Positions 1-64,000 of a DNA stretch of 64,000 nucleotides are shown here, in pieces. This DNA comes from Planctomycetales bacterium (GTDB taxonomy: Bacteria > Planctomycetota > Planctomycetia > Planctomycetales > Planctomycetaceae). Below the pieces are notes generated by a model that worked only from the letters and a program-made list of their open reading frames with translations, had not been told where the DNA came from and did no database searches. The translations under genes and the position numbers were made by a program. Position 1 is the first letter of the stretch, and the number at the start of each line of letters is the position of its first letter. Location of the stretch: contig JAPLOA010000070.1 of the NCBI GenBank assembly GCA_026400835.1, forward strand, positions 1 through 64,000, given 5' to 3'.

Positions 1-682
1 CGCTGACGAAACACGCCCCACTGTCGCACGCCATCATTTTGCGATCTAAAAAGGTCAGGTCTCTTTTTGGGGAAGCAGAACAGAAACCTGTTTCGGAAGC
101 CCGACGTTTTGAGACAGAAGAATGATGACAAAATAATGTGGATCTAAAAAAGGGGTCAGGCTCTTTTCGGGGAAGCAGAACAGAAACCTGTTTCAGAAGC
201 CCGACGTTTTGAGACAGAAGAATGATGACAAAATAATGTGGATTTCATCGCTGACGAAACGCGCCCCACTGTCGCACGCCATCATTTTGCGATCTAAAAA
301 GGTCAGGTCTCTTTTTGGGGAAGCAGAACAGAAACCTGTTTCGGAAGCCCGACGTTTTGAGACAGAAGAATGATGACAAAACAATGTGGATTTCAACGCT
401 GACGAAACATGCCCTACTGTCGCATGCCATCATTTTGCGATCTAAAGAAGGTGTCAGGTCTCTTTTCGGGGAAGCAGGACAGAAACCTGTTTCGGAAGCC
501 CGACGTTTTGAGACAGAAGAATGATGACAAAGGATCTAAAAAAGGGGTCAGGTCTCTTTTCGGGGAAGCAGAACAGAAACCTGTTTCGGAAGCCCGACGT
601 TTTGAGACAGAAGAATGATGACAAAATAATGTGGATTTCAACGCTGACGAAACACGCCCCACTGTCGCACGCCATCATTTTG
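1..682. repeat. Mosaic tandem repeat array, two alternating modules
   Basis: Two modules alternate here. A module of about 41 bp (starting cgctgacgaaac and ending ccatcattttg) occurs at about 1-41, 249-289, 397-437 and 641-682. A module of about 85 bp (starting near ggtcagg and ending atgatgacaaa) occurs at about 52-139, 155-240, 301-388, 450-532 and 545-634. Copies differ by a few substitutions and by small indels near the aaaaggggtcagg junction. Short open frames run through on both strands, but they are by-products of the repeat. The array continues to the left window edge, so its full length is unknown. Confidence 0.9.
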
Positions 683-954
683 TAAACATGATTTTGTCTT
701 CTCGTTGGCTCTAAAAATGGGATCTCTTTTCCCGCTCACAACCGCCCACTGGAAAGCTGAGTCCAGAAATCCTGGCGAGCGCAACGTCTGTGGCGCGTTT
801 CCGAAGTAATCATTTTTTTGCCCGTAACGCTTTCGTTCTATGATGAATCGTAGCCCGGCTGCGGGGCGTTGTTTTTATTTGCCGGATCTTTCTCTGTTGG
901 CTGGTGCGTGCCACTGAGCGTGGTGTGTTTGTTGCAGGAACAAAATGATGTGGG
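683..954. other. Non-coding stretch after the repeat array
   Basis: No open frame with a plausible start and ribosome binding site is seen. The only structure is the dispersed repeat at 811-877, listed separately. Confidence 0.5.
811..877. repeat. Dispersed repeat, copy 1 (second copy near 14417)
   Basis: About 67 bp align with 14417-14486 with few mismatches. Both begin with a catttnttttgccc block, pass through a gatgaatcg block and end in ggggcgttgtt. No gene lies inside either copy. It immediately follows the tandem array in copy 1 and a strong hairpin in copy 2. Confidence 0.8.
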
Positions 955-1749
955 CTATCGAATCGGAGTTGCGTTTCGCTTTCTGCGAGATGCTCGATAG
1001 CCGTATTCGATGGCGAACCAGTCGGCGTATTGTTCACGCTTTTTAAAGCTGGTGTTGCGGTCGTCGTTGATATGACCGATCTCATGGATCAGCACGTTGT
1101 TGAGATAGAAATCCCGGATCGTGTTTTCTGTCCAGATCAAACGCCAGAGATTGCCGTCCTGAACCCAGCGGCCGCCATACATTTCGCTTTCGATTCGCTG
1201 AGCAGGTCTGGGGGCTCGGACATAAAGTTCTTCCAGAGATGCTTCGATTGGATAAAGATAAACCGAGCTGCCCCATTGAAGACCGTAGCAGGGGAAGAGT
1301 CGACGCTTGCGAGTCATGCGGCTGAACTGCACAACTTCAAGCTTTTCCTGAAACTGTTCCGGCAACTGGAGAACTCGTTCACGCACATCATCAGGCGTCA
1401 CCGGATGCAGATAACCTTCTCCTGCAGGTTGAACCAGAACCTGTAATTCGCGACCGGCCGAAGAGTCGTCTGAGGCCTGAGGTTCATGCCACAATTCCGG
1501 AGCATCGAATGCGCGACCAATGGCCAGTCCATTTCCGCGATGCTGATGCGCGGAAGCCGGGCGGACCGACTGACGAACGCCAGCAGCTTTATGACGGCGC
1601 GCGGATCGGAGATTGGATCTTGTGGTTGTTCTTTGGTGGGATCTTTGGTTGGTCATGGCAGCACCCGCGAACAGGAGGCTCGGCGAATCGGGAAAGATCC
1701 GTTGAATACCTCTTGGTAAGCGTCGAGAGATCTCATTGAGACCACTCAA
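955..1749 (-). CDS. HEIGH-motif putative zinc metalloprotease, conserved hypothetical
   Basis: This 264-residue protein has a basic, low-complexity first third (many Arg, Ser, Gln) followed by a folded C-terminal half. Near residue 220 it carries HEIGH, an HExxH zinc-binding motif. About 20 residues later comes an ExxADWFAxEYG stretch, which resembles the third-ligand region of gluzincin-type peptidases such as the M78/ImmA group. No signal peptide or transmembrane segment is evident. I recognise it as resembling planctomycete proteins of unknown function; the peptidase role is inferred from the motif only. The true start may be downstream of the one given, because the first 90 residues look poorly conserved. 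It stands alone, between the repeat region and the palindrome at 1845. Confidence 0.75.
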   Translation of the reverse strand: MSGLNEISRRLPRGIQRIFPDSPSLLFAGAAMTNQRSHQRTTTRSNLRSARRHKAAGVRQSVRPASAHQHRGNGLAIGRAFDAPELWHEPQASDDSSAGRELQVLVQPAGEGYLHPVTPDDVRERVLQLPEQFQEKLEVVQFSRMTRKRRLFPCYGLQWGSSVYLYPIEASLEELYVRAPRPAQRIESEMYGGRWVQDGNLWRLIWTENTIRDFYLNNVLIHEIGHINDDRNTSFKKREQYADWFAIEYGYRASRRKRNATPIR

Positions 1750-1844
1750 CAGAAACGGGCATCCGTTCAGGAGGGAAAATCTGCCCGTCGTACTCCTCTG
1801 GGCAGATCAGACGACTCGCGGTTGAGTGGGACTGCAGAGAGGGT

Positions 1845-1922
1845 TCAGAAAAGGGGTCAGGAACCAATAGTGCGCAGCACCCTTCGGGCCATTTGACTAT
1901 TGGTTCCGGATCCCTTTTCTGA
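1845..1922. repeat. REP-like imperfect palindrome with ggggtcaggaacc motif
   Basis: Arms of 26 bp at 1845-1870 and 1897-1922 are inverted copies with two mismatches, separated by a 26-bp spacer that itself contains a cccttcggg turn. The arms carry aaaaggggtcaggaacc, a motif also seen in shorter form in the 1-682 array and in the element at 60121-60197. Such long hairpins resemble REP-type elements mobilised by Y1 (RAYT) transposases; no such transposase is in the window. Confidence 0.75.
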
Positions 1923-2416
1923 GCACGACAGTTCGCTCAGCGAGATGCCACGATCCTATCGCCGTCGAAACGTGAATCCAGATGAACATTCCAAGTGGAT
2001 TGATACCAAGGAGTTACGGAAAGTGAGGTCTCGTGCGTCGAGCTTACGGCGAGGGCAGGACAGCTCTAAAGCGTTTGCGGGGCAGAGGTTGGAGAGCGGG
2101 TTTGCTGGCGGGCCGGTTTTGAGGGCTTGTACACCACTGGGGCTGTAAGTGAGGAGGTCTGCATTGATCGTGGGGACTAGTTGAATTCGGGGACCGGTCG
2201 CAAAAACTGCCGAAAGCGGGTAACCGGATGAAGTTCAGTCCTGATCGAGATGTAGTTTTGCCGGGACCGGTGGGACCGGTACGGGCGGATTGCCGTAAAC
2301 TACGGTCCTGGCTGAGGGCCCCTTTTTCCCGAAGCCAGAGATAGTCGTGGTGCGAAAAAAATAGCGGTAGTCGGCGGAAGGGTGCTTTTTACCGCTGAAG
2401 CAGTCTGTCGACTTTA

Positions 2417-2497
2417 TCATAACCTGAAGCGTTAGCGAGGGATGTTTAGACGAGACCGATGATCGTTGGATCCCTCACTGACGTTTCGGGTTGTGAT
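2417..2497. repeat. Core palindrome of the cccgaa-cgtcag-gaggga family
   Basis: Arms at 2417-2444 and 2470-2497 are inverted copies over about 28 bp with a few mismatches. The same core occurs in the elements at 4531-4841 and 37685-37818. Here it lacks the outer cagtcccgaa ends of those copies. Confidence 0.8.
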
Positions 2498-2581
2498 AAC
2501 TATGAATTCACCACCTCGCAGGGACGGGGGTGAATGTGTCGTTCAATCAGACAGAACAATATTGGAGGCAGGATTTCCGTC

Positions 2582-3556
2582 GTGCGTCAGATCAAGATCA
2601 CCCAGTTAATCGTAGCCTTGAGCCTCCTGTTGCTTGTCGCAGGTTGTGGAGCGGCTGTGCAGAAAACAGGAACGGAGCAGTTGGTGCTCTCCGATTCGGT
2701 CGACCGCGCGATTGATCAACTGGATCTGGCGCCGTTGGCTGGCAGAAAAGTGTTTCTGGATACCACGTACATGCAGACCTACAAAGGTCCGAATGTTTAT
2801 GTGAGTTCTGATTACATCGCGAGTGCGTTGCGCCAGAAGCTGACGACAACTGGCTGCCGCATGGAAGTCAGTCGGACTGAGGCTGACTATATCCTGGAAG
2901 CTCGTGTAGGTGCTTTGGGAACTGACACGATGGAAGTCACCTATGGGATTCCTTCGAGTAACGGGCTGGGCGTAGCCGCATCGGCGCTGGGTGGTGTTCC
3001 GGCTGTTCCGGCGATCCCGGAGATCTCTGTGGGGAAACGCAATAATCTGTTGGGTGTTTCCAAGATTGTGGTGTTTGCATATCACAGAGACACAGGAATT
3101 CCGGTCTGGCAGTCCGGAGCCGCTGTCGCGCGGAGCGATGCCAAGGACTCGTGGTTCATGGGTGTTGGTCCATTGACTCGTGGCAGTGTCTACAATGGCG
3201 TAACTCTGGCGGGCAATCGAGTCAACCCGCCGTTTGAGAAGAAGGTCGCTCGACAAATCAAACCACTATCGATGGGTGACCGTCATAGTTATGTGCATCC
3301 GGCAGTGCTTGAGAAGCAGTTGGCCGACGCAAAAGAAATTGAGGCTCAGCAGCAGAAGACAGTCAATCAGGTTTCTCATGAAACAGGAACCGCAGAACTG
3401 CCAACCGTTAGCCCGGATACGGCACCAGTGGAGCCTTCCGGTGAACAGCAAACCGCTGATGAAGTAGAGACTTCTGGTGAAGAAGAGACTTCCGGAAGTG
3501 CAAAGCTGGAGCCTGCTGAGGAATTCGTTCCAGCTCCGGTACCACCCGCCGAGTAA
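2582..3556 (+). CDS. Outer-envelope lipoprotein, DUF6655-like
   Basis: I start this 324-residue protein at GTG 2582, because a GGAGG stands about 12 bases upstream and the signal peptide then begins directly. The hydrophobic segment (residues 9-20) ends in a lipobox LVAGC with Cys22 as the lipidation site. The body has the pattern I associate with planctomycete DUF6655 lipoproteins: TEQLVLSDSVDRAID, then PLAGRKVFLDTTY, then ADYILEARVGALGTD. The last 80 residues are rich in Gln, Glu, Thr and Pro and probably unstructured. An ATG at 2534 in the same frame gives a longer product but would bury the signal peptide. The function is unknown. It converges with the phosphorylase gene 55 bases downstream. 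Confidence 0.8.
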   Translation: MRQIKITQLIVALSLLLLVAGCGAAVQKTGTEQLVLSDSVDRAIDQLDLAPLAGRKVFLDTTYMQTYKGPNVYVSSDYIASALRQKLTTTGCRMEVSRTEADYILEARVGALGTDTMEVTYGIPSSNGLGVAASALGGVPAVPAIPEISVGKRNNLLGVSKIVVFAYHRDTGIPVWQSGAAVARSDAKDSWFMGVGPLTRGSVYNGVTLAGNRVNPPFEKKVARQIKPLSMGDRHSYVHPAVLEKQLADAKEIEAQQQKTVNQVSHETGTAELPTVSPDTAPVEPSGEQQTADEVETSGEEETSGSAKLEPAEEFVPAPVPPAE

Positions 3557-3610
3557 TTGAAAACAGGGTGACGAAGATTAGGACTGAAGTTCAAGCTACA
3601 GAATTCGGCC

Positions 3611-4432
3611 TCAGAGTTGGCGAAAGAGTTCGAGCAGGATTTGTTCGAGTCGCTTGCCGCCTTCTCCTGCGACACGCACGATCTTTTCGATGTCGGCAGG
3701 CTCAAGAGCATCCGGCAGACACATGTCGGTGACGATTGAAAACGCCACAGTTCTCAGGCCAGCATGTGTTGCGGTGATGCATTCCGGAACGGTCGACATG
3801 CCGACGATATCCGCTCCGATGGTGCGGAGCATTCGATATTCGGCGCGAGTTTCCAGGTTAGGACCGGGAACTGCCGCCAGAACACCTTTGTGTGCGGAGA
3901 TGCCAAGTTTCAGGGCAATCAATCGCGCCTGTTCAACCAGTTTGCGGTCATAGGGTAGGCTCATATCGGGAAAGCGTGGGCCTAACCGATCATCATTAAC
4001 GCCACGCAGAGGATTATCGGGCATCAGGTTGATGTGGTCTTCGAGAACGACGATGTCGCCGAGCGCGTATTGAGGATTCATTCCTCCCACGGCACTGGTC
4101 AGGACTAATGTGTCTGCACCAAGAGCCTTCATGACTCGAATCGGGAATGTGACCTGCCGAAGCGAGTAGCCTTCGTAGTAATGGAACCGACCTTCCATCG
4201 CCATGACCGGGATTCCCTCGAGCGTTCCGCAGAGCAGTTTGCCGGCATGCGACGGCGCTGTGGAGCGAGGGAAATGCGGGATTTCAGAATAAGGAAACTC
4301 TGCGTCGGTTTGGATTCGAGTCGCCAGTCCACCGAGACCAGTTCCCAGAATCAAGCCGGCGCGAGGTGTTTTGTTCCATCGAGTTGTCAGCCATGATTTG
4401 GCTTCCTGAATCTCTTCCCATAGTCCGTCCAC
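3611..4432 (-). CDS. Purine nucleoside phosphorylase (trimeric PNP/MTAP family)
   Basis: It cleaves purine nucleosides with phosphate in the salvage pathway, in the cytoplasm. The 273-residue length is normal for the trimeric family. Visible landmarks are [11 protein letters not shown] near residue 28 (phosphate loop), the GRFHYYEG block (base-pocket His region), SAVGGMNP, and PNLETRAEY (purine-binding Glu). At the position that selects the base, the sequence reads VTDMCLP with Asp236, where guanosine/inosine-type enzymes usually have Asn and methylthioadenosine phosphorylases have Asp. It may therefore accept 6-aminopurines. The start is GTG at 4432, preceded by GGGAG about 8 bases upstream. 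Confidence 0.93.
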
Positions 4433-4530
4433 GCGTTTTCTCCCGGCTTCTGAACGTTAGCGGAGTCAGAGGCAAAGTGGTTCAGAGAGCAGTTATTGAT
4501 TGTTCTTTTGATTGCGACTCAGGCTTGAAA

Positions 4531-4841
4531 CAGTCCCAACTCAACTTCCGGATGTTTCGTGTCTTGAAATCCCAACCCGAAACGTCAGTGAGGGATTTTG
4601 CACACAACTCGATCCCTCGCTGACGCTTTTTGAAGTTGCGCATTTGGGACTATCCCAACCCGACGCGTCAGCGAGGGATTGTGTTTTTGCGTTTCGGCAG
4701 TGTTTCTAAAAATCCCTCGCTGACGCTTCGGGTTATGATAAATCATAGTGTTTTCGGAACTATGGTCTATCTCATGCGCGGAATGCGCAACTTCAAAACT
4801 GACGCTTCGGGTTGGGATAGATGGAACTTATTTCGGGACTG
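4531..4841. repeat. Repeat element A, copy 1, interrupted by element B
   Basis: Outer ends are cagtccc at 4531 and gggactg at 4841. After removing the 171-bp element B and one copy of its target duplication, the remaining 132 bp aligns along its whole length with element A2 at 37685-37818. The interior holds the core palindrome with arms from about 4571-4596 and 4611-4628, continued at 4807-4820. No coding capacity. Confidence 0.85.
4628..4798. mobile_element. 171-bp MITE-like element B, 17-bp TIRs, 8-bp target duplication
   Basis: Perfect 17-bp terminal inverted repeats lie at 4628-4644 (ttttgaagttgcgcatt) and 4782-4798. Both ends are flanked by the direct repeat ctgacgct (4620-4627 and 4799-4806). 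Element A2 at 37685-37818 carries this octamer once and has no insertion, so it serves as an empty site. The interior carries its own 30-bp palindrome arms at 4651-4680 and 4711-4740, related to the core palindrome of element A. It encodes nothing and would need a transposase supplied elsewhere. Confidence 0.85.
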
Positions 4842-4886
4842 CTCCTCAAATGCGGTCCAGCGCGAAACAGCAGTGAGACAAAGCAA

Positions 4887-4950
4887 TTTAACCCGAGACC
4901 ATCGGCGGGGCGTTGCACATTGGCAGCCTTGCCGGCGGCATCGGGTTAAA
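4887..4950. repeat. Imperfect hairpin, tttaacccga arms
   Basis: Ten-base arms at 4887-4896 and 4941-4950 pair, with further partial pairing inward through GC-rich sequence. It lies about 75 bases downstream of the stop of the acidic-protein gene on the minus strand. It lacks a clear T-tract, so I call it a repeat rather than a terminator. Confidence 0.5.
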
Positions 4951-5026
4951 CAGTGGGTCTACCCATCAGCACGACCATCGCTTCGTGGACAGCGATTGAG
5001 GACAGTGACTGAGCAAAAGGCCTCTG

Positions 5027-5335
5027 TTAGAAGTCTTCTTCAGCCTCTTCTTCTTCCTCTTCTTCATCATCGTCATCGAAGTCATCGTCTTCGTCGTCAT
5101 CGAAGTCGTCGTCTTCGAAATCTTCATCGTCGTCGAAGTCGTCTTCACCTTCGTCGTCGAATTCATCATCGTCGTCGTCTTCGACTTCTTCGTCAGCGAA
5201 ACCTTCGTCAGCGAAGTCATCGTCGTCATCACCACGTAGGCGAGGACTTACAACCGAATCAAATTGTTCGATCCCGGCGAAGACCGAAAAACTGTCTTTC
5301 TCTGTGACTTCGCCTGCTTCCAGAGTCAAAACCAT
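5027..5335 (-). CDS. Small highly acidic low-complexity protein
   Basis: A 102-residue protein. The first 35 residues are ordinary (starting MVLTLEAGEVTEKDS). From about residue 36 to the end nearly every residue is Asp or Glu, punctuated by Phe at irregular spacing of roughly 4 to 10 residues. A GAGG lies nine bases before the ATG, which supports translation. There is no signal peptide or membrane segment. The pattern resembles acidic tails that bind basic proteins or cations, but no function can be named. The codon repeats (gat/gaa/ttc) make it prone to slippage, so its length may vary between strains. It stands alone between repeats and the 5604 gene. Confidence 0.65.
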   Translation of the reverse strand: MVLTLEAGEVTEKDSFSVFAGIEQFDSVVSPRLRGDDDDDFADEGFADEEVEDDDDDEFDDEGEDDFDDDEDFEDDDFDDDEDDDFDDDDEEEEEEEAEEDF

Positions 5336-5603
5336 GACCAGTAACCTCGTGTAAGTCCCGTGTCTTTAACGTTTACGTATTTCTGACGCCCATTTCACGC
5401 GTTTGATAATCAGACAGGGAATCCCTTGTCAACCCCGTATAATCCCCTGCATTCAATAAAATCCCCGTCTTTCCAGGGGTCGGAAATGGTCTGTCCTCTT
5501 TTCGGACGAAACGGGATCGTACTGCAGCCGTTCATCAGATCGCAGCAACCTTTTTCTTCACGCTTCTTAAAAATCGTTACATTCGTCTCGGGAGAGTACT
5601 CTG

Positions 5604-5966
5604 GTGTCACGTTCAGTTCCCAACGAAATCATACTGAACGAAGACAAGTTCTGGATTGTGAATCGCCACGCGCTGTTTGGGCCATTTGATTACCAATGGA
5701 GCGGAGATCTCTACGGGATTGAGTTCAACTACCAGGGGCAAAAGTTTGGCGAAGTCTGCAGTGATGAAGAATTCTTTGCAGATCTTAAGCCTTTTGGGCT
5801 TCCCATCAGTGTGGCTCGCGTCGCTGCGTTAACGGCTGGCACAATCGCTGTGGGCATCCGAGCCGGAACTTCACTGGATGAGCGTGTCTGTCATCTGATC
5901 GCATTGCTGCAGAAATTTAATCTGCAACGGTTCAGCATCCGGGAAAGTTCTCCTCGGGATCCATGA
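5604..5966 (+). CDS. Conserved hypothetical protein, 120 aa
   Basis: Starts at GTG 5604 with GGGAGAG about 8 bases upstream. The sequence has balanced composition and an aromatic-rich N-terminal half (FWIVNRHALFGPFDYQWSG), typical of a small folded domain, with a DEEFFADLKPFGLP segment near residues 53-66. It has neither a signal peptide nor a convincing transmembrane helix. I do not recognise the family. It converges with tyrA about 100 bases downstream. Confidence 0.7.
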   Translation: MSRSVPNEIILNEDKFWIVNRHALFGPFDYQWSGDLYGIEFNYQGQKFGEVCSDEEFFADLKPFGLPISVARVAALTAGTIAVGIRAGTSLDERVCHLIALLQKFNLQRFSIRESSPRDP

Positions 5967-6073
5967 CTTTCCGTGGTCAATCCTGCGACTCGACACGCGC
6001 TGGCCCGGCAAAGTGTTTACCACAGAGGTCACAAAGGGGAATCGGTGAAAGCCGAGGCAAATCAGAGCTCCAT

Positions 6074-6952
6074 TCACGACGGTGCTGAATGATTGCCGTT
6101 CAGGCTTCTGCGGTTTGACGCGGCGGCTTCCCAAAGTTGTTCCAGTGCTTCGATGTTGCCTGATGTCAACGACTCACGGAGCTTTCGAAGCTGCTCTTCG
6201 GCCTGTTCGATCGCCTCAACACAGTGCTTTGAGTTGCCCATCAGAATAGATGCCCACAACTTTGCCGAGCCGGCTGCGATGCGCGTCGTGTCACGGTATC
6301 CTGTCCCCGTAAATGTCAGCAGTTCCGGGTTCACACAACTGGCTGCAACGGATGCGAGAATGTGCGGAAGATGACTGGTCAGTGCCAGAACTCGATCATG
6401 CTCATCCGGAGACATCAGATAAACCGAAGATCCCAGCGATTTCCAGAACGCGATGACGCGCTGGACACGGCTGAGTGCAGAATCTTCGGGGCTCGATGTT
6501 GTGACGACGCATAAACGATTTCTGAACAGGTTGGCATCGGCATGTTCAAAGCCACTTTGTTCACTTCCGGCGATGGGGTGTGAGCCAACAAAACGTTCAT
6601 CCGGATTTGGCCCCAGGGCTTCATAGACCGACTCCTTCACGCTGCCGGCGTCGGTGACGGTTTCGCAGTTCGCGTCCAGGAGTGCGGTCACCGCATTCGG
6701 AATCTGATGCACAGGCAGACAAACGATACCAAGGCTACCGGCGGGAACGGTGGACTTATTGAGATCAACCGTCCATGACGTCAGAAGTCCTGAACGTCGG
6801 GCTTGTTCCAGACGTTCTTCGTTGCGACCGACTCCGATGACCTGGCATTCGGGAAATCGTTTTCGCACGGCGGCGGCGATCGAACCGCCGATCAGCCCAA
6901 CGCCTACGATGACGATGCTGCGTTCCTGAAATTGTGGAGAAGTCTCTGACAT
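6074..6952 (-). CDS. tyrA: Prephenate/arogenate dehydrogenase
   Basis: It oxidatively decarboxylates prephenate (or arogenate) in tyrosine synthesis, in the cytoplasm. The 292-residue form from ATG 6952 is chosen because the longer frame would need a TTG. Landmarks are the dinucleotide-binding GVGLIGGS at residues 17-24, the TDAGSVK segment near the active site, and GSHPIAGSEQSG, the hallmark of the family. A helical C-terminal dimerisation region follows. It is a single-domain enzyme without a chorismate mutase or ACT domain. It is followed by the hairpin at 7055-7101 and then glycerate kinase on the same strand. Arogenate versus prephenate preference cannot be read from the sequence. Confidence 0.93.
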   Translation of the reverse strand: MSETSPQFQERSIVIVGVGLIGGSIAAAVRKRFPECQVIGVGRNEERLEQARRSGLLTSWTVDLNKSTVPAGSLGIVCLPVHQIPNAVTALLDANCETVTDAGSVKESVYEALGPNPDERFVGSHPIAGSEQSGFEHADANLFRNRLCVVTTSSPEDSALSRVQRVIAFWKSLGSSVYLMSPDEHDRVLALTSHLPHILASVAASCVNPELLTFTGTGYRDTTRIAAGSAKLWASILMGNSKHCVEAIEQAEEQLRKLRESLTSGNIEALEQLWEAAASNRRSLNGNHSAPS

Positions 6953-7054
6953 GCGCGGGATGATAAAGGTGAAATCGCCGAACCGCAAATGGCAGAACCC
7001 GGTGATGTGTCGGGCAGGTTACGTCCGAGATTTTCGCTGAATGCAGAAGAGTCT

Positions 7055-7101
7055 CGTTGGCGGAGCGACGAGTGTACCGTACGCCCGTCGCTCCGCCGAC
7101 G
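7055..7101. repeat. 16-bp-stem palindrome between tyrA and glycerate kinase
   Basis: Arms at 7055-7070 and 7086-7101 pair over 16 bp with one mismatch and a 15-base loop. The arm carries ggcggagcgacg, which I associate with dispersed palindromes in planctomycete genomes. It lacks a T-tract, and could also act as a transcript-stabilising or attenuating hairpin in the minus-strand transcript. Confidence 0.7.
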
Positions 7102-7117
7102 GGATCGCAACGCTCGC

Positions 7118-8500
7118 TCAGAGAGTCACAAGACCGACTCGAAGATCCATCACGTTGGTGTGAGTAGGGCCGGTTTTCAGCAATCCCCCGAGTGCCTCAA
7201 AGAAATGATAGGAATCGTGAGCGGCAAGACTGGCCGAGTGATCGGTTTTCTGGACGGCCATCCGGCGGACGAGTTCCTCGTCGGCTACGGCTCCAGCGGC
7301 GTCGGTGGGGCCGTCTTCGCCATCGGTTCCGCCGGACAGCAGCGCGATTCCTCGCCATGTATCAAGATGGGGATGTTGATTGATTGCGGCCAGAACCAGT
7401 TCCTGATTGCGGCCGCCTTTCGCCGATACGAACGGATTTGTTCGGGCTGGAGAGACCATTGCCGTCGTGTTTCGCAGATCGACAGTCGGTTCACCGCCGC
7501 TCAGAATACAGAGCGGGAGTTTCGAGTGTCCCTCTTTCCTCGCCGCGCGGGCTGCCATGAGTCTCTGCATGAGTTCTCGTCCTTCCACGGCAGCGACACC
7601 CGCATTTTCGGAACCCAGAGATTCCACGTGATAGCCAAGCTCTCGGGCTCGGGCCGCCGCCGCTTCAATCGCAATTCGGTCACTGGCCACGATGACATTT
7701 CGAGCTGCCGTTGTCGATGCGGGTTCAACGTGTGCTTCGCGACGTGACTCGAGGAACGTAAGAACGCTGCGAGGAATCGTCTGCAGAAGTTGACGGCGAT
7801 TCAGAATCTCGATCGCCTGATCAGCACGAGATGGCGCTGGTGTTGTGGGGCCAGAGCCGATGACTTCCAGCGGATCGCCGATGACGTCGGAGATGATCAG
7901 TGCGATGAGTGTTCCTGCAGTGCAGGCCGCGGCCAGCCGTCCGCCTTTGACCTGGGAGAGTTGAGTTCTCACGAGGTTCAATTCCTGAATCGGGGCTCCG
8001 CTGGAGGCAAGTGCTCGCGTCACGACCAATTTGTCGGCCAAAGAAATCTGTGAGACGGGACTGCAGAGCAGGGCACTCGCACCACCAGACAACAATACAA
8101 GGCACACATCATTCTGCTGCAGGTTGCTGATGCGTCGAAGGATTTCATTCGTTCCATCCACACCTTCGCTGGTGGGTTCATTGATGCCGGCTGGACGTGC
8201 GGCGTGCAGATGAATTCGCTGCAGCGGTCGTACGCAGTCGGCTGGTACGTTGACCCAGCCGCTGATTTGTGAGGCTGGTAGATGTTCCAAAAGGGTCGAC
8301 TCCGCCCCAGCTGCCATTCCTGCGCCAGCCTTGCCGGCGCCGATGATTTCGATGCGACCAATTTTGCTGAGAGCCAGTTCAACATTGGCGATGCAAAGCG
8401 TTGTTCCATCGCAGGAGATGTGACGACGCACAGCGGCCGATGAATCGACCGCAGCGACTCCGGCGCGCCAGATAGCTTCCGCATGTTCTCGAAGCGACAT
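7118..8500 (-). CDS. gckA: Glycerate 2-kinase (DUF4147/MOFRL family)
   Basis: It phosphorylates glycerate to 2-phosphoglycerate, feeding glyoxylate or hydroxypyruvate carbon into glycolysis. The 460-residue length is usual. The N-terminal DUF4147 part shows IGAGKAGAGMA and LVLLSGGASALL. The middle has LNLVRTQLSQVKGGRLA and ISDVIGDPLEVIGSGPT. The C-terminal MOFRL domain shows ILSGGEPTV, GGRNQELVLAA and LLSGGTDGEDGPTDAAGA. These are the conserved blocks of the TtuD/GckA type, which is distinct from GlxK. No strong ribosome binding site is seen before the ATG. It lies downstream of a small gene that ends in a terminator, so it probably has its own promoter. Confidence 0.94.
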   Translation of the reverse strand: MSLREHAEAIWRAGVAAVDSSAAVRRHISCDGTTLCIANVELALSKIGRIEIIGAGKAGAGMAAGAESTLLEHLPASQISGWVNVPADCVRPLQRIHLHAARPAGINEPTSEGVDGTNEILRRISNLQQNDVCLVLLSGGASALLCSPVSQISLADKLVVTRALASSGAPIQELNLVRTQLSQVKGGRLAAACTAGTLIALIISDVIGDPLEVIGSGPTTPAPSRADQAIEILNRRQLLQTIPRSVLTFLESRREAHVEPASTTAARNVIVASDRIAIEAAAARARELGYHVESLGSENAGVAAVEGRELMQRLMAARAARKEGHSKLPLCILSGGEPTVDLRNTTAMVSPARTNPFVSAKGGRNQELVLAAINQHPHLDTWRGIALLSGGTDGEDGPTDAAGAVADEELVRRMAVQKTDHSASLAAHDSYHFFEALGGLLKTGPTHTNVMDLRVGLVTL

Positions 8501-8530
8501 CGCTGGAGTGGCCTGTTTTGTTTCTGACGA

Positions 8531-8565
8531 GAAAACAAAAAACGACGGTCAAAAATGACCGTCGT
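8531..8565 (-). terminator. Rho-independent terminator of the 8597-8821 gene
   Basis: On the minus strand a perfect 10-bp stem (arms 8542-8551 and 8556-8565, four-base loop) is followed directly by a run of T residues (8533-8541). Confidence 0.85.
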
Positions 8566-8596
8566 GAGTGTATTGAATCATTCAGAACCGTTGAAC

Positions 8597-8821
8597 TCAG
8601 GCACTGGGACGCATCTGAGCATAAGTCGTCAGGACTTCGTACAAGTCGGCTGAGATGCGAACATCATCATCCGCGAAGTCAGAAACCCAGGTTCGATCCC
8701 AGATCATGGCATCAGCCAGGATTCTGGTGAGTTCACCGAGTTTGATCGACACTTCAGGCTCTGGAAACGTCAGTGTCTCTGGTTCATCAGCACCGACAAA
8801 CAGCCGTAATCTGGGACGCAT
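8597..8821 (-). CDS. Small conserved hypothetical protein, 74 aa
   Basis: The start at ATG 8821 is chosen because GAAGGA stands about 7 bases upstream; the frame stays open further upstream without a better site. The protein begins MRPRLRLFVGADEPETLTFPEPEV and continues with a helical segment (LGELTRILADAMIWDRTWVSDFADDDV). I believe similar short proteins occur across planctomycetes, but the family has no known function. The gene ends in a strong terminator, so it is a separate transcription unit from the downstream glycerate kinase. Confidence 0.75.
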   Translation of the reverse strand: MRPRLRLFVGADEPETLTFPEPEVSIKLGELTRILADAMIWDRTWVSDFADDDVRISADLYEVLTTYAQMRPSA

Positions 8822-9290
8822 TCGTGAATCCTTCACGCACCTCTTAGTTGAACCTGCAACTCGAAACATGGTTTGGTGCTGCAAGAGCATTTTAGCCGCA
8901 TTTCGACTTATCAGGTCCGTTCCTCCTCCGTTCCAGAAACGTTATCGGGTGCAGTGTTGGGACGCCTTCACCAAAAATTCCGATTGGGTAAGACGTGCGG
9001 ATTTGTTCGAGAAAGAGGCCGATGATGGAAATTCGTGTTCAAGATTGGATATTTGGCTGATGCTTGCACAGAAGCTTGTCGGCGGTAGAGGCTGTCTTGT
9101 TTAACGGCAAGCCGCAGGCGATTGCGCCCCGGGATCAGTCCCGAAATACGGCATGAATAGCTTGGGGACTCAGTTCATCGGGCGCTTTATGGCCGGAATT
9201 CCCCGGTGCTCCGTTCGAGCCTGTGAGATACTACGCGAACGCCTGCGGCTTGCCGTTAACCGAATTAAGCGAAGACGTCATCGCCCCCTC
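8822..9290. other. Intergenic region with one inverted-repeat element
   Basis: No gene is supported. The element at 9101-9259 occupies the right part. Confidence 0.6.
9101..9259. repeat. 159-bp segment bounded by perfect 19-bp inverted repeats
   Basis: The sequence ttaacggcaagccgcaggc at 9101-9119 recurs inverted and without mismatch at 9241-9259. The interior encodes nothing recognisable. No flanking direct repeat was found, so insertion cannot be shown. Confidence 0.75.
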
Positions 9291-10697
9291 TTACCCGACA
9301 ATTTCCTTGATCACGTGACCGCGACTCAGAGGAATCGGGCGATCTGTCTGGTCGTACAGCATTGTTTCCGGGGAGTAGCCAAGGCAGTGGAAAATCGTCG
9401 CGGTAATATCTGCCGGAGAAACGATTCCCGACACAGGAAATGCAGCATGCGCATCGGACTCGCCGTGGACCGTTCCGCCCTTGATGCCAGCTCCGCCCAG
9501 TGCGATGGAAAAACAGTTGCCCCAGTGATCACGGCCAGCATTGCCATTAATTCGTGGCGTATGGCCAAATTCGCCGAGCCATACAACCAGCGTTTCGTCC
9601 AACAGTCCACGTTCGTCCAGATCCTGCAGTAATGCCGAGCAGGCCATATCCATTCTGGGCATCAGATGATTGCGAAGATCTGCAAAATGGTTGCTGTGTG
9701 TATCCCACGAACCGTTACCTTTGATCTCTTCAACTCGCGTCCAATTCACCTGCACTAATGATACGCCGGCTTCCACAAGTCGTCTGGCTAGTAATACTGA
9801 CTGACCAAATCGATTTCGTCCGTAGCGATCACGTGTCTCAGTGGATTCTTCGGCAATCTCAAATGCGCGACGAGATGCGCTGCCGGTCAGAAGAGCGAAC
9901 GCCTGTTCGGTCTGCTGACTGAATCGTCCGGACGCGCTGACACGTTCAATCGTTTCTCGTACCGGATCCAGTTGCGAAAGCAAAGCGCGGCGGGATGTGA
10001 ATCGAGCTGTGGAAACGTCGTCAGGAAAGGCGAGATCGGGGATACGAAAGTTGGGTTGTGAAGGATCGCACTTGAGCAACCATGGATCATACTTGCGGCC
10101 GAGGATGCCGGCGGTCTGCCCCGGCCAGAGTATCTCACCATCGTTGGCAATGTGATACGGCAAAGCAATCGCGGATGGTGTCCCATCTCGATCCGGTTGC
10201 AGAGCGCGCATGATCGCGGCGTGAGATGGCGACAGGTTTGGAGCTTTGGAGGTCACATTTTCCTGACTCAGCGGTGCATGCGGAACGCCCGTCAGCATTT
10301 GATAGCCGCTTGAGGAATGGGCCTGATCCTTGGTCACGACCGCGCGAAGGACAGCCATCTTGTCTGTATGCATGGCCGTCCGCGGCATGAGTTCGCCGAC
10401 ATGAATTCCGGGCACGACAGAACTGATGGGGCTGTATTCTCCGCGGATCTCTTTGGGTGCGTTGGGTTTCGGGTCCCATGTTTCGTGTTGAGGCGGGCCG
10501 CCCAGCAACCAGAGCATGATGACCGACTTCGCTCGGCCGAATCCCGGGGAGGCGTCTTCGATCGGTCTTGCCTGAACAGAGCGATGCAGAAGTTGTGGCA
10601 GGGACAGTCCGAGAGCCGACAATCCGCCAATTTGCATGGCGTCTCGGCGCGGAAGTCTGTCGCAAAGGGACGTCGGACGATTCTGCATGGTGAGCAT
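9291..10697 (-). CDS. DUF1501 family secreted protein (1)
   Basis: A 468-residue member of DUF1501, a family with an alkaline-phosphatase/sulfatase-like fold and no established activity. The N-terminus has an arginine pair followed by a hydrophobic stretch (RRDAMQIGGLSALGLSLPQLL), consistent with Tat-type export. Family blocks are visible: LLGGPPQHETWDPKP, NFRIPDLAF, VWLGEFGHTPRIN followed by GRDHWGNCFSI. ATG 10697 has GGAAAG upstream. In planctomycetes such genes usually sit beside a DUF1549/DUF1553 cytochrome gene. Here the neighbour is instead the divergent DUF1080/propeller/cytochrome gene at 10875, which may be the redox partner. That pairing is inferred from position. Confidence 0.92.
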   Translation of the reverse strand: MLTMQNRPTSLCDRLPRRDAMQIGGLSALGLSLPQLLHRSVQARPIEDASPGFGRAKSVIMLWLLGGPPQHETWDPKPNAPKEIRGEYSPISSVVPGIHVGELMPRTAMHTDKMAVLRAVVTKDQAHSSSGYQMLTGVPHAPLSQENVTSKAPNLSPSHAAIMRALQPDRDGTPSAIALPYHIANDGEILWPGQTAGILGRKYDPWLLKCDPSQPNFRIPDLAFPDDVSTARFTSRRALLSQLDPVRETIERVSASGRFSQQTEQAFALLTGSASRRAFEIAEESTETRDRYGRNRFGQSVLLARRLVEAGVSLVQVNWTRVEEIKGNGSWDTHSNHFADLRNHLMPRMDMACSALLQDLDERGLLDETLVVWLGEFGHTPRINGNAGRDHWGNCFSIALGGAGIKGGTVHGESDAHAAFPVSGIVSPADITATIFHCLGYSPETMLYDQTDRPIPLSRGHVIKEIVG

Positions 10698-10874
10698 GAA
10701 AATCTTTCCGGGATCAGGCGGGCGTGGTTTATCAGGCGGGAAGTCATTATTCTGGGGGGACCATCACTATCGCACAATGCGCTTGTCCGATCAAGAAGTA
10801 TGGCTTCAAACCATTGATCCGAGGTGATGTCTGCCTTTTTTGCTTCTACTTTTCTTTTGCTCGAGTTCTGGCCC

Positions 10875-13800
10875 ATGAAGAATTTGTTGCTGGTCATCAT
10901 TTGTTTTGTCGGGCTCTGTTTTCTGGAAGGCGTTGTATCGTCGGCTCAGGAGACCGATGCAGGGTTTCGTTCCCTGTTTAATGGAACGGACCTCACCGGC
11001 TGGGATGGTAATCCGGAACTTTGGTCCGTTGAGAATGGTTGTATTGTTGGCAAAACGAACGGTCCCGATCACTTGTCGTACAATCAGTTTCTGATCTGGC
11101 GTGGCGGAGTGCTGAAGAACTTTGAACTCCGTGTGTCCGCGAAAGTGACTGGGAACAACACCGGCATTCAGTATCGCAGTCGCGAACTGCCGGACGTGGG
11201 GAAGTGGTCGATTGGCGGTTACCAGTGCGACATTCATCCGGCTCCTGTGAACAACGCGATGGTCTATGAAGAACGCGGTCGTCGAATCCTTGCAGAGAAC
11301 GGTCAGAGCGTGGTCATTGAGCCTGCTGGCGCGCGATGGCTGACAGCCAGGCGCGAGCCTGTGGCCAAAGACGTCGCGGAGTGGAACGAATACTCTATCG
11401 TCGCGAGTGGTAACCACCTCGTGCATCGCATCAATGGCGAGATTACGGCAGAGCTGACAGATTTCGAAGAATCAGCGAACGTACTCGAGGGGTTGTTGGC
11501 ATTTCAGATTCACCGGGGTCCGGCTATGACGGTACAGTTCAAAGACGTGCGTCTGCGTGAGTTGCCGGATGCGGAAGTGGCCAGGTTTGATCGTGCCACG
11601 CTTCCGGCCGATGCTACGAAGATAGAACAAAAGCCTGCAGCGGCGGGCAAACAGAAGGCTGGGGGTAAAGCAAAGAACTCGCCGAAAACTTCATCACCGA
11701 AAGACGAAGCAAAAGAAAAATCAGACGCAAAGGACAAGAATGGTTCAGCAGCTAAAGCAAAGAATCGCCCGGTCACGGTTGGCCCGGCGATTGGCGAGAA
11801 TAAAGCGACTCCTGTTGAACGTATTAAGGCTGCGAAAGATTTCAAAGTGGAGTTATTGTACTCCGTGCCGGGTGTTGAAGAAGGATCGTGGGTCAATTTG
11901 TGTGCGGATGACAAGGGACGGATTTATGCAAGCGATCAGTTTGGCGGGCTCTATCGGTTTATGCCTCCGGCTGCGGGCGAACAATTGAATCACGCTGCTG
12001 TCGAAAAGGTGCCGGTTGATATTCGAGCGGTCAACGGGATGGTCTTCGCCTTCGGTGCCTTGTATATCGGCGTGAATGACTATGAGCAGAAGCTGCAAAG
12101 CGGTCTGTATCGAATCACGGACTCGGACGGCAATGACCAGCTGGATAAGGTCGAACTGTTGCGTGGGATTGACTCCAAAGGTGATCATGGAGTGCATGCC
12201 GTGGTCCCGACGCCGGATGGTCAGGCTCTCTATCTGGTCTGCGGTAATAACGCGAAGTTGACAGAGACTCCTGATAGTTCTCCGGTTCCAAAGATTTGGG
12301 GTGATGATCATCTGTTGCCGCGGATGCCGGATGGTCGAGGACACAATCGCGATGTTCTTGCCCCGGGCGGCATCATTTATCGAGTCACTCCGGACGGAAA
12401 GCAATTCGAAATCTATGCGACGGGTTTCCGCAATATCTTCGATGCCTCTGTCAATCATGATGGAGAACTGTTTACGTACGACGCCGATATGGAGTACGAC
12501 TTCAATACGTCATGGTATCGGCCTACTCGCATCAATCATGTGGTCAGTGGTGCGGAGTATGGCTGGCGAAACGGAGCTGGAAAGTATCCGGAGTTCTATC
12601 CGGATAATCTGCCGGCAACACTCAATATCGGCCCGGGTTCACCGACCGGCACCACGTTTGGTTATGGTGCAAAGTATCCTGAGAAGTATCAACGTGCCCT
12701 GTTTGTGCTCGACTGGAGCTGGGGCAAAGTTTACGCCGTGCATCTGACGCCGAGCGGTGCCACTTATACAGCCACGAAAGAGGAGTTCCTGTCCGGAGCA
12801 CCTCTTCCTGTTACCGACGCCATCATTCATCCGGGTGATGGGGCGATGTATTTTGCGATTGGCGGGAGACGAGTTCAGTCGGGGCTTTATCGAGTGACCT
12901 ACACGGGCGGTGAATCGACTTCTCCGGTTGAAGCTGTTGTCACATCCACACCAGAACGCGATCTGCGGCATCAACTGGAGGCGCTGCATGGCAAGCAGGA
13001 TCCGGTGGCTTTGGAGACGGCATGGCCGCATCTGAGTCATTCTGATCGATTCATTCGCTGGGCGGCTCGTACGGTGCTGGAACATCAGCCGTCGGCGACC
13101 TGGGAAGAACGGGCTTTGGCAGAGACGAATCCCACGGCTCAACTGGAAGCCTTGCTGGCGTTGGCTCGCGTGGAAGGTGTTTGTCCTCTGCATCGTGCGG
13201 AGAATGCCGTCGTCAACACGGCCGCGCGAGACAAACTGTTTGCGGCTTTGTTGAATCTTGATTGGTCGAAACTGACCAGGGAGCAGCAGATTGCCTTTGT
13301 TCGTATTTCGCAGATCGTGCTGCATCGATTCGGAAACCCGGAAGAGTCTGTGCAGGCGGCCCTGACGAACAAACTGGATGCCGCATTTCCGGCCGACACT
13401 TTTGAACTCAATTGGTTGTTGTGTGAAACGCTGGGATATCTGCAGGCTCCGAACACGGCTGCGAAAGGGATGGCTTTGATTGCCGCGGCCGCCAGCCAGG
13501 AGCCTCAGATTGAGTATGCTCGCAGTCTGCGATTTTTGAAGACCGGCTGGACCAAAGAATTGCGGACGGCTCAGCTGGAGTGGTTTCTCAAGGCGGCCAA
13601 TTATCGAGGCGGTGCCAGCTTCAGCAAGTTCATTGAATTCATCCGGAATGATTCACTGGAGACTTTCACAGAGACAGAAAAGACAGAGCTTGCCGAATTG
13701 ATTGCCAGAAAGCCGGAAAAGAAATCGGCGATGGAGAATGTCGGCGCGATGTTCGTTGGACGCACGGTGACTCCGTGGACTCTGGACGAGTTGAGCGGGG

Positions 13801-14270
13801 CGACTCAAACGGACTTGAAGGCACGTAATTTTGAGACGGGTCAGAAGGTCTTTGCTGCGGCCGCTTGTTTCACCTGCCATCGATTTGGGAATGCGGGTGG
13901 CATGACAGGTCCGGACTTGAGCACTGCTGGACGCCGTTATTCGCCTCATGATTTTCTGGACCAGATCGTGAACCCCAGCAAGGTCATCAACGAACAGTTT
14001 TCGGCGGTGACTGTTGTGACGACCGAAGGGAAAGTTCATACGGGCGTGATCGTCAATCTTAATGGCGATACCGTGACGCTCAACACGGATCTCACGGATC
14101 CCGATCAGCGTGTGGCTGTGGATCGGAAAGAAGTTGAGGAGATGGAGGTTTCGAAGACCTCTCCGATGCCAGCCAACTTATTGGGCCTGTTGACCAGGGA
14201 TGAGATCATGGACCTGGTCGCCTATGTGCTCAGCAGCGGCGATGCGTCTCACGAGTACTTCAAGCGGTAG
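10875..14270 (+). CDS. Secreted DUF1080 + beta-propeller + c-type cytochrome fusion
   Basis: From ATG 10875 the product has 1131 residues and begins with a signal peptide (MKNLLLVIICFVGL). Domains in order are: a DUF1080 (3-keto-disaccharide hydrolase-like) jelly roll at about 30-235 (FRSLFNGTDLTGWDG, GIQYRSRELPD, GGYQCDIHPAP); a Lys/Ala/Ser-rich linker at about 255-310; a PVC-type sorbosone-dehydrogenase-like propeller at about 320-675 (GMVFAFGALYIG, TGFRNIFDASVNHDGELF); a helical repeat region; and a C-terminal haem domain with CFTCH from residue 998. It probably oxidises or hydrolyses a sugar derivative outside the cytoplasm and passes electrons to the haem, but the substrate is unknown. 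An in-frame ATG at 10824 would hide the signal peptide. Confidence 0.9.
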   Translation: MKNLLLVIICFVGLCFLEGVVSSAQETDAGFRSLFNGTDLTGWDGNPELWSVENGCIVGKTNGPDHLSYNQFLIWRGGVLKNFELRVSAKVTGNNTGIQYRSRELPDVGKWSIGGYQCDIHPAPVNNAMVYEERGRRILAENGQSVVIEPAGARWLTARREPVAKDVAEWNEYSIVASGNHLVHRINGEITAELTDFEESANVLEGLLAFQIHRGPAMTVQFKDVRLRELPDAEVARFDRATLPADATKIEQKPAAAGKQKAGGKAKNSPKTSSPKDEAKEKSDAKDKNGSAAKAKNRPVTVGPAIGENKATPVERIKAAKDFKVELLYSVPGVEEGSWVNLCADDKGRIYASDQFGGLYRFMPPAAGEQLNHAAVEKVPVDIRAVNGMVFAFGALYIGVNDYEQKLQSGLYRITDSDGNDQLDKVELLRGIDSKGDHGVHAVVPTPDGQALYLVCGNNAKLTETPDSSPVPKIWGDDHLLPRMPDGRGHNRDVLAPGGIIYRVTPDGKQFEIYATGFRNIFDASVNHDGELFTYDADMEYDFNTSWYRPTRINHVVSGAEYGWRNGAGKYPEFYPDNLPATLNIGPGSPTGTTFGYGAKYPEKYQRALFVLDWSWGKVYAVHLTPSGATYTATKEEFLSGAPLPVTDAIIHPGDGAMYFAIGGRRVQSGLYRVTYTGGESTSPVEAVVTSTPERDLRHQLEALHGKQDPVALETAWPHLSHSDRFIRWAARTVLEHQPSATWEERALAETNPTAQLEALLALARVEGVCPLHRAENAVVNTAARDKLFAALLNLDWSKLTREQQIAFVRISQIVLHRFGNPEESVQAALTNKLDAAFPADTFELNWLLCETLGYLQAPNTAAKGMALIAAAASQEPQIEYARSLRFLKTGWTKELRTAQLEWFLKAANYRGGASFSKFIEFIRNDSLETFTETEKTELAELIARKPEKKSAMENVGAMFVGRTVTPWTLDELSGATQTDLKARNFETGQKVFAAAACFTCHRFGNAGGMTGPDLSTAGRRYSPHDFLDQIVNPSKVINEQFSAVTVVTTEGKVHTGVIVNLNGDTVTLNTDLTDPDQRVAVDRKEVEEMEVSKTSPMPANLLGLLTRDEIMDLVAYVLSSGDASHEYFKR

Positions 14271-14376
14271 CGGGCAGGATTCTTTTTCAAGCGCAAGCTG
14301 CTTGGCCAGGTTCATGAATTTGGGCAAGAGCACCGTCAGGGCAGCGTTCGAGAAACAAACAGTTTTGAGGCAAAAA

Positions 14377-14420
14377 AATGATTGGGCAAAAAAAGCTGGC
14401 CATCTTTTTGCCCAATCATT
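14377..14420. repeat. Perfect 16-bp-stem hairpin after the cytochrome fusion gene
   Basis: Arms aatgattgggcaaaaa (14377-14392) and its exact complement (14405-14420) enclose a 12-base loop. The stem lies about 110 bases after the stop at 14270 and runs into the dispersed repeat. It could terminate transcription from either side, because each arm ends in a run of A or T. Confidence 0.7.
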
Positions 14421-14486
14421 TCTTTGCCCATAACGCTTTAATTCGATGATGAATCGAAGCCCGGCAGTGGGGCGTTGTTCTTTTTC
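14417..14486. repeat. Dispersed repeat, copy 2 (first copy at 811-877)
   Basis: It aligns with 811-877 over nearly its full length. Upstream of it, 14351-14377 also resembles the end of the 85-bp module of the 1-682 array (aaac..gttttgag.ca.aa.aatgat), which suggests one composite family. Confidence 0.75.
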
Positions 14487-14753
14487 AGGCGAGGCGTTCC
14501 GGTAGAAGAGAAGATAGCGGGGCATTTTTGGGCCGAGCTACGATTAATTGTGCCAAATTTGGGCCGTGCGGATCTCTGTGATTGAGATTCAGCGGAAGAA
14601 GGCTCACCATTCGCCAAGATTCCGCCCTCGGTCTGTGATTTTGCTCGGATCGGGTGGGCGTTTTGATTTGGGAAACCGAGCAGTACTTGTGCGATTCCGG
14701 AATCGTGACGTCTGAGGGCGGTAGTAGCTCCTTTTTTACCGCGTGTTGTGACT

Positions 14754-16310
14754 ATGTCAGATCTTCGAACCTGCCGTCTGGTAACGCTGGGCTGCAAAGT
14801 CAATCAGTACGAAACTCAGCTTGTCCGTGAAGCGTTGCTGCAGAGCGGCTATCGCGAAGCGATTGAAGGTGAGACTGCGGATCTGTGCGTCGTCAATACA
14901 TGCACAGTGACGAACACCGGCGACTCGAAATCCCGTCAGGTGATCCGGCAGTTGTCACGGCAGAATCCGGGCACAAAAACGATTGTGATGGGCTGCTATG
15001 CAACGCGGGATCCTCGCGCGGTTTCCGAGCTGCCCAATGTGATTGAAGTGGTCACAGACAAGCGCGAGCTCCCGGATGTGCTGAGCCGCTTCGGCATCGT
15101 CGATATGCCCAACGGGATCAGTGAGTTCGAAGGGCATCAGCGTGCGTTTGTAAAGATTCAGGATGGATGCATTCTGAAATGTTCGTACTGCATTATTCCC
15201 ACTGTTCGACCGGGCCTGAGAAGTCGACGTCCCATCGATATTGAAGACGAAATCCGCGCGTTGATTGAACATGGATACCGTGAGATTGTGATCAGCGGTA
15301 TTCATATGGGGCACTTTGGCGTCGATACCAATAATCTGGCTCCGGGCGAAAAACCTGAGCGATTGTGGCACTTGTTGCGTCGTCTGGATCGCATCCCCGG
15401 CGATTGGCGAATGCGTCTTTCCAGTATCGAAACCGTCGAAGTCAACGATGATTTCATCAAAGCGGCCGGTGATTGCGAGCACTTGTGTCCTCAGTTTCAT
15501 CCGGCGTTGCAAAGCGGAAGTAACAGCGTGCTGACTCGGATGCGACGGCGTTATCGTGTCGAGCGTTTCCTGGAACGTCTGGATCAGATCAGAGACATGT
15601 TGGGGAATGATCCGGCGTTCAGCACCGATATCATCGTCGGGTTTCCCGGCGAAACGGATGCCGAGTTTGAGGAGACTCTGGAAACCTGCCGTAAAGCTCG
15701 CTTTATGAAGGTACACGTGTTTCCGTTTAGCCGTCGTGACGGAACTCCTGCGGCAACGATGCCCGATCAGGTTCACCCGGATGTGATCAAAGAGCGTGTT
15801 CATGTTCTGAGTGAACTCGAACGAGGGCTGGCGGAGCAATTTTATTTGAGTCGAGTGGCTCTGGACGCAGATCGGCCGACGGAGGTGTCACTTCACGGCA
15901 CTCCGCTGGAGGTTCTGGCGGAGCGAGAGTCTGAAACGCGTCCCGGATATTTGCGTGGCACAGATCGCTGGTATATGCCGGTCGAAGTTCCCGGCACTGC
16001 GGCGGATATTGGAAACTTTCTGCTTTGTCGAGCTGTCGCGGCTAATCGTGAAGGTCTTGTGGCGGAACGAATCAGTGTTCCCGGTCAGGACTTGCCGTCT
16101 GGTTCCGAGACTTTTCAGGATCGAGTGGCAGGACGACGCCGTGCATGGCTGAGCGATCAGGAAGACACCTCAGGCGTTGAAGAAGCTCTTCAGTCAGCCT
16201 GTGCTGAAGGCATGGCGGATGGCTGCAGTTCAGAGCCTGTGGAATTGGTACAGTTAAGCTTTTCTTCAGTGGCCGGTACGCAGTCGGGAGAGTCGTCATG
16301 GCCACGTTGA
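14754..16310 (+). CDS. mtaB: tRNA t6A37 methylthiotransferase
   Basis: A radical-SAM enzyme that converts N6-threonylcarbamoyladenosine to its 2-methylthio form at position 37 of tRNA. The N-terminal cluster domain shows LGCKVNQYE, NTCTVTNTGD and VMGCYATRDP with its three cysteines. The radical-SAM motif is CILKCSYC (CxxxCxxC). Later blocks are HPALQSGSNSVLTRMRRRY and STDIIVGFPGETDAEFEETL. At 518 residues it is longer than the usual 430-450, because the C-terminus carries about 80 extra residues without a recognisable domain. The ATG at 14754 is preferred to the GTG two codons upstream, but neither has a clear ribosome binding site. Its end overlaps tmk by 13 bases. Confidence 0.92.
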   Translation: MSDLRTCRLVTLGCKVNQYETQLVREALLQSGYREAIEGETADLCVVNTCTVTNTGDSKSRQVIRQLSRQNPGTKTIVMGCYATRDPRAVSELPNVIEVVTDKRELPDVLSRFGIVDMPNGISEFEGHQRAFVKIQDGCILKCSYCIIPTVRPGLRSRRPIDIEDEIRALIEHGYREIVISGIHMGHFGVDTNNLAPGEKPERLWHLLRRLDRIPGDWRMRLSSIETVEVNDDFIKAAGDCEHLCPQFHPALQSGSNSVLTRMRRRYRVERFLERLDQIRDMLGNDPAFSTDIIVGFPGETDAEFEETLETCRKARFMKVHVFPFSRRDGTPAATMPDQVHPDVIKERVHVLSELERGLAEQFYLSRVALDADRPTEVSLHGTPLEVLAERESETRPGYLRGTDRWYMPVEVPGTAADIGNFLLCRAVAANREGLVAERISVPGQDLPSGSETFQDRVAGRRRAWLSDQEDTSGVEEALQSACAEGMADGCSSEPVELVQLSFSSVAGTQSGESSWPR

Positions 16311-16978
16311 TTGCGATTGAAGGAATCGATGGAGCCGGGAAGGGGACTCAGGCTGGCCGGTTAGTATCGACACTGCGTGAGATGGGACTGCGGGTCGATA
16401 CGCTGCAGTTTCCGCGTTACTCGTCGACCACGTTTGGTTCCGCGATTGGCGACTTTCTAAACGGGAAGTTTGGTTCACTGAATGAAGTGCATCCGCAGTT
16501 GGCTGCGGTGTTGTACGCCGGTGACCGATTTGAATCGCGTGAGTTGTTGATGCGGATGATCGACGACAACGACGTCGTTGTGCTGGATCGATTTGTCGGC
16601 TCGAACCTGGCACATCAGTCGGCCAAGCTTGAAGGCGCTGCGCGGACCGTGCTGGTGGAGTGGATTGAGAAGATTGAATTCGACGTCTTCCAGTTGCCTC
16701 GACCAACACTCACCATACTGATCGACATGTCATCACAGATGAGTCGCGAGCTGGTCTCACGGAAGGCGGCTCGGGACTACACTGAACAGGAAGCCGACCT
16801 ACAAGAGTCTGATCTGCCTTATCTGGAACGCGTGCGTCGTTGCTATCTCGCGTTAGCGCATAGTCGACTGGATTGGCGCACGGTGCATGGACTGGATGAG
16901 GCCGGTTCGTTGAGAACGATTGATGATGTCGGCGAGGAGATTCGAAGGCTCGTGTGCGAACATCCGGGGCTGGTGTGA
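16298..16978 (+). CDS. tmk: Thymidylate kinase
   Basis: It phosphorylates dTMP to dTDP in the cytoplasm. The 226 residues begin with a P-loop (GIDGAGKGTQ, residues 9-18), followed by the DRFVGSNLAHQ block in place of the usual DRYxxSxxAYQ/AHQ, and a LID-like segment around residues 148-165. The reading frame starts inside the last codons of mtaB, so the two are probably translationally coupled. It converges with the VWA gene about 100 bases downstream. The Tmk assignment rests on the P-loop and DRF blocks; a related deoxynucleoside monophosphate kinase is the only realistic alternative. Confidence 0.9.
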   Translation: MATLIAIEGIDGAGKGTQAGRLVSTLREMGLRVDTLQFPRYSSTTFGSAIGDFLNGKFGSLNEVHPQLAAVLYAGDRFESRELLMRMIDDNDVVVLDRFVGSNLAHQSAKLEGAARTVLVEWIEKIEFDVFQLPRPTLTILIDMSSQMSRELVSRKAARDYTEQEADLQESDLPYLERVRRCYLALAHSRLDWRTVHGLDEAGSLRTIDDVGEEIRRLVCEHPGLV

Positions 16979-17075
16979 TTTCGCTGCGTGTCACGTGCAC
17001 ATCAGGCGAAGAATTGATCACGGTACGCGATTGAGTCCTTTCATAGCTGCCGCGGCTCTGAGCACGAATACCAAC

Positions 17076-18770
17076 TCAATCCTGACACAAGTTGCTTGAG
17101 CGATTCTGGATCCCGCGACGGCGTTGTCGGTTCTCCACGACCATCGCGAAGGTCATCAGTGCGATCGCGGTGGCCAGAGTGTTGTGCCGAATCCATTGAA
17201 CAAGCTGCTTCAGGACGGACGGTCCTGACACGACGGGTGGCGAATAGCAGACGATTGGCGCGCGGTAAGTTTGACACGCTGTCTGTGGGCAGGACATCGG
17301 CGGTGTCCATGAATACGACTCACCGCGTTCGATGGCAATCACTTCCTGCGGGATCAGACGCTTGCCCGCCAGTTCGGATGCGATCATGCGAATCATCATT
17401 CGGTCCAGTTTTTCCACGGCAAACGACGATACGCTGGGTGTCGCATGAGCATTGCCGACTCCGGAATGGTCGGTCAGGAAGAGATACTGTCCCATCGTCA
17501 GAACAGACGCGGTTCGCATGAGCACCTCTGCTGACTTCTCAACGCCGCTGGCCCCAACAGGGAAGACTCGCACGCCTTTCTGACGCAGATCGTCAATCGC
17601 TGTCACGGCACTGGCTGTTCCGTCACGATGCGGCGGTGCGTCGCCAACCAGAAACATTACGCGAGCCGTATTGGATGTTCGCCAGGTAAGTTTCGCTGCG
17701 CTGTGCAGAGCGACATCCATGGCTTCCGGAAAGTCACCGCCTCCGCCCGCCGATTGTGCATCGAGATTGCGTCGAAATTCCGAAAGTGATCCCGTGAAGT
17801 CAAACGCACGGCACACATATTCGTCGCCCTGATCGCGATAAGTGATCAGCGAGAATCGTTGATCGACGTTAGGAAACATACGATGAACACTCGCCGCGAT
17901 GCTGTCGATCTCTGCCTTCAAGTAGTCCAGTTCATCTCCCATGCTTCCTGTCGTGTCAATCACGAGCGCCAGATCAAGCTGAGTCGGCAGCGTCGATCGT
18001 CCGTCTTGCAGCACGATGTCCCACTGATTCTCTGGAAGGCGGATTTCATCGATGACAGCGGCTTCAGCACCTGCGGGAATGACTCGGAGTCGCAGCGGCT
18101 GTTCCTGATCGCTGTTGTAGCCTGTTTGTGTCAGGAGTGTTGTTCGCCCGTCTGAGCCCGTACGCAGATTCAACATCAGGTCCTGGTTGTTTCCGGCACC
18201 AGTGACGAGGCATTGAGCATCGCTGATCGGACGTCCCTGGCCGTCAGTGATTCGAATAATGGTCTGCCGCATTTCTGCCTTGATCGGCAGTTGACAGTAC
18301 GACAAATGGTGTCGATTTGACTGAAGCAACTGCACGTATTCGTGGTAGTTGGCGACGTCATCAAAGCTGCCGGCTGTCAGAAGTCCGGATTGATGTCCTG
18401 AACGTGGGACAAATTCCTTCTCCCGATGAGCGTCTTCAACGCGGGACACAGCCTCCGCTCGGCTGACATCTGAGCCGACAACTTCTGTGGGATCATGATC
18501 AGTGGTTGAGCTGCTGTAGACTTCTCCGGCTGCGGGTGGCGCTGTGTGGGAGACACTCGCAGGCGGAGCACTCGTTCCGGCAGGGATCGAATCGCTGTGT
18601 TCTGCGGGGGAAACGCTGTACGCGGCAGAGCTTGGAGCATCAGCTCGATCTCCGTAGCTGCCTGTGTCGCTCGACATGTCATTGCTGCTGCCGCAGCCAC
18701 AGATGATTCCAAACATCAGTGATGCGGAAAGCAACGATGCGATTGGCCCGCGGTAAGAACGAATAGGCAT
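17076..18770 (-). CDS. VWA-domain lipoprotein
   Basis: A 564-residue protein. The N-terminal signal ends at a Cys within LMFGIICGCGSSN, a plausible lipobox. A Ser/Pro/Thr-rich linker of about 110 residues follows, then a beta-sandwich-like segment (ITDGQGRPISDAQCLVTG). The von Willebrand A domain begins at about residue 265 with LALVIDTTGSMGDELDYL, whose DTTGS is the metal-binding (MIDAS) loop, and continues with GGGDFPEAMD and LVGDAPPHRDG. Near the C-terminus there is a hydrophobic segment (LATAIALMTFAMVV) followed by basic residues, so the protein may be anchored at both ends or span the membrane. GGGAG precedes the ATG. It probably binds a protein partner at the cell surface; the partner is unknown. 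Confidence 0.87.
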   Translation of the reverse strand: MPIRSYRGPIASLLSASLMFGIICGCGSSNDMSSDTGSYGDRADAPSSAAYSVSPAEHSDSIPAGTSAPPASVSHTAPPAAGEVYSSSTTDHDPTEVVGSDVSRAEAVSRVEDAHREKEFVPRSGHQSGLLTAGSFDDVANYHEYVQLLQSNRHHLSYCQLPIKAEMRQTIIRITDGQGRPISDAQCLVTGAGNNQDLMLNLRTGSDGRTTLLTQTGYNSDQEQPLRLRVIPAGAEAAVIDEIRLPENQWDIVLQDGRSTLPTQLDLALVIDTTGSMGDELDYLKAEIDSIAASVHRMFPNVDQRFSLITYRDQGDEYVCRAFDFTGSLSEFRRNLDAQSAGGGGDFPEAMDVALHSAAKLTWRTSNTARVMFLVGDAPPHRDGTASAVTAIDDLRQKGVRVFPVGASGVEKSAEVLMRTASVLTMGQYLFLTDHSGVGNAHATPSVSSFAVEKLDRMMIRMIASELAGKRLIPQEVIAIERGESYSWTPPMSCPQTACQTYRAPIVCYSPPVVSGPSVLKQLVQWIRHNTLATAIALMTFAMVVENRQRRRGIQNRSSNLCQD

Positions 18771-19066
18771 TGAAGAACTCCCGGTAAAAAGTTGTGCCCG
18801 ATTTCCACCGAAAGCCCAGCGCGCAACGGGAGCGCAGTTGGTAAATCACTGGGGGAATTCAGGCAAAGAGAATGGATGGCTGAACACATCGAAATGAGGA
18901 AGCAATCACACGCCAGCATCTGGCTGTGGGCTTCCGGTGTCTGACAGCCTGCAAGTGAAGTGCGCGAGGCGTGCAGATGGTTCAATCAATTCCAGAAAAT
19001 ACTTTCTGGCCGATCAAACGGTGTAGCGGGCTAAAGCAGAGAAGCGGGACGGAACCGATCAAATTG

Positions 19067-20470
19067 TCAGCCAATCACGTCACGAACAACGTGACCGTGC
19101 ACATCCGTCAGGCGAAAGTCGCGGCCGGCGTAGCGGAATGTGAGACGTTCGTGGTCAAAGCCCAATAAGTGCAGAATCGTGGCATGCAGGTCGTGCACGT
19201 GAACTCGCTTTTCGATCGCATTCCAGCCGAACTCATCAGTTGCACCGTGCACATAGCCGCCCTTGACGCCACCGCCAGCCAGCCACATTGAGAATCCGTA
19301 GTGATTATGATCGCGACCACTGCCGATTGAGGAAACTCCGGGAGTCGGCAATTCCATCGTTGGAGTTCGCCCAAACTCACCGCCCCAAATGACAAGCGTG
19401 CTGTCCAGCATTCCGCGTTGTTTGAGATCTCTCAACAAGGCCCCGATGGGTTGATCGACCTCGGCGGCGAGACCTCGATGATTCTGTTCCAGCTGATCGT
19501 GAGCATCCCAGGGCTGGCCAGCTTTATGCCAGATCTGCAGAAAGCGAACGCCTCGTTCCATCAGACGGCGAGCGACCAGAAGTTGACGACCATAGACCGT
19601 ATCGCCGTAGGCTTCACGAGTGGATTGTGGTTCATGACGCATATCGAATGCATCGCTGGCTTCCGTCTGCATGCGATACGCGAGTTCAAACGACTGAATC
19701 CGCGCGTCGAGTTGTGAATCATAAGGACGAGTTTCACGATGACGCACGTTGAGAGTCTGGATGAGATCCAGTTGTGTGCGTTGGCGACCGGGTCGAAGAA
19801 AGTGGTTGCGGAGATTTTCAATCAGGCGATCGGGTTCTGCCTGCGCGGTATCGATGTACGTTCCCTGGTACGCACCGGGGAGAAACGATGATCGCCAGTT
19901 TTGAGCCCCGACAGTCGGTTGACCTCCGGGACACATGGCGATGAAGCCCGGCAGATTCTGATTGTCTGTTCCCAATCCATAGGTCACCCACGAACCCATG
20001 CTGGGGCGAGCCTGCCTACCGTCACCGCAGTTCATCAGCATAAAAGACGGTTCATGGTTGGGAACGTCGGCATGCATCGAACGAATGACACACAGATCAT
20101 CGGCTGATTGTGCAATATGCTGAAAGATTTCGCTGATCTCCAGTCCGCTTTGGCCGTACCGGTGGAACTTAAATGGTGAGGCGAAAGCCGCTCCTGTTTT
20201 TCGTTCTGTTCGTTCCGAAGTGGGCAGTGCTTTGCCGTGATACTTTTCCAGAAGCGGTTTGCGATCAAATGTATCCAGATGAGAAGGGCCGCCATTCATA
20301 AACAGGTGAATGACGCGTTGTGCGGTCGGAGCAAAATGAGGCTGCTTCGGAGCCAGTGGGTTGGTTGGTGATTGCTCCGCCTGTGCCGTTGTTGACTGCA
20401 GCAGATCAGCGAGGGCCAACGAACCTAATCCCATGCCGGTCCGAGCGAGCAGTTGGCGTCGATTGAGCAT
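19067..20470 (-). CDS. DUF1501 family secreted protein (2)
   Basis: A 467-residue DUF1501 protein with a Tat-like leader (MLNRRQLLARTGMGLGSLALADLL). Family blocks seen are HLFMNGGPSHLDTFDRKP, the SMHADVPNHEPS segment, LVIWGGEFGRTPTME and SGRDHNHYGFSMWLAGGGVKGG. This subtype (NHEPS plus GRDHNHYGF) is usually encoded next to a DUF1549/DUF1553 cytochrome gene. None is present here. Its divergent neighbour, 218 bases away, is a DUF1552 gene. No strong ribosome binding site is seen before the ATG. Confidence 0.92.
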   Translation of the reverse strand: MLNRRQLLARTGMGLGSLALADLLQSTTAQAEQSPTNPLAPKQPHFAPTAQRVIHLFMNGGPSHLDTFDRKPLLEKYHGKALPTSERTERKTGAAFASPFKFHRYGQSGLEISEIFQHIAQSADDLCVIRSMHADVPNHEPSFMLMNCGDGRQARPSMGSWVTYGLGTDNQNLPGFIAMCPGGQPTVGAQNWRSSFLPGAYQGTYIDTAQAEPDRLIENLRNHFLRPGRQRTQLDLIQTLNVRHRETRPYDSQLDARIQSFELAYRMQTEASDAFDMRHEPQSTREAYGDTVYGRQLLVARRLMERGVRFLQIWHKAGQPWDAHDQLEQNHRGLAAEVDQPIGALLRDLKQRGMLDSTLVIWGGEFGRTPTMELPTPGVSSIGSGRDHNHYGFSMWLAGGGVKGGYVHGATDEFGWNAIEKRVHVHDLHATILHLLGFDHERLTFRYAGRDFRLTDVHGHVVRDVIG

Positions 20471-20688
20471 GGTGGTAAGTCGTCAGAAAGTGTGGGTGTA
20501 TTTTTCGGACTGAATATCTCACAGTCAACTTTAACAGGCTGAATAGGATTCGTCATCGCAGCTAAACGCCTGTGGAAAACAGGATTGCCGTTGGGAGGAG
20601 CTGAATTTATTCGGTACACTGCTGTTTCGCGGTCCGAGCCTGCACTTCAGAACCGCCGTAAAAAGTTTCTTCTCAGGAGATGCTATCG

Positions 20689-22002
20689 ATGAACAGATCA
20701 ACTCGCCGAACAGCTTTGCTGGGTGCAGGTGTAACGATGGCTTTGCCGTGGATGGAGTCTCTGCGGGCTGGTGATGAGCAGCTATCGACGGAGAATCCTG
20801 TTTTTCCCAAACGCTTTGCGGCGTTGTTTATGGGGAATGGAATTAACGCAGATCACTGGTGGGCCAAAGGGGCTGGTGACGAGATGGAGCTCAGTCGAAC
20901 TCTGGAGCAGCTGGATCCCTTCAAGAAGAAGCTGAACGTCGTCACGGGCTTATTCAATCGCAACGCGAACGGAGTCGGCATTCATCCGGGGCAAACCGGT
21001 AATATTCTGTCCGGTGCGGCTTTGCAGAAAGGTGCCGTTCTGAAAGGTGGAGTCAGCCTCGATCAGGTCCTGGCGAATCGGCTTGGCGAAGATTCACCGC
21101 AGCCGAGTCTGGTGTTGGGTTGTGAGCAGCCGATTACGGGCTATCACGAAACAAATTTCTCGATGGCCTACAGTTCGCATATTTCGTGGCATGATGCGAA
21201 CTCACCGGTGCCGATGGAAGTTTATCCATCGCTCGCGTTTGACAGTCTGTTCGATAATCATGGCAGTCGGCGGATGCAGAGTATTCTGGACCGCGTTCGA
21301 GAGCATGCGAGCCATATCCGCCGTCAGATCAGTACGGCTGATCAGGCAAAGTTGGATGAGTATCTGACCAGTGTTCGCGAGATCGAAAAACGAATTGAGC
21401 GAACTCGGGAAGACAAATCCAAAGCCGACGAGAATGCCGCGCGTCGTGGGCAGACGGTGGAATTGATGAAGCGTCCGGACAATGGTCTTCCGGAAGATCT
21501 TCGCGAGCACATGCGACTCATGGGCGACATTATCGCCACGGCGTTTCAAACGGATAAAACTCGCGTGGCCACGTTGTTGCTGTGTCGAGACTTGTCCGGA
21601 TTATTTTATCCGTTTCTGGACGTTCGCAAGGCGCATCATCCGGCTTCGCACGATGACTTGTCCGACGACTATGAGCGAGTCTCACGATACTATGTCAGTC
21701 AGTTGGCGTATCTGGCGCTGCGGCTGGATTCGATGCCGGAAGGGCAGGGGACGGTTCTGGATAATTCCTGCCTGATGTTTATCTCAAACATGTGGTCCGG
21801 CAGCCGTCACGATTCATCAAAAGTACCGCTGTTGTTATTGGGTAGTCTCGGAGGAACGCTGGAGACCGGTCGCGTCCTGGATTATCTCGACAAAGGTGAC
21901 GACAATCGAAAGTTGTGCAGTCTGTATTTGTCGTTGATGGATCGGATGGGTGTTGAGGTGCCTCAGTTCGGCGATGCAGAGACGCGACTGGCGGGGTTGT
22001 GA
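20689..22002 (+). CDS. DUF1552 family secreted protein
   Basis: A 437-residue protein with a Tat-like leader (MNRSTRRTALLGAGVTMALPWMESL). I start it at ATG 20689 because AGGAG at 20675-20679 is correctly spaced for it, whereas the ATG at 20680 directly abuts that site. DUF1552 landmarks are RFAALFMGNGIN, GLFNRNANGVGIHPGQTGN, ILDRVREH and a helical DEYLTSVREIEKRIERT segment. The family is common in planctomycetes, usually next to DUF1587/1588/1592-type cytochromes. No such cytochrome gene is nearby. Activity is unknown. It converges tightly with the DUF2721 gene. Confidence 0.92.
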   Translation: MNRSTRRTALLGAGVTMALPWMESLRAGDEQLSTENPVFPKRFAALFMGNGINADHWWAKGAGDEMELSRTLEQLDPFKKKLNVVTGLFNRNANGVGIHPGQTGNILSGAALQKGAVLKGGVSLDQVLANRLGEDSPQPSLVLGCEQPITGYHETNFSMAYSSHISWHDANSPVPMEVYPSLAFDSLFDNHGSRRMQSILDRVREHASHIRRQISTADQAKLDEYLTSVREIEKRIERTREDKSKADENAARRGQTVELMKRPDNGLPEDLREHMRLMGDIIATAFQTDKTRVATLLLCRDLSGLFYPFLDVRKAHHPASHDDLSDDYERVSRYYVSQLAYLALRLDSMPEGQGTVLDNSCLMFISNMWSGSRHDSSKVPLLLLGSLGGTLETGRVLDYLDKGDDNRKLCSLYLSLMDRMGVEVPQFGDAETRLAGL

Positions 22003-22021
22003 CGAGCGGGTAGCGGCGTTG

Positions 22022-22474
22022 TTATTGCTGCAGTGAATCGCAGACTTCCAGTTTCATGGCCGCGAGCGACAGATTGATGTCGCGAATGAATTCGATGATT
22101 GAGCAGATCAGGCATCCAAGACAGCCGACGAACTGAACGAGAATCAGAGCCCCGGCATTCAGTTTCAGCAGGGTTGCCAGAAACAGGCTGATGATCAGAC
22201 AAGCGGCCAGAAGCACGCTGACGGAAGCGAGCACGATGGCCCGACGCAATAGCCTCGCGCGGTCGATCAGAATTCTTAGCTGCTCGCGGTTGCGATGAGG
22301 ATCTTCCGTTGATCCGGGCCTGAGTTCTCGATCCAGATTACGCGCACGATCGATGACTCGGCCGAGTCGATTGGTCATGCTGAGCAATAAAAGCCCGACA
22401 CCGGAGATCAGGATCACAGGACCGACCGCCACCTGCAGAACCGGGATCAAATCTGCTACGCTGGGAAAAGACAA
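22022..22474 (-). CDS. DUF2721 membrane protein
   Basis: I start it at TTG 22474, which has AGGAG about 8 bases upstream and begins just before the first hydrophobic segment; an ATG at 22603 would add 43 atypical residues. The resulting 150-residue protein has one N-terminal helix (LIPVLQVAVGPVILISGVGLLLL), then the conserved TNRLGRVIDRARNL block of DUF2721, a charged helical linker, and two further hydrophobic segments towards the C-terminus. The family is of unknown function. It is the only minus-strand gene between two plus-strand units. Confidence 0.83.
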   Translation of the reverse strand: MSFPSVADLIPVLQVAVGPVILISGVGLLLLSMTNRLGRVIDRARNLDRELRPGSTEDPHRNREQLRILIDRARLLRRAIVLASVSVLLAACLIISLFLATLLKLNAGALILVQFVGCLGCLICSIIEFIRDINLSLAAMKLEVCDSLQQ

Positions 22475-22713
22475 GAACGCTGCTCCTGAATTGAGTGAAT
22501 GGCCAACAGTAACGCATTGTATTCCAAAGGCTGGAGCAAGTCCTTTGATTGTTGGTTTTGGTCTGTTCAACGTCGATGAAGATTGTGAACGATATTTCTT
22601 CACCTGCGGATCGCGTACGGCGTCCTGTGGACTGAAAGGTCTGCATTCCTGAAGGGATGCCGATCAGCGATGACCGTTTGCGACGATTCGCCGACTGCAC
22701 TACCATCCCGCGG

Positions 22714-23709
22714 ATGGCGGCGATTGAAGTCAGGGAATTGTGTCGAGAATACAAGGTCTTCCGGAAACGCGAAGGGCTGATGGCGTCCGTGCGCGGGTTG
22801 TTCCATCGCGAGCACACGATCGTCAGCGCGGTGCGGAACGTCAGTTTCTCCATCGATGAAGGGGAAATGGTGGCGTTTCTGGGGCCGAACGGGGCTGGAA
22901 AAACGACCACGCTAAAGCTGCTGTCCGGGCTGGTTGTGCCATCCTCCGGAACCGCGACGGTGCTGGGACATGTGCCGTGGAAACGAGAAGACGCCTATCG
23001 TCGGCGGTTTTCACTGGTCACAGGGCAGAAGGAACAGCTCTGGTGGGACCTGCCAGCCCAGGAATCATTTCGGCTGCACAAAGAGATCTATCGGATCCCG
23101 GCGGAAGATTACACTCGCCGCATTGACGAGCTGACGGATCTGCTGGAAGTGCGTCGTTTGATGGCTCAGCCCGTTCGGGAACTGTCGCTGGGCGAGCGTA
23201 TGAGAATGGAGTTGATCGCGGCGTTGCTGCATCGCCCGGATGTGTTGTTTTTGGATGAGCCAACGATCGGGCTGGATGTCGTCAGCCAACGACGCGTGCA
23301 GGAGTTCCTGCGGCACTACCAGCGTGAGCAACGAATCACAGTCATTCTCACCAGCCACTATATGAAGGACGTCGAAGCTCTGTGTGAGCGAGCGATTGTG
23401 ATCAACAAAGGGACGGTGATTCACGACGGGCCCTTGGCTGCCATTATTGATCGTTTCAGTCGGCACAAGATTATTGAGTTACAGTTCTCTGATAACGGTT
23501 GTCCGGAAGGGCTCGAACGCTTCGGGCGGATTGTGGAAACTCGACCACCGCGCGTGCGAATTCAGGTCGAGAAGCAGCGCGTCTCTGAGTGTCTGGCGAC
23601 GATCCTGAGTCAACATTCTGTCGATGACATCAGCGTGGTCGAGCGCCCCTTGGAAGATGTCATTGCCGAGTTGTTCTCGACCGATGATGCGTCAAGGGCC
23701 GCGACATGA
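22714..23709 (+). CDS. ABC-2 type exporter, ATP-binding subunit
   Basis: A cytoplasmic ATPase that drives the membrane protein encoded just downstream. Walker A is GPNGAGKTT, the signature is [10 protein letters not shown] (a variant of LSGGQ) and Walker B is [12 protein letters not shown]. There is an N-terminal insertion ([16 protein letters not shown]) typical of the subfamily paired with DUF990/ABC2_membrane_6 permeases. The C-terminal 80 residues form an accessory domain. A longer frame exists from ATG 22657, but its AAGGG abuts the start codon, so the ATG at 22714 is slightly preferred. The stop overlaps the permease start by four bases (ATGA), indicating translational coupling. The substrate is unknown. 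Confidence 0.9.
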
Positions 23710-24551
23710 CGGTTGCGACCGAATCATTTGGTGAAGAGTTGCGAGCCAGACTGCGGCTGAAGTGGCTGATCCTTCGAACCGCCATCGAAGAGCGACTTGT
23801 CTACCGCGCGGACTTTGCGTTTTCGACACTGGTGCGGTTTCTGCCCATCGTGACGCAGATCTTTCTGTGGAGTGCGATCTTTCAGAACGATACTGCGCGG
23901 ACAATGAAGGGTTACAACTTTGGGCAGATGGTGTCGTACTATCTGCTCGTGATGATGGCTCGTGCGTTCTCCAGCATGCCCGGGTTATCGACCGGGATTG
24001 CCAGTTCGATTGCTGACGGTTCGGTCCGCAAGTATTTGATTCAACCGGTCGACATGCTGGATCATTTGTTTTGGCATCGAGTGGCTCACAAGCTGGTTTA
24101 TTATGTGATCGCCGCCGGTCCGTTTGCGCTCGTGTTCTGGATGTGTCGTGCTCATCTGCCGGGTTGGCCGGCATGGCCGGTGACAGCCGCGTTTGTGGCG
24201 TCACTGCTGATGTCGTTTGCGATTGGCTTTTTGATCGAGGCTCTGATTGGTCTGATTGCCTTCTGGTTTCTGGAAGTCAGTTCCCTGATCTTTATCTACA
24301 TGATGCTCAGCTATTTTCTGTCGGGTCACATGATTCCGCTGGAACTATTGTCGCAGTGGATTCCCTTCGTGGATTACCTGCCGTTTCGATATCTGGCTTA
24401 TGCACCTGCGGCCATTATGCTGGGAAAGATTCCGCAGGAACAACTGCCGATGGAGTTGTTTGTGCAGGCTGTGTGGATTGTGGTGCTGTTTATTCTGAAT
24501 CGCGTGGCCTTTCATCGCGGTGTGCAGCGATACAGTTCTTATGGCGGGTAA
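23706..24551 (+). CDS. ABC-2 type exporter, membrane subunit (ABC2_membrane_6-like)
   Basis: A 281-residue inner-membrane protein with six hydrophobic segments. It shows an amphipathic start ([25 protein letters not shown]) and a central [21 protein letters not shown] segment, which places it in the DUF990/PF06182-type permeases. Its start overlaps the ATPase gene. Related systems commonly encode two different permeases after the ATPase. Here the next gene is on the opposite strand only four bases after the stop, so either this subunit forms a homodimer or its partner lies elsewhere. Confidence 0.88.
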
Positions 24552-24555
24552 CTGG

Positions 24556-26016
24556 CTAACGCGTGGCCGCTGGCCAGAGTGCGTTGATTTGTTCAAGAGT
24601 TCGTTCGACCAGCACCTTTCCGCCTTCGGGGCCGACTTCGTTGCTTTCTGCGATTGCACTGTACCCGCCACCCTGAGCCGCGCGAGAGGATGGTAGATAA
24701 GTTCCGGGGCCAGCCAACTGGATGACGAATGTTTGAAGAGCCGGGCTGCGAGTTTTCATCTGGATCCCGAAGTCTGTAAACAGCTCAAACGGATTTGTTG
24801 CGATCGCGATGTCACCGAGACGAATCACATGCAGTTCCATCCTGTAAGGCTCGACTGTTCCGGCCAGTTGGTTTTCGTAGCGTTTAACAACTCCACCGTG
24901 CCAGTAAAGCAGTGTCTGTTTGCCTTTTTGCTGTGACAGGTCAGCGATTTTTTCCTGAGCCAGTTTCCATTCTCGTTCCAGGACTTCTCGACGAGGCAAT
25001 TCAAGATCTTCAACGACATGTGACATGGGCACATCGCTGTGCTTGTCTTTTTCAGCGCCTTCGAGAGCTTCGTTCCAGGCTCCAACGATGCGGCGAGAGA
25101 TTTCTTCCAGACGATTGATGCCTCGCAGATTTCGCATGCGTTCTTCGGCTTTCTGGCGGAACATCAGGTGGGGCGACTGATCTCCGGCGGCGCCTGTCCA
25201 GGCAAGAACGTTCAGGTCCTTGCCATGGGTCGCTCGAAGTGATTCACGAACCTGATGCCAGAAGTCTGCGTTGACGGCGGAGCCACCTTCCACTTCCTGA
25301 GAAGGGCAGGCCAGATTCAAAGTGGTCGCGATCAGTTTGTTGTCGGCATCCCAGAAAAACAGGCACTCGACCGTGTGATCTTCATAACCTTCAATCATGT
25401 GAAAGTCCGGACGTGAGGTGGCTCCGTACATCGCGGCGGTGCCATCGGTGTAAACCGTGCGGCGGTTCTGAGCGACAGCGGCGTGCCCTAGTCCCCAGCT
25501 GGCCTGACCGGGACGGCGAGAATTCCAGGCCATCACAATCGCCTCAGCGACTTGTTCGGCAAAGAAGTCGACATACGCGTTCGGCTGCATCACTCCTTCA
25601 GAGGGTATCTCGTAGATCCCTTCGGTCATTACGGGTCCGGTATGAGTATGTGTGCCGTTGAGAATGATCTTGTTCACCGGAAAATCGGGAATGCGTTTCG
25701 CGACCTGCTCGCGCGTCTTGTCTCGGACATGGTCGGGAATCGCAACAGTATCGCAGGAGACCAGAATGGCAGAATCTGTGGCTTTTCCGTCGATGACAGA
25801 TTCAAGGACGAGAACAGTTGCTGTACAGGGACTTTCGACAGATGTCGAGATACGAGTATGCATTTGCCCCCAGAGTGCGATCGGCTGTTCAGGGGTGATG
25901 CTGGTCGATGCGGCGCCGATCAGAAGTTCAGCGGCCGTCGTTGGAGCCGATGAAAGACATACGCACGTAGCGAGCAGGATGAGTTGTAATCGATGCAAAC
26001 TCTGGCGAATGAGCAT
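24556..26016 (-). CDS. Neutral ceramidase-like secreted hydrolase
   Basis: A 486-residue protein with a signal peptide (about residues 1-29). The N-terminal catalytic domain of neutral/alkaline non-lysosomal ceramidases is visible: LLIGAASTSITPEQPIALWG at 31-50, the zinc-ligand block NGTHTHTGP at 120-128, and GAAGDQSPHL near residue 286, whose GDxSP serine corresponds to the catalytic serine of the family. It lacks the C-terminal immunoglobulin-like domain of full-length ceramidases (about 650-750 residues), as planctomycete members commonly do. It should hydrolyse an amide-linked lipid outside the cytoplasm; true ceramide as substrate is not shown. GAGGA precedes the ATG. It lies 148 bases downstream of an alkaline-ceramidase-like gene on the same strand. 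Confidence 0.88.
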   Translation of the reverse strand: MLIRQSLHRLQLILLATCVCLSSAPTTAAELLIGAASTSITPEQPIALWGQMHTRISTSVESPCTATVLVLESVIDGKATDSAILVSCDTVAIPDHVRDKTREQVAKRIPDFPVNKIILNGTHTHTGPVMTEGIYEIPSEGVMQPNAYVDFFAEQVAEAIVMAWNSRRPGQASWGLGHAAVAQNRRTVYTDGTAAMYGATSRPDFHMIEGYEDHTVECLFFWDADNKLIATTLNLACPSQEVEGGSAVNADFWHQVRESLRATHGKDLNVLAWTGAAGDQSPHLMFRQKAEERMRNLRGINRLEEISRRIVGAWNEALEGAEKDKHSDVPMSHVVEDLELPRREVLEREWKLAQEKIADLSQQKGKQTLLYWHGGVVKRYENQLAGTVEPYRMELHVIRLGDIAIATNPFELFTDFGIQMKTRSPALQTFVIQLAGPGTYLPSSRAAQGGGYSAIAESNEVGPEGGKVLVERTLEQINALWPAATR

Positions 26017-26164
26017 TGCGAGAGATCCTCAAGGAAGCTATCGAGCAGCAGTAAAGGTAATCAGGGGCAGCGTACGGTGTTGGACGCGATTAATCAAAAC
26101 GACAACTCATAAAGGTGACCGGTAGAAGAAAGTGTTCCTCCTGAGCCTGATGCGGTTCGGGACT

Positions 26165-27034
26165 TCAATCGGAGTGAAATGTGTCTGATGTTATCGTCTC
26201 AGAGCGACAGTAAACGTAGATGCTTGCGAGGCTGAGGCTCGTGAGGATGTGCCAGAAGGCGTGTCCCTGCAGCAATGACTGAGGGGAGCTGAATCGTCCG
26301 GCGATATCAAGTTCTCGGCAGGCGACTGCTGCAATCAACAGAGCAAAGCTCACGAGAACCCAACGGATATTCAGTTGCCGGGATGTTCGAAACTGATCTG
26401 CCACGATGGAAGTACCCACCATGGCGATGAGCGAACTGAGTACGACGACAGAGGACATGGACCATTTGAAGACAAACAGCAGCACGCTGCAGACGGCGAC
26501 GAGGATCAGTAAAGGAATCCAGCACGGAAATGATCGTTGTCCCATGTTGAAAGAGGCGGGCATCCATCGTCCGAGATTCACCGCGCAGAGAGTTAGCAGT
26601 GGCATGTACATCGCGGCGACGTCGATTTGCTGTCCGATGCGTGTGAGGGATGCGTGAAACAGACCGCTCCCCAGTCCCAGAATGCAGCAGGCCACGCCGA
26701 ATGTCAGGCTCATCACAGGTGTTTGGATCAGATATCCTGACGCGGCCGTGGCTGGTTGCCGACGATCATAACGGCTCAATGCGATGGCATAGAGTCCGAC
26801 CAGAATGTAGGACAGGTTTGACCAGGTATTGGCACGGGTACGGATGATCTCCGAGGTATAGATCTGTTCTGTGTAGGACGGGTTTCGCAGGCCGTGGCTT
26901 TCCCGCCAGCCATTCCAAAAATCTCTTGCGCTTGCAGGCTGCGTGATCGATGCCGTCAGAGCCGTGAACAACAGCAGGAAGCTCCAGGAGAAGAGGTGGA
27001 CTGATAACGGCCATGGCGAGTTTTGATGAGGCAT
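26165..27034 (-). CDS. Alkaline ceramidase-like (CREST) integral membrane hydrolase
   Basis: A 289-residue protein with about seven hydrophobic segments. CREST-superfamily metal-site residues are visible in order: SEIIRTRANTWSNLSYILVG (Glu/Asn, first helix), GSGLFHASLTRIGQQID (Ser, His and Asp), and GHAFWHILTSL (the HAxxH pair) near the C-terminus. Together these match the Zn-binding set of alkaline ceramidases (ACER) and relatives. The usual CE before the first helix reads SE here. It is probably the first gene of a two-gene unit with the neutral ceramidase-like gene, since no terminator was seen in the 130 bases between them. Function as an amide hydrolase on membrane lipids is inferred from the family. 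Confidence 0.85.
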   Translation of the reverse strand: MPHQNSPWPLSVHLFSWSFLLLFTALTASITQPASARDFWNGWRESHGLRNPSYTEQIYTSEIIRTRANTWSNLSYILVGLYAIALSRYDRRQPATAASGYLIQTPVMSLTFGVACCILGLGSGLFHASLTRIGQQIDVAAMYMPLLTLCAVNLGRWMPASFNMGQRSFPCWIPLLILVAVCSVLLFVFKWSMSSVVVLSSLIAMVGTSIVADQFRTSRQLNIRWVLVSFALLIAAVACRELDIAGRFSSPQSLLQGHAFWHILTSLSLASIYVYCRSETITSDTFHSD

Positions 27035-27221
27035 GTTCTTGTTCAGGTACTGTGTTGGTGACGATTGGGCCGTAGATAAGCTCGTTCCAGAGACATCAAG
27101 TTCCCGAGGAATGGTAAGCGGTTCCGGGCTGCGTAGTATTTCAGGAGCAGATCAATAGAATCGAGGCTTGATTGTTAAAGGTTTTGTTTGCTTCGCTTTC
27201 CCTGAGTACAGAGGATTCGCC

Positions 27222-28445
27222 GTGAAGATGCAACTTGTCGCTCCCCAGAATCATGTGGGTGGCTCCGGAGAGGGAACTCAGGCTGTTCGAGCCGGAAATC
27301 TGATTTTCGTTGGCGGTCAGATGTCGCTGGATCCGAAGGGGAACGTGGTCGGTTCTGATATCAAGACGCAGGCGAAGAATGCCTTTGAAGCACTCCGGCG
27401 AGTTCTTGAGGCTGCTGGCGCTTCGATGTCGGATGTTGTGAAGCACAACGTTTATCTGAGCTGCCCCGGTGATGCATCGGCGATCGCCGGGTTTATGGAA
27501 GACCTGAACTCTGTTCGAGTTCCGTACTTCTCTGCGCCGGGGCCAACGACAACAGAAACTTTTGTCGGGCTGGAGCGGGAAGGAGCTTTGATTCTGGTCG
27601 ACGCGTGGGCGGTTGTTGGAGAAAAGAAAGAATTGCTGACACCGCCAGGTCATTGGACCTGGAAGGAGCAGTTACCGTTTTCGCATGGCTGGAAAGTCGG
27701 CGACATGGTGTTTGTCGGCGGCCAGCGGTCGCTGGGATCCTTCGGTGAGATCCTGGGCATCGAAGATATTGAGATTCAGACGGATCACGCTTTCAGAAAT
27801 CTCGATACGATGCTGCGTGAGGCTGGTGGCGATCGACACACGCTGATGCGTCAGAACACCTACTTCCGATTCTTCGGTCAGGGACGTGAAGTCACCGACT
27901 ATTGGGAGAAGATGACCAACGTTCGAAGACGCTATATGTCGGTCCCGTCAGCGGCGGGCGCAGGTCTGCGAATTACTGGCTTCCCGTATGCCGACGAGTT
28001 AATTCAGGTCGAAGGCATTGGAATGCTGGGAGAGAAAAAGCAGCGTCTGCAGCCAGAGAATCACTGGGATTGGAGCATTCCCAATACTCAGTTTACGCAG
28101 GGCTGGAAGATTGGAAACATGGGCTTCATTGGAGGTCAGATTTCCGCAGACAACAAGGCGAAGGCCGTCGGAAAGGACATCGAAACTCAGACACGTAACG
28201 TCTTTCAGTTTATCCGGGCTGTTCTGGGCGAAGGCGGCTTAACGGAGCAGGACGTGGCCAAGCTGTACATCTATTACTACGCCCCGGATGACTGGTCACA
28301 AATTGCTGAGGCGAAGGCGACGATTGCCCGTGTGCAGCAGGAGTTTTACCCATCCCCGGGTCCCTGCGTCACAGCGATTCGAGTCTCGGGGTTCGCGTTC
28401 GAAGATTTGTTGATCGAAATTGAGGCGTTGGCTGTTTGTGATTGA
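27222..28445 (+). CDS. Triple RidA/YjgF-fold fusion protein
   Basis: I start at GTG 27222, which has GAGG seven bases upstream. The 407 residues hold three RidA-like units in tandem at about 1-130, 140-275 and 285-407. Each has the pattern xxVGxxxFxGGQ (NLIFVGGQ, DMVFVGGQ, NMGFIGGQ), an IETQxxNxFxxL-type helix, and an ending YxSxxGxxxxxxxV. The RidA arginine that contacts the imine carboxylate (in the PARTT-type block) is absent from unit 1 (PGPTTTETF) and not at the normal spot in units 2 and 3. One chain could therefore fold as the trimer that single-domain RidA proteins make from three. Function unknown; imine deaminase activity is doubtful. Confidence 0.88.
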   Translation: MKMQLVAPQNHVGGSGEGTQAVRAGNLIFVGGQMSLDPKGNVVGSDIKTQAKNAFEALRRVLEAAGASMSDVVKHNVYLSCPGDASAIAGFMEDLNSVRVPYFSAPGPTTTETFVGLEREGALILVDAWAVVGEKKELLTPPGHWTWKEQLPFSHGWKVGDMVFVGGQRSLGSFGEILGIEDIEIQTDHAFRNLDTMLREAGGDRHTLMRQNTYFRFFGQGREVTDYWEKMTNVRRRYMSVPSAAGAGLRITGFPYADELIQVEGIGMLGEKKQRLQPENHWDWSIPNTQFTQGWKIGNMGFIGGQISADNKAKAVGKDIETQTRNVFQFIRAVLGEGGLTEQDVAKLYIYYYAPDDWSQIAEAKATIARVQQEFYPSPGPCVTAIRVSGFAFEDLLIEIEALAVCD

Positions 28446-28600
28446 TCTGAATCTCTCGTCTCCACGTTACAGAATATTTGCTGTTACGGTGGGTGTTCGA
28501 TTCGGTCGTTGAAGTCGGGCACATGAGTTGCATTGGTATGTTCTTGACGCTGCCGAAACTGCAGCGTCGAAAACGTTCAACGGTGGAGAGGGAGAGAACG

Positions 28601-29305
28601 ATGTACGGCTTTATTGATCTCAATTATGTGCTGATGGTCGTGATTCCGGGGCTTGTGTTGTCGGGAATCGCCAGTCTGATGGTCAAGTCGTCCTTTGCCC
28701 GTTACTCGCAGGTGGGGACTCGACGCGGCTATACGGGAGCCAGGGCGGCTCAGATTCTGCTGGATCGAGCAGGAATTACGGACGTGCGGATTGAGCCAAC
28801 TCATGGCTTTCTCAGCGATCACTATAATCCGGCCACGAAGACGCTGGCGCTGTCCGAGCAGGTTTATGCGAGTAACTCCGTGGCGGCAATTGGTGTGGCC
28901 TGCCACGAGGCCGGCCATGCCATCCAGCATGCTCGGTCTTATGCACCGCTCTGGATGCGATCGGCACTGGTGCCGGTTGTCGGGTTTGGTTCAGGCGCTT
29001 CGAATATTCTGCTGATGCTGGGTTTCATGATGGCGTCGAAGCCCCTGTTAGTACTCGGGACGATCGCATTCAGCACAATCGTCCTGTTTCAGTTGGTGAC
29101 GTTGCCGGTCGAGTTCGACGCAAGTGCTCGTGCAAAACGCCTGGCGGTTGAGAGCGGAATCATCGGTGAAGATGAACGATCTGGCATGAACAGTGTTCTG
29201 AATGCTGCCGCGTTGACTTACGTGGCTGCGTTTGTGTCGAGCCTGTTGACCCTCTTGTATTACCTGATGAAGTCGGGACTCCTGGGCGGTCGCCGCGAAG
29301 AGTAA
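28601..29305 (+). CDS. Membrane zinc metallopeptidase (YugP/Zn_peptidase_2 family)
   Basis: Starts at ATG 28601 with GGAGAGGGAGAG upstream; a longer frame from 28478 adds 41 atypical residues. The 234-residue protein begins with a transmembrane helix (LNYVLMVVIPGLVLSGIASLMV). It carries the family block SDHYNPATKTLALSEQVY and the catalytic CHEAGHAIQHA (HExxH), then two or three further helices and VEFDASARAKRLA, which bears the downstream acidic ligand. The family is widespread in bacteria and anchored in the membrane, with no well-defined substrate. It ends five bases before the stop of the convergent small membrane protein gene. Confidence 0.9.
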   Translation: MYGFIDLNYVLMVVIPGLVLSGIASLMVKSSFARYSQVGTRRGYTGARAAQILLDRAGITDVRIEPTHGFLSDHYNPATKTLALSEQVYASNSVAAIGVACHEAGHAIQHARSYAPLWMRSALVPVVGFGSGASNILLMLGFMMASKPLLVLGTIAFSTIVLFQLVTLPVEFDASARAKRLAVESGIIGEDERSGMNSVLNAAALTYVAAFVSSLLTLLYYLMKSGLLGGRREE

Positions 29306-29310
29306 TGGTT

Positions 29311-29691
29311 TCAATGCTCATCGGCAAAGTTTCTAAGTACAGCCAGCAGTTCGAGTACCAGGTGAGTGACGCGAAAGACGCCGTTGTTGAGAGAGACAGC
29401 TCGCGGTTCTGGCAACAGCATCATGAAACCGGCGAAGGCCACGATCGCGGTACAGACGGTTATCAGTCCCCAGCCGAACCAGGCAGCAAAGAGCTGAGGA
29501 ACGACGATCATTGTGGGGGCAAGAACGAAGATAACGACGGCCAGCGACGGAATTGTTCTGCGAACCAGGTGACGTCGTCGTCCTTCTGGACTACGACGAT
29601 AATAGATCCGAAAGCTGGGCGTCCGGCGCAGAATGATGATGAAGATCGCGAGGCACCATTTTGCTGTCAGGCCCAGCAGTTGATTTCTCAG
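29311..29691 (-). CDS. Small membrane protein, probable CTG start overlapping upstream stop
   Basis: The open frame runs unbroken from a stop inside the upstream gene to 29311. It contains no ATG, GTG or TTG before an internal Met at 29511, yet the sequence upstream of that Met looks genuine (KWCLAIFIIIL helix, then a basic FRIYYRR..RRRHLVRR stretch). The only plausible start codon at the natural place is CTG 29691-29689, which overlaps the upstream TGA as CTGA; an AAGG lies about 5 bases before it. The product would have 126 residues, with helices at about 10-20, 50-70 and 75-95, and a C-terminal SLNNGVFRVTHLVLELLA segment. The family is not recognised. It forms the third gene of the ExbD/toroid operon. 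Confidence 0.6.
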   Translation of the reverse strand: MRNQLLGLTAKWCLAIFIIILRRTPSFRIYYRRSPEGRRRHLVRRTIPSLAVVIFVLAPTMIVVPQLFAAWFGWGLITVCTAIVAFAGFMMLLPEPRAVSLNNGVFRVTHLVLELLAVLRNFADEH

Positions 29692-32129
29692 TCGACCTTG
29701 ACCTTGATTTCCTGCTTATCATTCATGCGATAGAGTGGCAGAAAGCGGTAATAAACTTCCAGCGTCAGTGTCGCCAAAGCGGTTGAATAAAGACGACCAC
29801 CATAGCGTCCCCATTGATCTTTGGGTTCCCAGCTGCCCGCATTTTTCCCTGAGGTGACCTGTTCGGAGATCAGGACCTCACGGACGATCGAATTCCAGTC
29901 CTGCCAGGCTCGACCACCATGCTGGTACATCGCCAGAGTTCCATAATACCAGTAGTAGTAATTGAGATCTGACAATCGCGGAGTATTCCTCATCAGGTAG
30001 GCGACAGATTCCTGATTCGAGGCGGACTCCCGGGGATATCCAAGCATTTGTTGGCAGAACAATGCTTCGGCCGTCATCGTGGGACTGACAGGCTCGGAAT
30101 CTTTTCCATCGCTGACGACATTGCGCCGGTAACCGAAGAGTCCACCATCTTTTCCCTGCCGCACACTGTTCAGAAAATTATCCATACGCTGCCGAACTTT
30201 TGAGGGAACAAACACACCGGCGATCTCTGCGCTTTTGAGCGACATCATCTGCCAGCCAAACATACTGACATCGCCCTCCTGGAGTTCTCGATAACGCCAG
30301 CCTCCGCTTTTGGGATCTTGCCGTCCGATCGTAAAGGCGACGGCTCGCGCAAGAGCTGCACGAAGTCGGAGATCATCGACGAGGCGGAATGAGCTGGCGA
30401 CTTTGTCGGCCACCATTTGGCTTCGGCCAGGTTCCATGGCCAGGAGCAAGAGTCCACTTTGTGACGTTGCACCGGCGGCAGTAACAGCTCCGGCCAGAGC
30501 AGCAGCATCGTTGGGAGCCCGAATCAATGCGGGGTTCAAAATGGGCCCGAGAACCGTATCCTGCTGCATGCCGTAAGCTTCGGCTAGCGCGTACGTTGCC
30601 ATGGCGTGGCAGTACATTCTGGCGAAGTGCTCGGAATTCCCGAAGAGGTTGCCATCTGGCTGTTGTTGACGAATCAGCCAGTCCAGAGCATGGTCGACCT
30701 GAAGGGCGTACCGTCCATCTTCGTGAGTGTAACCCGCGCCGAGGAATGACAGGATCACCAGGGCCGTTAAGCCCGTGTCGGCCTCGCGTCCGGCGTATTG
30801 TCGATCAACGCCAATTTCATCGATCCTGACTTGCCCCGCACCGTGATCTTCTGCATCCCAGTGTCCATCGGCGGATTGACGGGAGGCCAGCCAGCGCAGG
30901 CTGCGTTCAACGGCGTTCTCGGATTCTCGAGTGCCACCAAAACGCAAGGCCGCATCACGACGTGTGGCGAGGCTGCGAAGCTGATAGGTGGCCGGTGGGT
31001 TTTCTCGCCGACGGACCGTGGGCAGATCGGCTTCCACCAGAGCGGCCGCCGATTCCAAAGCGTCACTGAACTGTGGGGCAACGTCTCCGACGCGAACATC
31101 ATCGTAGGTACTGTTGAGTGGCGTCATTGTGCGCGCTCGATCAGGAGTCATTCTGGAGGGACGTTCGGCCGGAGTGCGATCGGGAGTTGTGCGAGCTGGT
31201 CGAGGCAGACGAGCCTGAAAGCTGGAGGCGGCTCCATTTTTTGGATCCAGAACATTCTGAGTCAGCCCGCTGCCGTCCGTGGGCTGCATCGAGTAGATCG
31301 GTGCACTGCGGCTTTCGATCGTTTCCTGAGAATTCATCGTGGCGGGTGGCAAGGTGATGGCCGAATCACTGATGTTTGCGAGACTCATCGCCACATCCTG
31401 TTTGGGCGACTCAAACTCCAGCTCCGGAGCGGACATCAAACCAGTGGGGTCGTCAATCCGTCGTCCATCTTCCGAACGGCCGATTTGAGGAAGCGTTCGC
31501 GTCATCTTTGGCGTCAGGACATCGGCACTGTTGGGCTCGTAGGTCGTGATGAGGTCGGAAGCGACGTCTTCAGCCCCGACCTGTTGGGGCCCCAGTTCTC
31601 CGGAATCGGTGGGGACCGCAAGCTCGGTCATCTGCCGTTCTTCGAACTGTGTGATGTCTTTGGCTGCGGTACTCAATGATTCCAGTTCGTCGGGAGTTCG
31701 TTCAGGGGTTTCCGTGGCCGTGATCTCGGGGGACGATACGTCGAGCCGCTGCAGCTCCACATCCAGTTTTGTCATCATATCGGCGATGGGAGTATTCCCG
31801 GATTCAGGCAGTTTTACGTCCTGATCGCTTTCGACGAGGATCTCAGTCACTGTTTCGGGCGGCTTTGGCGGCACGACTTCAGCCCGTGCTTTGCGTGTCA
31901 CGGTTGGTTCAAAAACTTCCAGTCCAAGAAAGCAAACGCCATGGACAAGGATCGAGGCCAGCAGCGACTTCCATGTTGTGTTTCGATCTCCCCACTGCGT
32001 CACCAGCATCGTCAGCAGATGAGTCAGTGATGCGATCATTGTCAGCACCAACAAGAGCGCGATCATGTCGTCACCGTTAAGTGACGCGCCGCGTGAGATC
32101 TTGCTGATGAGTTGACTGAGTGCGTTCAT
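29688..32129 (-). CDS. Membrane-anchored toroid protein (squalene cyclase/prenyltransferase-like repeats)
   Basis: An 813-residue protein. Two hydrophobic helices at about 22-44 and 54-72 are followed by a VPPKPPETVTEI segment and a long Pro/Thr/Glu-rich stretch to about residue 390, reminiscent of a TonB-like periplasmic spacer. The C-terminal 400 residues form alpha/alpha toroid repeats of the squalene-cyclase/prenyltransferase type (SLRWLASRQSADGHWD, TALVILSFLGAGYTHEDG, HALDWLIRQQQPDGNLFG, YYYWYYGTLAMYQHGG). I see no DxDD motif, so cyclase activity is unlikely and a binding or scaffold role fits better. It lies downstream of exbD and overlaps the next small gene. Confidence 0.85.
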   Translation of the reverse strand: MNALSQLISKISRGASLNGDDMIALLLVLTMIASLTHLLTMLVTQWGDRNTTWKSLLASILVHGVCFLGLEVFEPTVTRKARAEVVPPKPPETVTEILVESDQDVKLPESGNTPIADMMTKLDVELQRLDVSSPEITATETPERTPDELESLSTAAKDITQFEERQMTELAVPTDSGELGPQQVGAEDVASDLITTYEPNSADVLTPKMTRTLPQIGRSEDGRRIDDPTGLMSAPELEFESPKQDVAMSLANISDSAITLPPATMNSQETIESRSAPIYSMQPTDGSGLTQNVLDPKNGAASSFQARLPRPARTTPDRTPAERPSRMTPDRARTMTPLNSTYDDVRVGDVAPQFSDALESAAALVEADLPTVRRRENPPATYQLRSLATRRDAALRFGGTRESENAVERSLRWLASRQSADGHWDAEDHGAGQVRIDEIGVDRQYAGREADTGLTALVILSFLGAGYTHEDGRYALQVDHALDWLIRQQQPDGNLFGNSEHFARMYCHAMATYALAEAYGMQQDTVLGPILNPALIRAPNDAAALAGAVTAAGATSQSGLLLLAMEPGRSQMVADKVASSFRLVDDLRLRAALARAVAFTIGRQDPKSGGWRYRELQEGDVSMFGWQMMSLKSAEIAGVFVPSKVRQRMDNFLNSVRQGKDGGLFGYRRNVVSDGKDSEPVSPTMTAEALFCQQMLGYPRESASNQESVAYLMRNTPRLSDLNYYYWYYGTLAMYQHGGRAWQDWNSIVREVLISEQVTSGKNAGSWEPKDQWGRYGGRLYSTALATLTLEVYYRFLPLYRMNDKQEIKVKVD

Positions 32130-32243
32130 GAGGGACAGAAAATGTTGTAGAGACGACCGTGAGTTTTCCAGAATGTTGGAGATAAGGCGGAGTCAAACGG
32201 TTGGCCAGCTAATAATCTTATCACTATCGGCTTCGTATGTATG

Positions 32244-32678
32244 TCAGGGTTGTCCTGAGGTTACTTCTGTAGGTTTGAATGCCAGCGAAAACTTTTTGAT
32301 ACCCGCCTGGTGGCAGGCATTCATGACATCAATCACCGCCTGGTAGTTGCCGTCTCCATCGCCACGAATCAGAATGGCCTGGTCCACATAGGCAGCTTTG
32401 GCGGCTCTTAACTCCTGCAGAAGCTGTTCGGGCGACAACTCCTTCTTTCTCATCGTCATCGTGCCATTTTTGGCGACGACCACCACAAGGGCATCGGGCG
32501 TACGGCTCATGATCTGAACCGGAGCGGCCGTGGGAAGCTCGATTTCAAACTTTTGGTCGTTCGCTTCTTCCGTAAATCGAGCGCCAACCATGAAGAAGAT
32601 GATCAGCAGGAAGACCACATCGATCATGGGTGTCAAATTCAGCTGTGGCTCTTCCAGAGAGTCCGTCTTAATCGGCAT
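32244..32678 (-). CDS. exbD: ExbD/TolR-type biopolymer transport protein
   Basis: A 144-residue single-pass inner-membrane protein. The helix LNLTPMIDVVFLLIIFFMV contains the Asp that carries protons in ExbD/TolR/MotB-type stators. A periplasmic domain follows, with the usual ILIRGDGDGNYQAVIDVMNACHQAG block. It would normally assemble with an ExbB/TolQ channel protein, but no such gene is next to it. It is the first gene of a unit with the toroid protein (113-base gap) and the small membrane protein, and presumably energises that complex. Confidence 0.92.
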   Translation of the reverse strand: MPIKTDSLEEPQLNLTPMIDVVFLLIIFFMVGARFTEEANDQKFEIELPTAAPVQIMSRTPDALVVVVAKNGTMTMRKKELSPEQLLQELRAAKAAYVDQAILIRGDGDGNYQAVIDVMNACHQAGIKKFSLAFKPTEVTSGQP

Positions 32679-32964
32679 GACATTCTTCTCTAACTTCTCT
32701 GATTCAATCTGGTGCAGGTATCAGCATTGCCCCCGGAAAAGATCGTCTTCCGGTCCAAAGTATATCCAGATCTGTCCGTTCCCGTGCAGGTGATCATTAG
32801 AAATCCGCAGAAGAACGGGCCCTGATCAGGTCAGAAGCGTTGTGGAGCGACGTCAGAAAAGTGCAATTGCTTGTTCACAACGAGGGTTCAGATAGACTCC
32901 TGAGCTTTGAGAATCCCACTCTTCTGCGTGCTGTCTAACCCCTATAAGTTTCCGGAGTTTCCTG

Positions 32965-34308
32965 ATGTCTCACGCAACAAGGTCTGATCGTCGATCATTT
33001 TTGAAATCGTCTGCTTCGATGGCTGCGGCCGCAACAGCCGCCGCCTGCTTCCCATGGGCTCAAGTCGGATTTGCAAACACACTGCTGAACGATCGTCCTC
33101 GGATCGGCTGCATCGGGCTGGGCGGCATGGGTCGCGGGGATGCTCACGGTCATCGCAGCTATGGCGATATTCTTGCCCTATGTGATGTTGATGAAAATCA
33201 GGCGAAGAAAGCCAATGACGACCCCAACATCGGCGGCGGGAAAGCAGATCTCTATGGTGACTATCGCAAAGTTCTGGAGCGTGCTGATATTGATGTCGTG
33301 AGTATTGTGACTCCGGATCACTGGCACGTCAAAATCGCTATCGAAGCTCTGCAGGCTGGCAAGCATGTCTTCTGCCAGAAGCCTTTGACTCTGACTCTCG
33401 AAGAGAATCAGCTGATTCGAAATGCCTGTCGCAAATACAGTGATCGCGTCTTCTTCGTGGGGACTCAGCAGCGCAGTGATCAGGATCGTTTTCTGCGAGC
33501 CGTGAATCTGGTTCGGAAGGGATTGCTCGGCAAGATCACAAAGATGACCGTCGGGATTGGTGGAGGCGATGTCGGCGGACCGTTCAAAAAGTCTGACCCA
33601 CCGGCTAACCTCGACTGGAACATGTGGCTCGGTCAGGCGCCACTGGTGGACTATGTCGAGCAGCGATGTCACAACAACTTCCGTTGGTGGTATGAGTATT
33701 CCGGCGGCAAGTTCACGGACTGGGGTGCTCACCACGTTGATATTGCTTTGTGGGCCATTGATGAGAATGGAGAAGGGTCCGGACCAGTTGAGATCGATGG
33801 AACCGATGCCAAACATCCGGTGCCTTTCGAGAATGGTTACCCCACAAAAGATGATTCCTACAACTCTTCACATGACTTCAATGTCATCGCGAAGTTTGCT
33901 GGTGGCACGGAAATGCATATTACCAGCCGAGGTGACAATGGTATCTTGTTCGAAGGTGACAAGGGACGCTTCTTCGTCAATCGTGGTAAGATCGCGGGAC
34001 AGCCGATCGAAGAAAACTGGGATAAGGATCAGTTTGGCCCCGACCAATTGAGCGAACTCTACAAGGGCAAGCCATTCGAAGGCCATAAGCAGAACTTCTA
34101 TCGCTGTATTGCAGACGGCGGTCTTCCGGTCTCGGATGTTTACAGCCATGTGCAGACCATGAATACCTGCCATCTGGCTGCAATTGCGGCTCGGCTGAAT
34201 CGTGCCATCAAGTGGGATGCGAAGGCCGAGAAGATTACCGGCGACGATCAGGCGGCTGCGTTCTTTGCACGAACTCCGCGCGCAGGATTTGAGATTCCTC
34301 GCGTTTAG
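32965..34308 (+). CDS. Gfo/Idh/MocA family oxidoreductase, Tat-exported
   Basis: A 447-residue NAD(P)-dependent oxidoreductase, probably acting on a sugar or cyclitol. The leader has a twin-arginine motif (SDRRSFLKSSASMAAAATAAACF), so it is likely exported folded with its cofactor. The Rossmann nucleotide loop is GCIGLGGMGRGD at about 48-59, followed by DVVSIVTPDHWH and a CQKPLTLT block, where Gfo/Idh proteins usually have EKP. The C-terminal domain includes GGKFTDWGAHHVDIA. GGAG precedes the ATG. The substrate cannot be told from the sequence. A hairpin follows at 34357-34387. Confidence 0.9.
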   Translation: MSHATRSDRRSFLKSSASMAAAATAAACFPWAQVGFANTLLNDRPRIGCIGLGGMGRGDAHGHRSYGDILALCDVDENQAKKANDDPNIGGGKADLYGDYRKVLERADIDVVSIVTPDHWHVKIAIEALQAGKHVFCQKPLTLTLEENQLIRNACRKYSDRVFFVGTQQRSDQDRFLRAVNLVRKGLLGKITKMTVGIGGGDVGGPFKKSDPPANLDWNMWLGQAPLVDYVEQRCHNNFRWWYEYSGGKFTDWGAHHVDIALWAIDENGEGSGPVEIDGTDAKHPVPFENGYPTKDDSYNSSHDFNVIAKFAGGTEMHITSRGDNGILFEGDKGRFFVNRGKIAGQPIEENWDKDQFGPDQLSELYKGKPFEGHKQNFYRCIADGGLPVSDVYSHVQTMNTCHLAAIAARLNRAIKWDAKAEKITGDDQAAAFFARTPRAGFEIPRV

Positions 34309-34356
34309 CCTGACGGGTGAAACGAATTCGCCCGTATCGCACTTGGCTGTAAACTG

Positions 34357-34387
34357 CCGCCCCATTTGGCGTTGTCGGATGGGGCGG
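34357..34387 (+). terminator. Terminator-like hairpin after the oxidoreductase gene
   Basis: A 9-bp GC-rich stem (ccgccccat at 34357-34365, complement at 34379-34387) with a 13-base loop lies about 50 bases after the stop. The T-tract is weak. Confidence 0.5.
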
Positions 34388-34405
34388 TATTGTTCCCTGA
34401 TGAAT

Positions 34406-34483
34406 GTAGGCCGGCCCGAGCGAGTTCCGGCTTGTTTCCGAAGCGCTGAACTGCCGGAACTTGCTCCGCTCGGTCCGGCCTAC
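34406..34483. repeat. gtaggccgg palindromic repeat
   Basis: Arms from 34406-34431 and 34453-34483 are inverted copies with a short indel. The outer 9 bases (gtaggccgg) pair exactly with ccggcctac. Confidence 0.75.
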
Positions 34484-34619
34484 GAAACACTAGCCGACAA
34501 TGAGAATTCTCGCCATTATTGAAGCGACGAAAAACGAACGAGAATCGTGCCGCGTCTGATACACTTCAGCCAGCAATCTTTCAGAGACTTCTCTTTAACC
34601 AATCACAGGAATTCAGAAC

Positions 34620-34904
34620 ATGATTACAGTGGGCATGAACTACCACGTTATCCCCGGAATGCAGAAGAGTTTTGAGGACAAGTTTGCGGGCGTCATTGAT
34701 GCTCTGAAAGCAGCACCGGGACACACCAGTTCCACGTTGTGGAAGGATGTAAGCGACGATGCCTCTTATCTGATCACGAGTGAGTGGTCAGAAGAATCGG
34801 CATTTCAGGAATTCATTCGCAGCGAGGCTTTTCGAGCCGTCACGAACTGGGGCAAAGAGCAGATTCTTTCGGGTCGCCCGCAGCACAAAGTCTACAAGCA
34901 CTGA
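34620..34904 (+). CDS. ABM-fold (antibiotic biosynthesis monooxygenase-like) protein
   Basis: A 94-residue dimeric alpha/beta-barrel-type protein. The pattern MITVGMNYHVIPGMQKSFEDKF, then GHTSSTLWKDVSDDASYLITSEWSEESAFQEFIRSEAF, is typical of the ABM superfamily, which includes quinol monooxygenases and haem-degrading IsdG/HmoB proteins. Which of these it resembles cannot be decided by eye. AGGA precedes the ATG. It is monocistronic, with no related neighbour. Confidence 0.85.
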   Translation: MITVGMNYHVIPGMQKSFEDKFAGVIDALKAAPGHTSSTLWKDVSDDASYLITSEWSEESAFQEFIRSEAFRAVTNWGKEQILSGRPQHKVYKH

Positions 34905-35060
34905 TATTCGGCTCGTGCGTTGTCAAACCCTACAATGTGCGTTGGACTTTCTTGTCCGACTGGGTTTCGACGGGGAAGAATGCCGGTCCTGTCCGGGAAC
35001 CAGGTCTTGAAACAGCACCTGTCTGTTGGCCCGAGATAATCAGAGCCTCGATTGGCCGAC

Positions 35061-36011
35061 TCATTTGACTGGTGCTGGCTGTGTTGGCAGAAACGGAAAC
35101 AGCCGTCGGATCTCTGCATCCGAGGGCTGTGATCCGTATTCGCAGATCTCAAATGCCTCGGCATATTTGACCGCCGCCCCTTTTTCATCTCCGTACCATT
35201 TCAGGAGTGAAGAGCGGTATTGATTGGCCTCGCCTGACTGACGTCGATCCCATCGCTCCCGCAGCCAGGCTCGACGCAATTCCGGCTGAGACGCAGGAGG
35301 AGCCTTTGCGGTTTCTTCTTCCGACCCCAACGCACCGCCTTCAAAAGTTTGTGACTCCAGTGCCAGCAGGGCGTCGACTTTCTTTTCGAAGACATCATCC
35401 AGCGAAACAGCGATATCAGCTTCGAAAGGGCAGGGTTTCTGAAATCGATCGCTGCTGTAGAGGAACACAGGGTTCTTCTTCAATGGCGCGGTGTCGGGGC
35501 AGAAGAACGGGACAGACACCATGTAAGCCGCGTCCTGCACCAGAACACCGACATAGCGATGGTCGGGGTGATAATCCCATGGGCGATGAGCAATCACGAC
35601 GTCGGCATTCCATGTACGAATCAATCGTGTGATCGTCTGGCGGTTCTCCAGCGTTGGAAGCAGTTCGCCATCATGGATGTCGAGCACTTGAGATGTCACA
35701 CCCAGCCGCTTTGCAACTTCTGCCGACTCTGCCGTTCGTCGTTTAGCAAGAGGTCCACCGGCCATTTGCCAGTGTCCAATATCGCCGTTCGTCACCGAGA
35801 CCAGTTTGACGCGATGCCCCATGGAGGCCCACAGAGCGGCTGTTCCGCCGCTTTTATATTCGGCGTCATCGGGATGAGCCCCAAAGCAAATAATGTTGAG
35901 CTTTCCATCATTGGCTGGCTCATCGCCCCGAACTGCCACAGGAAACGCGGTGATCAGCGCGATGGCCAGCAGCAGGAATAATGATGGCAATCGGAAGGGC
36001 GGTGTGCGCAT
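35061..36011 (-). CDS. PIG-L (LmbE) family N-acetylglucosaminyl deacetylase-like, secreted
   Basis: A 316-residue protein with a signal peptide (LFLLLAIALITAFPVAVRGD). The zinc-binding block AHPDDAE is at 45-51, and the second metal block HPDH is at 148-151 within WDYHPDHRYVGVL. These are the conserved active-site motifs of PIG-L deacetylases, which remove acetyl groups from GlcNAc-linked substrates. Export suggests an extracytoplasmic glycan or glycolipid as substrate, which I cannot name. About 60 bases separate it from the upstream DUF1501 gene on the same strand, so co-transcription is possible. Confidence 0.9.
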   Translation of the reverse strand: MRTPPFRLPSLFLLLAIALITAFPVAVRGDEPANDGKLNIICFGAHPDDAEYKSGGTAALWASMGHRVKLVSVTNGDIGHWQMAGGPLAKRRTAESAEVAKRLGVTSQVLDIHDGELLPTLENRQTITRLIRTWNADVVIAHRPWDYHPDHRYVGVLVQDAAYMVSVPFFCPDTAPLKKNPVFLYSSDRFQKPCPFEADIAVSLDDVFEKKVDALLALESQTFEGGALGSEEETAKAPPASQPELRRAWLRERWDRRQSGEANQYRSSLLKWYGDEKGAAVKYAEAFEICEYGSQPSDAEIRRLFPFLPTQPAPVK

Positions 36012-36073
36012 AGTGAAGCTCGTGATTGTCAGGTTAACCGTTTGCCGGAGAGATATGACTTAAGTCGAATTGG

Positions 36074-37468
36074 TTAGACGAGTTCCGGCATGATCTTCCC
36101 GCTGTCTTCGACGAGATACTGCGGTCGTCCATTGTTGTCGAGGATCGTTGTCTGTTCGACTCGAACACCCAAATGATGGAACAGTGTGGCGTAGACTTCG
36201 CCAAAGGTGACGGGTCGAGCGATCGCTTCGCCGGCGATGCGGTCTGTGGCGCCAATGACCTGCCCATGACGCATTCCGCCACCCGCCATCAGAGCACAGT
36301 TGACCTGCGGCCAGTGGTCGCGACCAACAATGTTGCTGATCTTGGGAGTGCGGCCGAACTCGCCCCAGATAACGACGGCACAATCATCAGACAGTCCACG
36401 TTGATGCAGATCTTCAATCAACGCGCTGACGCATTGGTCGAAAACCGGGAAGTCTTCCTGTTCGCGAACAAAGATGGAATTGTTCGCGCGGCCTTCGGCG
36501 TTTGTGCCACCGTGCCAATCCCATTTGCTGTAGTTCAAAGTCACCACTCGGACACCGGCTTCAATCAGTCGGCGAGCGACCAGCAGGCTTTGCGGCACGC
36601 GAGGTGCGCCGTTGGCATCAATGAAGATCTTTGGATTGCCGGTCCCGTAGCGGGCGACGACAGCCGGATCTTCTTTTGACAGATCGAGTGCTTCAGCCAG
36701 GCGAGATGATGTCAGCAGGCCCATGGCCTGCTCAGTAAAAGTATCCATCCCGGTCATCGTCATGGTGGCGTCGATGTCTCTGCGAAGCTGGTCCACGCTT
36801 TTCAGCAGGGACTTGCGATCGGCCAGACGTTCCAACGAGACACCGTTGAGCACCATGTCTTCTTTGGTTGGACCCATAGGCCGAAACGGCGCGTGAGATG
36901 TTCCGAGGAATCCCGGGCCGGGTTCGTTGTAAGGGCCGTGTGTACACGGATAGCAAAGACTGACAAATGGTGGAGCGGTCGGAGCAGCCGAGCCAAGAAC
37001 ATTCGACACCATCGAACCAAACTGAGGCCAGCCACCGGATGGCTTCGGCTTCTTCGGATCACGTCCGTTGAAAACCTGCACGGCATCATGATCGGCCTGG
37101 TTACCAACCAGCGATCGAATAATGGTGAGCTTGTCGCCCATGGTCGCCAGCTTTGGAAACGCTTCACAGATTTCCATGCCCGGGACATTGGTCGCGATCG
37201 GTTTCCACGGACCAGCGAACTCTTTGGGAGCTTCCGGCTTCAGGTCAAACATGTCCTGATGCGGCGGCCCACCCACCAGGTAAATCATGATGACGGATTT
37301 AGGGTTCTTCTTCTTGCCAGCAGATTCTTCGGCTCGCAGCAAAGACGGCAACGACCAACCTCCGGCCGTGCCCATTGCGGCCAGCGTTCCAATATTCAGC
37401 AGGCTGCGTCGAGAAAATCCATTACTGAGGCGGCCAGATTGATCATTCTGCGCAGTGAGACTCAGCAT
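36074..37468 (-). CDS. DUF1501 family secreted protein (3)
   Basis: A 464-residue DUF1501 protein with a twin-arginine leader (FSRRSLLNIGTLAAMGTAGGWSLPSLL). Family blocks seen are IYLVGGPPHQDMFDLKPEAP, SLVGNQADHDAVQVFNG, VIWGEFGRTPKIS and GRDHWPQVNCALMAGGGM. GGAG lies about 10 bases before the ATG. It probably forms a unit with the PIG-L-type gene downstream. No DUF1549/1553 cytochrome gene is adjacent. It resembles copy 1 (the GRDHW subtype) more than copy 2. Confidence 0.92.
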   Translation of the reverse strand: MLSLTAQNDQSGRLSNGFSRRSLLNIGTLAAMGTAGGWSLPSLLRAEESAGKKKNPKSVIMIYLVGGPPHQDMFDLKPEAPKEFAGPWKPIATNVPGMEICEAFPKLATMGDKLTIIRSLVGNQADHDAVQVFNGRDPKKPKPSGGWPQFGSMVSNVLGSAAPTAPPFVSLCYPCTHGPYNEPGPGFLGTSHAPFRPMGPTKEDMVLNGVSLERLADRKSLLKSVDQLRRDIDATMTMTGMDTFTEQAMGLLTSSRLAEALDLSKEDPAVVARYGTGNPKIFIDANGAPRVPQSLLVARRLIEAGVRVVTLNYSKWDWHGGTNAEGRANNSIFVREQEDFPVFDQCVSALIEDLHQRGLSDDCAVVIWGEFGRTPKISNIVGRDHWPQVNCALMAGGGMRHGQVIGATDRIAGEAIARPVTFGEVYATLFHHLGVRVEQTTILDNNGRPQYLVEDSGKIMPELV

Positions 37469-37684
37469 TCGGCAGGCTCCGGCAAGGTCGGTGGGAACTA
37501 GGAACAGCCAGTTGGCGGCTGGAAAAATAACGTGGGGGTGATCTTGGTAACACGGATTCGCGTCAGAATCCAGACCAGACCTCCCGAATTACGCCGAATC
37601 ATTGAGACCTTGTCATCCAAAGTCAGTGTCGTCTGCGCTCTGGCAGTATGTTCAGCTCCTCATCCCATTTGGTTGCTTAAGAGG

Positions 37685-37818
37685 CAGTCCCGAAATAACG
37701 TCCAGTCGTTTCCATGCCTTGAAATCCCAACCCGAAACGTCAGTGAGGGATTTTGCACAGCAACTCGATCCCTCGCTGACGCTTCGGGTTAGGATAGACT
37801 GAACTTGCTTCGGGACTG
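37685..37818. repeat. Repeat element A, copy 2 (uninterrupted)
   Basis: A 134-bp element bounded by cagtcccgaa and its inverse, with the core palindrome inside. It aligns throughout with element A1 at 4531-4841 once the inserted element B is removed, and shows the undisturbed ctgacgcttcgggtt site. No flanking target duplication could be found. Confidence 0.88.
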
Positions 37819-37838
37819 ATCCTAAGTTCAGAGCAGCC

Positions 37839-39098
37839 TTAACTTCGGACCTGACCTGAGCCGCGAACCACGAATTTGTAGCTCGTGAGTTCACGCATGC
37901 CGCATGGTCCTCGCGCGTGAAAGCGATCGGTGCTGATACCGATTTCCGCGCCCATCCCCAGCTCACCGCCATCGTTAAAACGAGTACTCGCGTTGATCAT
38001 GACTGCGGCTGAATCCACTTCCGCTTCAAACTCCATTGAAGAAGCGACACAGTTCGTCACGATCGCATCGGTATGAGCGGACCCATAACGTCGAATGTGT
38101 TCAATAGCCTGATCGATGGAGTCAACTATTCGCACGGACATGATCAGGGCCATGTGTTCAGTGCCGTAATCTGTCTCCGTCACTGCGACGCCGCCGGAGA
38201 TCATGTTCAGGCTGGCCGGGCAGCAACGCAATTCCACACCACGAGACTGCAGTTCTTTGGCCAGCGCAGGAAGCAGCCGGTCGACTGCATCACGATGAAT
38301 CAACAGCGTCTCTGCGGCGTTACAAACACCCGGCCGCTGGCACTTGCTGTTGATGGTAATGTCGATGGCCATGGTTTTGTCGGCAGAGGCATCGATATAA
38401 ACATGACAGATGCCGTCGAAATGTTTGATCACCGGCATCGTGGCTTCGCGAGTTACTCGTTCGATCAGTGAACGGCCCCCGCGCGGAATGGTGACATCGA
38501 TCAGGTTGCCCATGGAAAGCAGTTCACCCACGATGCTGCGATCCGTGGAATTCACAAGTTGTACGGCATGCTGCGGAAGTCCCTCGGAGATCAGTGATTC
38601 TTCAATGACCGACTGCAGGGCTCGGTTGCTGTGAATCGCTTCGCTGCCGCCGCGAAGGATCACTGCGTTGCCGCTCTTGACGCACAAGGCCGCGGCATCA
38701 ATCGTCACATTTGGTCGTGATTCATAAATGAAGAATACGACTCCCAGGGGAACTCGCACACGACTGATAAACAATCCATTCGGGCGTCGCTGGCCTTCGA
38801 TGACTTCGCCCACAGGATCGGGCAGGGAGATAATATGTTCAACGGCCTTCGCCAGGGCCTCGATGCGGTCTGCAGTGAGCTTCAGACGATCCAGCATGGC
38901 GGAGCTCAATCCTGCTGCCGCACCGGCGGACATGTCGATCTCGTTGGCGGCGACAATTTCGGCGGACCGGGCTCGCAGATTATTGGCGACTCGCTGCAGC
39001 CATGCGTTCTTTTTTCCCGCGGCGAGTGGAGCTAATGCCGCTGCTGCAAGGCGAGAATTCCGGGCCAGTGTTTGGGAGTATTCGAGTGTCGTCGACAT
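37839..39098 (-). CDS. proA: Glutamate-5-semialdehyde dehydrogenase (gamma-glutamyl phosphate reductase)
   Basis: It reduces gamma-glutamyl phosphate to glutamate semialdehyde, the second step of proline synthesis. I start at ATG 39098, giving 419 residues, the normal length; the frame extends upstream to 39281 but that part has no homologous look. Landmarks are PLGVVFFIYESRPNVTIDAAALC, GNAVILRGGSEA, and the catalytic cysteine block KCQRPGVCNAAETLL, and near the end TSYKFVVRGSGQVR. proB, its partner kinase, is not nearby. The upstream gene on the same strand is glutamate dehydrogenase, 133 bases away. Confidence 0.95.
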   Translation of the reverse strand: MSTTLEYSQTLARNSRLAAAALAPLAAGKKNAWLQRVANNLRARSAEIVAANEIDMSAGAAAGLSSAMLDRLKLTADRIEALAKAVEHIISLPDPVGEVIEGQRRPNGLFISRVRVPLGVVFFIYESRPNVTIDAAALCVKSGNAVILRGGSEAIHSNRALQSVIEESLISEGLPQHAVQLVNSTDRSIVGELLSMGNLIDVTIPRGGRSLIERVTREATMPVIKHFDGICHVYIDASADKTMAIDITINSKCQRPGVCNAAETLLIHRDAVDRLLPALAKELQSRGVELRCCPASLNMISGGVAVTETDYGTEHMALIMSVRIVDSIDQAIEHIRRYGSAHTDAIVTNCVASSMEFEAEVDSAAVMINASTRFNDGGELGMGAEIGISTDRFHARGPCGMRELTSYKFVVRGSGQVRS

Positions 39099-39231
39099 GA
39101 GAATGGGTTGCTGTTGTGCTGAGTGCTGCGAGTCAATGCAGGTTGGGAGTTGATTTGCGAAAGGCGGGTGAGATTCCCGGTGGCGATGTTTGGACGGGCA
39201 GGAAGACCATCCCACGAGACATTCGGATGCT

Positions 39232-40464
39232 CTAAATCCCGCCAAGCGTTGTCGCCCGCGCCACACGGCCGATGCCGACAAGATACGCGGCCACTCGCAG
39301 CGAGACCTTCTTTTCCTGCGCCGTTGACCAAACTTTATCGAAGCTGCGAGTCATCGTGCGTTCCAGTTCTTCGCGAACTCGGCCAAGATCCCAGCGGAAA
39401 TACTGCTGATTCTGGACCCATTCGAAATAGCTCACGGTGACACCTCCGGCATTTGCCAGAATATCGGGCAGCACGATCACATTTTTCTGGTTGAAGATGG
39501 CATCAGCTTCCGGAGTGGTTGGACCGTTGGCGGCCTCCACAATGAAACGTGCTCGCACATCTTTGGCATTGTCTTCCGTCAGGACACCGCCCAATGCCGC
39601 GGGGATCAACACGTCAACATCCAGAGCCAGCAGGGCCTCATTTGTGATCGACTCACCGCCGGGAAATCCTGCCAGACTTTTCTTGTCCGCAACCCACGCC
39701 AATGCCGCAATAATGTCGATGCCGTCTTTATTGAGAATTGCACCGCTGACGTCAGAGATGGCCACAACTTTTCCACCGGCTTTTTGCAGATACGCCGCGG
39801 TAAATGTACCGACGTTTCCGAAACCCTGAATGGCGACCGTTGATGATTCGATGGATCGGCCGAACTTGCGAAGCAGGGCAAGCGTCAGAGTTCCGACACC
39901 GCGGCCGGTCGCTTCTTCGCGTCCTTCAGCGCCGTAAAGTTCCACTGGTTTGCCGGTCACACAGCCGGGACTGAATCCGTGGAATTTTTCATACTGGTTC
40001 ATAATCCAGGCCATCGTCTGAGCATTCGTGCCCATGTCCGGAGCCGGGATATCTTTGTCAGGGCCGAAGATGTCATGGATCTCATCCACGAAGCGACGAG
40101 TCAGTCGTTCCAGTTCGTCGATCGAAAGATCTTTGGGATTCACGGCGATGCCCCCTTTGGCACCGCCATAGGGAATGTCGACAACCGCGGTCTTCCATGT
40201 CATCAGAGAAGCGAGGGCCAGCACTTCGTCTGCGTTAACTTCATGGTGGTAACGCAGTCCGCCTTTCATGGGGCCACGTTTGCTGTTGTGCTGCATGCGG
40301 AAGCCGACAAAGGTCGCGATCTCGCCGTTGTCGCGCTTGATCGGGACCTGCACCTTGACTTCGCGTTCAGGAATCAGCAGCAGATCGCGCATGCTGGAAG
40401 TCAGATTCATGACAGCAGCAGCTTCCTCGAAGTATTGCTCGGCTGCTTCAAATGCGCTCTTCAT
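39232..40464 (-). CDS. gdhA: Glutamate dehydrogenase (Glu/Leu/Phe/Val family)
   Basis: It interconverts glutamate with 2-oxoglutarate and ammonia using NAD(P). The 410-residue length fits hexameric GdhA/GudB enzymes. Landmarks are [10 protein letters not shown] (substrate Lys), [12 protein letters not shown] (catalytic Lys), [10 protein letters not shown], and the nucleotide-binding [12 protein letters not shown]. The DVSGAI sequence just after the Rossmann loop has an acidic residue at the usual cofactor-selecting site, which may favour NAD over NADP; this is inference. It lies just upstream of proA, so both glutamate-consuming genes may be co-transcribed. Confidence 0.94.
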
Positions 40465-40563
40465 AATGACGGTACCTGTGTGCGGTGAGAAATGGTCTGT
40501 CGACAGAACGAGATATACGCGGAAAGGCGGATCTTTCCAATTGATTCGCCCGGCGTCAGCGTG

Positions 40564-41736
40564 TCATTCGACCGGAGTCCGGGACGTGGCAGACAGTTCA
40601 ACCAGGCTCCGCGTGATCTCTCGGGCATAAAGGGCCATACCGACTTTTGAGAGAACCGGGGCCGATTTTGAGAACAGTTTTTCCGCTTTGTCGCGACGAA
40701 AAACGGGGGAAGCGTCGCAGAATGGAATCCCTGCGTCCTGACAGAAACTTTGGAGGAGCTCAAACGGGAAGGTACTGGCAAAGGGCGTTTTGCCGGTGAT
40801 GCCCAGGCGGCGACTGAGTTCAGGAGCTCGATCAGAGGCCACGACCTGCCAAAGGACAGGGGACGTCGAAATCAACAGTTGCCCACCGGATTGTTTCACG
40901 GAATCCTGCATTGCCTTGATCGGTTTCAATGCGTGGTCGATCTGGAGTCTCAGGTCCGGTGGATTATCCGTAATCCACAGAAAGCCCTGGTTCCCGGCAA
41001 GACTGGCGTGAGACACGGAAAGCAGTTCCGGTCCATGCTGGCGAGTTTTCGCGAACAGCCATGATGCCGTGGCGGATTGTCTGACAAGCTGGAGTGTCGG
41101 GTTCTCCGGCTTTGGATGCATACGCAGCGTTGGGTGAGAACAAACGGAATGGTCACCCTCCTGCAGCGTCAGACTTCGATAGCAGCAGTCGTCGGCAATG
41201 TCGGTCATGTCTATGTGTAAGATAACAATGTCCGGCTTCAGTTTCGAAAGGTCATGTTGAAACTTCAGTAAAGCGAGCAGCGGACAGTATCCAGGAACTC
41301 CCGCATTGATCACTTCGACTTCTTCACCAGTCGATTGGGTGAAGAATTTTTTAAGCCATGCTGCAACCGTCTCCGATTCCGCCACGTGCGTTCCACAGAT
41401 GGTGTCATCGCCCAGCAGCAGAATTCGACGGACTCCGACCTGCGGAACCGATTCGATTTCTGCGCCACGGCACCCGAGTGAATTAATCCGAATTTCGATT
41501 GGCTTGGCGCCGGACTCGGTCACATGTGATGTCTGTTGTAGTCGTCGCAGTTCATGATGGTAGACGGCTGAGGGAACAAGAAGACTCTGATCTTCGAGCG
41601 GTGCCTGTCCGGCAACGATCAGGGCTGAAGGTGCCGCGTTGCTTCTGAGCCAGATCTCAACACCCAACACCGCAACCATCAACAGCGTCAAAGCTGTGAC
41701 AAATTGTCGAAGTGCGGTGAGAGGGCGAAGCGACAT
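40564..41736 (-). CDS. SGNH hydrolase-like membrane-anchored protein, degenerate active site
   Basis: A 390-residue protein with one N-terminal membrane helix (FVTALTLLMVAVLGVEIWL). The fold markers of SGNH hydrolases are visible: LLLGDDTICGTHV (block I), NAGVPGYCPLL (block II), and DIVILHIDMTDIADDC (block III). In block I the catalytic Ser of GDSxxxG is Asp. The C-terminal DxxH block reads SKVGMALYA and lacks a clear His. It is therefore probably a non-catalytic relative, perhaps of proteins that handle acylated glycans. A divergent spacer separates it from the SDR gene. Confidence 0.75.
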   Translation of the reverse strand: MSLRPLTALRQFVTALTLLMVAVLGVEIWLRSNAAPSALIVAGQAPLEDQSLLVPSAVYHHELRRLQQTSHVTESGAKPIEIRINSLGCRGAEIESVPQVGVRRILLLGDDTICGTHVAESETVAAWLKKFFTQSTGEEVEVINAGVPGYCPLLALLKFQHDLSKLKPDIVILHIDMTDIADDCCYRSLTLQEGDHSVCSHPTLRMHPKPENPTLQLVRQSATASWLFAKTRQHGPELLSVSHASLAGNQGFLWITDNPPDLRLQIDHALKPIKAMQDSVKQSGGQLLISTSPVLWQVVASDRAPELSRRLGITGKTPFASTFPFELLQSFCQDAGIPFCDASPVFRRDKAEKLFSKSAPVLSKVGMALYAREITRSLVELSATSRTPVE

Positions 41737-42220
41737 CGGTATCCGCGCAGGGGTTCACGGGCCAGAGAGTGTTCGAAATCTGAACACAGTTCGGTACAGG
41801 GATGAAGATACAGGTTTTCGTAGTTTACGTGGTCCTCTGAAAACGCCTCAATAGGGACTTCATCCCGGAGATTGGGGGATTCCGGGAGGCTGCGTTCTGT
41901 TGCGGGAAGGCGGCCTGAGGTAGCGGCCGCCAGCAAATGACGTCTGAAGGGCCGTTCCTGGGTCGTGGTACGGCTGAGTTTCCTGTTTGAGGACAGATCG
42001 GACTGCGGAAAGGAAAGTAAAAAGGGCCGTTCTGGAATACGGCGACAACGGAGTCTTGTTCGCCTTGGTAAATTCGGATCGCTATTCTGCGTATGTTGTT
42101 CAGGTGCTTGAGGGTCATTCGAGCCGCCCAATTGTGGACTCATTTCCCTTGTTTGTCGCATTCGTGCGTGCACCATACTTTCGTTCTTGCCCCATGTTTG
42201 ATAGTTCCAGCAAACCCATC
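41737..42220. other. Divergent intergenic region
   Basis: It lies between the minus-strand SGNH-like gene and the plus-strand SDR gene and presumably carries both promoters. A 162-residue minus-strand frame (41688-42176) fills most of it, but its composition (Arg/Ser/Pro-rich) and lack of a ribosome binding site argue against a gene. Confidence 0.5.
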
Positions 42221-42979
42221 ATGACTTTTGCATCTTTATCAGGACAGCGAGTTCTAGTAACTGGTTCTTCAGACGGGATTGGTCGCGCGATTGCAGTGGA
42301 ATGTGCGACAGCCGGAGCCGATCTCATTGTGAATTGTCGTCAGTCGATCGGCAAAGCGGAATCTGTGGCGGAGGAGATTCGAAAGCTGGGCAGGGCGGCC
42401 GACGTGATTTCGGCGGATGTCTCGCGAGAAAGTGATCGACAACATTTGCTGCTCGAGTCGTTTCGGACCGGACGTGTGGATGCCATCGTCAACAATGCGG
42501 GTGCAGATTTGTTAACGACCGAATTACGCGGCGCAGAGTTCTCCGTGAAGCTGAATCAACTGCTTCAAACGGATTTGCTCGGCACCATCGAATTGTCTCG
42601 GGCTTTTGGTCAGCGGTTTCGAGAACAGCAGCATGGTGCGATCCTGAACATTGGCTGGGACCAGTCTGATCGAGGGATGGAAGGCGATAGCGGCGAGTTA
42701 TTCGCGACGGCCAAGAATGCCATTATGGGATTTAGTCGATCTTTGGCTGTGAGTTTGGCGCCGCTCGTGCGAGTCAACTGCATCGCACCTGGCTGGATTC
42801 GGACGGCGTGGGGTGCGACCGCAAGTGAATACTGGCAGGACCGAGTAATCTCTGAGACACCGTTGCGGCGATGGGGTGAGCCACAGGACATCGCAAACAT
42901 GGCACGCTATCTGTTAAGCAAAGAGGCATCCTACATCACAGGGCAGGTCATTAACGTTAACGGTGGCGCGGTTCGATAG
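42221..42979 (+). CDS. Short-chain dehydrogenase/reductase-like protein with altered catalytic residues
   Basis: A 252-residue SDR fold with nucleotide loop TGSSDGIG near residue 15, VNNAGA, and a C-terminal IAPGWIRT and GQVINVNGG. It looks like the FabG-type class, but the YxxxK motif is FATAK: the proton-donating Tyr is Phe, while Lys is kept. The usual Asn in the NxxG block is Asp (QTDLLGT). The Ser position is ambiguous (NIGWDQS). It may bind nucleotide without normal redox chemistry. The start at ATG 42221 is chosen because the fold begins there; ATG 42194 is possible, and neither has a clear ribosome binding site. It precedes a dihydropteroate-synthase-like gene by 87 bases on the same strand. 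Confidence 0.82.
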   Translation: MTFASLSGQRVLVTGSSDGIGRAIAVECATAGADLIVNCRQSIGKAESVAEEIRKLGRAADVISADVSRESDRQHLLLESFRTGRVDAIVNNAGADLLTTELRGAEFSVKLNQLLQTDLLGTIELSRAFGQRFREQQHGAILNIGWDQSDRGMEGDSGELFATAKNAIMGFSRSLAVSLAPLVRVNCIAPGWIRTAWGATASEYWQDRVISETPLRRWGEPQDIANMARYLLSKEASYITGQVINVNGGAVR

Positions 42980-43066
42980 TGTTTGGCGGCAGGTTTTTTG
43001 ATCAGCAAGGCTGAAGGTTTATAGTTGCTCAGCCGGTTCTGACACTTTTTGTTCCGTGCAGGTCCC

Positions 43067-44494
43067 ATGACATCCTCCGCTGCTATTCATCAGCCCTCGC
43101 TTCTTTTTGTCACCGGTCGTTTGGCCGAGGCCAGTTTGCGAGAGGTGCTCGAAGCTATCGCACCGAAAGTTGGCTTTCGATTCGAGGTTGTTGTTCCCGG
43201 AATTCAGGTCGCGGCGCTGTTGCATAGTCGCATTCTTCTTAAGCGATTAACTGTTCCCGCAGAGATTGATCGAGTGATTCTGCCGGGCTGGTGTCAGGGT
43301 GATCTCCATGAGCTGGAGCAGCACTTCGGGAAGCCATTCGAGCGCGGCCCTCGCGATTTGCATGATCTGCCGGAGTATTTTGGACTGAGCAAACGCCGCA
43401 AGGCTGATCTGTCTCGTTACTCCATCGAGATCATTGCCGAGATCAATCACGCGACTCGAATGCCGCTCAAAGACGTAGTGCGCGAGGCACTCAGTCTTGC
43501 GGCTTCAGGTGCCAATGTCATTGATGTGGGTGGAGTGCCAGGAGAGAGCAGCCAGCGCATTTCCGAAATCGTTTCCGCCCTGAGACAGGAAGGGCTGCGA
43601 GTGTCGATCGACAGCTTTGATCCTCACGAAGTCGAACAGGCGGTGACAGCGGGAGCCGAACTGATCCTGAGCTGTAATCATTCCAACGTGGACTGGGTTA
43701 CGCAGCTGAAGACTGAAGTTGTGGTCATTCCTGATACGCCTCAGGATCTGCAGTCGCTGGACGATCTGATCGAACAACTTCGAGGTGCCAGTGTTCCGTT
43801 TCGTGTTGATCCGATCATTGAACCGATCGGGATGGGGTTTGCGGCATCTCTGGATCGCTATCTGAAGGTCCGTCAGAAGTACCCTGATGTTCCCATGATG
43901 ATGGGAGTCGGCAATATCACAGAGCTGACTGAAGTTGATTCTGCGGGCGTGAATATGGTGCTGGCCGCTTTCTGTGAGGAGCTGGGGATTCAGAGTATTC
44001 TTACAACGCAGGTCATCAACTGGTGTCGAAGTGCGGTCCGTGAATTTGATGTGGCTCGTCGACTGGTTCATCACGCCGTTGCGGCCCGCACAATCCCCAA
44101 GCATCTGGATTCTTCATTGGTCATGCTGCGAGATTCTCGTTTACGTTCAGTCTCAGCGCAGACGCTGGAGAGTCTGGCTGGTGCGCTGACCGACACGAAT
44201 TTTCGAATCTTTGCGGAAGCCGGCCAACTGCATTTGATGAACCGCCATGGTCATTGGAGTGGCGACGATGTCTTTCGCCTGTTTGAGCAGTCTCAGGCGA
44301 CGGGGATGGCTCTGGATGTGAAGATGGATCCGAGCCACGCGTTTTATCTGGGCTATGAACTGGCTCGTGCTGAGATCGCACTGCATCTTGGAAAGCAATA
44401 CGTCCAGGATGCGCCAATGCAATGGGGGCTCCTCGGTAAGTTGAAGGCTGGCTCGTCCAGTGCGATGCATGGATCTGACAAAGACAATCAATAA
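43067..44494 (+). CDS. Dihydropteroate synthase-like protein (DUF6513 type)
   Basis: A 475-residue protein. The N-terminal 120 residues (SLLFVTGRLAEASLREVLEAIAP) form the extra domain found in DHPS-related proteins of archaea and of bacteria with tetrahydromethanopterin-linked C1 metabolism. The middle is a pterin-binding TIM barrel: IIAEINHATRMPL, then GANVIDVGGVPGESSQRI, where true DHPS has DxGxxSTRPG, then VSIDSF and ELILSCNHSN. The length and the altered block argue against ordinary folate DHPS. A role in methanopterin-type cofactor synthesis is likely but unproven. It is flanked by the SDR gene and an RbsD/FucU gene, all on the plus strand. Confidence 0.82.
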   Translation: MTSSAAIHQPSLLFVTGRLAEASLREVLEAIAPKVGFRFEVVVPGIQVAALLHSRILLKRLTVPAEIDRVILPGWCQGDLHELEQHFGKPFERGPRDLHDLPEYFGLSKRRKADLSRYSIEIIAEINHATRMPLKDVVREALSLAASGANVIDVGGVPGESSQRISEIVSALRQEGLRVSIDSFDPHEVEQAVTAGAELILSCNHSNVDWVTQLKTEVVVIPDTPQDLQSLDDLIEQLRGASVPFRVDPIIEPIGMGFAASLDRYLKVRQKYPDVPMMMGVGNITELTEVDSAGVNMVLAAFCEELGIQSILTTQVINWCRSAVREFDVARRLVHHAVAARTIPKHLDSSLVMLRDSRLRSVSAQTLESLAGALTDTNFRIFAEAGQLHLMNRHGHWSGDDVFRLFEQSQATGMALDVKMDPSHAFYLGYELARAEIALHLGKQYVQDAPMQWGLLGKLKAGSSSAMHGSDKDNQ

Positions 44495-44673
44495 CTGGCG
44501 AAGAGGCCGCTGATCCGAAAGAGGCGAGCGGAAGTTACCGCGCGGAAGTATGCGGCACTCGTTTGCAGAAAACCGGGAAAGCTCTCAGAGACATTATTGG
44601 CAAGGCTAAGTCGTGCAGCCACAATCCCGCCTGTGATGTTCCCCCGGAGATTCTCAAAGGAAGACCGTCTGTT

Positions 44674-45123
44674 ATGTTGCGATCAGAACTCATCCATCCA
44701 CAAATCTCTCAGATTCTCGCTCGAGCCGGCCATAGTTCGAAAGTGCTGATTGCTGACGGAAATTATCCGGCATCATCTGCAATTGGTCCTAAGGCCGAGT
44801 TGATCAGTTTGAACCTCGCACCCGGGCTGGTCACAGTGGCTCAGGTTCTGCGTGTACTCCTGACCGCGATCCCCGTTGAAGCCGTCAATACGATGGGCAT
44901 GCCGGAAGATGATCCCTACCGATTACCACATGATCCACCGGTCTGGAGCGATTACCGGAAGATACTGGTGGACGCTGGCCAGTCGATTGAGCTGCAGCCG
45001 ATCTCTCGCTGGGATTTTTATGACGCTGTTGATTCTCGCGATCACGTTCTGACCATTCAGACGGGCGATCAGGCGTTGTGGGCCAATCTGCTGCTGACCG
45101 TCGGGGTCCGGAAGGCTCAGTAG
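44674..45123 (+). CDS. RbsD/FucU family sugar mutarotase-like protein
   Basis: From ATG 44674 (AAGGA about 11 bases upstream) the protein has 149 residues, the usual size. The family block AGHSSKVLIADGNYPA contains the His and Asp that catalyse anomer exchange in RbsD/FucU. Later blocks are ISLNLAPGLVTVAQVL and FYDAVDSRDHVLTIQTGD. It should convert alpha and beta forms of a sugar such as fucose or ribose, though no sugar transporter or kinase is near. It follows the DHPS-like gene by 179 bases and may be separately transcribed. Confidence 0.88.
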   Translation: MLRSELIHPQISQILARAGHSSKVLIADGNYPASSAIGPKAELISLNLAPGLVTVAQVLRVLLTAIPVEAVNTMGMPEDDPYRLPHDPPVWSDYRKILVDAGQSIELQPISRWDFYDAVDSRDHVLTIQTGDQALWANLLLTVGVRKAQ

Positions 45124-45463
45124 GGAGCGTCCGAGGTTTGGGCTGTTGATGTTCGAGGTGTGCGGTTCCAGCAGTGGACACTGCACGCCTTGGCGCGGCC
45201 TTTTCAGGCTGTCGCCTTGTTCAGCGCCGTCTGAAAATGCCGGGCCGTTTATGGCAGACCCTGTTGATTTCCACAGTTATAGGGCTTCCGGAGGTTTCCG
45301 GAGTCTCAAGGCCCGGAGGTTGGGTAGAATCGGTCTTCTGTGAAGTTTGCCTCATCTGGTATGCTTCCGCGAGTGTTCGGAAGGGCAGTTTGTCAGATCT
45401 GGATTTGGTCGCCTTCGGATCGTGAACCACGATTACAAGTCATTGCATCGGGAGAATTCTCAG
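45124..45463. other. Intergenic region with a weak hairpin
   Basis: An imperfect hairpin (ggccttttcag paired with ctgaaaatgcc, about 45196-45245) lies shortly after the RbsD-like gene and may help end its transcript. No gene is supported. Confidence 0.5.
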
Positions 45464-46348
45464 ATGGTGTCGCGTTTGATGTCAGCGTTTTCTGTTCTGT
45501 CTGTTTTCTTTGCAGTCGCAATGACAGCTTCGGCTCAGGACAGCCTTGCGTGGAAGTTCGAGTCTGGTGAATCGCTGAAATATGTTGTTCAGCAGAGTAC
45601 ACAGATGGTGATGAATGCTGATGGAAAGCAAAACACCATGAACATGGAACAGACCATGGACATGGTGTGGAAGGTGACTTCCGCAGCCGGGAACGGTGGC
45701 TTCAAAATGTCACAGAGTGTCGAAAGAGTTCAGGTGAAAACAGAAGGAGGGGCCTTCGGTGTTGTCCAGTTCGACAGCAACAGCAAAGAGCCAGTGACAT
45801 CGCCTGTCGTTAAATCAATGGCTGAATCCTTCAGAAAGATTGTGGGTCAGGAATTCGCTGTCACTATGCAGCCCACGGGAAAGGTGACAGAAGTTGTTGT
45901 TCCGGAAGATCTGCTGAAGGCACTGACGGACTCCGTTCAGAACAGCAATGTGATCAACGAAGACACATTGAAGCAGATGATGTCTCAGTCTCCGGTTACA
46001 TTCCCTGGTCAGCCTTTGAAAAAGGGCGAGTCGTGGGAAAGCAGCCAGAAGGTCGAATTGCCTTTCGGCACGATGACCGTTGTTTCGAAGCTGGTCTATG
46101 AAGGAACCGAAGAAGGCGTTGCGCGGATTTCTCAGTCGCCTCGGATTGAAGTTCTTCCTCGTGAAGGTGCCGAAATCACGATGACAATGAAGAAGTCCGA
46201 AGGCAAGGGACTTGTCTTGTTTGATGTCGCACGAGGACGCATTACCAAGTCGGATCTGGATCTCAAGCTGGACCTGGAAGTCAAACGGCTGAACAACGCC
46301 GTTCAGCAATCAATGCGTCAGAAAACGTCGATGGTGCTGGCTGAATAA
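45464..46348 (+). CDS. Secreted DUF6263-like protein
   Basis: I start at ATG 45464, where GGGAG lies about 10 bases upstream and a signal peptide follows at once (MVSRLMSAFSVLSVFFAVAMTASAQ). The 294-residue protein has a beta-rich look with pairs such as LAWKFESGESLKYVVQQST and PLKKGESWESSQKVELPFG, which I associate with the DUF6263 family. The function is unknown. It ends in a good hairpin terminator. Confidence 0.82.
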   Translation: MVSRLMSAFSVLSVFFAVAMTASAQDSLAWKFESGESLKYVVQQSTQMVMNADGKQNTMNMEQTMDMVWKVTSAAGNGGFKMSQSVERVQVKTEGGAFGVVQFDSNSKEPVTSPVVKSMAESFRKIVGQEFAVTMQPTGKVTEVVVPEDLLKALTDSVQNSNVINEDTLKQMMSQSPVTFPGQPLKKGESWESSQKVELPFGTMTVVSKLVYEGTEEGVARISQSPRIEVLPREGAEITMTMKKSEGKGLVLFDVARGRITKSDLDLKLDLEVKRLNNAVQQSMRQKTSMVLAE

Positions 46349-46424
46349 CTCGATGTCTCGTTGGCTAATTGTCAGGATTGAAAAAAGCAGGCCAGCTTTC
46401 TGAATTCTGAAGAATTTACACGAC

Positions 46425-46463
46425 AGGGCCGCAGAGGAACGCTGAAAGTTCTTCTGCGGCCCT
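46425..46463 (+). terminator. Hairpin terminator after the DUF6263-like gene
   Basis: Stem of about 16 bp (46425-46440 and 46448-46463) with one internal mismatch and a 7-base loop, followed by a short T-rich stretch (tattctttg). Confidence 0.65.
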
Positions 46464-46512
46464 TATTCTTTGAGTGTCAACTTGCAATTTTTTCGCGCCG
46501 GGAGCCTGAGCT

Positions 46513-47079
46513 GTGAAACGAATTTTTCTGACTCTGGCCATCCTTGCCAACATTATCATGATCATTGCCATGGTGCTGGGGTTACAAGTCGGCGATCCAA
46601 TGCTGGCCAATGGTCGGGACCCCGAGGTCAATCATCGCATCGGCACACATATTTTGATTGGGCTGGGAGCACTCACCGGAACTACGATGGTTCACGCCCT
46701 GATCTTCACCTACTTTATGGGGACCAGTCGGTGGATTGAAGAGACTTCCGCGGCGTACAGCCTTTCCGGGGATTTCCACCGTCGCAATCAGAAGATCAAG
46801 TATGGAATCCTGCCCGGGATTCTGATCAGTTTTCTGATGATCCTTGCGACCGGCTGTTTTGGTGCAATTGCCGACCCGGCGACCGCCGTGGAACTCGGGA
46901 GCAAGTTTGGCGTATCGGACTCCACGATTCATTTTGCTGCAGCCGTATCGACATGGCTGGTCACGCTCATCGTCAACTTCACGCAATACATCGCGATTGC
47001 AAGAAACAGTGCGATTGTCGAAGGAGTACTGGCCGAAGTCAGGCGGATCCGTCTGGATCGTGGTTTGCCTGTCGATTAG
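46513..47079 (+). CDS. Four-helix conserved membrane protein
   Basis: Starts at GTG 46513 with GGAG about 9 bases upstream. The 188 residues contain four hydrophobic segments at about 5-24, 44-68, 98-120 and 138-160, with HRIGTHILIGLGALTGTTMVHALIFTYFMGTSRWIEET and STWLVTLIVNFTQYIAIARN as distinctive parts. Several helices contain His and Thr, which could bind a metal or haem, but no motif is decisive. The family is not recognised. It ends about 85 bases before the stop of the convergent DUF1080 gene. Confidence 0.75.
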   Translation: MKRIFLTLAILANIIMIIAMVLGLQVGDPMLANGRDPEVNHRIGTHILIGLGALTGTTMVHALIFTYFMGTSRWIEETSAAYSLSGDFHRRNQKIKYGILPGILISFLMILATGCFGAIADPATAVELGSKFGVSDSTIHFAAAVSTWLVTLIVNFTQYIAIARNSAIVEGVLAEVRRIRLDRGLPVD

Positions 47080-47164
47080 TTGTCGGCCGATCAGGCTGAA
47101 TTGTCAGGGCAAAGAACCGGGCCTGGTGGCTGAGTGCAACACAGGCCCGGTGCTGGCTGAGAAC

Positions 47165-48001
47165 TTACTTTTTCTCTTCTGCAGTTGTCTCCGTTTTCTC
47201 TTCCTGCTTTGGCTCTTCTTTCTTCTTCTGCTCCAGATTGAACGGAGCGCTGACGCGACGACCTGTCGGTGGTTTGATTTCTCGCACCCAGATGTTGCGG
47301 AATTTGACAGCGTCACCGTGGAATTGCAGAGAGATTGGACCGGTCTCTGCATGGGGCTTGTAGTGGGGCGCATCGACGAAACTGGTCGGGCCTTCCAATT
47401 CAAAATGATTGAGCATAAGTACGCCGTTTTGAATCAGAGTCACGTATCCGGGCTTCACGACATCTCCGTTGCTGCGAAATCGCGGAGCGTTGAAGATGAT
47501 GTCGTAGTAGTTCCATTCGCCCGGCTTTCGCATCGCATTGGCCAGAGGAGGTGTTTGCTTGTAGATCGAACCAGCCTGACCGTCGAAGTACGTCGGGTTC
47601 TCAAAAGAATCCAGAACCTGAACTTCGTAAAGTCCCATCAGATAGCAACCACTGTTGCCTCGCCCCTGACCCTCGCCGCGGATCTCTGTGGGAGCAGACC
47701 ATTCGAGATGTAGCTGCATATCACCGAAGCTCTGTTTTGATGTGATAGCGGTTTCCTGAGGAATGGCGACTCCGTCCTGAATCTTCCATTTTTCACCGTT
47801 GTGCCAGGCATCCAGATTGGTGCCGTCAAACAGCACGATGGCGTCAGATGGTGGTGCGTCGTCGGTCGTGCCGGGAGTGACCAAAGCTGGTTCCTGCCAC
47901 TCGATGCCACTCTTCCATTCCTGAGCCGATAATGTGCCAGAAGCAGCCGCCACGAGAGCGGCGACCGGAAGACCAAAACGTAGGAATCCTGCAGAGAACA
48001 T
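47165..48001 (-). CDS. Secreted DUF1080 (3-keto-disaccharide hydrolase-like) protein
   Basis: From ATG 48001 the 278 residues begin with a signal peptide (FLRFGLPVAALVAAASGTLSAQ). The DUF1080 jelly roll shows AIVLFDGTNLDAWHNGEKW, then QLHLEWSAP, GNSGCYLMGLYEVQVLDSF and GPISLQFHGDAVKFRNIWVRE. The tail is Lys/Glu-rich. The longer frame upstream to 48178 lacks a signal peptide at its start. Unlike the copy at 10875, it is a stand-alone domain. The probable role is hydrolysis of oxidised disaccharides outside the cytoplasm, by family. Confidence 0.9.
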   Translation of the reverse strand: MFSAGFLRFGLPVAALVAAASGTLSAQEWKSGIEWQEPALVTPGTTDDAPPSDAIVLFDGTNLDAWHNGEKWKIQDGVAIPQETAITSKQSFGDMQLHLEWSAPTEIRGEGQGRGNSGCYLMGLYEVQVLDSFENPTYFDGQAGSIYKQTPPLANAMRKPGEWNYYDIIFNAPRFRSNGDVVKPGYVTLIQNGVLMLNHFELEGPTSFVDAPHYKPHAETGPISLQFHGDAVKFRNIWVREIKPPTGRRVSAPFNLEQKKKEEPKQEEKTETTAEEKK

Positions 48002-48178
48002 GTGAGATAAACTCCAATTGTGGGGACGATCATCGAGAATTATTGCTTTAACCTGCCAGGAAGATCGATTGACTGACGAATCAGACGATTCTCGATTCCC
48101 TGGGCGGAATGACTCCTCATGGTAATTGGCCTCGGCATCTGAAAAAACTCTGCGAAGACTCCAACAAGGACAGATCAC

Positions 48179-49351
48179 ATGAAGATATTCTCTCCAAAGT
48201 ATCGCGAGTTGGGTGCTCTCTGGCTGATTCTTGTCATGACCGTGTCGGCCTCTGGTGCCTCACCTGTTCCCCAGCAGCGCGAAGCCGTTTCAGCGATTTC
48301 CGAAGCAGAAATCGTCGCTGCTCAGCAATTCGGACAATCGCTGTCCATCGCAGAATGGCTGGGCCCGATGGCTCCCGTGGCGTTATCTCCGTTCTTTGGA
48401 GTCGCCTGTCTGAGCGGACTGTCTCTGTTCGGGGGCAGTTGGGTGGCCAGTGGCAATCCGTTGATCGGCCCCGATTCGCCCCTGCACGATACGAGAGTCT
48501 TTGGGGTCTTCCTGGTTTTGACGTTATTGACTTCGATTCCTCGGCTCACCAAAGTCAGCAAGCCTTTTGCCCAGGCAGCCGATCAATTGGAGTCATGGTC
48601 CGGAGTTATCACCATGTTGGTGCTCCGATATATGATCTCTTCGGAGTCAGCTCTTCAGGATGAATCTGTTGCTCTGGTCCAGCTTGGGGTCTTCAGCTTT
48701 TCTGCCGACCTGGTACTGATGCTGGCCGCTGCGGTCAATATTTTTGTTATCAGTGCCGTCCGCTTCTTCTGTGAAGTCCTGATCTGGCTGACTCCAATTC
48801 CTCTGCTGGATGCCGTCTTTGAGCTTTGCAACAAGTTTGTCTGTGCAATGCTGATGGCTCTGTATGCATGGAGTCCGGTGTTGGCTCTTACTTTAAATGT
48901 CGGAATCTTCCTGGTCGCTTTGCTCGTCTTTGGCTGGGTTCATCGCAGAGAAATCTTCTTTCGCACGATGCTGTCCGACTTCCTGCGAGCCTCCTGCAGT
49001 TCTCCGCGACCGGCAGAGGCCTCCTCACTGATTGTCTTTCCGGTCCATGCGGTTGGGGCGATCAAGGCTCGTACAAAATGCGAATTGCGTCCGACAGATG
49101 GCGGATGGATGCTGACTTATGAACGCTGGTTCGGGCGTTCTCTCAATATTGCTGTCATTGGGCGATCTCAGCCTATGATTCGAGCAGGGCTCTTTTCCAA
49201 TACGATTATGTTTTCAGATCCAGTGGTCGAACTGACATTCAGTTGCCTGTACGCGGGATCTATGCCCGACATGGCGGCCAGATTCAGGTTGCCTCTGCCA
49301 GAGAACGACAGAAGTGCAGCCGATCCGAACGTAAGAGCGGAGTTTGCGTGA
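48179..49351 (+). CDS. Multi-pass membrane protein of unknown function
   Basis: A 390-residue protein with a signal-like N-terminus (ELGALWLILVMTVSASG) and about six further hydrophobic segments between residues 60 and 270. The LSPFFGVACLSGLSLFGGSW segment and the PRLTKVSKPFAQAADQLESWSG loop recall DUF4126-type membrane proteins, but I am not sure of that match. The last 120 residues are soluble and beta-rich (FPVHAVGAIKARTKCELRPTDGGW). AAGGA precedes the ATG. It is divergent from the DUF1080 gene and converges with the end of the nuo operon. Confidence 0.75.
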   Translation: MKIFSPKYRELGALWLILVMTVSASGASPVPQQREAVSAISEAEIVAAQQFGQSLSIAEWLGPMAPVALSPFFGVACLSGLSLFGGSWVASGNPLIGPDSPLHDTRVFGVFLVLTLLTSIPRLTKVSKPFAQAADQLESWSGVITMLVLRYMISSESALQDESVALVQLGVFSFSADLVLMLAAAVNIFVISAVRFFCEVLIWLTPIPLLDAVFELCNKFVCAMLMALYAWSPVLALTLNVGIFLVALLVFGWVHRREIFFRTMLSDFLRASCSSPRPAEASSLIVFPVHAVGAIKARTKCELRPTDGGWMLTYERWFGRSLNIAVIGRSQPMIRAGLFSNTIMFSDPVVELTFSCLYAGSMPDMAARFRLPLPENDRSAADPNVRAEFA

Positions 49352-49499
49352 ACCTGCTTAAGACTGAACCGCAGGAAGGTATGGGCTGTCGTTCTCAATG
49401 TGGCGTGTTGATTCAATCGTCCCGTACCCCGCGTCGGGAGGTTAACGACTCTTGCACCAGCAAAGAAAAGATCATTGTCAGTGGCGCAAAAAACCAACA

Positions 49500-49530
49500 G
49501 GTCCCTGAGGCAGGCTCAGGGGGATTAAAT
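49500..49530 (-). terminator. Possible terminator of the nuo operon
   Basis: On the minus strand a ccctgagcctgcctcaggg hairpin lies about 100 bases beyond the nuoN stop, followed within 10 bases by a T-run (the aaaaaa at about 49489-49494). The distance from stem to T-run is longer than ideal. Confidence 0.45.
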
Positions 49531-49627
49531 CAACAGACCGAAGGTGACGATCACGATCACTGAGGCGAAGTCCAGTCTTCCGGATATTCGTCGCGCGCCG
49601 CCTGCCGAGTTGTACGATCCAGGATTC

Positions 49628-51127
49628 TCAGTTCAGTGCAAGTGCTGCTGCATTCCACAGCCATTGAGGTGCTACGAACAGAACCAGAGTGGCCACAGCA
49701 CACAGGCAACCGGCAACCCACGCGACATTCTGATCGGACGGCTCTGACACAGTCGTGGACTGCTCAAAGTACATCACTGAGATCAGTCGCAGGTAATAGG
49801 TTGCTGCAATGACAGCATTGATCGCCAGCGCGACAGCAAGAATGCGACCGTCCTGCGAGCCTTCTGACCATGCGGCAAGAAACAGGTTGAGCTTCGCCAG
49901 GAATCCGCCGGTCGGAGGCAGGCCACTGAGGCCAACGACGCAAACGGTCATCATCAGAGCAATGGCGGGTTTCGTGCGGCTAAGACCAGAAAGATCAGCG
50001 ATCGCTCGAATTGGTCGACCTGCGTTCCCCGCAGCCGTGATCAAAGCGAACAGCCCGATCGTCATGACTCCGTAAACGGAAAGATAGAACAGGAGCGATG
50101 CGACGCCACTTGTCCCCTGTGACGCGTTTCCGACTGCAAGTCCAACCAGCATGTATCCTGCATGGGCAATACTGGAATACGCCAGCAGACGCAGCAGGCT
50201 TGACTGTCGCAAAGCAAGCAGGTTACCGATGACCATCGTCAAAACCGCAATGACGGTCAGAATACCTCGAACGGCTCCTTCCGGCATCCAATTCACAAAT
50301 CCTGTGAGGCCCACGCAGACAGGCAGTAGCCTCAACAACGCTGCAAAGCCTACAACCTTGGGGATAAACGAAAGCATGGCGGCTGAAGAAGGAGACACGC
50401 CCTGGAAGACGTCCGGAGCATAAAAGTGAAAAGGTACGGCCGTGAGTCGAAAACTTAGACCGGCAATAATCATGGCCAACGCAACTCGAAACATCCCATG
50501 ATCGATGGCAACTTTACCCTCTGCGGCCCTTGCGGCAATCACCGTCAGGTTTGTTGTTCCGGCAAGACCAAAAACCCAGCTGAGTCCGAAAAGCACGATG
50601 GCTGAAGAGAAGATGCTCAACAGAAAGTACTTGATCGTGGCTTCCTGTCGCATCCAGTCATGACGACCGAGATTCAGCAGGATGTAGGTCGGAATACTGA
50701 CGAGTTCCAGTCCCAGGAAGACACCCAACAGATCATTGGAGAGCGCCACGAAGTTAACACCGCAGAGAATAGCCAGCAGGCAGGCATTCGCCTCGGCCGC
50801 AATCCCGTCTTCGACCTGATCCCAAAGAATCATTGTCAGCAACATACCGAAGACGATGGAAAGTCCCCGTACAAACCACACGAACTGATCAGCCTGAAAT
50901 GGCCCCAGGCCAGAATCTGAAATCGGAGCCTTAAGCCACGCAAACCCCGCTGCTGCCAAAGCGAGAAGAGAAAGAGTACCCCAGCGATGACGCAGCCCGG
51001 GGGCCGCCTTCCCGGTTTCACTGACCAAAAACGGAGACGCCAGGAACATTATGCAGACAGTCGCGAGCAGAATGATTTCCGGAATGATCAGACCAGCAGC
51101 CTGATTAATTGCATCATACGCGGGCAC
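49628..51127 (-). CDS. nuoN: NADH-quinone oxidoreductase subunit N
   Basis: The last gene of the complex I operon. NuoN is one of the three antiporter-like proton-pumping subunits of the membrane arm. The 499 residues contain about 14 helices. Family blocks are LGLELVSIPTYILLNL, VPFHFYAPDVFQGVSPSSAAMLSFIPKVVGFAAL and GGFLAKLNLFLAA. The lysines and glutamate of the proton path fall in the usual helices. It lies 88 bases after nuoM. Confidence 0.95.
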   Translation of the reverse strand: MPAYDAINQAAGLIIPEIILLATVCIMFLASPFLVSETGKAAPGLRHRWGTLSLLALAAAGFAWLKAPISDSGLGPFQADQFVWFVRGLSIVFGMLLTMILWDQVEDGIAAEANACLLAILCGVNFVALSNDLLGVFLGLELVSIPTYILLNLGRHDWMRQEATIKYFLLSIFSSAIVLFGLSWVFGLAGTTNLTVIAARAAEGKVAIDHGMFRVALAMIIAGLSFRLTAVPFHFYAPDVFQGVSPSSAAMLSFIPKVVGFAALLRLLPVCVGLTGFVNWMPEGAVRGILTVIAVLTMVIGNLLALRQSSLLRLLAYSSIAHAGYMLVGLAVGNASQGTSGVASLLFYLSVYGVMTIGLFALITAAGNAGRPIRAIADLSGLSRTKPAIALMMTVCVVGLSGLPPTGGFLAKLNLFLAAWSEGSQDGRILAVALAINAVIAATYYLRLISVMYFEQSTTVSEPSDQNVAWVAGCLCAVATLVLFVAPQWLWNAAALALN

Positions 51128-51215
51128 GGAAGCAGTCCTTGGGACTCAGGGAAAAAACTTGCTCGTCGAGCGACAACGACTTTTATTCAGTCAGCACAAC
51201 AAAACAAAATCACAA

Positions 51216-52883
51216 CTAATCTTCAATCTTTGCAGAAGCGAAAGCCAGAGCTCCAGCAACAGGGGTTTCGATGCTTGCTGCTGCTTCCGCAGGAGCCGTA
51301 CTTCGAACTCCCTGGATGACATCCACAACAGCCTTCACATCGGGTTCGATAATCTCAATCAGACTGGCGGGCTTCAGGCCGATCCAGAGGCATAGGACTG
51401 CCAAAGGAGCGATCGCCATAAACTCGCGAGCATTCATGTCACTGACATCATCGTCATGGTCACCGTGATGTGGTTCATGCAGTGTTCCGAAGAAGACTCG
51501 CTGAACAGCAGTCAGGAGGTACCATGCTCCAAGGACAACACCAGTCGTTCCCAACGCAGCGTAGAGTCGGTTTTCTTTGAACATCCCGGCCAGAGACAGG
51601 AATTCACCAACGAACCCATTGAGCCCTGGCAGTCCGATGCTGGACATTGAGATGAAAACCATGCTGATCGCAATCATTGGAAGCCGTGTTGCGAGCCCGC
51701 CCAGATCGTCCATCATACGCGTGTGATATCGTTCGTAAACCATCCCCACGATGAGGAACAGGGCTCCTGTCGAGAGGCCGTGATTTATCATCTGCAGGAT
51801 ACTTCCTGTGATTCCTTCTGTGTTCAGGGCGAAGAGCCCCAACATGCAGAATCCGAGATGCGCAACAGAACTGTAAGCGACCAGCTTCTTGATGTCTTTC
51901 TGAGCCAGAGCACACAGTGATCCATAAATAATCCCGATGACTGAGAGCAGACCAATCACGGGCAAACCAATCGTCAACGAAGCTTCCGGAAACAACGGCA
52001 GACAGATTCGCAGGAAGCCATAGCTGCCAAGCTTCAGCAGCACACCGGCCAGCATGACACTGCCTGCCGTTGGAGCTTCCACGTGCGCCAGAGGCAGCCA
52101 CGTGTGGAACGGAAACACCGGAACTTTGATCAGGAATCCCGCCGATACTGCCAGGAAAAGAGTCACTTGCAGAGAGGCCGGGAGCGGATTTGCAACGAGC
52201 CACGCTGAGAGAGCGGGTATCGAAGTTGGATTGACCAGGCCTTGCTTCGCTACGTAAAGAACGACGTAGATCAAGCCAGACAGCGTGACCAAACTCCCTG
52301 CCAATGTGTACAGAAAGAATTTAATCGCCGCCCAGCGACGATCAGCCCCACCCCAGATTGCAATCATGAAGAACAGCGGGATGAGAGTCATTTCGAAGAA
52401 GATGTAGAACAGAACAAGGTCAAACGAGCAGAAGACCCCGATCAGACCTGTCTCAAGGATCAGGACAGCCGCATAAAACTCTGAAGCGCGATCCTTGATA
52501 GCTTCCCAGGAAATCAAAACGCTGCAAGTGGTCAACAATGTTGTCAGGGCGATCATCGTGACACTAATGCCATCCAGTCCGAAATACATTTCGAGTTGAA
52601 GGCGATCTGTTGTGGCAAGCCAGGGACGACGAAACTCAGCCTTGGGATGAACAGCCGAGGAGGCATCGGCTGAAGACAGTGCGGGGACATTCCCCGTTCC
52701 CAGCGGGTCCACGGTCACCACGGTGTATTGCGACAGCAGCAGTACGGAAAACAGCAACGCCACAGCGCTGCCACAGCAGGCGATCCAGCGAGAACTGGAC
52801 TGGTTCAGTGAGTTGCGGAACAGCATCAGCAGTAACGATGTTACGGCCGGGATTGCAAGGGTGATAAAGAGAAGAGCAATCAT
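51216..52883 (-). CDS. nuoM: NADH-quinone oxidoreductase subunit M
   Basis: An antiporter-like proton-pumping subunit of the complex I membrane arm, 555 residues. Blocks seen are FYIFFEMTLIPLFFMIAIWGG (key Glu), VFPFHTWLPLAHVEAPTAGSVMLAGVLLKLGSYGF (the family signature), and GLPGLNGFVGEFLSL. A charged loop with HHGDHDDDVSD lies near residue 480, and a Pro/Ala-rich C-terminal tail extends the protein a little beyond the usual 500-520 residues. Confidence 0.95.
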   Translation of the reverse strand: MIALLFITLAIPAVTSLLLMLFRNSLNQSSSRWIACCGSAVALLFSVLLLSQYTVVTVDPLGTGNVPALSSADASSAVHPKAEFRRPWLATTDRLQLEMYFGLDGISVTMIALTTLLTTCSVLISWEAIKDRASEFYAAVLILETGLIGVFCSFDLVLFYIFFEMTLIPLFFMIAIWGGADRRWAAIKFFLYTLAGSLVTLSGLIYVVLYVAKQGLVNPTSIPALSAWLVANPLPASLQVTLFLAVSAGFLIKVPVFPFHTWLPLAHVEAPTAGSVMLAGVLLKLGSYGFLRICLPLFPEASLTIGLPVIGLLSVIGIIYGSLCALAQKDIKKLVAYSSVAHLGFCMLGLFALNTEGITGSILQMINHGLSTGALFLIVGMVYERYHTRMMDDLGGLATRLPMIAISMVFISMSSIGLPGLNGFVGEFLSLAGMFKENRLYAALGTTGVVLGAWYLLTAVQRVFFGTLHEPHHGDHDDDVSDMNAREFMAIAPLAVLCLWIGLKPASLIEIIEPDVKAVVDVIQGVRSTAPAEAAASIETPVAGALAFASAKIED

Positions 52884-52951
52884 GTGAACTCTGCAATCAA
52901 ACTGAAAAGGGTCAACAACGCAGGACGGAGCAACTCAGAAGCGACATCGGA

Positions 52952-54952
52952 TCAAAACATAGTCAGAACCAGAACAACCGCTGCCACAACCCCTGCCCAC
53001 ATGAATCCCGCATAGGACGAGACAACTCCGGTATGGAACTGCCGTGGTATCGAACTCAGTGCCCTGGGAATAGCGCCGATCGAATCAACGATGCAATCGA
53101 TCACTCCTCGATCAAAGACAGTCGCCAGTTTTGCGATGCCCACCAGCGGAAGAACGACCAGGGCCTTCAGGATCTCGTCGAGGAAGAACTTGCCCTGAGA
53201 AATCAGATACAGCGGCTTCATTGCACTCGCGATGGCTCCCGGAACCTTCGGAGAAGCGACGTAGAACATCCATGCCAGACCAATACCCGCGATCGCCACA
53301 ACGCTGCTCAGCGCCATGACACCCCAGTGAAGGTGTTGTGATTCCGGCGGAACCGGAGTCAGCCCCATCGTCTTCTGCAGATAATTTGCGAACAGGTGAG
53401 TTGGCCCGACAGCCAAACCGATCAACGCTGCACAGACCGCAAGAATTCGCAGTGGCCAGGCCATGATTGGAGTGGCTTCGTGAGGATGATGGCCTGCTTC
53501 CTCCGGGAATTTTTCAGGGCCGCAGAACGTCATGAAGTAGGCACGGAATGTGTAAAACGCTGTGAGGAACGCAGTTCCCGTTGCCACCGCCCAGATCACT
53601 CCGAAAAACAAGCCATGTTCTTTGCTGTGTGAAGCTTCAGCCAGAACGGCCAGGATGTCATCCTTACTCCAGAAACCAGCCAGCAGAGGAACTCCGGCGA
53701 GTGCTGCAGCACCGACCAGAAAAGTCCAGTGAGTGATCGGTAAAGCATGCTTCAGACCACTGAATCGACGCATGTCAATCACATCGCCCATCGCGTGCAT
53801 CACGCTGCCTGCAGCAAGGAACAGCAGGGCCTTAAAGAAGGCATGAGTAAACAAGTGGAACATGCCTGCGGTTACTGCGGGTGTTACCAGTTCCGCACTG
53901 GCTGCACCGCAGCCCAATGCCATAAACATAAAGCCGAGCTGACTGACTGTGGAGTAGGCCAGGACACGTTTCAGGTCCATTTGTGTGAGTGCGGTCAGAG
54001 CGGCGATTGCTGCTGTGGCAGCACCGATTGCGGACACAGCGAGCTGAGCATTGGGGGCCATGACAAAGAGCGGCGTACAGCGAGCGACCAGATAAACTCC
54101 GGCGGTCACCATTGTTGCAGCATGAATCAGGGCGCTGACAGGGGTTGGCCCTTCCATCGCATCGGGCAACCACACCTGAAGCGGGAACTGAGCTGATTTG
54201 CCCATGGCTCCCAGAAACAGGCAGAAACAAATCAACTGGATGACTCCGGGATTCTTGACTTCGACGGCCGCGATGCGGGCTGAGTCACTCAGAACCGTCA
54301 CGAAATCCAGAGATCCAAAATTTGTCCAGATCAGGAAAATGCCCATGATCAGGCCGAAGTCACCTATTCGATTAACGACGAACGCTTTCTTGGCTGCGGC
54401 GGCCGCTGATGGCTTCTGAAACCAAAATCCGATCAGCAGGTAACTGCAAAGTCCCACCGCTTCCCAGAACACGAACAGTAAGGCAAAACTGCCCGAAAGA
54501 ACCAGCATGCACATCGAGAACACGAACATCGACACGGCCGCAAAAAATCGCGGGTAGCCAAGGTCATGACTCATGTATCCTGAACCAAACATCGACACCA
54601 GCAGGCTGACTCCCGTGACCATGCTGAGCATAATAGCAGTGATTGAATCGGCTCTGAGCTCAATGTTTGCATGCAGGTCGCCGACGTTGAGCCATTCGTA
54701 TCCTGAAACCAGGACCTGTGGTCCGGCGAAAGTGCCGATTTCACCCGGGTCAACGGCTGCTGATCCTATTGAAGGCAGTATCTTCAACAGCAGAATCAGG
54801 GAACAGACAAAAGAAACCGCCAGAGCCGACCAGCAGGGCAGGTGACTCTTGTAGCGCAGCAGCTTTGGGCCCAGCAATGCGGTAATGACTGCCGATGCCA
54901 GCGGAGCAACGGGAATCAGCCACAAAACCAGCTGTTGGATTTCTTCAGACAT
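52952..54952 (-). CDS. nuoL: NADH-quinone oxidoreductase subunit L
   Basis: The largest antiporter-like subunit of complex I, at the distal end of the membrane arm, 666 residues from ATG 54952 (a TTG at 54973 would add seven residues). Landmarks are FVFWEAVGLCSYLLIGFWF (Glu), the QVWLPDAMEGPTPVSALIHAATMVTAGVYLVAR block, and MFHLFTHAFFKALLFLAAGSVMHAMG. The C-terminal lateral helix and final anchor helix are present. It lies 53 bases after nuoK. Confidence 0.95.
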   Translation of the reverse strand: MSEEIQQLVLWLIPVAPLASAVITALLGPKLLRYKSHLPCWSALAVSFVCSLILLLKILPSIGSAAVDPGEIGTFAGPQVLVSGYEWLNVGDLHANIELRADSITAIMLSMVTGVSLLVSMFGSGYMSHDLGYPRFFAAVSMFVFSMCMLVLSGSFALLFVFWEAVGLCSYLLIGFWFQKPSAAAAAKKAFVVNRIGDFGLIMGIFLIWTNFGSLDFVTVLSDSARIAAVEVKNPGVIQLICFCLFLGAMGKSAQFPLQVWLPDAMEGPTPVSALIHAATMVTAGVYLVARCTPLFVMAPNAQLAVSAIGAATAAIAALTALTQMDLKRVLAYSTVSQLGFMFMALGCGAASAELVTPAVTAGMFHLFTHAFFKALLFLAAGSVMHAMGDVIDMRRFSGLKHALPITHWTFLVGAAALAGVPLLAGFWSKDDILAVLAEASHSKEHGLFFGVIWAVATGTAFLTAFYTFRAYFMTFCGPEKFPEEAGHHPHEATPIMAWPLRILAVCAALIGLAVGPTHLFANYLQKTMGLTPVPPESQHLHWGVMALSSVVAIAGIGLAWMFYVASPKVPGAIASAMKPLYLISQGKFFLDEILKALVVLPLVGIAKLATVFDRGVIDCIVDSIGAIPRALSSIPRQFHTGVVSSYAGFMWAGVVAAVVLVLTMF

Positions 54953-55026
54953 AGGAGACAACTCAAAACACAACGGTCAGACAAATTTCAAAATCAGACA
55001 CCGCAGAGGTCAGGGCCATAACTCTT

Positions 55027-55485
55027 TCAGGTTCGCGCAGAGGACGCACCGGCCGAAGACTTTGTTCGGGGTGGGTCTTTGGGTGCAATCCCGGCTGGAG
55101 TCAGTTTTGGCGTATCACCATAAGATCCGCTTCCATCATCAATCCGGGCTGGTGCATCCTGAACTGGTGCTGGCATATCCGGCTCTCGAAGTTCAGACCA
55201 AAGATTAATATCCAGCGAGTGCGACTTGCGATACAGCGACAACACCAAAGCTAATGCAAGGCCCGCTTCGCAGGCAGCCACTGTCAGAGTGAAGATCGTG
55301 AAGATCTGACCTTCCTGAGTCTGATGAATCCTGCCGAACGTCACGAGCGTCATCGACACACCGTGCATCATTAACTCTGCCGACAAGACCATCAGAATGA
55401 GGTTGCGACGAGTCAGAAAACCGATCGCGCCGAGGATGAACAACCCCGCACCGACCAATAGAAATCTCAAATCTTCTGGTGTCAT
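55027..55485 (-). CDS. nuoK: NADH-quinone oxidoreductase subunit K with C-terminal extension
   Basis: The three canonical helices occupy residues 1-90. Proton-path glutamates are in SAELMMHG (helix 2) and ACEAGLALAL (helix 3). At 152 residues it is about 50 longer than typical NuoK. The extra tail is Pro/Ala/Ser-rich and hydrophilic, without a recognisable domain, and follows a LDINLWSELREP segment. The start overlaps the nuoJ stop by four bases (ATGA), indicating coupled translation. Confidence 0.94.
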   Translation of the reverse strand: MTPEDLRFLLVGAGLFILGAIGFLTRRNLILMVLSAELMMHGVSMTLVTFGRIHQTQEGQIFTIFTLTVAACEAGLALALVLSLYRKSHSLDINLWSELREPDMPAPVQDAPARIDDGSGSYGDTPKLTPAGIAPKDPPRTKSSAGASSART

Positions 55486-56345
55486 AATGCACCCTGTTCT
55501 CTACGCGGTGCGAGAGCGATTGCACCGATGCTGGCGACCAGCAAAAGTGTGCCCGCGAGTTCCACGGCAAACAAATAATCGCTGAACAAAGAACGTCCAA
55601 GACCCTTCAAGTCACCCACGGCATGTTCAGGGTCTGCTGAACTAAGAAGGTTACCAGGTACTGCTGGTTTCTCTTCAGGTGCATCAGGAGGAGGAGTTGG
55701 ACCTCCCGCTGGAGCACCTGAACCTGATGCTTGCATCATGGCTGACATGTTTGGTTGCGCTGGAGCCACTTCGTCGCTTGCTCCCTTCGCTTTTGCGACA
55801 ACAATCGGTACCCCGATCTCCAGTTTCTCCTGCTGAAGAGTCATGGCAACAGCACCCAGCAATACAAAGGCTGAAATGGTTGCCATCACTGATTGACCGG
55901 ATTTCTGGTCGTAACCGGCAGCACCACTTTGCTGAGCCAACATGATGACAAACAGGAACGTGACGATCACCGCACCTGCGTAGACGATGATGGTGGCCGC
56001 AGCCAAAAACGGCGCACTCTGGAGAAGAAAAAGACCGCAGGTGGCGAGGGTTGCCAGAGCAAACCACAGGGCTGCATAGACCGGGTTCTTCGCAGTAATC
56101 ATCAGCACTCCGCAGAGGAGGGCACTGACTGCAAAGACCCAAAACATGACTTCGTCAGCTAATTGGGTCTGAGGCTTTCCGCAGGACAGACAGAATGCAA
56201 AGAGTCCTGCAGCCGTGAACAAAAGCCCGGGAATCTTCGGCCGCGTTGAACCGGCTTGCCTTCCGGGCATCAGCCAGAGAACCCCGACAGCCCAGAGCAC
56301 GAGGCCGACGACTGTCATTGGGTGTGCTTGTAACCAGTCCATCAT
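55482..56345 (-). CDS. nuoJ: NADH-quinone oxidoreductase subunit J with extra N-terminal helices and insertion
   Basis: The NuoJ core runs from about residue 66 (FWVFAVSALLCGVLMITAKNPVYAALWF) through the pi-bulge helix block IIVYAGAVIVTFLFVIML near 120-136. Residues 1-60 add two hydrophobic helices (about 12-27 and 38-56) not found in typical NuoJ of 165-200 residues. A hydrophilic Pro/Ala/Met-rich insertion spans about 185-245, before the last helix (FAVELAGTLLLVASIGAIALAP). The total length is 287. It overlaps nuoI and nuoK by four bases each. Confidence 0.94.
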   Translation of the reverse strand: MMDWLQAHPMTVVGLVLWAVGVLWLMPGRQAGSTRPKIPGLLFTAAGLFAFCLSCGKPQTQLADEVMFWVFAVSALLCGVLMITAKNPVYAALWFALATLATCGLFLLQSAPFLAAATIIVYAGAVIVTFLFVIMLAQQSGAAGYDQKSGQSVMATISAFVLLGAVAMTLQQEKLEIGVPIVVAKAKGASDEVAPAQPNMSAMMQASGSGAPAGGPTPPPDAPEEKPAVPGNLLSSADPEHAVGDLKGLGRSLFSDYLFAVELAGTLLLVASIGAIALAPRREQGAL

Positions 56346-57013
56346 GAGTTGGCTCCCAGGCTGCCCTTGATCACACCCGCAGTTGGATTCCTGGCAGATC
56401 GATCTGAGTCAGGGACGACGGTGGCCGGACCAAGAGTCGGCAGAGATGCAAATTCCGCAGCAGGTCCCAGAATGCCGCGCCGAGTTCGGACCGGATCTCT
56501 TGGGTTGTCTTTTGTTTTGTCGTAAACGCTAAGCAGTTTTTCACGATCAAACATCAACGCGTCGCGAGTTTCGCCGGTCAGATCGTAAATATGAGTCAGC
56601 TCGATCGCATCTACCGGGCAAGCTTCCTCACACATTCCACAGTAGATGCAGCGCAGTTCATCCAGCACAAACGACTTCGGAAACTTATCGCGGTCCGGCC
56701 ATTCGGGAGGCGCTGCCTGAGCTTCAATCGAGATGCAGTTCGCGGGACAGGCGGTGGCACACATCATGCAGGCCACACACTTCACGCGATCTTTTTCATC
56801 CCGATTCAGCCGGTGGACGCCTCTGTAGTGCAGAGGCAGATCGGGCTTCTGTTCCGGGTATTGCTGCGTCACCGGGGCTCGATCGGTCACATGCTTCAGG
56901 GTCGTTTTCAGACCCTTCATAATGGCCGGAACAAACGTGGATTCCCAGAAGCCCAATTGAGGCTCCTCCACCCACGCTACCGTCTTCTTCGGTTTCGCTT
57001 TTGTTTCAGTCAT
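56342..57013 (-). CDS. nuoI: NADH-quinone oxidoreductase subunit I
   Basis: A ferredoxin-like subunit that carries electrons through clusters N6a and N6b towards N2. The two 4Fe-4S motifs are CVACMMCATACP (Cys79, 82, 85, 89) and CIYCGMCEEACP (Cys122, 125, 128, 132). The 223 residues include a C-terminal extension of about 60 residues beyond the second motif. Upstream lies a 76-base gap with heptamer repeats before nuoH ends. Confidence 0.95.
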   Translation of the reverse strand: MTETKAKPKKTVAWVEEPQLGFWESTFVPAIMKGLKTTLKHVTDRAPVTQQYPEQKPDLPLHYRGVHRLNRDEKDRVKCVACMMCATACPANCISIEAQAAPPEWPDRDKFPKSFVLDELRCIYCGMCEEACPVDAIELTHIYDLTGETRDALMFDREKLLSVYDKTKDNPRDPVRTRRGILGPAAEFASLPTLGPATVVPDSDRSARNPTAGVIKGSLGANS

Positions 57014-57022
57014 AAGAGTAGA

Positions 57023-57050
57023 TTTTCAGTTTTCAGTTTTCAGTTTTCAG
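57023..57050. repeat. Four tandem ttttcag heptamers between nuoH and nuoI
   Basis: The units are at 57023-57029, 57030-57036, 57037-57043 and 57044-57050, identical. They are followed by AT-rich sequence with atttcaaatctgaaat-like palindromes, which recur at 60066-60105 between nuoF and nuoG. Confidence 0.9.
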
Positions 57051-57089
57051 TGTTCTGATAATCTCAAATTCGAAATTTCAAATCTGAAA

Positions 57090-58286
57090 TCAATGATGTC
57101 CGGCAGCGTGGCCGTGACCATGAGCGACCGCAGCAGCCTTTTTCTTTGGCTTCACATAACCAGGCCGTGCAGCCAGTTCCGCCTCTCGAAGATTCGCACT
57201 GATGACGCCCCAGGCTGCGAACAGTCCGAGTGAACCGACGAACAACCACCAACGATTGAACCCAAATTGCATGCAGAACATGACCATGACCAAATTGGCA
57301 AGCGACAGCGGGATCATGACCTTCCACGCCAGTTCCATCAATTGGTCAAACCGGAATCGAGGAATTGTCCAGCGAAGCATGATCATCAGGCAGATGAATG
57401 AAAACGCCTTGCCGAACAAGACGAGTAGCTTCACCAGCCATACTCCTGGATAATTACTGGTCGCTTCCGCGATGAATGGCAGGTTCCAGCCTCCGAGGAA
57501 CAGGATCGAGGTCAGGAAACTGATAGTGATCATGTGCGTGTATTCGCCAAGGAAGAACAACGCCCATTTCAACGCGCTGTATTCCGTGTGCCAGCCACCG
57601 ATCAGTTCCTGTTCACACTCTGCAAGGTCGAATGGCAATCGGTTGGCTTCTGCGAGAGACGCTGTGAAGAACATGATTGCGGCCAAAGGCTGGAACCAGA
57701 TGTTCCAACTCATGATCCCGCCCTGAGTCTGCTGATGCATCAACTCTTCAAGGTTGAGTGTTCCTGACATCAGTGCCAGCCCAAGCACTGACATCCCCAG
57801 CGGAATCTCGTAGCTCACGACCTGAGCACTGGCTCGCATCGCACCCAGAGCACTGTACTTGTTGTTCGATGCCCAGCCGCCCAGAACAATTCCGTAGACA
57901 CCAAGGCTGGTGATGGCGAAGATGAAAATCAAACCGATGTTGATATTCGGAGCAATGATGAAACGCAGGAAGCCGGGAACCGAATCGTCGACAGGGCCGA
58001 ATGGCACTACGGCAAACGCCATCATCGCGGTAAACACGGACAGTGCAGGGGCCAATAAGTAAAGCACTTTGTCGACATGCGGCGGAACGACTTCTTCTTT
58101 CAAAAGCAGTTTGATGCCGTCAGCCAGAGGCTGGAACAGCCCCATGGGACCCACGCGGTTGGGACCAATGCGGTCCTGCATCCAGGCCGACAATTTGCGT
58201 TCGAGCAGAATCAAATAGTTACAAACCCCCGGAATCGCCGCGACGACAACACCGATGGTCAAAAGAGTAATCAGAATCTCTGGCAT
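57090..58286 (-). CDS. nuoH: NADH-quinone oxidoreductase subunit H
   Basis: The membrane subunit at the quinone-binding interface. I start at ATG 58286, which has GAGGA about 11 bases upstream; the frame extends to a TTG at 58310. The 398 residues show ERKLSAWMQDRIGPNRVGPMGLFQPLADGIKLL, then FAEANRLPFDLAE-like sequence (AEANRLPFDLAECEQELIGGWHTEYS) and a His/Gly-rich tail (AVAHGHGHAAGHH). The His-rich tail is unusual for the family. Confidence 0.95.
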   Translation of the reverse strand: MPEILITLLTIGVVVAAIPGVCNYLILLERKLSAWMQDRIGPNRVGPMGLFQPLADGIKLLLKEEVVPPHVDKVLYLLAPALSVFTAMMAFAVVPFGPVDDSVPGFLRFIIAPNINIGLIFIFAITSLGVYGIVLGGWASNNKYSALGAMRASAQVVSYEIPLGMSVLGLALMSGTLNLEELMHQQTQGGIMSWNIWFQPLAAIMFFTASLAEANRLPFDLAECEQELIGGWHTEYSALKWALFFLGEYTHMITISFLTSILFLGGWNLPFIAEATSNYPGVWLVKLLVLFGKAFSFICLMIMLRWTIPRFRFDQLMELAWKVMIPLSLANLVMVMFCMQFGFNRWWLFVGSLGLFAAWGVISANLREAELAARPGYVKPKKKAAAVAHGHGHAAGHH

Positions 58287-58393
58287 AAAATTTATGTCCT
58301 CATTCGGCAACCGGCAGGGCCAGATGAAGGTCCGCCGAGCCTTTGGCGATCAATCGGAAAGTTCTTGTTGAAACCTTCCGCTCACCTTTGTTT

Positions 58394-60049
58394 TCACACA
58401 GCGACGGCGGCCTCGTCCAAAAGAACGCCATTAACCTTCAGTTCCGCATTACCAATCACAGCCAGTGCCGGAATCGCTGCAGCAATCTCGCTTCGCAGTG
58501 TATCCGTCTGAATGAGTCCCGATCGTTCCGCAAGCTCCCACAGAAGTCGTCCATCCGGACGAGTCCCGTCAGGTCCTCGCACAGACCGACGAATCATTTG
58601 GGCAAGCCCCTTATGATTCACGAACACACCTTCACGCTCGACGAAGGTTCCCGAGGGCAGCACATGAGTCGCGTGCTTCAAAACCGGAGACGACAGGATG
58701 TCCTGCACAATCACAGTTTCGATCTTGCTGAATGCTTCCGCCTGAATCTCACTGATCCAGCCCTCCGGATCTCCGCCGACCAGATAGACCGCGCTGAATT
58801 TTCCGGTTGATGAAAGTCGAAGCAGTTCTTCAAATGGCATGACGTCGCCAGCAAAGTGGCTCAACACGGCTTCAACGCCAGAGCGATTAGGAGCCTTCTC
58901 GGCACGAATGGTGAACTTCACAGGCTCAACGACGTTGCCTTTGACGTCCTTCGGGAACTGATCGTCTTTGCCTTCGATGCGCACCGGCCCCATCGCCAGA
59001 GTGACTTCACCGGACAAGCTCTTCAGGAAGCCAGCCAGCAGATAGGCTTCTTCAACTGTCATCCATGGAGACAACACCGCTGCTACTTTACCCTTGCCCT
59101 GAGCCGCCTTTTTCAAGGCCGTTCGAACAGAAGCGAGGACTGAGTCAAAGTCAGACGACGTTACGTGTCCGTTCGTTCGTGCCTCTGGTGAGGTCAGACG
59201 CTGGTCAGAATGCGTGTACTTCCAGCCGAAGCGACCCTCGTCACACATGAAGTGTCCCTGAGCCTTTTCGTTCGTCCGCGGATGAAGTCGGTAGACACGC
59301 TCTTCATTCTGATCGACCGTTATGCTGCAACCAGTGCTGCAGCCGGGGCAGACAGATGACTGACTTTTCAGCCACCAGACACGCTGCTGATACAGGAAGT
59401 CTTTGCTGCAAAGTGCGCCTACCGGGCACAGGTCGACAACGTTTCCGGCCAGAGGGTTGTTTACCGGATGGCCAGGGAAAATGTCGATCTCTTCGTGGGA
59501 CCCACGGCTCACAACCTGCAGTTCAGCCGAGCCCGACACTTCGCGAGTAAACCGCACGCAGCGAGTACACATGATGCAGCGATCGGTGAACAGAGTGATC
59601 TGATCGCCGATATAAGTCTTGTCCGGCTTGATATTCTTCGGCTCATTCAGGCGACTGTAGCCTCGACCGTAGTTGAAGCTATAGTCCTGCAGGTAACATT
59701 CACCCGCCTGATCGCAGGTCGGGCAATCGAGCGGATGGTTCAGCAGCAGATATTCAAGCGTCGCTTTTCGCGCGTCTTTGACCTTCTGGCTGTCCGAAAT
59801 AATGACTGTTCCGTCTTTGGCCGGTGTCTGACAACCTGGAACCAGCTTGGGCTGCATTGCGACAGTCCCGTCCGGCTTTTTGTCGCCGACTTCCACAAGG
59901 CACATGCGACAACTGGCTACGACCGACAGAGCCGGATGCCAGCAGTAGGCCGGGATCTCAACGCCGACTTTTGAGGCTGCCTGAATACAGTTCAGCCGCT
60001 CACTCGCGCCGATCTCAACTTCTTTACCGTTTACTGTCACCGTTGCCAT
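58394..60049 (-). CDS. nuoG: NADH-quinone oxidoreductase subunit G (short form)
   Basis: Carries most of the iron-sulfur chain of the NADH module. By position the ligands are: N1b Cys36, 47, 50, 73; N5 His105 with Cys109, 112, 118; N4 Cys158, 161, 164, 208; and a fourth set Cys234, 237, 241, 269 that fits N7. The molybdopterin-oxidoreductase-like C-terminal part is short: the total is 551 residues against roughly 680-900 in most NuoG. It lies between nuoF (159-base repeat-containing gap) and nuoH. Confidence 0.95.
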   Translation of the reverse strand: MATVTVNGKEVEIGASERLNCIQAASKVGVEIPAYCWHPALSVVASCRMCLVEVGDKKPDGTVAMQPKLVPGCQTPAKDGTVIISDSQKVKDARKATLEYLLLNHPLDCPTCDQAGECYLQDYSFNYGRGYSRLNEPKNIKPDKTYIGDQITLFTDRCIMCTRCVRFTREVSGSAELQVVSRGSHEEIDIFPGHPVNNPLAGNVVDLCPVGALCSKDFLYQQRVWWLKSQSSVCPGCSTGCSITVDQNEERVYRLHPRTNEKAQGHFMCDEGRFGWKYTHSDQRLTSPEARTNGHVTSSDFDSVLASVRTALKKAAQGKGKVAAVLSPWMTVEEAYLLAGFLKSLSGEVTLAMGPVRIEGKDDQFPKDVKGNVVEPVKFTIRAEKAPNRSGVEAVLSHFAGDVMPFEELLRLSSTGKFSAVYLVGGDPEGWISEIQAEAFSKIETVIVQDILSSPVLKHATHVLPSGTFVEREGVFVNHKGLAQMIRRSVRGPDGTRPDGRLLWELAERSGLIQTDTLRSEIAAAIPALAVIGNAELKVNGVLLDEAAVAV

Positions 60050-60061
60050 GACGATCCCTGG

Positions 60062-60200
60062 TTCTGAATTTCAAATTTCAGATCTCAAATTTGAAATCTC
60101 AAATCACTCACAAAGTATCAGGAAAAAGTGTCAGGAACCCAGAATCTGCTGATCCGCCAAATTCCGGCGGACTTTCAGTTCCTGATGCCGGTTTTCCAAA
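60062..60200. repeat. Intra-operon palindromes between nuoF and nuoG
   Basis: 60066-60105 holds AT-rich atttcaaat/atttgaaat palindromes. 60121-60197 forms a longer imperfect palindrome whose outer arms (ggaaaaagtgtcaggaac at 60121-60138 and its inverse at 60178-60197) resemble the REP-like element at 1845-1922, with an inner tccgcc/ggcgga stem. No gene lies here. Confidence 0.7.
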
Positions 60201-60208
60201 CTCGTTGA

Positions 60209-61543
60209 CTAATGCGCTTCCATCAGCTTCTGAGCCGACGTCACCGTGGCTCGTTTGCTGTTGATGTATTCTTCGAAGTCACCTCGGAACTTACTGATCG
60301 CATTCTTCACCGGCCATGCAGCACCATCCGACAAACCACAAATTGTGGTCCCGGGAATAATGCCCATTGATCCGGCAACTTCCATCAGCAGATCCAGATC
60401 CTCAAGACGTCCCTGACCAGCCCGAATACGAGTCAGAATCTTTGTCATCCACGCTGTGCCTTCTCGGCATGGCGTACACTGACCACAGGATTCATGAGAC
60501 ATAAACCGGCAGCAATTGAACAACACATCCACCATGCTGGTCTGATCGTCAATGACAACGACCGCAGCCGTACCCAGCCCGAGGCAGCCAACTTTGCCAG
60601 GACCTGCAAAATCCAGTTTCGTATCGAACTCTTTGTCAGAGAGGAAACCCATGCTGATCCCGCCCGGAACGACAGCCTTGGCTTTTCGACCCTTCCAGAC
60701 ACCACCAGCATGCTCTTCGATCAATTCACGGGCCGTGACACCAAGTGGCAGTTCCACGCAGCAGGGCTTATTGACATGACCGCTGACACAATAGAGCTTC
60801 GGTCCGTAGCTGCCAGGGTCGCGAGGGTTGTTTGGATCAGGTGGCACCCCAATCGACTGAAACCACTCTTTGCCGCGATACAGAATGTGTGTCACGCAGC
60901 ACAGTGTTTCCACGTTGTTGACAATCGTGGGCTTGCGGAACAGACCTTCAATCGCCGGAAACGGCGGTTTAATCCGAGGCCATGCTCGCTTGCCTTCCAG
61001 GCTTTCAATCAGTCCTGTTTCTTCCCCGCAGATATAAGCGCCCGCACCACGATGCAGCACAATATCCAGATTGAAACCCGTACCCTTGATGTTCTTGCCC
61101 AGCAAACCTGCTGCGTAACATTCTTTAATCGCGGCATCCAGAGTTCGATAGCTGTGGCCATACTCATAGCGAAGGTAGAGATAGGCGTTGTTGGATTTGA
61201 TCGCATGGCAGGCGATCATGATTCCTTCTATCAGCTGATGCGGATCTTTCTCCATCAGGATACGATTGTTGAAGGTTCCTGGTTCACTTTCATCCGCGTT
61301 GATACACAGATAAATCGGACCCGGATGATCCTTGGGCAGGAAGGTCCATTTCAGACCGCACGGGAACCCCGCGCCGCCACGACCACGCAGGCCGGAATCT
61401 TTGACGACGTTAATGACATCAACCGGAGCCATGCTCAGGATCTCTTTGATCCGTGCGTAGCCACCGTCGGCCATGTATGTCTTTAGTGACGTACTGTCCG
61501 GCTTGTTGATTCGAGCAAAAAGTACGGGTTCGAACTTTGCCAC
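60209..61543 (-). CDS. nuoF: NADH-quinone oxidoreductase subunit F
   Basis: Binds NADH and FMN and holds cluster N3. FMN/NADH loops are GRGGAGFPCG at residues 54-63 and GAGAYICGEETGLIESLEGKR near 175-195. The N3 ligands are in ESCGQCTPCREGT and TICGLSDGAAWP. The 444-residue length is normal. It follows nuoE with a 29-base gap. Confidence 0.96.
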   Translation of the reverse strand: MAKFEPVLFARINKPDSTSLKTYMADGGYARIKEILSMAPVDVINVVKDSGLRGRGGAGFPCGLKWTFLPKDHPGPIYLCINADESEPGTFNNRILMEKDPHQLIEGIMIACHAIKSNNAYLYLRYEYGHSYRTLDAAIKECYAAGLLGKNIKGTGFNLDIVLHRGAGAYICGEETGLIESLEGKRAWPRIKPPFPAIEGLFRKPTIVNNVETLCCVTHILYRGKEWFQSIGVPPDPNNPRDPGSYGPKLYCVSGHVNKPCCVELPLGVTARELIEEHAGGVWKGRKAKAVVPGGISMGFLSDKEFDTKLDFAGPGKVGCLGLGTAAVVVIDDQTSMVDVLFNCCRFMSHESCGQCTPCREGTAWMTKILTRIRAGQGRLEDLDLLMEVAGSMGIIPGTTICGLSDGAAWPVKNAISKFRGDFEEYINSKRATVTSAQKLMEAH

Positions 61544-61572
61544 AACCGACCTCTGATCTGAATTGCCGCTGA

Positions 61573-62046
61573 TTACAGTTTCTCAATCAACGCAGCTACG
61601 GTTTCTGCATTCATATCCATGTGACATTCATCATCGACCAGGATGCACGGAGCCCCTTCGCAGGCTCCGAGACACTCTGCGAACTCCAGTGTCACCTTGC
61701 CATCGGCAGATGTCTGCCCCGGATGAACATGGAATTTGTTGCAGACTTTCTCCAGAACTTCTTCACCACCTCGAAGCATGCACGAAATGCTGCGGCAGAC
61801 CCAGATCCGGTGTTTACCGAGGGCGTGTTTTTCATCCTTAAAGAAGTTGTAAAACGACATGGTGTCGTGAACTTCAGAGGGATGCAGCTCAAGCAGTTCG
61901 GCAATCTCTTCGATTGCTCCCGTTGATACCGCCCGCATGGCATCGTGCACCATGTGCAGGGCCGGCAGAGTCACAGCTCGCTTGTTTGGATACTTTGGAA
62001 ACTCCTGGCGAATCCGCTCACGGAGTTGTTCACTGAGAACACTCAT
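61573..62046 (-). CDS. nuoE: NADH-quinone oxidoreductase subunit E
   Basis: A thioredoxin-fold subunit with the 2Fe-2S cluster N1a. Ligands are Cys84 and Cys89 (CRSISC) and Cys125 and Cys129 (CLGAC). The 157 residues match the family. It lies 17 bases from nuoD. Confidence 0.95.
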   Translation of the reverse strand: MSVLSEQLRERIRQEFPKYPNKRAVTLPALHMVHDAMRAVSTGAIEEIAELLELHPSEVHDTMSFYNFFKDEKHALGKHRIWVCRSISCMLRGGEEVLEKVCNKFHVHPGQTSADGKVTLEFAECLGACEGAPCILVDDECHMDMNAETVAALIEKL

Positions 62047-62063
62047 TTCACAACAGCCCCTGT

Positions 62064-63284
62064 TTAGCGATCCAGTTCCGCCGCGATAATGTTAATACTA
62101 CCCAACACCGCCACCACATCGCTCAACTGATGATTTTTGATCAGGTGAGGGAACATGGAAAAGTGAATAAAGGAAGGCGGACGAGTTCTCGCGCGGTAGG
62201 CACGAGTTTCTGCGTTGCCAACGATAAAGAATCCCAGTTCCCCGTTCGGCGATTCCGTAGCCGCATAGACCTGCTCCCGAGGAACTTCGTAGCCCTTGTT
62301 CGGCATGATTACCTCGAAGTGCTGGATAAGCCCTTCGATGCTTCGATACACGGACGGCTTAGCCGGCAGCACCATGTCGCTGTCAACCGCGATGTTCACC
62401 GGACCCGATGGGATATTCTCAATGGCCTGTTCGATGATTTTCAGGCTTTCAAGCAACTCTCGCATACGGACGAGATACCGCGAGTAGCAGTCACCGCCCC
62501 TGGAACAGACGACGTCAAAATCGAGGTCTTCATAGGCCAGATAAGGCTCGTCGCGACGCAAGTCCCGCTGAATTCCGCTGGCACGAGCAACCGGGCCGCA
62601 CGCTCCGAGGTTGATTGCGTCTTCCGGACTGAGGTAACCAATGCCCTTCGTTCGATCCACGAAGATGCGGTTCTTGGTTAAAAGGCGGTCGACGTCGTCA
62701 TAAACCTTTGGAAACTCTTTAATGAACTTACGAACTCGATTAACCCAGTCCGTATTTACGTCGAACAGGACGCCGCCAACGCGAGTGTAGCTGGTGTGAA
62801 ATCGCTGCCCCGAAGCCATCTCGACAATGTCATAGATGTGCTCGCGCTGCTGGAAGAAATACAGGAACGCGGTGAAACCACCAAGGTCGAGGGCCGTTGT
62901 GCCCAAATTCAACAGATGGTCATGCATCCGCATGAGTTCCGCAAGAATCGTTCGCAGATACTTGCAGCGCGGGGTGAGTTCAATGTTCAGCAGTTTCTCG
63001 ACCGCGTGGTGCCAGGCAATTTCGTTAGCCAGCGGCGACAGATAGTTCATGCGGTCGACGATGGTCACATACTGGTTAAAGTCCAGATGTTCGCCCAGTT
63101 TCTCGAAGCCGCTGTGCAGGTATCCGACATAGGGAACCGCATTGAGGACTCGTTCGCCATCCAGCGTCAACACCAGTCGCAGCGTGGTGTGCGTTGCCGG
63201 ATGTTGAGGACCGAAGTTCAGCGTCCAGACGTATTCACGTTCGGCCGATTCCGCTTCCAGATTATCAACAGGAGTCAGGGGCAT
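62064..63284 (-). CDS. nuoD: NADH-quinone oxidoreductase subunit D
   Basis: Forms the quinone site with NuoB and NuoH. I start at ATG 63284 (406 residues), because the family block LNFGPQHPATHTTLRL follows within 20 residues; the frame runs on to 63392, but those residues look like translated spacer. Other blocks are MNYLSPLANEIAWHHAVE, ELTPRCKYLRTILAELMR and GPVARASGIQRDLRRDEPY. The start has no strong ribosome binding site. The 126-base gap before it contains short inverted gaaggttggcacc-type sequence. Confidence 0.95.
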   Translation of the reverse strand: MPLTPVDNLEAESAEREYVWTLNFGPQHPATHTTLRLVLTLDGERVLNAVPYVGYLHSGFEKLGEHLDFNQYVTIVDRMNYLSPLANEIAWHHAVEKLLNIELTPRCKYLRTILAELMRMHDHLLNLGTTALDLGGFTAFLYFFQQREHIYDIVEMASGQRFHTSYTRVGGVLFDVNTDWVNRVRKFIKEFPKVYDDVDRLLTKNRIFVDRTKGIGYLSPEDAINLGACGPVARASGIQRDLRRDEPYLAYEDLDFDVVCSRGGDCYSRYLVRMRELLESLKIIEQAIENIPSGPVNIAVDSDMVLPAKPSVYRSIEGLIQHFEVIMPNKGYEVPREQVYAATESPNGELGFFIVGNAETRAYRARTRPPSFIHFSMFPHLIKNHQLSDVVAVLGSINIIAAELDR

Positions 63285-63410
63285 CAGTAGAAGCCAGGCA
63301 ACAAAGACGATAGGAAACTCAACCTGTGCGGTACGGTGCCAACCTTCAGTTTCGATCACTAAAACTCTGAGCGGCACCGAAGGCTGGCGCAAAACCGCTC
63401 AGGAAATCCC

Positions 63411-63902
63411 TCAACTTCCCGCGCGAGTGATTACCGGGAAGTTATGACGTTCCCCGCGACCCTTCAACGGATAATCCTTGCGAAGCGGGAACGAGGTGAA
63501 TTCTTCAGGCATCAGAATTCGACGAAGGTCCGGATGTCCTTCGAAGACGATCCCGAACATGTCAAATACTTCTCGCTCCAGCCAGTCACAACCTCGCCAC
63601 AACGAATAGACCGTTGGCAGTTTTGGATCCGGCAGATTGACGGCCGTGCGAACAATCAGACGCTCCCCTGAGGTAACGTTCAGCAACATGTAGAGCACTC
63701 CGAAGCGATCAGTCGCTCCTTCATACTCCAGATAATCCACAGCGGTCAGATCGATCAGCATATCGAAGCCGTGGTCGGACTTCAGACTGCTGAGCAAATC
63801 GAACAGCTTTGCCGCAGGAACATCAACCCGACGATTGTCGCGGAAACTGTTCTCCGCGAGTTCAGTGCCGAATTTCTGCTGCAGAACAGACAACTCAACC
63901 AT
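63411..63902 (-). CDS. nuoC: NADH-quinone oxidoreductase subunit C
   Basis: A 163-residue connecting subunit of the peripheral arm. The family signature [54 protein letters not shown] is present in three blocks, ending [11 protein letters not shown]. It is a separate protein, not fused to NuoD. Its start codon lies within the end of the preceding gene (8-base overlap). Confidence 0.95.
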
Positions 63903-64000
63903 TTTTGCCCGCTCCTCGATTCAATCCAGCCTGAGTCATGGCGGCGGAGAAACCACCCAACTGAACCAAATTGGCGTCCTGAATACGATATCGCTCTTCA
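63895..64000 (-). CDS. C-terminal end of the gene preceding nuoC, presumably nuoB (partial)
   Basis: An open frame enters from the window edge and ends at TGA 63897-63895, giving the last 34 residues (starting [17 protein letters not shown]). It overlaps the nuoC start by eight bases. Complex I operons place nuoB here. The visible tail is variable in NuoB and carries no conserved motif, so identity rests on position. Confidence 0.65.

Follow-up and report, generated by a model that had tools for sequence, protein, structure and literature searches.

Two copies of a 134-bp repeat lie in the 64,000-nucleotide stretch of Planctomycetales DNA analysed here (the window; contig JAPLOA010000070.1 of assembly GCA_026400835.1), and one of them is split by 171 bp that the other lacks. 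What are these 171 bp, how did they come to lie there, and what moved them? A sequence-only reading had proposed that one palindrome-bearing element had hopped into another with an 8-bp target duplication, and the details on which it relied are borne out. The interrupting DNA, element B (4628–4798, forward strand; delimited by sequence, BLAST and an end-pair census), is a 171-bp non-autonomous mini-element. Its left 17-bp terminal inverted repeat, TTTTGAAGTTGCGCATT (4628–4644, forward strand), has its exact reverse complement at the right end (4782–4798, reverse strand), so that the ends pair at 17 of 17 positions, with a mismatch at the 18th pair. The octamer CTGACGCT stands on both sides of B (4620–4627 and 4799–4806, both on the forward strand; the duplication length is taken from the 41 copies discussed below), and the two parts of the host repeat, A1, occupy 4531–4627 and 4799–4841 (forward strand). 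The empty site is represented by the uninterrupted relative A2 (37685–37818, forward strand), which has a single CTGACGCT at 37776–37783; when the flanks of B are joined and one octamer is removed, they align with A2 at 87% over 134 bp.

Repeat A has the ends CAGTCCCGAAATAA and two inverted 28-bp arms inside, and in the window B has entered its right arm. B also carries a palindrome of its own, as had been claimed, and both arms are present: the left arm (4651–4680, reverse strand) contains the octamer CGCGTCAG at 4664–4671 (B positions 37–44), and the right arm (4711–4740, forward strand) contains CTGACGCT at 4720–4727 (B positions 93–100). The predicted RNA fold of B has an energy of -87.1 kcal/mol versus -44.3 for shuffled sequences (z -10.4), and a role for the palindrome as a terminator or RNA-stability element is possible. 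Elsewhere in the window there are a further uninterrupted copy of the same two palindrome arms with a loop of 30 (2413–2497), a repeat array of about 148-bp units (1–682) in which a 41-nucleotide stretch starting CGCTGACGAAAC occurs four times, and an inverted repeat with TTAACGGCAAGCCGCAGGCG (9101–9259). This last motif recurs within one of the longer B-ended elements mentioned below (C80:3659–3896), and so may belong to another dispersed palindrome family.

B is abundant in its own genome, where there are at least 104 BLAST matches to it (40 of 200 candidates scored). A 15-bp B end with at most two mismatches is found at 193 sites versus 19 for a reversed control, and TTTTGAAGTTGCGCRTT is found exactly at 98 sites versus none for its control. 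For a census of copies we used 101 stretches, window included, that cover 1.86 of the 7.58 Mb; these were mostly chosen because they hold hits, so the frequencies below are not genome-wide. With a copy defined as a pair of ends (at most four mismatches in 17) lying 160–178 bp apart, the census contains 62 copies. The interior of B was matched in all 58 copies of a first census and hence in at least 58 of the 62; the four added later were counted by ends and length alone, and at least one of these, C35:217980, begins with another interior.

Of the 62 copies, 41 have one and the same arm on both sides, equally oriented (forward in 20, reverse in 21) and always interrupted at that one octamer. 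The two octamers agree at all eight positions in 22 of these clean copies and differ at one position in 12, at two in 4 and at three in 3; no clean copy has an exact repeat of any other length from 3 to 12 bp. When partners were shuffled (10,000 runs), exact 8-bp repeats averaged 5.35 and never exceeded 14, versus the 22 observed. Two further copies have exact 8-bp duplications in non-palindromic sequence (C112:69685, CAGACACT; C66:12584, GATTGACT), so the duplication does not simply come from the repeat in which B usually lies. The remaining copies have inverted flanks (6 of 62), an arm on one side (10) or an arm on neither side (5). The no-arm class includes the two non-palindromic insertions, two copies whose repeats differ at one and at two positions and which lie in a second palindrome, CCCCAG[GCTAAAGC]CTGGGG, and C35:84245, which has no clear duplication (4 of 8 positions mismatched). 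One of the ten that our script scored as one-sided, C73:60316, is in fact an exact insertion in the second palindrome, CCCCAA[GCTGAAGC]CTGGGG. Inverted octamers, as expected from recombination between copies, flank those at C10:61621, C11:55931, C35:162327, C60:55560 and C103:59171. Thus the inverted end pairs about 170 bp apart that the sequence-only reading had suggested looking for do exist, mostly with consistent ends and duplications, and its worry that other copies might lack them applies to a minority (6, 10 and 1 of 62 for copies that are inverted, one-sided and without a clear duplication), which need later recombination or decay. There are also three elements of 227–238 bp with B-type ends and other interiors (C103:79825–80051, C80:3659–3896 and C11:18621–18847), whose octamers are of the same kind and differ at 0, 6 and 2 positions, respectively.

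The clean insertions define the target of B as ATCCCTCG[8 bp]TCGGGTTG, and B itself carries two copies of that site. This goes beyond the sequence-only reading, in that insertion is specific for one octamer of the palindrome and the palindrome inside B is its own target. We removed B and one octamer in silico and assigned each host to the repeat with the highest BLAST score, with a single example standing for A, for B and for C (C being a third kind of repeat with a loop of 29–30 around the same arms); the hosts of the 41 clean sites are then A in 15 cases, B in 14, C in 7 and other sequences in 5 (none of these matching over more than 80 bp), although some assignments are ambiguous because A, B and C share arms and palindrome. 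The census supports the proposal that one palindrome-bearing element has hopped into another. Because B carries its own target, it nests in itself: four full-length cases of B in B were found (C112:90973, C35:45124, C52:92677 and C77:6449, with 171–175 bp aligned), and the right-arm octamer (B positions 93–100) is the site of the nested B in other copies. The outer copy of the 352-bp C52 nest has its own exact repeat, AGCGTCAG. Two 216-bp composites with exact outer repeats (C10:59331 and C60:55560) fit an insertion into the left arm of B that was followed by deletion between the repeated halves. From the C52 nest and the composites together, both arms of B look usable, and the left-arm octamer CGCGTCAG is probably a target as well. 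Each insertion would thus use one target and bring two.

Could the distribution of B have arisen without transposition? If the 171 bp were an ancestral part of A, precisely deleted from A2, then excision could in principle have left one octamer behind; but the same 171 bp are found, in either orientation, within A, B, C and other sequences, 22 of 41 clean copies have an exact extra octamer, and 7 of 19 A end pairs (A2 among them) are uninterrupted at 134–135 bp, so this view, which the sequence-only reading had itself raised against its proposal, is almost certainly wrong. The idea that copies spread when palindromes recombined or underwent gene conversion with one another draws some support from the six inverted-flank copies and from composites of 216 and 271–275 bp, which suggest that copies do recombine with one another. 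It would not, however, account for exact within-copy duplications in 22 of 41 cases, where shuffling gave at most 14, or for exact-duplication insertions outside any palindrome, and we regard it as highly improbable as the means by which B spread.

A different question is what in the target is read, and here the relatives are informative. B-type ends (at most two mismatches) were found 66 times in 27 relatives, the two ends of one element being counted separately. The arm flank, CCCTCG or ACCCGA, lies at the right distance from 16 of these ends exactly and from 14 with one mismatch, versus 0.04% and 1.1% (1.2% together) of 20,000 positions drawn at random from the same loci; the other 36 ends have two or more mismatches of 6, and the single end observed in each of G049, G150 and G041 has four or five. 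In G014 the octamers differ (CCGTTGGC) and some ends retain CCTCG or ACCCGA as their flank. Since the octamer differs among species and the flank is often kept, it is probably the flank rather than the octamer that the transposase reads. A transposase that recognises the hairpin shape of the target and not its sequence would be compatible with our overall interpretation of B, and such a preference could be seen in the octamers that lie centrally in other palindromes (C73:60316 and an autonomous element of G157 described below) as well as in the changed octamers of G014. We think it unlikely, given the two exact insertions in non-palindromic sequence, the weak hairpin that a single arm makes (judged by eye) and the one common register of the arm that all 41 clean insertions use. 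The palindrome core occurs more widely than B: one degenerate pattern finds it in 11 of 40 genomes in three genera, the own genome included, and a strict end-pair pattern finds B in one of 40, its own. That pattern is too strict, as a diverged B-like copy exists in G017, a relative in the same genus.

What might have moved B is also found in relatives. Within the order, exact copies of TTTTGAAGTTGCGCRTT are present in 34 of 170 genomes, among them the own one, and in 14 of 58 genera; its control had no match among the matches listed. Four relatives have complete, full-length elements. Two of these came from a scan of 50 loci (45 distinct places), a 1507-bp element (L259/L269) with the octamer CGCGCCAG on both sides and one of 1506 bp (L262/L270) with CGCGCAAG on both sides; the other two are one of 1526 bp (L271) repeating GCGATCGG and one of 1495 bp (L272, in G157) whose octamer GCCGGAGC is central in the palindrome CGTTCCCAA[GCCGGAGC]TTGGGAACG. 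The 8-bp duplication is exact in all four, and the 1507- and 1506-bp elements sit in A[AG]CCCGA[..]CGAGGGA of the same palindrome that B uses. The 14-bp end TTTTGAAGTTGCGC is present exactly at both ends of three of the elements, and in the 1495-bp element its first base is C instead of T; L259 and L262 each have one end that fits the 17-mer of B. B and these elements were compared at their ends only, not in their interiors. L259 and L262 each encode a 484-amino acid protein that matches DDE_Tnp_1 (6.4e-18 and 3e-17), and the open frames of the four elements are 484, 484, 474 and 459 amino acids long, the last of which starts downstream of a TAA within a longer match. Transposase matches at 1e-20 are present in 7 of the 170 genomes searched. 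A Y-(2)-R-(3)-E-(6)-K signature is found at Y366, R369, E373 and K380 in four of five aligned proteins (the fifth is shorter and diverges after E373), and D128 and D230 are invariant; our guess, assigned by eye, is that these two are the other catalytic residues.

Other relatives hold pieces of the same picture. G017 contains a B-like element, with 77% identity over B positions 1–101, that is split after its right-arm octamer CTCACGCT (B positions 93–100) by TTGTGAAGTTGCGC, a B-type end (1 mismatch of 14) leading into a fragment of this transposase with 60% identity over 85 amino acids; this fragment stops at the end of the contig, so the second octamer lies beyond view. A profile search finds transposase fragments in G014 and G008 as well. 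In G117, which belongs to another genus, there are elements of 159–160 bp (L234–L237) with B-type ends and a palindrome arm inside, so carriage of the target is not peculiar to the genome studied here.

The sequence-only reading had pointed to a transposase gene between the same ends as a check on its proposal. Such a gene, IS4-like and between nearly the same ends, is present in relatives and was not found in B's own genome. There, a search with the transposase at 1e-20 gave no match, and a profile of five sequences gave a single 67-residue match (1.1e-4) inside a 423-amino acid open frame; these whole-genome protein searches cover one transposase family. B-type end pairs 263–5000 bp apart number 55 in this genome, with one more of 2176 bp in C73, and no transposase was seen by eye in the open frames of two stretches with long pairs, C10 and C27. 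B is therefore probably orphaned in its own genome, although a 112-contig draft that breaks at repeats makes absence of the gene something short of proof.

The own genome does have a multicopy IS1182-family element (C77:1–1686, L076, and the contig ends C35, C25, C80, C41, C60, C112, C106 and C27), and its transposase, complete in C77 (NF033551, 2.4e-94), was first chosen as the autonomous partner for the B-type ends that flank it at many contig ends. Among the 16 IS1182 ends that the sampled stretches contain, 10 do have such an end outside them, which would favour this element as the mover of B, since it often stands between B-type ends. The IS1182 element, however, has ends of its own, GAGGCYGTGAA/TTCACGGCCTC, and GAGG-type inverted ends were found on either side of it at 9 of 18 homologous loci (the own one and one duplicate included). 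Its target is also different, namely the 3-nucleotide GGA loop of another palindrome, CAGGCCC[GGA]GGGCCGACA; in L183 and L186, from relatives, the element has the GGA loop on either side, a 3-bp and not an 8-bp repeat. Six IS1182 ends have no clear B-type end (one of these is cut by a contig end, and two, in C26 and C75, may be decayed), and the 227-bp B-ended element at C103:79825–80051 has variants of the GGA palindrome inside and an exact 8-bp duplication without any IS1182 element. With its own ends and its own palindromic target, the IS1182 element was dropped as the partner of B on these comparative, not biochemical, grounds, and we consider its involvement very unlikely. Most IS1182 ends in the own genome abut GGA; these belong to different contig ends and do not form the two sides of a single copy, and at the right end in C77 the flank is inverted. 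These arrangements suggest loop-duplicating insertion in this IS1182 branch, unlike the loss of the stem-loop described for IS1272. That IS1182-family element resembles B in having palindromes as targets, and differs in replacing the stem-loop, in making no target duplication and in its transposase family, according to the matched passages of PMC5678879.

The transposase of the relatives, to return to the partner that we favour, is best described as IS4-like rather than filed as a curated member of a family, because all NCBIfam scores among the matches listed are below cutoff: the best IS4 model, NF033592, gave 57.5 bits versus a cutoff of 115, and the best score of all, for IS701, was 103.6 versus 150. 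When the transposase profile was searched against PDB sequences, no match at 0.1 was obtained. The IS4 subgroups are characterised by a complete YREK signature and duplications of 7–13 bp, and IS701 by 4-bp duplications and an incomplete YREK (PMC2266710, De Palmenaer et al. 2008, in the portions matched). With its complete YREK, its gene without a frameshift and its 8-bp duplication, the partner agrees with the former; IS701 was rejected on the YREK signature, the duplication length and its sub-cutoff score. Within IS4, the ISPepr1 subgroup is described in those portions as 1500–1600 bp long, with ends YT-AA-YTT---A and duplications of 7–8 bp. Like the partner, it has a DDE gene without a frameshift, a complete YREK, a length of about 1.5 kb, 5'-YT ends and an 8-bp duplication; its insertion sites are given as AT-rich, in contrast to the palindromes found here. 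The length (1495–1526 bp), the 8-bp duplication and the 5'-YT of our elements fit this description, and the rest of the end consensus fits partially and only if shifted by two bases. Judged by the subgroup description, the partner thus appears closest to ISPepr1 in size, 5'-YT end and duplication length.

B itself resembles bacterial MITEs, which are summarised in the relevant part of PMC3733652 as 70–300 bp long with ends of 15–30 bp and no coding capacity: it is 171 bp long, has 17-bp ends and is too short for a transposase gene, and its ends are shared with an autonomous element in relatives, none having been found in its own genome. The general descriptions in that part do not include site-specific insertion into a motif that the MITE itself carries, and in this B differs from them. 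REP-type repeats are reported there in Planctomycetes. REP sequences are known targets of IS3, IS110, IS4, IS256 and IS5 elements, and ISRm22 (IS4 family) and other REP-targeting insertion sequences insert, like B, in a genomic REP-type palindrome (PMC1525189, Tobes and Pareja 2006, in the passages matched); these carry transposase genes, and a small element that carries its own target is absent from the descriptions in those passages. Among the matches listed, the open-licence literature contained no bacterial mini-element with its own target, which is weak evidence of absence.

We consider it very probable that B is an IS4-derived, REP-targeting MITE that carries its own target and is moved in trans by an IS4-like transposase. 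On this explanation B would derive from an IS4-family insertion sequence, either by internal deletion or by retention of the ends alone. A transposase such as that of the relatives, which is the likely mover of B, would act in trans to pair the two 17-bp ends and cut B out, a cut-and-paste chemistry suggested by what is known of the IS4 family; B would then enter an arm of the REP-like palindrome at a fixed position, through cuts staggered by 8 bp, and fill-in would give the 8-bp duplication. Because B carries two arms, each insertion would disrupt one target and bring two, so B could multiply within the repeats and come to nest in B, A and C. Whether carriage of the target is adaptive, in that it would maintain a self-replenishing safe harbour at a distance from genes, and whether A, B and C, which have different ends, converged on a shared network of palindromic landing sites, are more tentative matters, and we lean somewhat against both.

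The census of B amounts to a record, made in nature, of where a site-specific DDE transposon has landed, with dozens of targets that can be read, and the element offers a simple case for how a selfish element may spare its host by supplying its own landing sites. The full-length relatives, at 1.5 kb and with one gene, allow the choice of target to be tested, and a transposase restricted to one position of a short motif would be of practical interest.
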